Of a DNA stretch of 32,443 bases, positions 1 through 32,443 are shown piece after piece. The position numbers and the translations under genes were made by a program. Origin of the DNA: an uncultured Acidobacteriia bacterium (lineage in GTDB: Bacteria > Acidobacteriota > Terriglobia > Bryobacterales > Bryobacteraceae); contig CAIRBY010000551.1 of the NCBI GenBank assembly GCA_903876865.1, positions 1-32,443 on the forward strand. The letters run 5' to 3'. The notes under the pieces are model-generated. The model did not search any database. It saw nothing but the letters and a program-made list of their open reading frames with translations, and had not been told where the DNA came from. Position 1 is the first letter of the stretch, and every line of letters starts with the position of its first letter.

Positions 1-21
1 AGGAAACAGAGGCTTCTTCAC
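1..21 (-). CDS. Possible 5' end of a gene leaving the window to the left
   Basis: On the minus strand a GTG at 21-19 is followed by six open codons reading V-K-K-P-L-F-P, which resembles the start of a signal peptide. A GGAG Shine-Dalgarno-like sequence lies 7 nt upstream, and a TATAAT box lies further upstream on the same strand (63-58), giving a leader of about 30 nt. The order box, SD, start is correct, but only seven codons are visible, so this is a weak call. If real, the gene is divergent from the oxidoreductase genes at 242. Confidence 0.3.
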
Positions 22-57
22 CAAAGCACTCCGGTGGAGAGACCCATCCGGTTGCTC

Positions 58-63
58 ATTATA
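58..63 (-). promoter_or_regulatory. Candidate -10 box for the leftward gene
   Basis: The minus strand reads TATAAT here in an otherwise GC-rich stretch. No convincing -35 is present 16-18 bp upstream. The distance to the GTG at 21 fits a short leader with an SD. Confidence 0.3.
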
Positions 64-224
64 GTACGATGCGGGTGCGCAAGGCGGCGCGGTGGGAAGG
101 CGTGCCCGAGAGGGCCCGAAGCAGAGTGCTGCGCTGCCACCTGCCCGCGCCGGCCGGTGTGCAGGTTCGCACGGTGGGGTGAGGCGCGCCGGCAACGGGT
201 CACGCCCGGCACGGTTGAACGGCA

Positions 225-230
225 TATAAT
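225..230 (+). promoter_or_regulatory. -10 box giving a nearly leaderless transcript
   Basis: A perfect TATAAT ends 11 bp before the ATG at 242. A normal transcription start 6-7 bp downstream of the box would leave only about 5 nt of leader. No Shine-Dalgarno sequence precedes the ATG, which fits leaderless initiation. There is no clear -35 element. The rest of 64-224 shows nothing recognisable. Confidence 0.5.
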
Positions 231-241
231 GTCAGCACCGT

Positions 242-694
242 ATGATCGAACTAACCGTAAACGGCAAAGCCCGTAAATTCGACGGGGACCCCGACGTCCC
301 TCTCTTGTGGTACCTGCGCGACGAATTGGAACTGACCGGTTCCAAGTTCGGCTGCGGCATGGGGCTGTGCGGCGCCTGCACCATCCACCTGGATGGCGAG
401 GCGGTGCGCAGTTGCGTGACCCCGGTCAGCGCGGCCGCTGGCAAGAAGGTGGTCACCATCGAAGGCTTGAGTGCGACTGGCACGCATCCGCTGCAGGCCG
501 CTTGGGAGAAGCACAACGTGGCGCAGTGCGGCTATTGCCAGAGCGGGCAGATCATGCAGGCGGCAGCGCTGTTGAAGCAGACGCCGAAGCCCACCGACGC
601 ACAGATCGATGGCGCGATGGATGGCAACATCTGCCGCTGTGGCACTTACACTCGGATTCGTGAAGCCATCAAGACGGCAGCGGGGGTGAAATAA
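242..694 (+). CDS. [2Fe-2S] subunit of an isoquinoline 1-oxidoreductase-type molybdenum hydroxylase
   Basis: This 150-residue protein carries electrons from a molybdopterin subunit through two [2Fe-2S] clusters. The plant-ferredoxin-type N-terminal domain has ligands C38, C43, C46 and C58 (motif CGMGLCGAC). The all-helical second domain has C96, C99, C131 and C133 (CGYC and CRC). Length and motif order match the small subunit of the xanthine oxidase family, IorA branch. It has no signal peptide, so it presumably folds, binds the large subunit and crosses the membrane with it through Tat. Only 2 nt separate its stop from the large-subunit start, so the two form an operon. The substrate cannot be told from sequence; aldehydes and N-heterocycles are typical for the family. 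Confidence 0.93.
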
Positions 695-696
695 CC

Positions 697-3111
697 ATGA
701 AGATCACATACGGCACCAGCTTCCCTGCCCCGGAAAATCAACCGCAGGAGAGTTCCCTGCCCGGCGAGGCAACGCTCGCTTCCGCGGCCGCGTTGCTTGC
801 CGCCCCCAAGGGTGTCTCAGAAATCGCGCGCCTGACGCGCGAAGCCTACGCAAAGCACGGCGATGAGTGCCGTGTGGTGGAAGTGCTGTCAGTGGACCGG
901 CGCGGCTTTCTGAGCACGATCTTCTCCGCCGGCGCGATGGTGCTGGGCACAACTCTGCTCACGGACCAGGCGAACGCGGCGGCGGGTTGGCAGCCCAGCG
1001 TCTATCTGGGTTTTGAACCGAACGGCCAGATCGTAATCACGGCGCACCGCTCGGAGATGGGCACCGGCAGCCGCACTTCGCTGCCTCTAGTGGTGGCCGA
1101 AGAACTGGATGTGGATTGGAAGACGGTGCGCGTGGAGCAGGCCACGGGCAACACGAAATACGGCTCACAGAATACCGATGGGTCGTGCTCGGTGCGTGAT
1201 TTCGTGGAGGCGATGCACATTGCCGGCGCCACGGCGCGGCTGATGCTGGAGCGCGCGGCAGCGAAAAAATGGGGCGTGGCGGAGGGCCAGGTCTCACTCC
1301 ACATGGGCAAGGTGACGCACGCGGCTTCCAAGCGCAGCGCCAGCCTGGGAGAACTGGTGGCCCTCGCCGCCGCTTTGCCGGTTCCGGCGAAGGGCGAGCT
1401 TCGCTTCAAGAAGTCGGCGGAGTACCGCTACATCGGCAAGACCGTGCCGGTGCTGGATCAGCACGACATTGTGACCGGCAAGGCGGTCTTCGGCATGGAT
1501 GCGAAGCGACCGGGGATGCTGTACGCGTCCGTGGAACGTCCGCCGGTTTATGATTCGAAGTTGAAGAGCTGTGACGATGCCGAAACGCTGAAGGTGAAGG
1601 GCGTGCAGAAGACGGTGCAACTTCCGCCGTTCAAACAGCCGCACCTGTTCCAGCAACTGGGCGGAGTCGCGGTAGTAGCCAACTCCACCCACGCGGCGAT
1701 GCAGGGCCGGAAAAAACTGAAGGTCGAGTGGGATCTGAATGCCGCTCACGCCGGCTTTGCGTCCGACAGCTACAAGAAGGACCTCTTCACCAGCGTTCAC
1801 AAGTCCGGACAGGTGGTCCGCAATCGCGGCGATTTCGACAAGGCGTTCGCGGGGGCGGCCAAGACACACGAGGCCGATTACTATACGCCCATGCTGGCGC
1901 ATGTTCCCATGGAACCGCCGGTGGCGGTGGCGGAGTGGAACAACGGCAAGGTGGAGGCATGGTGCCCCACCCAGGATCCGCAGGCGGTGCAGACCGCGGT
2001 GGCTGCGGCAATGGGGATCAAGCCGGAAGATGTGACTTGCCACGTGACGCTCTTGGGCGGCGGGTTCGGACGCAAGTCCAAACCGGATTACGTGGTGGAA
2101 GCGGCGCTGATTTCCAAGGCTACCAGCAAACCCGTGAAAGTGGTGTGGACGCGCGAAGACGACATCCGCTTCGACTACTTCCACTCCGTAGCCGCGATGC
2201 ACATGAAGGGCGGCCTGGACGCATCCGGCAAGGTCAACTCCTGGCTCTTCCGCAGCGCTTTCCCGCCGATTGCCTCCACCTTCGCTGCGGGCGCGGAGTA
2301 TGGCGCCGATTTCGAAACGGGGATGGGGCTGAATGAACTGCTGTTCGACGTGCCTCACATCCGCGCCGAGAATTGTCCGGCGAAGAACCACGTGCGGCAG
2401 GGCTGGATGCGGGCGGTCTGTCATCTCTTCCACGCGTTTGCGATCCACAGTTTCGTGGACGAACTGGCGCATCTGAACAATTCCAACTACGTCGATTATT
2501 TCCTGAAGATCCTGGGCTCCGACCGCAACGTGGATCTGAGTAAAGACGGCGTGAAGCCCTGGAACAACGGAATGTCCACGGATACGTTCCCGATGGATAC
2601 CGGGCGCCTTCGCCGGGTACTGGAGCAGTGCGCGGAGAAATCCGGGTACGCGAAATTCACCAACACGAAGCACCGCGCGATCGGCATTGCGGCGCATCGG
2701 AGCTTCCTGACCTACGTCGCGACGGCCGTGGAAATCGCCATTGACGATGCGGGGGTCCTCACCATACCGCACGTGTGGACGGTGGCAGACCTGGGACAGG
2801 TAGTGATGCCGGACCGCGTGCGCGCGCAGTTCGAGGGTGCAGCTGTGTTCGGCACGTCACTCGCGATGATGGGCGAGATCACAGCCGAAGCCGGGCAAAT
2901 CAAGCAATCGAATTTCCACAATTACCCGGTGGCGCGGCTGAAACAATCGCCGCAGAAGATCGACGTCACCATTGTGGATTCGAAGGCGCCGCACGCAGGC
3001 GCGGGCGAACCGGGAGCACCGGTGATCGCTCCCGCGCTTACGGCCGCAATCTTTGCCGCAACCGGCAAACGGATACGGGAATTGCCGATCAATAAGACGA
3101 AGCTGATCTAA
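697..3111 (+). CDS. Tat-exported molybdopterin-binding subunit, xanthine dehydrogenase family (IorB-like)
   Basis: This 804-residue catalytic subunit binds molybdopterin cytosine dinucleotide and hydroxylates its substrate. Family signatures include the glycine-rich [14 protein letters not shown] segment (about 452-465) and a C-terminal GAGEPGAP motif holding the expected catalytic glutamate E771. A twin-arginine signal (DRRGFLST, R68-R69, followed by a hydrophobic stretch to about 95) indicates a periplasmic enzyme. The signal is preceded by about 65 residues, much longer than usual. The ATG at 697 is supported by a G-rich SD-like stretch upstream, but an internal GTG near 875-895 would give a more typical Tat N-terminus. 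No c-type cytochrome or XdhC-type maturation gene follows, so the electron acceptor and maturation factors must be encoded elsewhere. Confidence 0.9.
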
Positions 3112-3140
3112 CGAGCGGCGCACCGCACCCACCTCGCACA

Positions 3141-3210
3141 GTAGGGTAGGCGTTTCCGCCTGCCAACTCTGTGGGCGTGCTGAGTGGGAAGGCGAAACCG
3201 CCTGCCCTAC
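3141..3210. repeat. Palindromic repeat copy 1 (head-to-head pair of arms)
   Basis: Arm 1 (3141-3167) reads GTAGGGTAGGCG, loop, CGCCTGCCAAC. Arm 2 (3184-3210) is its inverted counterpart and ends CGCCTGCCCTAC. Each arm is also self-complementary. The element fills the gap between convergent genes: 29 bp after the oxidoreductase stop and 2 bp from the stop of the lipid kinase gene on the minus strand. A role as bidirectional terminator or mRNA 3'-end stabiliser is inferred. Confidence 0.85.
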
Positions 3211-3212
3211 GC

Positions 3213-4121
3213 TTATCTTGGGGGGAAGACGCAGCGGAGGGCGCGCGGCAGCACTTCGAGCAATAGCGGTAGCGTCCCGGTGGGCTCGCCGTCGAGTTCC
3301 ACGGGGATGTCCGCTGCTCCGTCAATGCGCACGCGTGCGGCGCGCCAGTGGCGGACCTTGGGGTGTGAGTAGAGCGCGCCCGAGTAGAGGATAGGGAGCT
3401 TCCTTGCGACTTCAGCCAGGCTTACGCGTTCCACCACGGTGATGTCGGCAAGCCCGTCGTCGAGCCGTGCCTCCGGTGCGATGCGAATGCCGCCGCCCTG
3501 GTATTGCCCGTTTGCCACGGCGGCGGTGGTGAGAAGAACAGTGACCGGCGAGGCGTCATCAAAACGAAAGGTTGCGGAGAAGGATCTACCGGAGGCGAGG
3601 ACGGGGATCGCGGCCGCGAGATAGCGTCCGCTGCCGGGAATCGCGCGGCACCAGCCACGCACGCCCCGCGCGACCAGAGCGCCGAGACCGACGCTGGAGG
3701 AATTCAGGAACAGCCGCTCGGTAGTGGCGCCATCGGGGGAACGGAACGTGGCTCGAATCAGATCGACGGGACGCGTCTCTCCAGCGGCAAGAGCGTGCAC
3801 GGCAGACTCGATGCCGGTGAGACCGAGCGTGCGCGCGAAGTCGCCGCCGCTGGCCAGGGGGAGCACGCCGAGTCGCGGAGCGGATGGGCCCGGCACGATT
3901 CCGTTCACCACTTCGTTAAGCGTTCCATCGCCGCCGGCTGCGATCAACAGGTCGCAGCCGGCGAGCGAGAGTTCGCGGACCAGTTCGGTGGCGTGACCCG
4001 GCGCGTTGGTAAAGCAGACTCGGAAGGGACCGAGACGCTCCTGCAACAACTGCGCGGCGCGCGGCCAGCGGCGGCGCGCAGAGCCGGAACCGGCGCAGGG
4101 ATTGACGATCGCCGCGATCAC
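3213..4121 (-). CDS. Diacylglycerol kinase-family lipid kinase
   Basis: This 302-residue protein belongs to the YegS/DgkB-type family of soluble lipid kinases, which phosphorylate diacylglycerol or related lipids with ATP. Visible signatures are the N-terminal IVNPCAGSGSA, the nucleotide-binding GGDGTLNEVVNG at 63-74, a second glycine motif SGGDFART (91-98), and LDDGLADI in the C-terminal beta-sandwich. The length is typical. The start is a GTG whose GTGA overlaps the TGA of the upstream phosphatase-family gene, so translation is probably coupled and the two proteins may act in the same lipid pathway. The lipid substrate is not resolvable from sequence. Confidence 0.9.
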   Translation of the reverse strand: MIAAIVNPCAGSGSARRRWPRAAQLLQERLGPFRVCFTNAPGHATELVRELSLAGCDLLIAAGGDGTLNEVVNGIVPGPSAPRLGVLPLASGGDFARTLGLTGIESAVHALAAGETRPVDLIRATFRSPDGATTERLFLNSSSVGLGALVARGVRGWCRAIPGSGRYLAAAIPVLASGRSFSATFRFDDASPVTVLLTTAAVANGQYQGGGIRIAPEARLDDGLADITVVERVSLAEVARKLPILYSGALYSHPKVRHWRAARVRIDGAADIPVELDGEPTGTLPLLLEVLPRALRCVFPPR

Positions 4122-5314
4122 ACGCCGCCATCCGCGGCCAGAATATCCACGCCGACGGCGTCGTGGTCAGACATGGGTTCGGCCAGCCCCTCGCGCAGGT
4201 CGTGAATCACTACTGGCGATTCCACATGCAGTCCGCGCGAAGCGAACCAATCGAGTTTCATGGGGCAACGGCCATCATGGTGGCGCAAGGCCCAGCGGAT
4301 GAAAGCGAAGCACCACTCCGGGACCCACTCGCGCAGGCTGCCGGTGGCGCGTGGATCGCAGACGTCGTAGCAGATCGTATGCTCGCCCATTTGATTGGAA
4401 CGATCGTACTCGAAGCCGCGCTCGCGCAGCAGCTCAAACAGACCGCGCTCGAAGCGGGATTCGGGGTGGAGATAGTGGTTGCGGATCACGTGGTCCACGC
4501 CCATCATCACGCGCAGCCAAAAGCCGAGAATGGCACGGAAGGCGTGCGAAGAGTCATAGGTGCTGGTATTCCAATCGCCGCCTAGAATTACGGGCAGATC
4601 GACCGGGATGGCGTCGAGCACGGTACGCATCTGTTCGCAGCGGTGCCGTTGCGTGGATTGCGCGTCCAGATGCACGGAGACAGCGCGCACGGAGAGGTTG
4701 GGGAAATCGATGCGGGCCGAGACGGCAGCCTGGCGGCCGAGGCGCTTTTCCCGGTGCGCCATCTTGTCCACGCCGTTATCGAGCGGAATGAGGCGGACGT
4801 CGCTCAGCGGATAGCGGCTGAGGATCGCGTTGCCATGCAGCCCCAACGTGTTCTCGCCCTCCGCGTGACGCTCCACGCCCGAGCCCTTGCCCAGCGCGAT
4901 GTAGCAGGGGGCGAAGACCTGCGCCATGCCCAATTCGCGGGCCAGGAGTTCGGCCACCATCCGATTGCCGGAGCGCGCCATGCCGGCATCGGCCTCGGTC
5001 AGCAGCAGCACGTCGCAGGTCTTCAGGTAAGGGTGGGACCGGAAGGCTTCGAGTTGCGCATCGAACTGGGTACCGCGTTCAATGTTCCAGGCGAGGATGC
5101 GATAGCGTTGCAGCGCGGGCGCGCCGGCTTTACGAAAGTCCGCGACGTGCGCGGTGGCGAGGGATTGCTCCACCAGTGTAGCGATCGCGCGGTAAGCCGG
5201 ATGGTTCCGCATCTCCGACGTGGAGCGGCACTGCGTCAACGCTTCGATGCGCGGCGGGATCTCGCTCGCGAGGGCGGAATAGAATTGCTCTTGCGGTGTA
5301 ACGTCTACGGGCAT
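4118..5314 (-). CDS. Endonuclease/exonuclease/phosphatase (EEP) family protein
   Basis: From the ATG at 5314 this is a 398-residue protein with the complete EEP metal-dependent phosphoesterase set: N77 in LAWNIERG, E107 in LLLTEAD, HGNAILSRYPL at 160-170, H215 in SVHLD, GGDWNTST (245-252) and the terminal SDHD (382-385). The family includes DNases, inositol phosphatases and sphingomyelinases. Pairing with a lipid kinase makes a phospholipid or inositol-phosphate substrate conceivable, but this is inference. There is no signal peptide from this start. An alternative ATG at 5431 has a better SD (GGAAGAGG, 7 nt) and would add 39 residues, but would leave only 27 bp to the divergent gene. The frame stays open to 5572. 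Confidence 0.82.
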   Translation of the reverse strand: MPVDVTPQEQFYSALASEIPPRIEALTQCRSTSEMRNHPAYRAIATLVEQSLATAHVADFRKAGAPALQRYRILAWNIERGTQFDAQLEAFRSHPYLKTCDVLLLTEADAGMARSGNRMVAELLARELGMAQVFAPCYIALGKGSGVERHAEGENTLGLHGNAILSRYPLSDVRLIPLDNGVDKMAHREKRLGRQAAVSARIDFPNLSVRAVSVHLDAQSTQRHRCEQMRTVLDAIPVDLPVILGGDWNTSTYDSSHAFRAILGFWLRVMMGVDHVIRNHYLHPESRFERGLFELLRERGFEYDRSNQMGEHTICYDVCDPRATGSLREWVPEWCFAFIRWALRHHDGRCPMKLDWFASRGLHVESPVVIHDLREGLAEPMSDHDAVGVDILAADGGV

Positions 5315-5458
5315 CGGGCTCTTACTGTTTTGGCGCGGGAATACCTGCCTCTTCACAAGTAACACACTGGCTACGTCAACGCCGTTGCACCGGCCCAGCG
5401 GGCGATTGCTTCGCCCGGAAAAACCGATCATACTGGAACCTCTTCCGTACATTCCACC

Positions 5459-8400
5459 ATGCCGAAATATCTCTCTCTGCTGTGTCTTCTTGCCCTGATG
5501 GGCTGTTCGCTCCGGCGCGATCCGGCGAGCCTGAGCCGTGGCCCTGCCCTGCCCGCGCAACCCGCTTCCCAACCCGCCAATGCCTCGCTAATGGACGAGG
5601 ACGAGGGCGATGCAACGAGGTTCTTCCTGCAACGGCGCCTCCCCACGGGAGCCACGGAGTTGCCCGCAGACCGTTACAGCGCTGCCAGAAAGCAGGTGGA
5701 CGCCATGCCCGTGCGGGCTGCCGGGACCGGCTCATGGACTTCACTCGGTCCGGGAAATCTCGGCGGACGCACGCGCAGCCTGGTGATTCATCCGCAGAAC
5801 CCCGCGATCATGTACGCCGGCGCCGTAACCGGCGGTATCTGGAAGACGGAGGACGGCGGCAAGAATTGGAACCAACTCACGGACTCGCTGTTGCCGGTGC
5901 TCAACATTGGTGCGCTGGCGATGGATGCGACGAATCCGGCATCGCCGACGCTGTATGCGGGCACCGGCGAATGGTACACGAGCTTCACGGGCCAGGGCAT
6001 CTTCAAAAGTACGGACGGCGGCGCTTCCTGGAATAACATCATCAAGACCAGCGCGTTCACCTATGTAAATAAGCTCGTGATCAGCCCGAACAATTCGCAG
6101 CGCATCTACGCGGCCACCTGGACCGGCATCTGGCTGAGCAGCAACGCGGGCTCCACCTGGACGCAGTTGCTCAACGCCAGCAAGGTATACGCCGGTTGCC
6201 AGGACCTGGTGATTCGCACCGATCAGACCACGGACTATGTGTATGCCTCCTGCACCGGCGCGGCTAGCGGAGCAGCCTATACCATCTGGCGGAACCCGGA
6301 TGCGGCAGGTGCCGGGACCTGGACGATGGTTCATTCCGTCGCGCACATGGGCCGGACTTCGCTGGCTCTTGCACCCTCCCAGCAATCCACCATATACGCC
6401 ATGGCTACCAGTATCGGCGGCGACCCGAATTACGAGAACGGACTGCTGGCCGTGTTCCGGTCCACCGCGAATGGAGATGCGGGCTCGTGGGATACACGGG
6501 TGGCCAACACCGACCCGAACATCATGAATACGATCCTGCTGCAGGATTCGCGCAACGTGATTCAGACAGTCTGTTCGGGCGGTGCGCCGGTGTTCAGCAG
6601 AGGGCAGGGCGGGTACGACAATCTGCTGGCAGTGGATCCCCTGGACCCCACCCGCGTGTGGGCGGGCGGCGTGGACCTCTTCCGCAGCGACGATGGCGGC
6701 GCCAATTGGGGAGTGGCTTCGCTGTGGCAGATCGGGCGGACTTCCAACCAATTCGCGCACGCGGACCGCCATGTGATCACTTTCCACCCCGGCTACAACG
6801 GCACGACCAATCAGACCATGTTTCTGGGCACCGACGGCGGCATCTTCCGCACCGACAACGCGCGCGCGGCGGTCTCCACGGGAGCGCAGGCGGCGTGCCA
6901 GACGCAGTTCGTGGCCAACGATGCGGTGACCTGGATCAACCTGAACAACTCCTATGCGGCCACGCAGTTTTACCACGGTGCGGCTTACCAGGGCGGACAG
7001 GTGTATATGGGCGGATCACAGGATAATGCCGCATCCCGCGGCAACGATGCAACGGGAGTCAACGGCTGGGTACCCTTCTCCACCGGCGATGGCGCAGCCG
7101 TGGCAGTGGACCCTGCCGATGCGAATGTCATTTTCGAATCGACCCAGAACCTGGCGTTGCGGCGGTCGCTTGATGGCGGAATCACACTCACCAGCGCGGT
7201 GAACGGCATCACCGAGACCTCCACTACGTTTCCCTTCATCGCCTATCTGGCGATGGATCCCAACGATGGACGCCGCATGTACCTGGGCGGCACGACGAAT
7301 CTGTGGCGGTCCACCGATTCGGGCGCTTCCTGGAGCGCGGCCGCGCCTGTGGAAGCTTCCAGCCACGTCACGGCAATTGCCGTCTCGCCGTTCGATTCCA
7401 ACGCGGTCTTATTCGGCACGCAGACGGGCTACATCTATAGCAACGGCAACGCACTCACTAGCAATGGCAGCACTTCGTGGAAGTCCACACGTCCACGCAC
7501 CGGGGCGGTTGCGGGCCTGGCCTTCGACCCCACCAATCCCAACGTAATGTACGCAACGTATTCGACCCTGAACTCCGCGCCTACGGATGGTCACGTGTAT
7601 AAGAGCGTGGATGGCGGCGCGACGTGGCAGCGCTCGGATGGCTCGGGCTCAACCGCGGTCGCGGATATGCCGGTCTTCCGCCTTTTGGTGAATCCGTATA
7701 ACCCCGCCACCCTGTATCTGGGCACGGAATTAGGACTGCTCACATCGAGCGATGGCGGAATCAGTTGGGCGCGCGATGCGGCCTTTTCCAACGTGATCGT
7801 GGAAGACCTGGCATTCGATCAAGGCAGTTCCAGCAACTGGCTGTTCGCGTTCACCTATGGGCGCGGCGCGTTCCGCATTCCTCTCGAGGGCGCGCCTTCG
7901 ACCTCGTGCAATTACTCCATCACGCCTGCGACACTGGCAGCGGATGCATTTGGCAGCGTGGCGCCGGTGACGGTCAACACGGCGCCGGGTTGCGCCTGGA
8001 GCGCTCTGCCGGGGACGCTGTTCGGATTCCAATCGCCCGCGCAGGGCACGGGACCGGGTACGGCTTACGTGGTCATTCCGGCTTACAACGGCACCGCCAC
8101 CCGCGCCGACACGTTGATTGTCGCCGGCATCTCGCTGCCGGTACAACAGAACACGGCTACGCTGACGACCACCCGCGCGGATTCGTCGGCGGCGCCGATT
8201 GCGCTCAACATCCCCGGTTTCGCGTTCACGGATACGCGCCCTCTCACCTCCGGTGCCGCCGATCCGGTACACACCTGCACCGGGTCGGCCGATTACAAAA
8301 CCGCGTGGTGGAGCGTTACCCCTTCCATTTCCGGCACGCTGCAGTTGCGCGCGTGGGGACGCCGGTACGATGTGGCGGGGAATTCCGGAATCGTGCTGAC

Positions 8401-9571
8401 GGCCTATGCCGCCACCGCACCGGCCACCGAACTGGTGTGCGCCACGGTGGCGCGCGATACGGCGGCAGAGGTGGATGCGGTGGTGAGTTTCGGCGTCACC
8501 GCGAACACGACCTATCTGATCGAAATCAGCGCGACCGGCAACACTTCCGTGGATGGCGGGGCAACGTATCTGATCCCCGGCATGGGCAATCCGCCGGTCA
8601 CGGTGACGCTGACGCCCAGTTCCGCGAGTCTGACGCCGGCGGGACGCGCGCAGCAGTTTACCGCGCAGGTGAAGAACTCGGGCAATGGCGCGGTGCGCTG
8701 GTCGCTGAACCCGCCGGTCGGCACCATCACGCAGAACGGTCTCTACACGCCACCGCTCTCGCTGAGTTCGCCGGTTGCGCTGACGGTCACGGCGACGGCG
8801 TTTGCCGATTCGAGCAAGCAGGCCTCGGCGACGGTCGACCTCGCGGCCAGTGTCGCGGTGGCAGGGCCGGCCATCTCTCAGGTGGTGAGCAACACCGGGG
8901 AACGCCCGCTGATCGCACCCAACAGTTGGATTGAAGTGAAGGGAGTGAACCTCTCCACCACGACGCGCCTGTGGCAGGGCAGTGACTTCGTGAACGGACA
9001 AATGCCCACCAGCCTGGATGGGGTCAGCGTGCTGGTGAACGGCAAGCCGGGTTTTGTCTATTACATCAGCCCGACGCAGGTGAACGTGCTGACATCGCTC
9101 GATGCGGCACAGGGCACGATCCCGGTGACGCTGACGAACGCTCTCGGCACCTCGCCTGCTGCGACTGTCAGTGCGCAAGTGTATGCACCGGGCTTCTTTT
9201 CTTTCAACGGCACGTATGCAGCGGCCACGCACGCGAATGGGAGTCTGCTCGGCCCCACCAGCCTGTACGCTGGATCAACATCACCGGCCAAACCCGGAGA
9301 GGTGGTGATTCTCTATGGCAGCGGCTTCGGACAGACCTCGCCCGCTCTGGTGACTGGCGCCGCGGCTCAAGGGGGGACGCTGCCCGCGCTCCCGCAGGTC
9401 ACGATCGGGAATCTGCCCGCGAGCGTGCAGTTCGCGGGAGTCATCTCGCCCGGCTTGTACCAGTTCAACGTGGTAGTGCCGGCTGCGCTCGCCGATGGCG
9501 ATCACGCGCTGGTGGCGACCTACAATGGCGCCAGCAGCCAGCCCAACCTTCTGCTCACCGTACAGCATTGA
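5459..9571 (+). CDS. Giant Asp-box (BNR) propeller lipoprotein with BACON/Ig domains and Solibacter-type C-terminal domain
   Basis: This 1370-residue protein starts with a lipoprotein signal (lipobox LMGC, C16). Residues ~80-815 carry at least seven Asp-box motifs, such as TEDGGKNW, STDGGASW, SDDGGANW, SVDGGATW and SSDGGISW, indicating one or two sortilin- or sialidase-type beta-propellers. A BACON-like Ig domain with paired cysteines follows (~816-905), then a beta-sandwich (~910-1045), a Big-type Ig domain (~1050-1130), and from ~1135 the domain matching TIGR03437. Sialidase catalytic residues were not identified, so binding or glycan recognition is as likely as catalysis. It is probably displayed on the cell surface. 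Its start is 27 bp from an alternative start of the divergent EEP gene. A palindromic repeat lies 46 bp after its stop. Confidence 0.88.
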   Translation: MPKYLSLLCLLALMGCSLRRDPASLSRGPALPAQPASQPANASLMDEDEGDATRFFLQRRLPTGATELPADRYSAARKQVDAMPVRAAGTGSWTSLGPGNLGGRTRSLVIHPQNPAIMYAGAVTGGIWKTEDGGKNWNQLTDSLLPVLNIGALAMDATNPASPTLYAGTGEWYTSFTGQGIFKSTDGGASWNNIIKTSAFTYVNKLVISPNNSQRIYAATWTGIWLSSNAGSTWTQLLNASKVYAGCQDLVIRTDQTTDYVYASCTGAASGAAYTIWRNPDAAGAGTWTMVHSVAHMGRTSLALAPSQQSTIYAMATSIGGDPNYENGLLAVFRSTANGDAGSWDTRVANTDPNIMNTILLQDSRNVIQTVCSGGAPVFSRGQGGYDNLLAVDPLDPTRVWAGGVDLFRSDDGGANWGVASLWQIGRTSNQFAHADRHVITFHPGYNGTTNQTMFLGTDGGIFRTDNARAAVSTGAQAACQTQFVANDAVTWINLNNSYAATQFYHGAAYQGGQVYMGGSQDNAASRGNDATGVNGWVPFSTGDGAAVAVDPADANVIFESTQNLALRRSLDGGITLTSAVNGITETSTTFPFIAYLAMDPNDGRRMYLGGTTNLWRSTDSGASWSAAAPVEASSHVTAIAVSPFDSNAVLFGTQTGYIYSNGNALTSNGSTSWKSTRPRTGAVAGLAFDPTNPNVMYATYSTLNSAPTDGHVYKSVDGGATWQRSDGSGSTAVADMPVFRLLVNPYNPATLYLGTELGLLTSSDGGISWARDAAFSNVIVEDLAFDQGSSSNWLFAFTYGRGAFRIPLEGAPSTSCNYSITPATLAADAFGSVAPVTVNTAPGCAWSALPGTLFGFQSPAQGTGPGTAYVVIPAYNGTATRADTLIVAGISLPVQQNTATLTTTRADSSAAPIALNIPGFAFTDTRPLTSGAADPVHTCTGSADYKTAWWSVTPSISGTLQLRAWGRRYDVAGNSGIVLTAYAATAPATELVCATVARDTAAEVDAVVSFGVTANTTYLIEISATGNTSVDGGATYLIPGMGNPPVTVTLTPSSASLTPAGRAQQFTAQVKNSGNGAVRWSLNPPVGTITQNGLYTPPLSLSSPVALTVTATAFADSSKQASATVDLAASVAVAGPAISQVVSNTGERPLIAPNSWIEVKGVNLSTTTRLWQGSDFVNGQMPTSLDGVSVLVNGKPGFVYYISPTQVNVLTSLDAAQGTIPVTLTNALGTSPAATVSAQVYAPGFFSFNGTYAAATHANGSLLGPTSLYAGSTSPAKPGEVVILYGSGFGQTSPALVTGAAAQGGTLPALPQVTIGNLPASVQFAGVISPGLYQFNVVVPAALADGDHALVATYNGASSQPNLLLTVQH

Positions 9572-9617
9572 GGTGCTGAGATCGGCGCCGCAAGCGGTTC
9601 GCCGCACCACAAGGGGA

Positions 9618-9644
9618 GTTGGCAGGCGGAACCGCCTGCCCTAC
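9618..9644. repeat. Palindromic repeat copy 2 (single arm)
   Basis: One 27-bp arm, GTTGGCAGGCG, loop GAAC, CGCCTGCCCTAC, is a near-perfect hairpin. It lies between convergent genes, 11 bp from the stop codon of the minus-strand DUF1080 fusion gene. No second arm is recognisable in 9572-9617. Confidence 0.85.
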
Positions 9645-9655
9645 TTTTGGCGACG

Positions 9656-11131
9656 CTAGCCAGCGCGGAGGGCGGAGCCTTTGCGGTCCATTGCTTTGGG
9701 GCCGCTTAGGGGGACGAAGAAATCCTGCCAGACGAGTTTGCACTCCTCGACCATACGCAGGCCGTACTCGCAGCGTCCCAGATCGTCGGGAGAGGTATTG
9801 TTGGTGCCGAAGGTGAACTTGGCGCCGCCCGCCTTGGCCAGTTTAATGAAAGATGGGCTGGGCAGTTTGTAGCGATTGTTGATTTCGATGGCGACACCGT
9901 TGCGCACCGCGGCATCGATCACTTTTTTGCGCCTCTCGGGCGTCCAGAGTTGCTCGTAGTCCTTGGCGATGACCTCGGGAAGGAACGTCGGGTTGGCGTA
10001 AATGTCCACCGGTTCGTGATCGAGAATTCCCACGGCGCGATCGACGAGAGTGTCCATGAACTCCTGCACGTCTGAGATGGTACCCACTTCGTCGGGAATC
10101 CAGAGGCGCATACGCTTGCCGTGGTTGTCGGTCCAGGTCATGGAATCGGTGAAGATGTAGTCGAAACGCGCGGCCATGCCGCGGGAGAACATCTGCGTCC
10201 ATTCGCGGCCTTCGGCCTGCATGGCGACGAAGCAGGGCTGCCCCTTCATGCTATCGAGATACTGCACGGCGCTCTGGTCGTCCTGCACCGGGAAGCCTTT
10301 GCCGCAGTTGACCGCAATGCCATACTGAATGCCATCGCGCCGCGATTTGGCGAGCGCCTGCTCCAGGGTCAGGCCCAGTTTCAGGTGGACGTGAAAATCC
10401 GCCACGGGAATGTTGTGGCGGCCTACGTTGACGATCTGCTTGAACACGTCGTCCGCCACGGGCGCGGTCGCGCCGGGAGCGGTAGCGTCATCGGGAAGCG
10501 GGCGTACGCGTACGCTGCGGAAGCGCGCGTGGGAGCCATCGTTGTGGCATTGCAGCGCGAAGGTCCCGTGTTGCAGGAAGCGGCCCTTTTCCGGACCGTC
10601 GGGGATGAACGGCGGCGTGGGTTCAGTGTAATCCACCACGAGCATGCCATCGATGCGGATCTGCACGTTCTTGCCGCGCACGATCGCGTTGAGCTTGAAC
10701 CACTGATCGTCCGCCACGAACTGGCGGTAGACGTTGCGGATTCCATACAGCGAACCCGTCTTCTTGCGCTCGCGATAGCCGCCATCGCCGGTGGCGGTGT
10801 TGTTGATCTGAATCTCGAAGCCCTGGTAGGGGAAGTCACGCTCCTGAAACGCGGTATGGAAATAGACGCCGGAATTGCAGCCCGGCCGGGCGAGCGCCTC
10901 GACTTCCAGTTCGAAGTTGCGGAAGTCCGCGCCGTTCACCGGCCCGGTATAGAAGAGGTGGGAACGTGGCCCTTCGGCGGAAAGCAGGCCGTTCACGACC
11001 TTCCAGGAAGCCTTGTTCTCGCTAGCCTGCCAGCCTTGCAGGCTGTGGCCATCGAAGAGTTGGGCCCAACCGTCATCGGCGGCAGAGAGCCCGAGCGCGG
11101 TCATGGCGCCCACAAACATACGGCGTGTCAT
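9656..11131 (-). CDS. Secreted DUF1080 (3-keto-disaccharide hydrolase-type) domain fused to a PHP-like domain
   Basis: From the ATG at 11131 this is 491 residues; an in-frame GTG five codons upstream is the alternative. The N-terminus (TRRMFVG, then a hydrophobic stretch) looks like a Tat or Sec signal. Residues ~24-210 form a DUF1080 concanavalin-like domain (LFDGHSLQGW, NSGVYFHT, YQGFEIQIN, DQWFKLNAIVRG). Residues ~240-470 resemble a PHP metal-dependent phosphoesterase: DFHVHLK (245-251), FDYIFTD (323-329), AIEINN (414-419) and GTNNTSPDDLG (441-451). In usual PHP proteins the last motif is GSDAH, so two expected metal ligands are changed. A polysaccharide-degradation role is plausible for the first half; catalysis by the second half is uncertain. 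A linker at ~211-240 joins them without any frame break. Confidence 0.85.
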   Translation of the reverse strand: MTRRMFVGAMTALGLSAADDGWAQLFDGHSLQGWQASENKASWKVVNGLLSAEGPRSHLFYTGPVNGADFRNFELEVEALARPGCNSGVYFHTAFQERDFPYQGFEIQINNTATGDGGYRERKKTGSLYGIRNVYRQFVADDQWFKLNAIVRGKNVQIRIDGMLVVDYTEPTPPFIPDGPEKGRFLQHGTFALQCHNDGSHARFRSVRVRPLPDDATAPGATAPVADDVFKQIVNVGRHNIPVADFHVHLKLGLTLEQALAKSRRDGIQYGIAVNCGKGFPVQDDQSAVQYLDSMKGQPCFVAMQAEGREWTQMFSRGMAARFDYIFTDSMTWTDNHGKRMRLWIPDEVGTISDVQEFMDTLVDRAVGILDHEPVDIYANPTFLPEVIAKDYEQLWTPERRKKVIDAAVRNGVAIEINNRYKLPSPSFIKLAKAGGAKFTFGTNNTSPDDLGRCEYGLRMVEECKLVWQDFFVPLSGPKAMDRKGSALRAG

Positions 11132-11204
11132 TGCGTTGTGTTCCACGGGATTCAGTATAACTTCCGGCGCCGCGGTTTGCGGTTTCTCCCCGGCCCCTTT
11201 ATCA

Positions 11205-11235
11205 TTGACATCAGGGCCTCAATCTCCCCTATCGC
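11205..11235 (+). promoter_or_regulatory. Candidate promoter of the PLP-enzyme gene
   Basis: A consensus TTGACA (11205-11210) is followed after 19 bp by TATCGC (11230-11235). The -35 is perfect, but the -10 is weak and the spacing long. The region is 137 bp between divergent genes. No SAM-type riboswitch motif was recognised in the roughly 30-nt leader. Confidence 0.4.
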
Positions 11236-11268
11236 AACAACTCTGAACAGGCTTTCCGACTCCCAGCA

Positions 11269-12411
11269 ATGAAATTTCGAACCCTAGCCATCCACGCCGG
11301 ACACGAACCCGCCGACCATCAGGGCGCTGTCATGCCGCCTATCTACCAGACCTCCACCTTCGCGTTTCAGGGAGTGAACCGTCCCGGTCCATTCGACTAT
11401 TCGCGCAGCGGCAACCCCACGCGCAAGGCCCTGGAGACCTGTCTGGCCGCGCTTGAGGGCGGAACGGCGGGCTTCGCATTCGCCACCGGCATGGCCGCCG
11501 AAACCACGGTCCTGATGCTGTTTCGCTCCGGCGCGCGCATCGTGGTGCAATCCGATCTATACGGCGGCACGTACCGTCTGCTGGAATCGGTGTTCCGCGA
11601 GATCGGCGTCGAAGCCGTGTACGTGGACCTGCGCGACCTGGCTGCCGTAGAAGCCGCGCTCTCCGCCGGAGCGCAGGCGGTGTGGATCGAGTCTCCCACC
11701 AATCCGCTGATGAATCTTGTCGATCTGGCCGCGGTATCCGTGCTGGCGCATCAAAATGGCGCGATCACGGTCTGCGACAACACGTTCCTCTCCCCTTATT
11801 TCCAACGCCCCTTCGAGTTCGGCGTGGATGTAATCGTCCACTCCACCACCAAGTACATCAACGGGCACTCGGACGTAGTGGGCGGCGCAATCGTAGTGCG
11901 CGATCCGCATCTGGCGGAGAAGATCAGCTTCCTGCAGAACGCGATGGGCACGTGCGCGGGGCCGCAGGATTGCTACCTGGTGCTGCGCGGCGTGAAGACC
12001 CTCGCCGTACGCATGGAGGAGCACCAACGCAATGCGCTCGGCGTGGCGCGCTGGTTGGAGGCTCACCCGAAGATCGAGGCGGTGCTGCACCCCGGCCTGC
12101 CCTCGCATCCGCAGCACGAACTGGCGCAGCGCCAGATGCGCGGATACGGAGGCACCTTCTCTTTCCGCGTTAAGGGCGGCCAAGCCGCGGCGTTCCGGCT
12201 GCTGGAAGCGGTGAAGGTATTCACGCTGGCCGAATCGCTCGGCGGCGTAGAATCGCTGATTGAACATCCGGTGACCATGACTCACGCTTCGGTCGCGCCG
12301 GCAACTCTGGATGCGATGGGCATCACGCCGGACCTGATCCGGATTTCGGTCGGACTGGAGGATCTCGAAGACCTGATCGCCGATCTCGATTCGGCGCTGC
12401 AGAAGATCTAG
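11269..12411 (+). CDS. PLP-dependent trans-sulfuration enzyme (cystathionine gamma-synthase/lyase family)
   Basis: This 380-residue protein belongs to the Cys/Met metabolism PLP enzyme family, which catalyses beta/gamma-replacement or elimination on homoserine esters, cystathionine or methionine. Seen are YSRSGNPT (44-51, phosphate-binding region of the neighbouring subunit), SDLYGGTYR (95-103), ESPTNPL (141-147) and HSTTKYINGHSD, where K195 is the Schiff-base lysine. SLGGVESLIEHP and the C-terminal RISVGLEDLEDL complete the signature. Length is normal for the family. Whether it acts as synthase, lyase or sulfhydrylase cannot be decided from motifs alone. The gene stands alone, divergent from the DUF1080 fusion. 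There is no obvious SD before the ATG. Confidence 0.9.
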   Translation: MKFRTLAIHAGHEPADHQGAVMPPIYQTSTFAFQGVNRPGPFDYSRSGNPTRKALETCLAALEGGTAGFAFATGMAAETTVLMLFRSGARIVVQSDLYGGTYRLLESVFREIGVEAVYVDLRDLAAVEAALSAGAQAVWIESPTNPLMNLVDLAAVSVLAHQNGAITVCDNTFLSPYFQRPFEFGVDVIVHSTTKYINGHSDVVGGAIVVRDPHLAEKISFLQNAMGTCAGPQDCYLVLRGVKTLAVRMEEHQRNALGVARWLEAHPKIEAVLHPGLPSHPQHELAQRQMRGYGGTFSFRVKGGQAAAFRLLEAVKVFTLAESLGGVESLIEHPVTMTHASVAPATLDAMGITPDLIRISVGLEDLEDLIADLDSALQKI

Positions 12412-12811
12412 GCTCTCCGCTTCACAGCTCGGTGGCGATCGATGGCAGCCATACCGCAGCGCCCACAACCAATCGCTCCGGCGCCTCCCGTCACGCGAGT
12501 TTCGTCAACACACCACCGTTGAAGACCTTCTCTTCGCCGATGGGAAGTCCAGGCGCAAAGGTAGGGCAGTCGATCCGCCTGCCAATTCCTCTGGCGTACC
12601 TGGTTGGCAGGCGCCTGCCCTACTCGATGGACGGACACTTGCACGACATGACCGCAGGGAAGTTCGCCACTTCGGCGCTTGCCTTCGCAGCCGGACACTC
12701 CAGACGAAACAGACTTGGCGCTATGGTAGTAAAAGGAAGAGCGGGTGCAAGACAGCCTGCGCGTTCCCAGGGTACGGCGCGTCTGACTTCATAGGTGCCC
12801 TTACATTTTCC
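12412..12811. other. 400-bp intergenic region with a palindromic pair and possible gene remnants
   Basis: Apart from repeat copy 3, no intact gene is seen. On the minus strand two stretches read like protein ends. One runs from about 12811 down to a TAG at 12622-12620 and ends in VANFPAVMSCKCPSIE. The other lies beyond the repeat and ends in IGEEKVFNGGVLTKLA at a TGA near 12493. Neither has a visible start, and they are separated by the repeat. They could be remnants of a decayed gene or chance reading in GC-rich DNA. The promoter of the gene at 12812 must also lie here but no consensus was found. Confidence 0.35.
12561..12623. repeat. Palindromic repeat copy 3 (head-to-head pair)
   Basis: Arm 1 (12561-12586) reads GTAGGGCAGTCG ... 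CCGCCTGCCAAT. Arm 2 (12603-12623) is a 21-bp version, GTTGGCAGG then CGCCTGCCCTAC, that has lost its loop. This is the only copy not lying between convergent intact genes; it sits between two rightward genes. A minus-strand TAG lies inside the outer end of arm 2, as at copy 4. Confidence 0.85.
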
Positions 12812-15800
12812 ATGACCCTTCCGGCCTCACGAAACCTCCGCCAGTTGTGCACCTTGACCGCGCTTTTCCTCGCCTGCGCGCATGCCGCGGTCAAACCGCT
12901 CGCGATCTCCCAGACCCGTTACGAATTGCGCTCAGGTGAACCGGCGGAGTTCGCCGCGCCGGCGGAGACGCTGGATTTCCTCCTGCACGCCGTTTCCCGT
13001 AGCGCTGAATTTGCCGATGGCTCCGCCGCCGGGTTGGTGCTCGCGCCCTCGTCGACGGGAGAGCGCCTGTTGCTGGCAGCACCAGCACGCGTGGAACCGG
13101 GCGAGTATACGGTGCAGGTGACGGCAACTTCGCAGACCGGCGAGACCCGGCAGGTCGCGCTCAGCGTCCTGGTCAAGCCGCGGGCCGGAATCCCCTCAAA
13201 CGCCAAGCGGCCTCCGGTGGTGCTGCTGAACGGCTGGATCGCCGGCTTTGACGGAACCTGCCCGGTGGCCAACAGTTCCGCGGAGACCTTTGGCAACCTC
13301 GCCAATTATCTGGTGGCTGATGGTGTCCCCGCCGTCTACCTCTTCGACAATTGCCTGGAAGACGCGGGCAAACCGGTAGAGACGCTGGCCGCGGATCTGG
13401 CTTCGTATCTGAAATCCATCAAATACGATAACGGCGCTCAGGTGCCCCAGATCGATCTCGTGGCGCACAGCATGGGAGGCCTGATCGCGCGCGCATATCT
13501 CAGCGGACTGCAGGCGAACCAATCGCTGGTTCCGCCCGCGACCACCCTCGTCCGTAAACTGGTGCTGATTGCGACGCCGAACTTCGGCTCGTTTGTCGCC
13601 GGCAACTACTCCACTTCTCTGCTCTCCGGTTCCCAGGGCGCGGAACTGATTCCGGGCAGCGCGCTGCTCTGGAACCTGGCCACCTGGAACCAGCTCGGCG
13701 ACGATCTCCGCGGCGTAGACGCCATCGCAATCGCGGGAAACGCGGGCACCTACACACCCTCGCTATCCTCCAGCGTGCTTTTACAGAATGCCAGCGATGG
13801 CTTTGTCTCCCTCACCAGCGCGTCGCTCGGCTTCGTGGCGCAACAACCCGCGGTAACACGAGTAGTGCCCTATTGCCACGTGGACCCGGCCGCCTTCGCC
13901 AACTCCAGCCTGGGAATTTTTGCCTGCAGCGCGCCCGGAATCGCCAATGTCACGGCGACCTCACATCCCACCAGCCAGATCGTACGCTCGTTCCTGGCGG
14001 GCACCACGGATTGGAAGAGCATCGGAACCGCGGCCGACGCCGATGCCTACCTCTCCAAGAACGGCGGCATGTATTTCACGCTGGTCAATTCGGCCGGCGC
14101 ATATCTCTCCGATGTGACCGCAGTGCAGTGGGGCACCGTGGCGCTGACAAACGGCGGCGATGCTGGCGTAATTTACTACGGCGACTTCCTGTTCGGGAAC
14201 GGGCAGTTTCTGGCCACGAGCACCGCCGCCGGGAGAGTCAATTGCGGCTCCGTCGTGGAGCCGGCGCAATTCTTCACGGCGGCACGCTGCAAGATCGGGA
14301 CTGCGATCGCGAGCGTGGGGCCGCTAAACAGCGGCGCGGCGCACACCATCAACGCGGGCACCACGATCACGATCACAGGCGCCACCTTCGGTTCCCAGTG
14401 CAGCGGCTGCCAGGTCTCGGCCACAGCGGCAGGCTCCACCACCAGCCAGGTGCTCACCATCACCTCCTGGAGCGCAACGGAGATCAAGGCGGCACTGCCG
14501 GCGAGCCTCACCGGAATGCTGACCATCACCGTGCGCGCAACCAACGGCACGGATTCGATCGCTGTAATGGCTGTCACGCCGGCGATTCTCTCCGCGGCTC
14601 CCGCAAGCCTCACCCTGCAGTACGCGTATCTTCAGGGAGGCAGCGCGCCCGCGGCGCAGAGCATTCAGATTTCGAACACGGGAAGCGGCGCGCTCTCCTG
14701 GACGGCAACGGCGAAAGATGCGTGGCTCACGCTCTCCGCCGCCTCCGGCACCGCGCCCGCCACGCTCACTGTCACCGCGATTCCAGGCACCCTTGCGCCC
14801 GGGACGTACGCCAGCACGGTAACCATCACCGCAGCCAGCGCCACCAACAGCCCGATCACGTTTACCGTGACCCTGACGGTCTCCACGCCGCCGGCCATCC
14901 TGGTCGCCGCGCCGCTGGAACTCAATTTCCAATACACCTATGGAAGTGCGCTGCCGCCCTCACCGGCGATCACAATCGCCAATGGGGGCGGCGGGACGCT
15001 CTCATGGACCGCCGCCGCCAGCGATTCGTGGATAATCCTTTCCACTGCATCCGGCACGGCTCCCGGCAGTCTGGTGGTGGCGTTCAATCCGGCGAACCTG
15101 GCCCAGGGAACCTATTTGGGTTCGATCCAGATTGCGGCGGATGGCGCCGATGGAAGCCCTGCCACCGTGGCGGTGACGCTGGTGGTGCAAGGTGCGCCGC
15201 CCGCCCCCGTCATCAGTGCCGTGGGCAACGCCGGCAGTTTCCAGCCGGGCGTGGCCTCCGGGACCTGGATCTCCGTCTTCGGCACCCATCTCTCGGCCAT
15301 TACCTATTCCTGGCAATCCACCGACTTCGTACACAGCCTGCTGCCCACTACCCTGCAAGGCGTCTCAGTGACGGTCAACGGGATGCCCGCCTACGTGGCC
15401 TATATCAGCCCGACGCAAATCAACCTGCTGGCGCCGGACGATGCGTCCACGGGCAACGTGCAGGTGCAGGTCACCACGGCGCAACAGGCCAGCAACAATT
15501 TCAGCGCCGCAAAAACAGCCTACTCGCCCGCCTTCTTCACCTATGGGGCGGGCGCCTATGTGGCGGCGCTCCACTCCGCGGATTATAGCTTGGTAAGCAC
15601 GGCGCAGCCTGCAAAGCCGGGCGAGACAATTCTGCTCTACGGCACCGGCTTTGGCCCTTCCACGCCCGCGCTGCCTTCGTCGCAACTGGTGCCCGGTTCG
15701 CAGCCACTCGCAGCGGCGGTTCAAGTCACGGTCGGCGGAGTTCCGGCAACGGTGAGCTTCGCCGGTATCGTCTCCCCTGGATTGTGTCAATTTAACATCA

Positions 15801-15895
15801 CCCTCCCGGCACTGCCTGCCGGCGATGCCGCCGTAGTGGCTACGTTAGCGGGAAACACTACACAGAGCGGTGTTTCGATCACAATTCAACCCTAG
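12812..15895 (+). CDS. Giant secreted alpha/beta-hydrolase (lipase-like) with BACON domains and Solibacter-type C-terminal domain
   Basis: This 1027-residue protein starts with a signal peptide (hydrophobic 11-25, AHAA cleavage region). After an Ig-like segment (~26-128), an alpha/beta-hydrolase domain of the lipase/PGAP1-like type begins at VVLLNGWIAGFDG (~135-147). It has the nucleophile motif AHSMGG with S220 and IATPNFGS at ~254-261. An IPT/TIG-like module (~490-585) and two BACON-like repeats (~600-695 and ~700-790, each with a LSWTA core) follow. From ~798 the C-terminal domain is clearly homologous to that of the protein at 5459-9571; both have a WQ-x2-DF segment and YISPTQ. Predicted role: extracellular or surface esterase acting on lipids or polymers. 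The acid and histidine triad members were not assigned. No SD precedes the ATG. Confidence 0.85.
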   Translation: MTLPASRNLRQLCTLTALFLACAHAAVKPLAISQTRYELRSGEPAEFAAPAETLDFLLHAVSRSAEFADGSAAGLVLAPSSTGERLLLAAPARVEPGEYTVQVTATSQTGETRQVALSVLVKPRAGIPSNAKRPPVVLLNGWIAGFDGTCPVANSSAETFGNLANYLVADGVPAVYLFDNCLEDAGKPVETLAADLASYLKSIKYDNGAQVPQIDLVAHSMGGLIARAYLSGLQANQSLVPPATTLVRKLVLIATPNFGSFVAGNYSTSLLSGSQGAELIPGSALLWNLATWNQLGDDLRGVDAIAIAGNAGTYTPSLSSSVLLQNASDGFVSLTSASLGFVAQQPAVTRVVPYCHVDPAAFANSSLGIFACSAPGIANVTATSHPTSQIVRSFLAGTTDWKSIGTAADADAYLSKNGGMYFTLVNSAGAYLSDVTAVQWGTVALTNGGDAGVIYYGDFLFGNGQFLATSTAAGRVNCGSVVEPAQFFTAARCKIGTAIASVGPLNSGAAHTINAGTTITITGATFGSQCSGCQVSATAAGSTTSQVLTITSWSATEIKAALPASLTGMLTITVRATNGTDSIAVMAVTPAILSAAPASLTLQYAYLQGGSAPAAQSIQISNTGSGALSWTATAKDAWLTLSAASGTAPATLTVTAIPGTLAPGTYASTVTITAASATNSPITFTVTLTVSTPPAILVAAPLELNFQYTYGSALPPSPAITIANGGGGTLSWTAAASDSWIILSTASGTAPGSLVVAFNPANLAQGTYLGSIQIAADGADGSPATVAVTLVVQGAPPAPVISAVGNAGSFQPGVASGTWISVFGTHLSAITYSWQSTDFVHSLLPTTLQGVSVTVNGMPAYVAYISPTQINLLAPDDASTGNVQVQVTTAQQASNNFSAAKTAYSPAFFTYGAGAYVAALHSADYSLVSTAQPAKPGETILLYGTGFGPSTPALPSSQLVPGSQPLAAAVQVTVGGVPATVSFAGIVSPGLCQFNITLPALPAGDAAVVATLAGNTTQSGVSITIQP

Positions 15896-15924
15896 AATCC
15901 GCGCCGGCCTGCGCCGGGGGGCCG

Positions 15925-15954
15925 TTGACAACTTCCGCTGACTCGGCGTATATT
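15925..15954 (+). promoter_or_regulatory. Strong sigma-70-type promoter of the S1 gene
   Basis: A perfect TTGACA (15925-15930) lies 18 bp before TATATT (15949-15954). The predicted transcript starts near 15961, leaving a leader of about 110 nt before the ATG at 16073. E. coli S1 represses its own translation through the leader, so the length may matter, but no specific structure was established here. A GGAGG SD is at 16064-16068. Confidence 0.7.
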
Positions 15955-16072
15955 TGCTAACATACTGATCTCACGGTGGTTGCTCGTGGTTTTGCCGCAT
16001 GGTCTCGCACTCGGTCGTCCGACTCCTGCTTCCCAATCCGAGCCCTGTGAATCGGTAACTGGCGGAGGCTGA

Positions 16073-17788
16073 ATGGCCGTAGACCAAAACAACGGGCAAG
16101 TGGACCCCTCGGTCCCGGAAAATTACGAGCATCTGCTCGAAGATTACAGTCAGTTTGCCCCACCAGCCGCCGATGAAGTAGTGCAGGGCACGGTCCTCGG
16201 CATCACCGCCAAAGACGTCATCATCGACTTCGGCTACAAGTCCGAAGGCATCGTCCCTCTGGACCAATTCCTCTCGCCTTCGGGAGAAATCACCGTGAAG
16301 CGCGGCGACGTGGTCGATGTGATGATCGACCGCAGCGAGCAGGTCGAGGGCTATGTACTGCTTTCTCACACCAAGGCTGCGCGCCTCCGCATCTGGGACG
16401 ACCTGGATAAGGCGGCCAATGACGGGCTCGTGCTATCCGGACGCGTGTTAGGCCGGGTCAAAGGCGGACTAGCGGTGGATGTGGGGGTCAAGGCCTTCAT
16501 GCCCGGATCGCAGGCGGACCCGCGCCCGGTGCACAACCTCGACGCGCTCATCGGGCAGGACATTCCGGTCAAGATCATCAAACTCAATCGCCGGCGCGGC
16601 AACGTGGTGGTCTCGCGCAAGATGGCGGTAGAGGAAGAGATCAACTCCCGCAAAACGGTCACGCTGGAACATCTGGTGGAGGGCGCGGCGGTCACCGGTA
16701 CGGTGAAGAACCTCACCGAATACGGAGCGTTCATCGATCTGGGCGGAATCGACGGCCTCTTGCACGTCACCGACATGTCCTATGGGCGCATCACGCACCC
16801 TTCGGAGATGCTGCAGGTCGGGCAGGAAGTCGCGGTCAGGATTCTCAAATTCGACCGCACCAAAGAGCGCGTTTCGCTCGGCATCAAACAACTCGAACCT
16901 GATCCGTGGGAAACCGTGCCGGACCGCTACCCGATCCAGACGCGCGTGATTGGCCGCGTGGTCAACGTCACCGACTACGGCGCTTTCGTGGAACTCGAAG
17001 CCGGTGTCGAAGGCCTCATCCACATCAGCGAGATGACCTGGTCGCGGCGCATGAAGCATCCGTCGAAGGTGGTGAAGGCGGGCGATCAGGTGGAAGCCGT
17101 GGTGCTGGAAGTCCATTCCAAGGACCGCCGTATTTCGCTCGGGCTCAAGCAACTGGAACCGAATCCCTGGACCACCATCGATAGCCGCTACAGCGTGGGC
17201 AGCGTGGTGGAAGGCCGGGTGCGCAACATGACCGATTTCGGCGCCTTTATCGAGATCGAAGAGGGCATCGACGGGTTGGTTCACGTGAGTGATCTCTCCT
17301 GGACCAAGCGGGTCAAGCATCCGAGCGAGATTCTGAAAAAGGGCATGATCGTGCAGGCCGTGATCCTCAATATCGATTCGGCGTCGCACCGTCTTTCGCT
17401 CGGGATCAAGCAGTTGCAGCCGGATGCCTGGGAGAGCTACTTCCAGACCCATCAGGCGGGCGATACCGTCCATGGCCGCGTTTGCAGGCTGGCCAGTTTC
17501 GGCGCGTTCGTGGAACTTGCCGAAGGCGTCGAGGGACTCTGCCACTTCTCGGAGGTGCCGGGCTTCGTGGGCCGGCGCACCGGAGAGGGTCCGCCCATTC
17601 AGATTGGCGAGGAACACGATTTCAAAATCATCAAGATGAGCGAGGCGGAGAAGAAAATCGGCCTTAGCCTGCGTGCCGTAACCGCCGACGAAGAAAAGAA
17701 CCGGTTGGAGGATTACCAGCGCCAGGCGGCGGCAGCCACCACAACCATCGAAGAAGTCATGAGTTTAAAGGACCGGGGCCACGAATAG
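16073..17788 (+). CDS. rpsA: 30S ribosomal protein S1
   Basis: This 571-residue protein has six S1 (OB-fold) RNA-binding domains, at roughly 36-104, 120-188, 205-274, 290-361, 377-447 and 462-536. That is the full-length architecture of Proteobacteria and Acidobacteria. Domains 3-5 contain the most canonical repeats (YGAFIDL, YGAFVEL, FGAFIEI, each followed by GLxHxS/T and a VSLG/ISLG/LSLG-type end). S1 helps the 30S subunit bind and unfold mRNA, which suits a genome where many starts here lack an SD. The ATG at 16073 has a GGAGG SD 4 nt upstream. The gene is followed by an HU/IHF gene, the same order as rpsA-ihfB in Proteobacteria. Confidence 0.97.
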   Translation: MAVDQNNGQVDPSVPENYEHLLEDYSQFAPPAADEVVQGTVLGITAKDVIIDFGYKSEGIVPLDQFLSPSGEITVKRGDVVDVMIDRSEQVEGYVLLSHTKAARLRIWDDLDKAANDGLVLSGRVLGRVKGGLAVDVGVKAFMPGSQADPRPVHNLDALIGQDIPVKIIKLNRRRGNVVVSRKMAVEEEINSRKTVTLEHLVEGAAVTGTVKNLTEYGAFIDLGGIDGLLHVTDMSYGRITHPSEMLQVGQEVAVRILKFDRTKERVSLGIKQLEPDPWETVPDRYPIQTRVIGRVVNVTDYGAFVELEAGVEGLIHISEMTWSRRMKHPSKVVKAGDQVEAVVLEVHSKDRRISLGLKQLEPNPWTTIDSRYSVGSVVEGRVRNMTDFGAFIEIEEGIDGLVHVSDLSWTKRVKHPSEILKKGMIVQAVILNIDSASHRLSLGIKQLQPDAWESYFQTHQAGDTVHGRVCRLASFGAFVELAEGVEGLCHFSEVPGFVGRRTGEGPPIQIGEEHDFKIIKMSEAEKKIGLSLRAVTADEEKNRLEDYQRQAAAATTTIEEVMSLKDRGHE

Positions 17789-17792
17789 GAAC

Positions 17793-17821
17793 TTGCAATA
17801 GAAGTAAATTCAAGAGATACT
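17793..17821 (+). promoter_or_regulatory. Candidate promoter of the HU/IHF gene
   Basis: TTGCAA (17793-17798), a 17-bp spacer, then GATACT (17816-17821) lie in an unusually AT-rich gap after the S1 stop. This suggests that the HU gene has its own promoter in addition to read-through from S1. Confidence 0.45.
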
Positions 17822-17869
17822 GCGGATTCATAACTAGTTTGGAATCTGTTTAGAAACCAGGAGAATGCG

Positions 17870-18199
17870 ATGACGAAGGCCGATCTGATTGAAGAAGTCT
17901 CCCGCGTGGTCGAGATGACCCGGAAGGAATCCGAGGTGATCGTGGAGGCAATCTTCGACAGCATCGTAAAATCCCTCCGCACGGGCGACAAGATTGAAAT
18001 CCGCGGTTTCGGAAGTTTCCGCACCCGCCAGCGCCAGCCCCGCATTGGCCGCAATCCCAAGACGGGCGCACGCGTCGAAGTACCTGCCAAGAAGATCCCT
18101 TATTTCAAACCCAGTAAGGAATTGAAAGACGTGGTCAACAACTCCCCGACTCCCGTGGCTCCGACGGCACCGGCACCCGAACCCACACCTACCGCCTGA
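17870..18199 (+). CDS. HU/IHF-family nucleoid protein with Pro/Ala-rich tail
   Basis: This 109-residue protein has a complete HU/IHF fold. The helical dimerisation part begins MTKADLIEEV, the core is KIEIRGFGSF, the DNA-binding arm is GRNPKTGARVEVPAKK, and the end is YFKPSKELKD. Position after rpsA and the FKPSKELKD ending make it most similar to IHF-beta, although as a lone protein it may be an HU-like homodimer. The last ~17 residues are Pro/Ala/Thr-rich and exceed the family core of about 92. A GGAG SD precedes the ATG. The stop lies one base before the GTG of the HIT gene, so the two are translationally linked. Confidence 0.93.
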   Translation: MTKADLIEEVSRVVEMTRKESEVIVEAIFDSIVKSLRTGDKIEIRGFGSFRTRQRQPRIGRNPKTGARVEVPAKKIPYFKPSKELKDVVNNSPTPVAPTAPAPEPTPTA

Positions 18200-18200
18200 C

Positions 18201-18689
18201 GTGGATTATCTTTGGACTCCCTGGCGATTTAACTACGTCACGAAAGCCGGCGCACCGGTGGGGTGCGTGTTCTGTGGGGCATCTGCCGCCACGGATGACC
18301 GCGAAGCGCTGATCGTCCATCGCGCCGCGTACAATTTCGTGATCCTCAACCGGTTTCCTTATACGAACGGACACGTCATGGTGGTTCCCTACCTGCACGT
18401 CTCCACGTTGCAGGATCTGCCGGAACCGGCGCTGCTGGAGATGATCCGGCTGGCGCAGGAGGCGGAGAAGCATCTGCGCGCAATTTACCGTCCCGATGGC
18501 GTCAACCTCGGCATGAATATCGGCCAGAGCGCCGGCGCCGGAATTGCCAGCCACATCCACATGCACATCCTTCCGCGCTGGACCGGCGACACCAACTTCA
18601 TGACCGTTACCGGGGAAACGCGCGTGCTGCCAGAGACGCTGGAAGCCACCTGGGAACGGCTCCGGCAGGCCGAATGGACCGTCCGGTAG
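18201..18689 (+). CDS. HIT-family nucleotide hydrolase/phosphorylase
   Basis: This 162-residue protein has the histidine-triad motif HIHMHILPRW at 118-127 (H118, H120, H122) and an N-terminal CVFC (22-25) that may be half of a zinc site. The N-terminal MDYLWTPWRF and NRFPYTNGHVMVVP segments are typical of the Ap4A phosphorylase-like HIT branch. These enzymes cleave dinucleoside polyphosphates or nucleoside phosphoramidates. The start is GTG, one base after the HU stop. It closes the S1-HU-HIT unit and is followed by repeat copy 4. Confidence 0.9.
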   Translation: MDYLWTPWRFNYVTKAGAPVGCVFCGASAATDDREALIVHRAAYNFVILNRFPYTNGHVMVVPYLHVSTLQDLPEPALLEMIRLAQEAEKHLRAIYRPDGVNLGMNIGQSAGAGIASHIHMHILPRWTGDTNFMTVTGETRVLPETLEATWERLRQAEWTVR

Positions 18690-18721
18690 CAACCGTGGAC
18701 CTAGTCACGGCCGCGCCCGCT

Positions 18722-18791
18722 CTAGGCTAGGTGTTTTCGGCTGCCAACCTGGCACGAACAAGAAGTTGGCAGGCGAAAACGCCTGCCCTAC
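18722..18791. repeat. Palindromic repeat copy 4 (head-to-head pair)
   Basis: Arm 1 (18722-18748) is a diverged version, CTAGGCTAGGTG ... GGCTGCCAAC. Arm 2 (18765-18791) is GTTGGCAGGCG, loop AAAA, CGCCTGCCCTAC. It lies between the convergent HIT and DUF4159 genes; the last base of arm 2 is also the last base of the DUF4159 TAG stop. The less perfect arm is the one away from that stop. Confidence 0.85.
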
Positions 18792-19654
18792 TAGTGGGTC
18801 ATGGCATAGATCAGGTAGTTAACACCGTAGCGGTAAGCGAGGGTCGTCATCGGCTCGGGATAATCGGGTGAATCGGCGTACTCCCAGGCATCGCCCACAT
18901 CGGTATTGAAGTTGACAGCGACCACCATGCGGTCGTGCTCGTCGGTAATGGCGCGCCAGGCGGGAGCGCTGCCGGCGGGCTGCTGCACGATGGTGCCGTT
19001 GGCGCCGCGGCGCAGATGGCGGGTTCCGGGGATGAAGGTGCGATCCTTGGCTTCGATATCGTAGAGCACGTGCATGACGGAATCGCTGAGCGCGATCTCG
19101 ACAATCGGCCGGTTGGGCAATGCGCGATCCATCGTCATGCGGAAGATCTCCCACTGTTCGGGTCCCCAGAAATCGTCCACCACGAGGTAGCCGCCGCGGC
19201 GCAGGTACTCCCCGAGGCGCGCGGCTTCGGCATTCGTCAGAGCCCAATATCCGGCCTGGGTCGCGTAGATCCAGGGGTAGTCGAAGAGGTGCGGGTCCAT
19301 TAGTCCGAGGTGGCGGGGATCGCCCGTGGCGACGCGGGTGAGGCGTTGCACGCCCATGGAAAAGTGCTCGTCGGCATCAGGCCAGTCCACCATCCACCAG
19401 CCCTGGCCGGTGGCGTTGCGAGAGGCGAAACCGAAGCGGCGCTGGAACTGCGGCAGGTCGCGATACTCAGTGCGGATGAAGTGAAATTCGGCATCGGTGG
19501 GAAACTCCGGTTTGGGTTCGTCTTCGGCGTGACGGATTCCCCCGCCCCGCCCGAAGGAGCCACCACCGCCGCCGCGCTGCGCGAGCAGGCCGAAAGAACC
19601 CACCAGCAGCACCACTACTGTGACTGCGAGCCGTATCTGCAAGTTTCGTCCCAC
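18791..19654 (-). CDS. DUF4159 domain-containing secreted or membrane-anchored protein
   Basis: This 287-residue protein has an N-terminal hydrophobic segment (about 8-25) followed by a Gly-rich linker, then a domain matching DUF4159: EFHFIRTEYRD, DYPWIYATQAGYW, RGGYLVVDDFWG and a C-terminal YRYGVNYLIYAMTH. The fold resembles glutamine-amidotransferase-like or ThuA-like domains, and the biochemical function is unknown. The start is GTG with no clear SD. In other bacteria DUF4159 proteins often sit near MoxR/DUF58 clusters, but none is present here. The gene is downstream of the lysozyme gene on the same strand, separated by 45 bp. Confidence 0.85.
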   Translation of the reverse strand: MGRNLQIRLAVTVVVLLVGSFGLLAQRGGGGGSFGRGGGIRHAEDEPKPEFPTDAEFHFIRTEYRDLPQFQRRFGFASRNATGQGWWMVDWPDADEHFSMGVQRLTRVATGDPRHLGLMDPHLFDYPWIYATQAGYWALTNAEAARLGEYLRRGGYLVVDDFWGPEQWEIFRMTMDRALPNRPIVEIALSDSVMHVLYDIEAKDRTFIPGTRHLRRGANGTIVQQPAGSAPAWRAITDEHDRMVVAVNFNTDVGDAWEYADSPDYPEPMTTLAYRYGVNYLIYAMTH

Positions 19655-19699
19655 GGGTAGGTACCGGTAGCAGTATTGACGAGGCGCGAGGCGCCAGAG

Positions 19700-20245
19700 T
19701 TACTGGCCGGCTGCCTCGAGGAAGAGATTGGCGGTCTGCTGGTTGCGCGTATCGCCAATTCCCTGCCGGTGGCACTGAGCGGCGGCAACTTCCCACTGGC
19801 CCGCATCCACCGCGGCCAGCATATGCGGAAACTTCTTCAGCCCGCCGAGGCCGAGATTGAACGCCATATCGAAGAGCGCTTCCTGGGCGGTTTCGGGATA
19901 CGAATTCCAGTGCGGCAGGGCGCGCGCCAGTTGAGCGGTGAAGGCATCCACATCGGCGGCAAGCAGGGCGTCGATATCGTCATCGCTCATGCGGCATTGT
20001 GTGAGAGCCTGGTATGCCGACGCGACTTTGCCAATCTCCGCGGCGGCCACACGGTTCCAATCCGACGTAATCTCATCCGCAGTAGCGGGGCGGCCGGCAA
20101 TACTCCAGGAGAGCTTCACCGCATCCGCCGCGCGTAGCATCGCATGGCCGACTCCAACCGTGACATCGCCGCCCGTGCAGCGATACATATAGGGCACGCG
20201 CCCTTCGAAGAGTTCAATCCGTGGAATGACCGTCGTCACGTTCAT
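19700..20245 (-). CDS. T4-type lysozyme (GH24) homologue
   Basis: From the ATG at 20245 this is 181 residues; an in-frame GTG at 20266 is the alternative. The N-terminus aligns with T4 lysozyme: FEGRVPYMYRCTGGD followed by VTVGVGH. E14 matches catalytic Glu11 and T29 matches Thr26, while the position of Asp20 is Cys (C23). Cys at this place occurs in a number of phage lysozymes and is known to be tolerated in T4 lysozyme, so activity is plausible. MAFNLGLGGLKKF in the second half is also typical. There is no signal peptide and no holin or phage gene nearby, so it looks like a domesticated muramidase. Export route and target are unknown. It lies 24 bp downstream of the VOC gene. Confidence 0.82.
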   Translation of the reverse strand: MNVTTVIPRIELFEGRVPYMYRCTGGDVTVGVGHAMLRAADAVKLSWSIAGRPATADEITSDWNRVAAAEIGKVASAYQALTQCRMSDDDIDALLAADVDAFTAQLARALPHWNSYPETAQEALFDMAFNLGLGGLKKFPHMLAAVDAGQWEVAAAQCHRQGIGDTRNQQTANLFLEAAGQ

Positions 20246-20269
20246 GGTTGAGGCCCAACTTATCACAGA

Positions 20270-21085
20270 TTACCGGCGGTCCGCTTTCCAGACCGGATTG
20301 GCTCCGCCGAACCCTTCCGTCAATTCGATGCGGGTGCCCTCCGGGTCCACCAGGAAGGCGATTTTCAAACCGCCGAGTTGGGGCACTTCACGGTAAGGCG
20401 ACTCGAGTTTGAAGCCCTGCGCCTCAAGCTTCTTACAGAAGGCTTCCAGTCCTTTGACCTCGAAACCGATGTGATCCAGGGTGCGGCCTTTGGTCGCAGC
20501 CTCGGCCGCGGGCGCCTTGCGGAAATCGACTTCCCCGCCCGGCAGGAACACCGCGAAAAACGCGCCGCGCTCTCCCGGCCTGCCTCCCGTCAGTTTCGTG
20601 TACCACGAGCGCTGCGCCTCCATATCCGGCGTGGACAAGTGAATGTGATGCATCTGCAGATCGCCCTTCATGGACGCTTCCTCGGTGAACTCCACTCGAA
20701 TCCCATCCGGGAAATCCACCATCAACTGTTTCGTCGTTGGGTTTTCCGAGACAAAGGTCAGCCCGGCCGCCGCCAGCCGTAATTTCATCTCGCCGTAACT
20801 CTTCATGGTGAAACCGAAGTGGTTCACCATAGACCCGACCATGCCGCCCGTGGGCGCGGTGCGCGCCTTCCCGACAATCACGAAAATGCCGGGCAGCTTG
20901 AACATTTCCAGTGTTCCGGCGTGCACCACTTCCGCACCCAATACACCCACCCAGAGTTTCTTCTGCACCTCGGGATCTTCCACCATCAGGTGCACGTGTC
21001 CCAGCGCGAAGCCGGCGTCATTCGGCGGCGCCAATTGGGCCAACAGAGGAGCGGCCGAAGCCAACAACCAGAGAAGAGAACGCAT
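20270..21085 (-). CDS. Secreted protein with two VOC (glyoxalase-like) domains
   Basis: This 271-residue protein has a signal peptide (MRSLLWLLASAAPLLAQ) followed by two vicinal-oxygen-chelate modules, ~25-135 (LGHVHLMVEDPEVQ, NHFGFTMKS, FPDGIRVEFTE) and ~145-260 (MHHIHLSTPDMEAQ, LDHIGFEVKG, DPEGTRIELTEGF). Metal-ligand-like H and E residues occur at expected places (HVH/HIH starts, VEF/IEL ends). VOC proteins include lyases, dioxygenases and resistance proteins; the substrate is not predictable. Export is uncommon for the family. The ATG lacks an SD. It is divergent from the phosphatase gene at 21145 with a shared promoter region of 59 bp. Confidence 0.87.
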   Translation of the reverse strand: MRSLLWLLASAAPLLAQLAPPNDAGFALGHVHLMVEDPEVQKKLWVGVLGAEVVHAGTLEMFKLPGIFVIVGKARTAPTGGMVGSMVNHFGFTMKSYGEMKLRLAAAGLTFVSENPTTKQLMVDFPDGIRVEFTEEASMKGDLQMHHIHLSTPDMEAQRSWYTKLTGGRPGERGAFFAVFLPGGEVDFRKAPAAEAATKGRTLDHIGFEVKGLEAFCKKLEAQGFKLESPYREVPQLGGLKIAFLVDPEGTRIELTEGFGGANPVWKADRR

Positions 21086-21105
21086 GCGCGTAGGCTAACA
21101 CACCG

Positions 21106-21111
21106 TATAAT
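21106..21111. promoter_or_regulatory. Overlapping -10 boxes between divergent genes
   Basis: The plus strand reads GTATAATA, giving TATAAT for the rightward gene. The minus strand reads TATTATAC over the same bases, a usable -10 about 20 bp before the leftward ATG. Such symmetric -10 elements can drive transcription both ways. No clear -35 was found on either side. Confidence 0.45.
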
Positions 21112-21144
21112 AGGTGGGTCACCCCTCGTGTAAAAGGACCGCTC

Positions 21145-22779
21145 ATGTCTCGTGAACTCCTCATCCAATGTCCAGACGGGCAGACGAAAACCGTTCCGCT
21201 CACCGGATCCCGCATCTCCATCGGCCGTTCCAGCACCGCGGAACTCTCGTTTCCGGAGGATGCCGGACTCTCTCGCCAGCACTTTGCCTTCGAACCCGAG
21301 GGCGAAGACTGGACGGTACAGGACCTTGGCAGCAAGAACGGTACGTTCGTCAACAATATCCCGCTCAAGGCGCGCCTGATTTTGCGCCCGGGTGACCGCG
21401 TCACCGCCGGGCACCTGGTGATTGTGTATGAACCGGGCGCGGACGACGCAGCCAAAGTGGTGGTCTTCGATGGCAACGAGACCTCTTCACCAACCACCTC
21501 GACCGTGGTGACCAGCCTGGAAGGGGCACTGTCTAACCAGACGCTCGCAATTGAACGCGGCGGCGCCAAGACTTCCGCACCGCTGCAGGCGCTGATTCGG
21601 GCGGGGCAGGAACTGAGCGAGAACCGGCCGTTGAATGAGCTCTTCCCGGTGATTCTGGATCTGGCGATCCAGGCCGTGAATGCGCAGCGAGGCGTCCTCA
21701 TGATCCTCGAGGGGGACACACTCGTTCCCAAGGCCCATAAGGGCGATGGCTTCCGCATCAGCACCGCGGTCCGCGACAAAGTGCTGCATGAAAAGTCGTC
21801 GATTCTGGTGCGCGACGCGCAGTTGGACGATGCCTTCAAAGGCCGCATGAGCATCGTGGAACAGAAAGTGCACACTATGATGGCGGCGCCGTTACAGACC
21901 AAGGAGCGTATCATCGGCCTGATCTACCTGGATTCGCCGTTCATTCTGCGCGAATTCTCCAAAGACGATCTGAGCCTGCTCACGGTGATGGCCAACATCG
22001 CGGCCATCCGCATCGAAAACGCGCGCCTCGCCGAAGTGGAGCAGGCCGAACGCATCATGGCGCGCGATCTCTCGCAGGCAGCCGAAATTCAGGGCCGCAT
22101 GCTGCCCGCCAAGGCGCCCGAAGTTCCCGGCGCCGAACTCGCGGGTTTCAACCTTGCCTGCCGCACGGTGGGCGGCGACTACTATGATTTCTTCAAGTAT
22201 CCGGATGGCCGCGTCGCGCTCACGCTGGGCGATGTTTCCGGCAAGGGTATGCCAGCGTCGCTGATGATGATGGCACTGCACGCGCGCGTGCAGGTACTCG
22301 CGGAAGACGCTCAGAACCTGGCCACATTCATGACGCGGATCAATAAGGCGACCTGCGCCAACTGCCCGTCCAACCGTTTCATCACGTTCTTTTTCTCGAT
22401 CCTCAACGTGGCCACGGGCGAGCTCGCCTATGCCAACGCGGGGCACAACCCGCCCATCATCGTGCGCGCCAATGGCGAGGCAGAGATGCTGCCGGGCGGC
22501 GGCCCCGTGCTCGGCATTCTCTCCATCGCGCCCTACAGCGAGATGCACGCCAAATTGGAACAGGGTGACATGCTGGTGCTCTACAGCGACGGCGTGACCG
22601 AAGCCAACAACATCGCCTACGAGGAGTTCGATGAGGAACGCTTCATCGAGGTACTCCAGGCCAACCGCACCAAACCCGCGACTGAAATCGTGCAGGCCGT
22701 GATACAGGCGGTTACCGAATTCACCGCGGGCGCTCCACAAGCGGACGATATTACGCTCGTCGTCGCGAAACGGCTATAA
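21145..22779 (+). CDS. FHA-GAF-PP2C (RsbU/SpoIIE-type) serine phosphatase
   Basis: This 544-residue protein joins three domains. The N-terminal FHA domain reads phosphothreonine (GRSS 27-30, SRQH 43-46, SKNGT 63-67). A GAF sensor domain is at ~150-300. The C-terminal PP2C-type phosphatase has GGDYYD (343-348), GDVSGKG, YANAGHNPP, LYSDGVTE (D482) and DDITLVV (D534-D535), the metal-binding aspartates expected for an active enzyme. Such proteins usually dephosphorylate anti-anti-sigma factors in partner-switching cascades, or counteract Ser/Thr kinases; no kinase, antagonist or sigma gene is nearby. An AAAAGGA SD lies 6 nt before the ATG. Its TAA is directly followed by the GTG of the next gene. 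Confidence 0.93.
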   Translation: MSRELLIQCPDGQTKTVPLTGSRISIGRSSTAELSFPEDAGLSRQHFAFEPEGEDWTVQDLGSKNGTFVNNIPLKARLILRPGDRVTAGHLVIVYEPGADDAAKVVVFDGNETSSPTTSTVVTSLEGALSNQTLAIERGGAKTSAPLQALIRAGQELSENRPLNELFPVILDLAIQAVNAQRGVLMILEGDTLVPKAHKGDGFRISTAVRDKVLHEKSSILVRDAQLDDAFKGRMSIVEQKVHTMMAAPLQTKERIIGLIYLDSPFILREFSKDDLSLLTVMANIAAIRIENARLAEVEQAERIMARDLSQAAEIQGRMLPAKAPEVPGAELAGFNLACRTVGGDYYDFFKYPDGRVALTLGDVSGKGMPASLMMMALHARVQVLAEDAQNLATFMTRINKATCANCPSNRFITFFFSILNVATGELAYANAGHNPPIIVRANGEAEMLPGGGPVLGILSIAPYSEMHAKLEQGDMLVLYSDGVTEANNIAYEEFDEERFIEVLQANRTKPATEIVQAVIQAVTEFTAGAPQADDITLVVAKRL

Positions 22780-23286
22780 GTGATCACAGACCTCGTACAG
22801 ATCAAAATTCTTGGGGAAAAGAAACGCGCGGAGAATACCCGCCTGCGCATCCACATGAAGTCTCGCGATTATTCCGACCGGATTCTGCGGCGGACCGCCG
22901 AGACAATCGAGAACGCGATCGATTGCACTACCTGCGCCAACTGCTGCCGCGTGGCCACGGCGAAGGTTACCGAGCGAGACATCGAAAGACTGGCGAAGCA
23001 CTTCCGCGTTAAACCATCACGCATCCAGGCAGACTATGTGGTGGATGGCGGCGAGGAGGGACTCGTCTTGCATCGCGACAAAAAGACCGGCTGCGTGTTT
23101 CTGAACGGCAATGAATGCACGGTGTATGAAGCACGTCCGGAATCGTGCCAGAAGTTCCCGCACATGGTCCGCGGCAACGGTTCGATTGCCAGCCGTATGT
23201 GGCAGTTCATCGACCGGGCCACTTATTGCCCGATTGTGTACAACACGCTCGAAGCATTCAAGGAAGACCTGAAGTTCAACCGCTGA
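22780..23286 (+). CDS. YkgJ-family cysteine-cluster protein
   Basis: This 168-residue protein has the CxxCxxCC signature (C49, C52, C55, C56) plus C105, C113, C123 and C150. This is the eight-cysteine pattern of the YkgJ/FliB-like family thought to bind zinc or an Fe-S cluster. The GCVFLNGNECTVYEARPESC segment is typical. The biochemical role is unproven for the family. The GTG start abuts the TAA of the phosphatase gene with no gap, so expression is almost certainly coupled to it. About 45 residues precede the first cysteine. Confidence 0.88.
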   Translation: MITDLVQIKILGEKKRAENTRLRIHMKSRDYSDRILRRTAETIENAIDCTTCANCCRVATAKVTERDIERLAKHFRVKPSRIQADYVVDGGEEGLVLHRDKKTGCVFLNGNECTVYEARPESCQKFPHMVRGNGSIASRMWQFIDRATYCPIVYNTLEAFKEDLKFNR

Positions 23287-23329
23287 GAGGCCAGCAAAAT
23301 GTTGAGTCCGGAATACTGCAATTTTCCGC

Positions 23330-23359
23330 TTGACAGGCAATCACATATTGCAATATATT
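23330..23359 (+). promoter_or_regulatory. Consensus promoter of the PspA-type operon
   Basis: Perfect TTGACA (23330-23335), an 18-bp spacer, and TATATT (23354-23359) occur in an unusually AT-rich stretch. The start is expected near 23366, leaving a leader of about 70 nt. It is a sigma-70-type promoter; no sigma-54 GG/GC motif, as used by E. coli pspA, was seen. Confidence 0.7.
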
Positions 23360-23378
23360 GGATTGCAGATTGCGATTG
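23345..23378. promoter_or_regulatory. Overlapping palindromes and ATTG repeats over the operon promoter
   Basis: Two perfect palindromes overlap the -10 box: ATATTGCAATAT (23345-23356) and CAATATATTG (23351-23360). ATTG recurs at 23347, 23357, 23362, 23369 and 23375. A dimeric repressor binding here would block RNA polymerase. The regulator is unknown and none is encoded next to it, although the first gene product is a candidate for indirect control. Confidence 0.45.
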
Positions 23379-23438
23379 TTCAGGCAAACCACCGGGAACA
23401 CTTTGGGGCCGGAACGCGTAATCATAGAGGAGTAAAAG

Positions 23439-23870
23439 TTGCCCAATCCTATGACACCCACAACCAGCCCACACCTGGGCCAGATACACACGATCCTGGC
23501 GGAGCAGGGATACGACGTTTCGGAACCCGCCCCCTCCACGATTAAGATTCGCGAAGTGGATAGTGGCGTCACCATTCAAGCCGTGCTGGAAGGCGATATT
23601 TTGTTTTTGACGCTCCCCTGCATTACCGTCACGCGAGCCGCGATCACGCCGGAGATCATGGCGAGCATGCTGGCCTCTGACAACGGGATCAGCACGTCGA
23701 GCTTCCAGCTCTACGATGCCTTGAACGGCAACGTGACGGTCACGCTGAACAACTTCTGCAAGATCCAGGATATGGGAGCGGAAGACGAGGACGATGTCCT
23801 GAGCTGCGTGCATTTCCTGTTGGTGGACGTAATGACGGCGCGGCGCGTAGTGAGCGGCCTGGCTGCCTGA
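23439..23870 (+). CDS. YjfI (DUF2170)/YbjN-like small protein, first gene of PspA-type operon
   Basis: This 143-residue acidic soluble protein has no signal or membrane segment. It starts at a TTG supported by a perfect AGAGGAG SD 6 nt upstream; the next in-frame ATG at 23451 is too far from that SD. The alternation of short beta strands, the conserved-looking core DNGISTSSFQLYD ... VTVTLNNFC, and the C-terminal acidic helix suggest a YbjN/type III chaperone-like fold. By size and position before a PspA homologue it corresponds to E. coli YjfI (DUF2170), but this is a structural and contextual guess. Its stop is 25 bp before the PspA-like ATG. Confidence 0.75.
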   Translation: MPNPMTPTTSPHLGQIHTILAEQGYDVSEPAPSTIKIREVDSGVTIQAVLEGDILFLTLPCITVTRAAITPEIMASMLASDNGISTSSFQLYDALNGNVTVTLNNFCKIQDMGAEDEDDVLSCVHFLLVDVMTARRVVSGLAA

Positions 23871-23895
23871 GAGCGGAGAGATAAGGAGAGACGAT

Positions 23896-24684
23896 ATGGC
23901 ATTCCTTTCGGACATTTTTTCTCGAGTAGGCCGGGTGGCGCGGGGCCAGGCCAACGCCGGTGTAGATGCGTTGGAAGACGCGAACTTCGAAGCGACCGTA
24001 CGGCAAACCGTCGCGGACATGAAGACGGAATTGAACAACGTCGTCCGCGCGAGCGCGATGGCAATGAGCAACTACAACAGCCTGCAGGCGGAGTACGACA
24101 AGTACGTGCGCCAATCGCAGGAGTGGAAAGACCGCGCCGGCATGGCGTTGGACGCGGGCAATGAAGACCTCGCCAAGAAGGCACTGGCCAAGAAGGCGGA
24201 GTGCGACACGCAGGTCAACTCGATGAAGACCGCGGTGGACAACGCGCAGGCCACGAGCGAGAAACTGAAGCAACAGGTAGGCGATCTGAAGCGCAAGATC
24301 GATGATGGCGAACGCACCGCGGGCACGCTGGTGGCGCGCAAGAACGCCGCCGTAGCGCAGCGCAAGGTCAGCGAGGCGATGGCGGGAGTCGGCAGCGCGG
24401 ACAACGCCTTCGCCCAGCTGAATCGCTTCGAACAAACCGTCAGCAAAGAAGAAGCCACAGCCAAGGCATTCGACCAGTTGGCGAGCGCCGGCACGGACAA
24501 CGACCTGGAAAAGGAGTTCGCGCAGTTGGGCACGCATGGCGGAGTGGATAGCGAACTGGCGGCACTGAAGGCGGAACGGCAGCAGAAGAACGCGATTCCC
24601 CCGCCCTACATCCCCAAGGAACTTCCCTCACCGGGCGGCGGGCTTTCCAGCAGCACGCGCGCGGGCGAAAAGGCTGAAGCGTAA
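23896..24684 (+). CDS. PspA/IM30-family membrane-remodelling protein
   Basis: This 262-residue protein begins MAFLSDIFSRVGRVARGQAN, the amphipathic first helix typical of PspA/Vipp1 and of E. coli YjfJ. A long coiled coil follows (~28-190; NYNSLQAEYDKYV, KKALAKKAECDTQV, LKQQVGDLKRKIDDGE). PspA-family proteins polymerise on stressed membranes and stop proton leakage. The ~35 C-terminal residues are Pro/Gly-rich and disordered, absent from classical PspA. A GGAG-type SD precedes the ATG. With no PspF, PspB or PspC gene near and a YjfI-like gene upstream, it fits the YjfJ branch rather than the phage-shock pspABC operon. Confidence 0.9.
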   Translation: MAFLSDIFSRVGRVARGQANAGVDALEDANFEATVRQTVADMKTELNNVVRASAMAMSNYNSLQAEYDKYVRQSQEWKDRAGMALDAGNEDLAKKALAKKAECDTQVNSMKTAVDNAQATSEKLKQQVGDLKRKIDDGERTAGTLVARKNAAVAQRKVSEAMAGVGSADNAFAQLNRFEQTVSKEEATAKAFDQLASAGTDNDLEKEFAQLGTHGGVDSELAALKAERQQKNAIPPPYIPKELPSPGGGLSSSTRAGEKAEA

Positions 24685-24713
24685 AAGGCGGAGCGCTCTT
24701 CCTGGATACTCAC

Positions 24714-25343
24714 ATGCTCACACTCACGCTGGTTGTCATTCTGGGAGCGCTACTGGTGATTGTTCTTATGAACCTGTTCAAGAAAGACCCGAAGCCAGTA
24801 CCCGCCGCACCGGTGGAAGACCTGGCCAATCTGACCGTGAGCGACGCCCGCACCGGAGATGTCCTCTCCGTGGCGGGCGCCGGCGATCAGATGACCGACC
24901 TGGATTATACGGTAGACCGCGGCACGCGCATGGATGCGGGTTCGCGCACCTGGGTGGAGCTTGGCGGCTCCTATCAGAACCGCCGCGTCACGGTGCGAGT
25001 GGGCGGCGATGAGGAGATCGAAGTCTATCTCCATGCCGATCCCAGACGCATCACTTTGGAAGACCTCGGGCTGAGCGAAGACGATCTCGCGCAGATCGAC
25101 GAACGGCAAAATCCCGCCGATTCTTTTGATTTCGACGGGGCAACCTGGATGTACCGCATTAGCCGCGAAGTGCAGGCGTGGCGCGATAACCAGCCAACTC
25201 CGACGGGCTTCTACTACTGGGAGTTCTTCACGCAGGACGGCAAGCGCCTGCTGGGCATACGCAAGGCAGAGGGCGAGCCCTTCACCGTGATCCTCTCCAC
25301 ATGGGTGAACGCGGGAGACATTACGGTTTACCGTAAGTCGTAA
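24714..25343 (+). CDS. Membrane-anchored DUF4178-like protein of PspA-type operon
   Basis: This 209-residue protein has one N-terminal transmembrane helix (about 3-20) followed by KKDPKP, indicating the bulk is cytoplasmic. The soluble part has two similar beta-rich halves with a W-x-E/W-x-F pattern (SRTWVELGG, YYWEFFTQDGKRLLGI), which resembles DUF4178; DUF2491 (E. coli YjfK, the equivalent operon position) is the alternative. Molecular function is unknown. After its TAA the same frame stays open for 17 more codons across three tandem repeats and stops in an ATGA overlap with the next gene, so the annotated stop may be a recent truncation. Confidence 0.72.
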   Translation: MLTLTLVVILGALLVIVLMNLFKKDPKPVPAAPVEDLANLTVSDARTGDVLSVAGAGDQMTDLDYTVDRGTRMDAGSRTWVELGGSYQNRRVTVRVGGDEEIEVYLHADPRRITLEDLGLSEDDLAQIDERQNPADSFDFDGATWMYRISREVQAWRDNQPTPTGFYYWEFFTQDGKRLLGIRKAEGEPFTVILSTWVNAGDITVYRKS

Positions 25344-25349
25344 ACAGGC

Positions 25350-25394
25350 ACTCGCAAGCATACAACTCGCAGCCATACAACTCGCAGGCATACA
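25350..25394 (+). repeat. Three 15-bp tandem repeats before a start codon
   Basis: ACTCGCAAGCATACA, ACTCGCAGCCATACA and ACTCGCAGGCATACA follow each other without gaps and end 2 bp before the ATG at 25397, in the place where an SD should be. They differ at only two positions. The unit is a multiple of three and keeps the preceding frame open. Copy-number variation would change the intergenic length and possibly translation of the next gene. Confidence 0.9.
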
Positions 25395-25396
25395 AA

Positions 25397-26959
25397 ATGA
25401 GCAAGTCATCGTTACGGATACTGGCGGTGCTGTTGACCGTCGCGATAATAGTTGTGATTTTCGCGGGGCTGGATGGACTGCCGCGCGAAGTGAAAGCGCA
25501 GATCGCCGCTGAGCGCAAGGAGTTCACCGCGGCGCAACAGCAGCTAAAAGCGGATCGCGACGAAGTCAGCGGGGATCTGACGAAGGAGGCGGCGCTCTTC
25601 AGTGCCCTGCCCTCTGCGCGAGGATATACGGATCGCCTCACGCGCGCCGAACGCTGGCTGGGTGCGGCGTCGACGGACCTGGAGCAACTGGCGAAGCTGG
25701 AAAAGCAGAATCGTAAGCGGGATAAGGAAGAGGCCGAACGCCTGATCTCGCACGCGAAGCAGACCCGCACCGCCGCAGTGGCTGATGCGGACGTGGTTCG
25801 CAAAGACGCCGCCCATTGGATCGAATTGAAGCAGCACCTGCCGCAGGAAGCGCAGGACATGGAGCGCGACTACAAGGCGCTGCACTCCGTGGATCTGGCC
25901 GCGCTCGCAACCGCGATTCAGAAGGCCGAATCGGATTGGCCCGCCAAGAAGGGCGACCTGGATTCGCGCCTGGCCAGTGCCCGCGACCTGGTGAGCCGGG
26001 GCGATCAGGCGTGGAACTCCACGGCGGATGCGCGCCGGGCGGCTGCCGCCAACGAATATACGAAGGTCGATTTCGCCACGCTCTTCCCGGCGGCGGATAC
26101 GCTTAAGACTTCCGCGACCGAACTTCCCAAACAGGCCGAACAACTGAAGACGCTTTCGGGGCAGTTGTATCAGAGCTGGGACAAGATTCTCGAAGACATG
26201 GAGGTGCGCGGTTCCGGCGGCAACAAGTCCTACGACCAGAAAATCAAGACCGTCACTACCCAACTATCCGACGCAACCGGAAAAAGCAGCACGGCGACCA
26301 GCGATGACAAATGGGTGGACGTCTCGAAGGCGCAATACGAGGCTCAGGAAAAGAACCTGGGCATGGCCATCGAACATAAGCCGGCCGGCAAGTACGATAC
26401 CGAAAGCGAAAAGACAGCGCAGCCGGCGGGCTTGGCCTACATCGCGCCGTACGGTCAAAGCAATCAGTACGGGCATTGGGAAGGCAGCGGAGGCAACAGT
26501 TTCTGGGTCTTCTACGGCCAGTACGCGCTGATGCGCGACCTGCTCTTCCATCGCGACTACCGTCCCTACGGCCGCTACGAGTACGAACAGTATTACACCT
26601 ACCGGACGCGCAACCAGACCTACTACGGCAGCGACCCTCAGACACAGGCGCCGAAATACGGCACCAGCGGCACGGCGACGCAGCAACAATATTCGAGCAG
26701 CACCTTTGCCAAGGGCGGCGGGTTCAAAGATTCCAAGTACGCGAGCAAGGCCGGCGGCTACCGCGATTCCAACTACGCCACGCCGGCAGCGAAGGATCCG
26801 AACGCGGATCACAGCCCGCGTAAATTCGGCGCCGGAAGTTCGCCGCAACCGCAGGCGACGCCGCAGGCTCCGCGTTCGTACCGTCCGGCGCCGACACCAT
26901 ACCGGCCCTCGGCGCCGCGCAGTCCGGGACGCAGCTTCGGCAGTCCGCGACGCCGGTAA
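25397..26959 (+). CDS. Membrane-anchored coiled-coil protein with YgiB/YjfM (DUF1190)-like tail
   Basis: This 520-residue protein has one N-terminal transmembrane helix (about 7-26), then about 250 residues of charged coiled coil (repeated K/E/Q/A-rich helices, ~30-275). A linker leads to YGQSNQYGHWEGSGG and SFWVFYGQYALMRDLLF (S368-F384), then a Tyr/Arg/Ser/Gly-rich tail (YEYEQYYTYRT, GGGFKDSKY, GGYRDSNY) that is Pro/Arg-rich at the end. The SFW-x-Y-x2-YALMR segment followed by GGGF resembles the SFWMPLMAGYMMG and RGGFG parts of E. coli YgiB/YjfM. I do not recognise the full architecture as a named family. As last gene after PspA and DUF4178-like genes it may act as envelope receptor or scaffold (inference). 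There is no SD; the start follows three tandem repeats. Confidence 0.8.
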   Translation: MSKSSLRILAVLLTVAIIVVIFAGLDGLPREVKAQIAAERKEFTAAQQQLKADRDEVSGDLTKEAALFSALPSARGYTDRLTRAERWLGAASTDLEQLAKLEKQNRKRDKEEAERLISHAKQTRTAAVADADVVRKDAAHWIELKQHLPQEAQDMERDYKALHSVDLAALATAIQKAESDWPAKKGDLDSRLASARDLVSRGDQAWNSTADARRAAAANEYTKVDFATLFPAADTLKTSATELPKQAEQLKTLSGQLYQSWDKILEDMEVRGSGGNKSYDQKIKTVTTQLSDATGKSSTATSDDKWVDVSKAQYEAQEKNLGMAIEHKPAGKYDTESEKTAQPAGLAYIAPYGQSNQYGHWEGSGGNSFWVFYGQYALMRDLLFHRDYRPYGRYEYEQYYTYRTRNQTYYGSDPQTQAPKYGTSGTATQQQYSSSTFAKGGGFKDSKYASKAGGYRDSNYATPAAKDPNADHSPRKFGAGSSPQPQATPQAPRSYRPAPTPYRPSAPRSPGRSFGSPRRR

Positions 26960-27002
26960 GCTAGGCAGGGCGAGCAGTTCGTGTGCGAACCATGGCAGAA
27001 GA

Positions 27003-27029
27003 GTGGGCAGGCGGAAGCGCCTGCCCTAC
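27003..27029. repeat. Palindromic repeat copy 5 (single arm)
   Basis: GTGGGCAGGCG, loop GAAG, CGCCTGCCCTAC is a perfect hairpin between the convergent PspA-operon end and the TPR gene, 9 bp from the TPR stop. A decayed partner arm may exist at about 26962-26985 (CTAGGCAGGGCG) but is too diverged to call. Confidence 0.85.
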
Positions 27030-27038
27030 CGGCTTCCG

Positions 27039-27554
27039 CTAGTTTGGCGGTGCCGATGTAGAACGCAGGCGGGCCGCGGTGGCGAAGTCTTCGGCGGCGA
27101 TGGACTCCTCACCCAGCAATGCGTGCGCTCGGGCGCGTAATTCGTAGAGGTGGGCCTCGGCTGGCGCAAGCTTGAGAGCGGCTGTGAAATCTTCGATCGC
27201 GGCCACCACCGTCTCTCCTTCGCGCATCCGCAATTCGCCGCGATATTGCAGGGCCTGCCACAGGGACGGGTCGAGTTGCAGTGCGCGGGTGAGGCGCGCA
27301 ATCGCCCGGTCCGCGCGACCGGTGGAAGCCAGCAGGCTAGCCTCTTCCAGCATCGTAGCGGAATCCGGTAGTGCCCGCAGGCGCCGGCTGCGGAGCGTCA
27401 GGTAGAGTGCAATGATGGCGCAGAGGCAAGCCAGTTCGCCCGCGCCCTCAAAACCCCAGCCTCCCAGGAAGATCCAACTCGCCAGCGGCAGGCTGCCAAA
27501 TACCGCCGCCATTGCCCAGGCGGTGCGACTCCACTGGCGCGCGCGAGAATCCAT
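27039..27554 (-). CDS. Small membrane protein with TPR repeats
   Basis: From the ATG at 27554 this is 171 residues: two predicted transmembrane helices (~12-32 and 36-55), then about three TPR-like helical hairpins (~66-165; ADRAIARLTRALQLDP, WQALQYRGELRMREGE, VVAAIEDFTAALKLAP). TPRs mediate protein contacts, so it may be an inner-membrane scaffold. The start is fixed by a TAATG overlap with the stop of the upstream esterase gene, indicating translational re-initiation. It is the last gene of the leftward operon and is followed by repeat copy 5. Confidence 0.8.
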   Translation of the reverse strand: MDSRARQWSRTAWAMAAVFGSLPLASWIFLGGWGFEGAGELACLCAIIALYLTLRSRRLRALPDSATMLEEASLLASTGRADRAIARLTRALQLDPSLWQALQYRGELRMREGETVVAAIEDFTAALKLAPAEAHLYELRARAHALLGEESIAAEDFATAARLRSTSAPPN

Positions 27555-28285
27555 TACGCCTCCACGCGCCGCACCTGCTCCAGCACACGCAACCACGCCG
27601 GATGTAGCGGATCAATTACCGCGAAGTGGTCCGCCCCCGGAACCTCGATCAGCTGCGCCGGCGCTGCGTAGGCGCGGCTGAAGGCGATCGGCACGCTCTC
27701 GTCCTCTGTGCCGTGAATGATGACGCGAGGTACGCAGCTGGGGCGCGCGGGGTCGGCGTGAGCGTAGCGTTCCGGAACTTCATCGGCAGTGCCGCCGAGG
27801 AAATCCACCGTGGCCCGATCGCTCAGGAGTTGATGCAACGTGGCCACGGGTCCCAGCGCGACAATGCGGGAGAGGTCCTGCATTTCGGCGGCAAGCCAGA
27901 GCGCGAGGTGGCCACCGGCGGAATGGCCCATCGCCACACAGCGCGCGGAATCTCCGCCGAACTCCGCGGCGTGCCGGCGAGCGAAGGCGGCTGCCACATG
28001 GATGTCCTCCAACGTCCCAGGCCAACCACCACCGGCTTCGCCGACGCGGCGATACTCCAGATTCGCGGTGACGAAGCCGGCCTCAGACAATGCGGCGCAG
28101 GCATGCCCGGCGTAAAGCAGATTGAAGCGTTCGCGCCAGAAGCCGCCGTGAATCATGATGACCAGAGGACGCATGCCCGGCACCCGCGCACGGCGAAACT
28201 CCAGAAACTGGCTCACATGCGGCCCGTAAGCGAGACGCGCATCGGCGGGCGGCGCGGGTTCCGAGAGCAGACGCTCCTTGCTCAC
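27554..28285 (-). CDS. Alpha/beta-hydrolase (BD-FAE/kynurenine-formamidase-like esterase)
   Basis: This 243-residue cytoplasmic hydrolase has an HGG oxyanion motif (46-48, IHGGFW), nucleophile GHSAGG (120-125, S122), acid D195 in HGTEDESVP and H220 in GADHF, a complete Ser-Asp-His triad. The HGGFW and EYRRVGEAGGGWPG segments are typical of the carboxylesterase branch that includes arylformamidases. The substrate is unknown. The GTG start overlaps the dehydrogenase stop as GTGA, and the stop overlaps the TPR start as TAATG, so it is locked into the operon. Confidence 0.9.
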   Translation of the reverse strand: MSKERLLSEPAPPADARLAYGPHVSQFLEFRRARVPGMRPLVIMIHGGFWRERFNLLYAGHACAALSEAGFVTANLEYRRVGEAGGGWPGTLEDIHVAAAFARRHAAEFGGDSARCVAMGHSAGGHLALWLAAEMQDLSRIVALGPVATLHQLLSDRATVDFLGGTADEVPERYAHADPARPSCVPRVIIHGTEDESVPIAFSRAYAAPAQLIEVPGADHFAVIDPLHPAWLRVLEQVRRVEA

Positions 28286-29484
28286 AGCTGGATAACGCTC
28301 ACTTCCAGGATATGCGGGCTGGAGGCCCCGACACGCGCAAGCACATCCGCATCCGGAGCACTCTCCAGATGGATGCGGGCCACTGCGGCTTCAGCACCCT
28401 CGAAGATAATGTTCTCCATCTCCTGCACGTTGATGCCGGCCAGGCGGATGGAATCGAGCACACCTGCCAGCACTCCGGGACTATCCAGATGGCGAACCAC
28501 CAGCGCGCAGGTTGCGGGCGTGCTGCGCGCGAGGTTCACCACATTGGGCACGTGCCCCGTGGTGCGGAAGGTGCGGATGATGCGCACCGTCTCGGCGGCG
28601 ATCGCTTCCTGCGCCTGCTCCGTCGACGCGCCGATGTGGTGCGTGCCATAGACGCCCTTGTGGTGGACGATCGAATCCGTAAACTCGCCGGTGCCACCGG
28701 AAGGCTCGCCCGCGAAGACATCCAGACCCGCGCGAATTCCATTCTCTTCGATGGCGGCGGCCAGCGCCTGCTGATCCACCACCTCCGCGCGGGAAGTATT
28801 GATGAAGTATGCCCCGGGTTGCATGGCGGCGAAGAACTCCGCGCCGATCAGACCCCGCGTCGCGGCGTTGAGCGCTACGTGGATGCTGACGATAGCCGCG
28901 GATGCCGCCACCTCCAGCGGTGAATCTACCCGCTGCACACCGAGCGCGGCCGCGGAATCCGGAGTCAGGCTGCGGCTCCAGGCCACGACGGGAAGACCGA
29001 AGGCATGGGCGCGCGAGACCATCTCGCGGCCGATCTGCCCGACGCCGATCAGCCCGAGCCTGCGTCCGAAGAGGCCCCGAGCCTTGGAAAAGCCGCTCTT
29101 GTTCCATTGTCCCTCGCGCAGCGCCAGCACGTTGTCGGCAAGTTGCCGGTCCAGCGCGAGGATCAGGCCAAAGGCCAGTTCGGCCACGGCGATGGAGTTC
29201 TTGCCGGGGCAGTTGGATACATAAATTCCGCGGCGCGAAGCCGCAGCCACATCAATGGTGTTGTAGCCTGCTCCGGCGCGCACCACGAGTTTCAATGCAC
29301 CGGCGGCAAGCACCGCCTCCGGCACTTTCGTAGAGCGCACCACCAGCACATCGGGGCGGAAGGCTTCGACCTCGGCCACCAGCGCCTCATCCTTCAACTT
29401 GGGCGCAAAGCGCACCTCGCAGCCCATGGCCAGCAGCTGATCTCGCCCGGACTGTTCGAATTCATCGGCCAGGAGTACGCGCAT
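28282..29484 (-). CDS. D-3-phosphoglycerate dehydrogenase-type 2-hydroxyacid dehydrogenase with C-terminal ACT-like domain
   Basis: From the ATG at 29484 this is 400 residues. It has the NAD-binding GVGQIG (147-152) and the catalytic set R232 (NTSRAEVVD), E260 (FAGEP) and H283 (GTHHIGAST). The usual TPHIGAST is here THHIGAST. Residues ~325-400 form an ACT-type domain (SPGVLAGVLDSIRLAGINVQEM), as in serine-regulated SerA. Predicted reaction: oxidation of 3-phosphoglycerate as the first step of serine synthesis; other 2-hydroxyacids are possible. An open frame extends upstream to 29619 but overlaps the DUF6526 gene, so the later ATG, 4 bp after that stop, is preferred. Confidence 0.88.
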   Translation of the reverse strand: MRVLLADEFEQSGRDQLLAMGCEVRFAPKLKDEALVAEVEAFRPDVLVVRSTKVPEAVLAAGALKLVVRAGAGYNTIDVAAASRRGIYVSNCPGKNSIAVAELAFGLILALDRQLADNVLALREGQWNKSGFSKARGLFGRRLGLIGVGQIGREMVSRAHAFGLPVVAWSRSLTPDSAAALGVQRVDSPLEVAASAAIVSIHVALNAATRGLIGAEFFAAMQPGAYFINTSRAEVVDQQALAAAIEENGIRAGLDVFAGEPSGGTGEFTDSIVHHKGVYGTHHIGASTEQAQEAIAAETVRIIRTFRTTGHVPNVVNLARSTPATCALVVRHLDSPGVLAGVLDSIRLAGINVQEMENIIFEGAEAAVARIHLESAPDADVLARVGASSPHILEVSVIQL

Positions 29485-29488
29485 GGTG

Positions 29489-29923
29489 TCAGACCCGGTA
29501 CTCGTCGGCGCGCCAGTTCTTGACGGCCTGCTTGATATCTTTCTGGGACATGCTCTCGTTCGCAGCCTTGGCGGCGAGGGCGACAAACTCGGCGTCGGAG
29601 GCAAATCGCAAGCCCACAATCTGCTTCACGGTGAGCCGGGAATCCAGCAACTTGCCGGTCATCGCAAAGTGGCGCAGGTTCTCTTCGGCGCGAATGGCCC
29701 GGTCCTGCGCCATCAACGCGAACACGCGCGCGCAAAACGCGGTGATGATCATGCAGAATGTCAGGACCACGATCAGGGCGGCGCTGTACAGCCTGGTGTG
29801 GTCGTCCAATGAGTGGTATAGATTCACCAACGAGCCGATGAAGGTCAACAGAAGGATGGGCAACAGCACAAAGTGGAAGGCCGGGACTGTCTTGGCGTGA
29901 TTTTCAAAGCTCTGCGTGGGCAT
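29489..29923 (-). CDS. DUF6526 family membrane protein
   Basis: This 144-residue protein has two transmembrane helices (~15-36 and 44-66) and a cytoplasmic tail with RAEENLRHF and RLTVKQIVGLRFASD, characteristic of DUF6526. Function is unknown. AAGGAG lies 9 nt upstream of the ATG. It is the first gene of the leftward operon with the dehydrogenase, esterase and TPR genes; only 4 bp separate it from the dehydrogenase start. Confidence 0.85.
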   Translation of the reverse strand: MPTQSFENHAKTVPAFHFVLLPILLLTFIGSLVNLYHSLDDHTRLYSAALIVVLTFCMIITAFCARVFALMAQDRAIRAEENLRHFAMTGKLLDSRLTVKQIVGLRFASDAEFVALAAKAANESMSQKDIKQAVKNWRADEYRV

Positions 29924-30007
29924 ATGGCGTTTCTCCTTAGTACATCCTAGCTGGTATTTCAGTCCGTCCGCGATGGGTGCCCATTTGCCCCGGATTCGCC
30001 GCGAAAG

Positions 30008-30036
30008 TTGACAAGCGCGCCGCGGACGCGGAAAAT
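30008..30036 (+). promoter_or_regulatory. Candidate promoter of the SDR gene
   Basis: Perfect TTGACA (30008-30013), a 17-bp spacer, then GAAAAT (30031-30036). The leader would be about 18 nt and contains an AAGGA SD (30050-30054) 6 nt before the ATG. Confidence 0.55.
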
Positions 30037-30060
30037 AGGAAACGTTTGCAAGGACATCCG

Positions 30061-30819
30061 ATGAACAGCGAAGAATTCAAGAACCAGGTAGTTCTGATCA
30101 CGGGCGCGAGCGCCGGAATCGGCGCGGCGGCGGCCATTGCCTTTGGCGCCGGCGGCGCGCACGTCATCGTTCACTACAATAGCCGGCGCGATGCCGCGGC
30201 ACAGGTGGTGAAAGAGATTGAAGCCGCCGGTGGCAGTGGAGAAATCGTGCAGGCGGATCTCTCCCACCCCGAAGGCGTCAACACTCTCACCGCATGGCTG
30301 AAGGGCCGCGACGTGGATATCCTGGTCAACAATGCCGGCTCTCTGGTACGCCGCTCGCGTGTGCTGGAATTCACACCCGAGTTGATGGAGCAGGTCCTGT
30401 ACCTCAATTTTACCAGCGCGTTCTTTATCGCACAGGCGGTGCTGCCCGGCATGGTGGCGCGCAAGTATGGCGCAATCGTGAACATCTCCTCGGTCGCGGC
30501 ACGCAACGGCGGCGGACTCGGGGCGCTCGGCTATGCCGCATCCAAGGCGGCGCTCTCCGCCATGACGAAGAATATGGCGAAGGAGTTCGCCCCTTCCGGA
30601 ATCCGCGTCAATACCGTATCGCCCGGCACGATCGATACCGATTACCACCGCACCTTCTCCACCGAACAGATGCTGAACGGCGTGAAGGCAGCCACACCAA
30701 TGGGCCGCCTGGGCACCAGCGAAGAAGTGGCCGATGCCATCATCTTCCTCTGCTCCGATGGGGCGCGATTCATCCAAGGTCAGGCCATCGAAGTGAATGG
30801 CGGATTCCTGATGGTCTGA
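30061..30819 (+). CDS. Short-chain dehydrogenase/reductase (SDR)
   Basis: This 252-residue classical SDR has TGASAGIG (14-21) for NAD(P), NNAG (90-93), catalytic S144 in NISSVAAR, and Y158-xxx-K162 (GYAASK). The GTIDTDYHRTF and QAIEVNGGFLMV ends match the FabG-like branch. HYNSRRD after beta-2 suggests an NADP preference. The substrate is not predictable. The ATG at 30061 is chosen because of its AAGGA SD; the frame is open further upstream but would cover the promoter. The ABC transporter gene starts 40 bp downstream. Confidence 0.9.
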   Translation: MNSEEFKNQVVLITGASAGIGAAAAIAFGAGGAHVIVHYNSRRDAAAQVVKEIEAAGGSGEIVQADLSHPEGVNTLTAWLKGRDVDILVNNAGSLVRRSRVLEFTPELMEQVLYLNFTSAFFIAQAVLPGMVARKYGAIVNISSVAARNGGGLGALGYAASKAALSAMTKNMAKEFAPSGIRVNTVSPGTIDTDYHRTFSTEQMLNGVKAATPMGRLGTSEEVADAIIFLCSDGARFIQGQAIEVNGGFLMV

Positions 30820-30859
30820 TGCGCATCAAGTCCCGCCCGCTTCGAGCGACAATGGTGGG

Positions 30860-32443
30860 ATGCGCATTCTTTACGGGTATCTGAGGGACTACTGGAAACT
30901 GGCGCTCGCGGCATTGCTGCTGGCGGCAATCAACCAGGTTTTTTCCCTGCTGGACCCGCTGATCTTCCGCCATATCATCGATTCCTACGCCACGCGTTAC
31001 AAAGAGTACTCGAGCGGGCAGTTTCTACGCGGGGTCACCGTCCTCCTGGGCGCAGCCGTCGGCGTGGCCTTCGTTTCGCGCGTGGCAAAGAACTTCCAGG
31101 ATTACTGCGTCAACCTGATCACGCAGCAGGTTGGCGCGCGCATCTATGCCGATGGCATCCGCCATTCGCTGGAATTACCCTACGTACTATTTGAAGATCA
31201 GCGCAGCGGCGAGACTCTGGGTAAGCTGCAGAAAGTTCGCACGGACGTTGAGAAACTGATCTCTACATCAGTGAACCTGGTCTTCACCACACTGATCGGC
31301 TTGGTCTTCGTGATGATCTACGCCGCGCGCGTGCACTGGTCCGTCGCTCCGGCGTATTTGCTGACAGTGCCGCTCCTGGGCGGGCTCAGTTCGGTGCTGA
31401 GCCGCAAGATCAAAGAGGTCCAGAAGTTGATCGTGCGCGAAACCACCGCGCTGGCTGGAGCCACCACCGAATCCCTGCGAAACATCGAACTCGTCAAGAG
31501 CCTGGGGCTCGCGCAGCAGGAGATCGCGCGCCTCAATGCGACCACGGCCAAAATCCTCAAGCTGGAACTGAAGAAGGTCCGCTACCTGCGCAGCCTCAGT
31601 TTCATTCAGGGCACCTGCGTCAACATGCTGCGCACATCGATCCTCTTCCTCATGCTGTACCTGATCTTCACGCAGCGCATCACCGTGGGGCAGTTCTTCT
31701 CTCTCTTCATTTATTCGTTCTTCATCTTCGGACCGCTGCAGGAGTTGGGCAACGTAATCAACGTCTACCGCGAGACCGAGGTCTCGCTTCAGAACTTCGA
31801 AGCGATTCTCAGCCTGCCGCCGGAGCCTCGCCCGGCCCATCCGGTCGCAGTGGATTTCCTGGAGGAACTGAAGTTTGACCACGTCACCTTCCAACACCAA
31901 TCGGCTTCGTCGCCGGCTCTGCGCGAGATCTCTTTTCAGGTAAGCAGCGGAGAGACCATCGCGTTCGTCGGCCCTTCGGGCGCAGGCAAGAGCACACTGG
32001 TGAAATTGCTGGTGGGCCTGTACCGGCCCAAGTCCGGCCACATCTACTACAACGGCGTGGCGGAAGACCAGATCGATATCGAGCCGCTGCGCGAGCGGAT
32101 TGGCTTCGTGACGCAGGACGCCCAACTGTTCAGCGGCTCGATTCGCGAGAATCTGCGCTTCGTCCGCCCCGATTCAACCGACGAGGAATGCCTCCAGGTG
32201 CTTGGCCAGGCCAGCGTGCAAAGCCTGCTGGGCCGAGCCGATCGCGGTCTGGACACGGTCATCGGGGAGGGTGGCATCAAAGTATCGGGTGGCGAAAAGC
32301 AGCGCCTATCGATCGCACGCGCGCTCCTGCGCAAGCCGCAATTGCTGGTGTTCGACGAGGCCACATCATCGCTCGATTCCCTCACCGAAGAGGAGATCAG
32401 CCAGACCATCCGCGACGTGGCGGCGAGCCGCGAGGCTATCACC
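30860..32443 (+). CDS. ABC exporter (fused permease-ATPase), 3' end outside the window
   Basis: The visible 528 residues form a complete type IV (MsbA/LmrA-like) membrane domain (~1-310; six expected helices, with FEDQRSGETLGKLQKVRTDVE as a coupling-helix-type segment) followed by an ATPase domain. That domain has Walker A GPSGAGKST (371-379), Q-loop Q419, signature VSGGEKQR (475-482) and Walker B LLVFDEATSSLD (495-506). The sequence ends before the H-loop. Such half-transporters work as dimers and export lipids, drugs or peptides. The start ATG has only a poor GGTGGG directly before it. It may be co-transcribed with the SDR gene. Confidence 0.92.
   Translation, partial: MRILYGYLRDYWKLALAALLLAAINQVFSLLDPLIFRHIIDSYATRYKEYSSGQFLRGVTVLLGAAVGVAFVSRVAKNFQDYCVNLITQQVGARIYADGIRHSLELPYVLFEDQRSGETLGKLQKVRTDVEKLISTSVNLVFTTLIGLVFVMIYAARVHWSVAPAYLLTVPLLGGLSSVLSRKIKEVQKLIVRETTALAGATTESLRNIELVKSLGLAQQEIARLNATTAKILKLELKKVRYLRSLSFIQGTCVNMLRTSILFLMLYLIFTQRITVGQFFSLFIYSFFIFGPLQELGNVINVYRETEVSLQNFEAILSLPPEPRPAHPVAVDFLEELKFDHVTFQHQSASSPALREISFQVSSGETIAFVGPSGAGKSTLVKLLVGLYRPKSGHIYYNGVAEDQIDIEPLRERIGFVTQDAQLFSGSIRENLRFVRPDSTDEECLQVLGQASVQSLLGRADRGLDTVIGEGGIKVSGGEKQRLSIARALLRKPQLLVFDEATSSLDSLTEEEISQTIRDVAASREAIT

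Follow-up and report, generated by a model that had tools for sequence, protein, structure and literature searches.

A PHP-like barrel fused to a DUF1080 domain has lost most PHP metal ligands and probably serves a new function in sugar breakdown

What becomes of a PHP domain when its metal motifs are rewritten and it is joined to a carbohydrate-active partner? This question is raised by a gene in a stretch of 32,443 nucleotides from an uncultured Acidobacteriia bacterium (here called the window), which is the entire contig C551 of a genome of 7.27 Mb in 1052 contigs. A first reading, made from the letters alone (the sequence-only reading), had noted that the second half of the encoded protein carries GTNNT in place of the usual last metal motif, GSDAH, and had offered two ways out: either the domain binds fewer metals and has a new activity, or it has become a binding module. 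The gene, its parts, and its direct neighbors are as follows.

9656-11131, minus strand: DUF1080 and PHP-like fusion gene, 491 amino acids (open reading frame and translation; start codon ATG at 11131, last base of the stop codon at 9656)
11075-11131, minus strand: Tat-like export signal, residues 1-19 (MTRRMF...; read by eye from the sequence)
10502-11071, minus strand: PF06439/DUF1080 (3-keto-disaccharide hydrolase) domain, residues 21-210 (profile and predicted fold)
9692-10414, minus strand: PHP-like barrel, residues 240-480 (predicted fold, hhalign, and NCBIfam matches below the cut-off)
5459-9571, plus strand: 1370-residue protein with a Sortilin-Vps10 match, adjoining the fusion gene on the opposite strand
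11269-12411, plus strand: Cys/Met-metabolism PLP enzyme, adjoining the fusion gene on the opposite strand

A GTG 15 bases upstream of the ATG is a second in-frame start candidate. Its source genome shows 5 matches to the gene, of which only the gene itself is full-length, as well as 22 matches to PF06439 (21 over the cut-off, the fusion gene's own included) and 55 to Gfo/Idh. None of these 55 lies on the fusion gene's contig, and no 3-keto-sugar pathway gene adjoins the fusion gene in the window, both neighbors being on the opposite strand. Two large proteins near the gene (5459-9571 and 12812-15895) each have TIGR03437 Soli_cterm at the C terminus (E 1.2e-52 and 7.3e-60, respectively), the latter also having a lipase match and a BACON-type match, and a 544-residue protein at 21145-22779 shows partial FHA and SpoIIE-type phosphatase matches, all below the cut-off.

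The sequence-only reading had described an exported protein in which a PHP-like domain is joined to a DUF1080 domain, and this description is supported by the PF06439 profile, the PHP fold, and hhalign for the two domains and by an export-like (Tat-like) signal at the N terminus. Judging from this signal, the fusion protein is probably exported via Tat; a rough pattern test of the 75 residues that precede residue 22 found RRx[FLMIV] in 62 of 81 fused rows, and of 9 relatives in which the PHP-like domain stands alone, 4 have a TIGR01409 (TAT signal) match above the cut-off. Residues 21-210 are a member of PF06439 (E 9.8e-35, 120.7 bits against a cut-off of 26.8). The nearest PDB folds to the predicted model of this domain span Z 20.0 to 21.8, from BT2157 (3osd, Z 20.0) to 9fbe (Z 21.8, rmsd 2.4 over 183), and BT2157 and the 3-keto-glycoside eliminase/hydratase entries 9fbe and 8rr2 match it in sequence as well as in predicted fold. 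Two further relatives, 8v31 and 8tda, are titled 3-keto-2-hydroxy-glucal hydratase, and the 3-keto-glycoside pathway is reportedly treated in a Nature paper of 2024. The binding module CBM66 also resembles the predicted DUF1080 fold (Z 18.8). The DUF1080 chains among the PDB matches comprise 197 to 431 residues and are too short for the PHP-like part; 4jqt consists of two DUF1080 stretches. In PMC9007349, DUF1080 proteins are linked to 3-keto sugars, and one characterized member is named an endo-xanthanase/lichenase, so not all of them are 3-keto enzymes. No paper in the literature searched joins DUF1080 or 3-keto-disaccharide hydrolase with a PHP domain, PMC9007349 covering the DUF1080 side without PHP.

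Structure prediction, set beforehand as a possible refutation of the PHP assignment, returned a PHP fold and not a non-PHP one. The AlphaFold2 models reached a pLDDT of 94.9 and a pTM of 0.92 (64 aligned sequences) and, for the C-terminal domain alone, 94.4 and 0.91 (55 sequences). When the latter model was compared with the PDB by VIA-align, the best 12 entries were all PHP proteins (Z 17.2 to 22.2), headed by the histidinol phosphate phosphatase of T. thermophilus (2yxo; Z 22.2, rmsd 2.5 over 226) and followed by PolX (PHP domain of 3auo; Z 20.9, rmsd 3.0 over 214), HisK, and YcdX (1m65; Z 18.4, rmsd 2.9 over 201). Foldseek on the barrel model likewise returned PolX (E 3.6e-8, the best match) and YcdX (E 4.0e-5). 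Next after the PHP proteins in VIA-align came Rpp30-type RNase P/MRP proteins (Z 10.3 to 13.6), which are non-catalytic relatives of PHP. Amidohydrolase and TatD folds, tried as candidates, were rejected at Z 10.0 and below, against the values just given for PHP; PF01979 (Amidohydro_1) matched weakly in 3 of 55 domain members, with a best E of 0.0072. In hhalign against five canonical PHPs, the fused family scored 98.8% (E 9.5e-17, columns 16-247) and the stand-alone relatives 99.5% (E 1.8e-22). Taken together, the predicted fold and this sequence homology clearly place the C-terminal domain in the PHP superfamily by fold and descent. It shares with that superfamily a barrel over nearly the whole domain, HxH, EIN, and the order of the motifs; DFHVHLK (residues 245-251) and AIEIN (414-418), which the sequence-only reading had listed as kept together with the PHP motif order, are indeed in place.

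Standard family models register this kinship only below their thresholds. Pfam matched no family, and no PHP model, on the window's PHP-like domain at E values up to 10, and over 55 domain members it returned 22 scattered weak families, none a PHP model. NCBIfam PRK08392, which is titled "hypothetical protein" and which we take to be a PHP family, matched residues 398-464 with E 9.7e-9 and 35 bits (cut-off, 212), and the PHP-domain model PRK07945 matched the window protein with E 0.0018 and 17.7 bits (cut-off, 250). Sub-threshold NCBIfam matches were present in 8 of 9 stand-alone relatives, with none in L236, and a sub-threshold match to Pfam PHP_C in 1 of the 9 (E 0.038). TAT models apart, no curated PHP phosphoesterase or nuclease model of Pfam or NCBIfam exceeded its cut-off in the proteins tested. 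The PHP fold and PF06439 are both known kinds; the PHP-like family, for which no Pfam or NCBIfam model scores over its cut-off in these proteins, is probably undescribed.

The metal site was read from an alignment of 116 non-redundant members (88 fused, 28 stand-alone) with 15 PHP/PolX sequences taken as canonical, where "canonical," "PolX," "fused," and "alone" are labels assigned in this analysis. Matches that covered under 200 profile positions were excluded from the 116, as were rows whose 100-residue core was identical, and the window's own gene was represented by a fetched locus of the same gene. The nine PHP ligands, as given in PMC3666897, are H, H, D/H, H, E, H, C/H, D/N, and H. The corresponding segments of the window are the following.

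10385-10393, minus strand: His247-x-His249, PHP ligand positions 1 and 2, kept (alignment)
10304-10309, minus strand: Asn275-Cys276, site of the TDH His, position 4 (alignment and hhalign)
10199-10219, minus strand: Q305-A-E-G-R-E-W311, position-5 Glu replaced by Gln305, with new conserved acids and a Trp (alignment)
10136-10147, minus strand: D329-S-M-T332, position-6 His replaced by Met331 (alignment)
9986-10006, minus strand: DIYAN380PT, position-7 His (of xHP) replaced by Asn380 (alignment)
9878-9886, minus strand: E416-I-N418, common to canonical PHPs too (alignment)
9794-9808, minus strand: GTNNT (residues 442-446) at the GSDAH site, PHP positions 8 and 9 (alignment)

GTNNT does stand where canonical PHPs have GSDAH, as the sequence-only reading had it; however, the change is not confined to that motif, since alignment with the 15 canonical sequences finds 7 of the 9 ligands of the window protein replaced and only His247 and His249 left. 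On this alignment, the whole metal site has been rebuilt, and GTNNT is one element of that change. Measured against the consensus in PMC3666897, Asn444 itself fits the D/N of position 8, position 5 is Gln, and positions 3, 4, 6, 7, and 9 are replaced or absent; the full set of nine ligands of a metal-dependent PHP phosphoesterase or nuclease was not found in the window protein. His247 is present in 87 of 88 fused and 28 of 28 stand-alone members (115/116) and His249 in 86 and 28 (114/116), while position 3 has no counterpart in the family alignment. Position 4 falls in the fused members on either Asn275 (87/88) or Cys276 (71/88), the MAFFT register being uncertain by one; Asn275 is favored because hhalign puts the EH of the stand-alone relatives on the canonical DH, and column 275 holds His in 15 of 28 stand-alone members. 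The Glu of position 5 (in the motif GxE), found in 15/15 canonical sequences, is Gln305 in 87/88 fused and 28/28 stand-alone members (115/116). Retention of this Glu as E307 (87/88 fused versus 18/28 stand-alone, with a loss in 10/28) was considered and rejected, as alignment and hhalign register place Gln305 there. At position 6, the His of GSVH (14/15 canonical) has given way to Met331 in 83/88 fused members, and at position 7 Asn380 is found in 87/88 (stand-alone: 17 Asn, 6 His, 5 Trp). Asn444 replaces the Asp of position 8 in 87/88 fused members (stand-alone: 19 Asn, 5 Asp, 4 Ser), and the His of position 9, which is Thr446 in the window, is A, G, T, or S in 80/88 (stand-alone: 10 His, 9 Arg, 5 Gln, and four others).

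Other positions are kept throughout. E416 is found in 116/116 family members and 15/15 canonical sequences, W311 (88/88 fused, 28/28 stand-alone), D329, and W396 each in 116/116, and R400 in 115/116; extra conserved segments around R340-W344 and W396-T397 are missing from the canonical PHP rows. Unlike canonical PHPs, the family combines the replacement of seven ligands with an export-like signal. The suggestion that the domain binds fewer metals was too mild, because two carboxylates have become amides and almost all of the fused clade lacks the His ligands outside HxH. Stand-alone exported relatives retain parts of the ancestral site, and their motifs (GSDTR, GSNIH, SHP) look like partial or intermediate stages of its loss. 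One stand-alone subgroup, L229-L233, keeps Asp at position 8 (GSDTR/GSDSR), with Trp at the HP site and Met replacing E307.

The fusion, which the sequence-only reading had called unusual, is not rare: a search of genome contigs gave 423 confirmed relatives, of which 80 were kept, and in 80/80 the alignment exceeds 350 residues and reaches into both domains (three are cut short by the end of their contig). The survey that had been proposed found it in MAGs from several phyla, Acidobacteriota, Verrucomicrobiota, and Planctomycetota among them, the labels being Bryobacterales and other Acidobacteriota, Verrucomicrobia, Pirellulales, Sedimentisphaerales, KSB1, and Neomarinimicrobiota, with binning errors possible; contigs from Arcobacter and Nealsonbacteria MAGs are probably mis-binned. 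At E ≤ 0.001, matches occurred in 11 of 199 genomes sampled from the window's phylum (six strong, five PolX-like), in 24 of 194 from the phylum of L068's genome (ten strong), and in 6 of 117 from the order of L077's genome; in the window's family, a hand count of rows gave 83 of 200 genomes with a match at E ≤ 1e-20. A tree of 85 rows, which left out rows above 72% (fused) or 90% (stand-alone) identity and 5 of the 15 canonical sequences, sets the family apart from canonical PHPs (100/99), with bootstrap values not settled and long canonical branches. On this tree the fused form needs three changes, and a 52-row set (96/94) of 49 fused and 3 stand-alone members looks as if the fusion arose once and was undone twice. 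Outside the tree, L242 joins DUF1080 to a barrel that, by its motifs, is of the type carried by L156 and L157, and the fusion may therefore be older or have arisen twice.

Further hints came from the genes beside the relatives, whose counts are approximate because genes were called by a rough script and some calls are probably not genes. Within two positions of 27 stand-alone loci we counted 99 genes, and the commonest family among them was Gfo/Idh, of the exported type (6/99 genes, 6/27 loci): adjacent on the same strand at L127, L128, L129, L227, and L228, and adjacent on the opposite strand at L230. The density in the window's genome predicts 0.8 to 0.9 such genes (Poisson P 2e-4 to 3e-4, assuming independent genes); the cases fall in about three clades, and as three events P is about 0.05. 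PF06439 accounts for 2/99 genes, one of them at L128, where the order is PHP-like, Gfo/Idh, DUF1080. In a later set of five Pirellulales loci, 2 of the 3 stand-alone genes (L239 and L240, by eye close kin of each other) have Gfo/Idh directly upstream in the same orientation, and 0 of 2 fused genes have it, by eye, within two positions. L243, of 1318 residues, begins with a beta-agarase-like part (4bq2, E 6e-95), after which come a stretch that matches PF06439 weakly (23.3 bits, below the cut-off of 26.8) and the PHP-like domain. Fused genes were surveyed at 72 of 80 loci, taking the nearest gene on each side (135 genes, 167 families). No conserved neighborhood was found among these 135 adjacent genes; AP_endonuc_2 and three zinc-alcohol-dehydrogenase domains were the most frequent (5/135 each), AP_endonuc_2 being expected 0.8 to 0.9 times and singled out post hoc from the 167 families, and Gfo/Idh is absent from the 25 families listed, hence at most 2/135. 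Among single loci, stand-alone L133 and an AP_endonuc_2 gene are divergently oriented; in L128, 1382-3376, which lies upstream of the PHP-like gene, encodes 664 residues with D-Ala-D-Ala-ligase-type and SET domains; a GH127 gene lies upstream of L228 and a look-alike upstream of L227 (PF07944, 2/99 genes); and the fused gene of L153 is followed by a protein that by eye resembles these two.

How, then, is this barrel to be understood? Since many relatives in other bacteria share the ligand loss, we think that the old barrel has probably taken on a new function in the breakdown of sugars. The fusion to DUF1080, the proximity of Gfo/Idh, and the conserved polar set are best read as marking the barrel as another worker on 3-keto substrates. 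The accessible part of PMC10628242 describes a comparable logic for AtOGE and CGE, which are Mn2+-dependent TIM-barrel beta-eliminases of 3-keto-glycosides: C3 oxidation, elimination in a barrel, and hydration, with an A. tumefaciens operon that holds a Gfo oxidoreductase, there reducing 3-keto-glucose. AtOGE and CGE differ in that, in that part of the paper, they are not named PHP and their metal site is intact. Our leading interpretation, tentative as it is, is an exported two-domain enzyme of a 3-keto-glycoside route, whose barrel represents an undescribed PHP family with a rebuilt, sugar-handling site. A glycoside would be oxidized at C3, the bond broken by elimination, and the product then hydrated, with the DUF1080 domain as the putative eliminase/hydratase-type partner. 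The trinuclear metal site would have been taken apart (Gln for Glu, Asn for Asp, and Asn, Met, or Thr for His), and the new conserved set of the fused clade (HxH, Q305, E307, R309, E310, W311, D329, N380, W396, R400, E416, N444) may form a sugar-handling active site whose residues share one pocket and in which the barrel would catalyze or assist a further non-redox conversion of the 3-keto substrate on which the DUF1080 domain also works. We infer this pathway for the window's gene, and with it catalysis, substrate, metal content, the shared pocket, and the order of steps. Several findings weigh against it: the window's gene has no pathway neighbor, Gfo/Idh is scarce beside fused genes and its enrichment near stand-alone ones shrinks when counted as three events, DUF1080 relatives include an endo-xanthanase/lichenase and a resemblance to CBM66, E307 and positions 7, 8, and 9 vary among stand-alone members, and a few fused relatives (L006, L067, L071, L072) lack NN at 444-445. 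As to the choice between new activity and binding module, conservation and the context of the relatives favor a working site.

On the binding-module view, the barrel would be a pseudo-enzyme: a carbohydrate-binding or structural module that holds substrate or stabilizes the DUF1080 enzyme. The loss of 7/9 ligands would suit such a module, as would polar amides, Arg, and Trp for sugar binding, and its next structural neighbors after PHP are the Rpp30-type proteins. A kept yet inactive PHP domain also has precedent: E. coli DNA polymerase III carries a degenerate PHP domain with a structural role, in which the fold is retained and metal ligands are lost (PMC3666897). According to that paper, however, 5/9 positions are replaced there, variant domains often have Arg, and the protein is a polymerase, whereas in the window's family 7/9 are replaced, several by amides, in carbohydrate-tied proteins. 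Moreover, the domain also stands alone in 28/116 members, many with export-like signals and some beside oxidoreductases, which counts against a pure DUF1080 scaffold, since such a scaffold would not need them, and the invariance of W311, D329, W396, and E416 (each 116/116) argues in the same direction. We regard a pseudo-enzyme as possible but less likely than the leading interpretation.

A more specific form of the catalytic interpretation, which we consider unlikely as it stands, would make the barrel a metal-free or one-metal lyase or isomerase for 3-keto sugars, its ligands mostly turned to amides, and thus a new catalytic class of PHP. If so, it would add to the AtOGE- and CGE-type eliminases another barrel by which 3-keto-glycosides are cleaved or processed, in some proteins within one polypeptide with a hydratase-type domain and even a glycanase. 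That the barrel might still be a metal-dependent PHP phosphoesterase, with a site reduced to one metal (HxH, perhaps N444 and the new acids), is suggested by the retention of HxH in 114 to 115 of 116 members and by the PolC of G. kaustophilus, which has Asn at position 8 in a PHP domain that still binds metal (PMC3666897, Table 1). Yet the same source reports that PHP domain as inactive, position 5 is Gln in 115/116, positions 4, 6, 7, and 9 are replaced across nearly the whole fused clade, and a phosphate link was not seen in the gene context, which makes this explanation improbable.

A strain-specific mutation or a decaying domain, finally, is very improbable and was rejected, given NN at 444-445 in 74 of 78 rows reaching the site (window counted once), N444 in 87/88 fused relatives, and a dN/dS of about 0.1. 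Homologues with GSDAH would have pointed to such a mutation; the fused homologues instead share GTNN or GSNN. Seven of 82 rows lack NN: three are contigs ending before the site, L006 has ND, and L067, L071, and L072 depart, which would fit decay, as would L117, the fused gene of G200 (contig C134) that is split over two frames by a frameshift or an assembly error. These three fused relatives, with motifs such as GTANET and GTANRT, are possible paralogues losing the site. Mean identity over 3240 pairs is about equal in the DUF1080 (60.1%) and PHP-like (61.5%) parts, with L001, a locus that duplicates the window's gene, left out of the identity and position counts. Against L006, L007, and L008, dN/dS is 0.091, 0.122, and 0.163 for the C-terminal domain and 0.062, 0.095, and 0.19 for the N-terminal domain, values that are rough since dS is 0.8 to 1.9 in the three pairs. 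The PHP-like domain is under purifying selection.

To our knowledge, all known PHP enzymes act on phosphate esters through metals. If the leading interpretation is true, this conserved exported family, with its metal site removed and its ties to the oxidation and cleavage of sugars, would illustrate the conversion of a phosphoesterase barrel into a sugar enzyme, and since stand-alone relatives preserve apparent intermediate stages (GSDTR, GSNIH, SHP), each step along the path would be open to a test. The family could also identify a missing component of a glycan-degradation route in Acidobacteriota, Verrucomicrobiota, and Planctomycetota.
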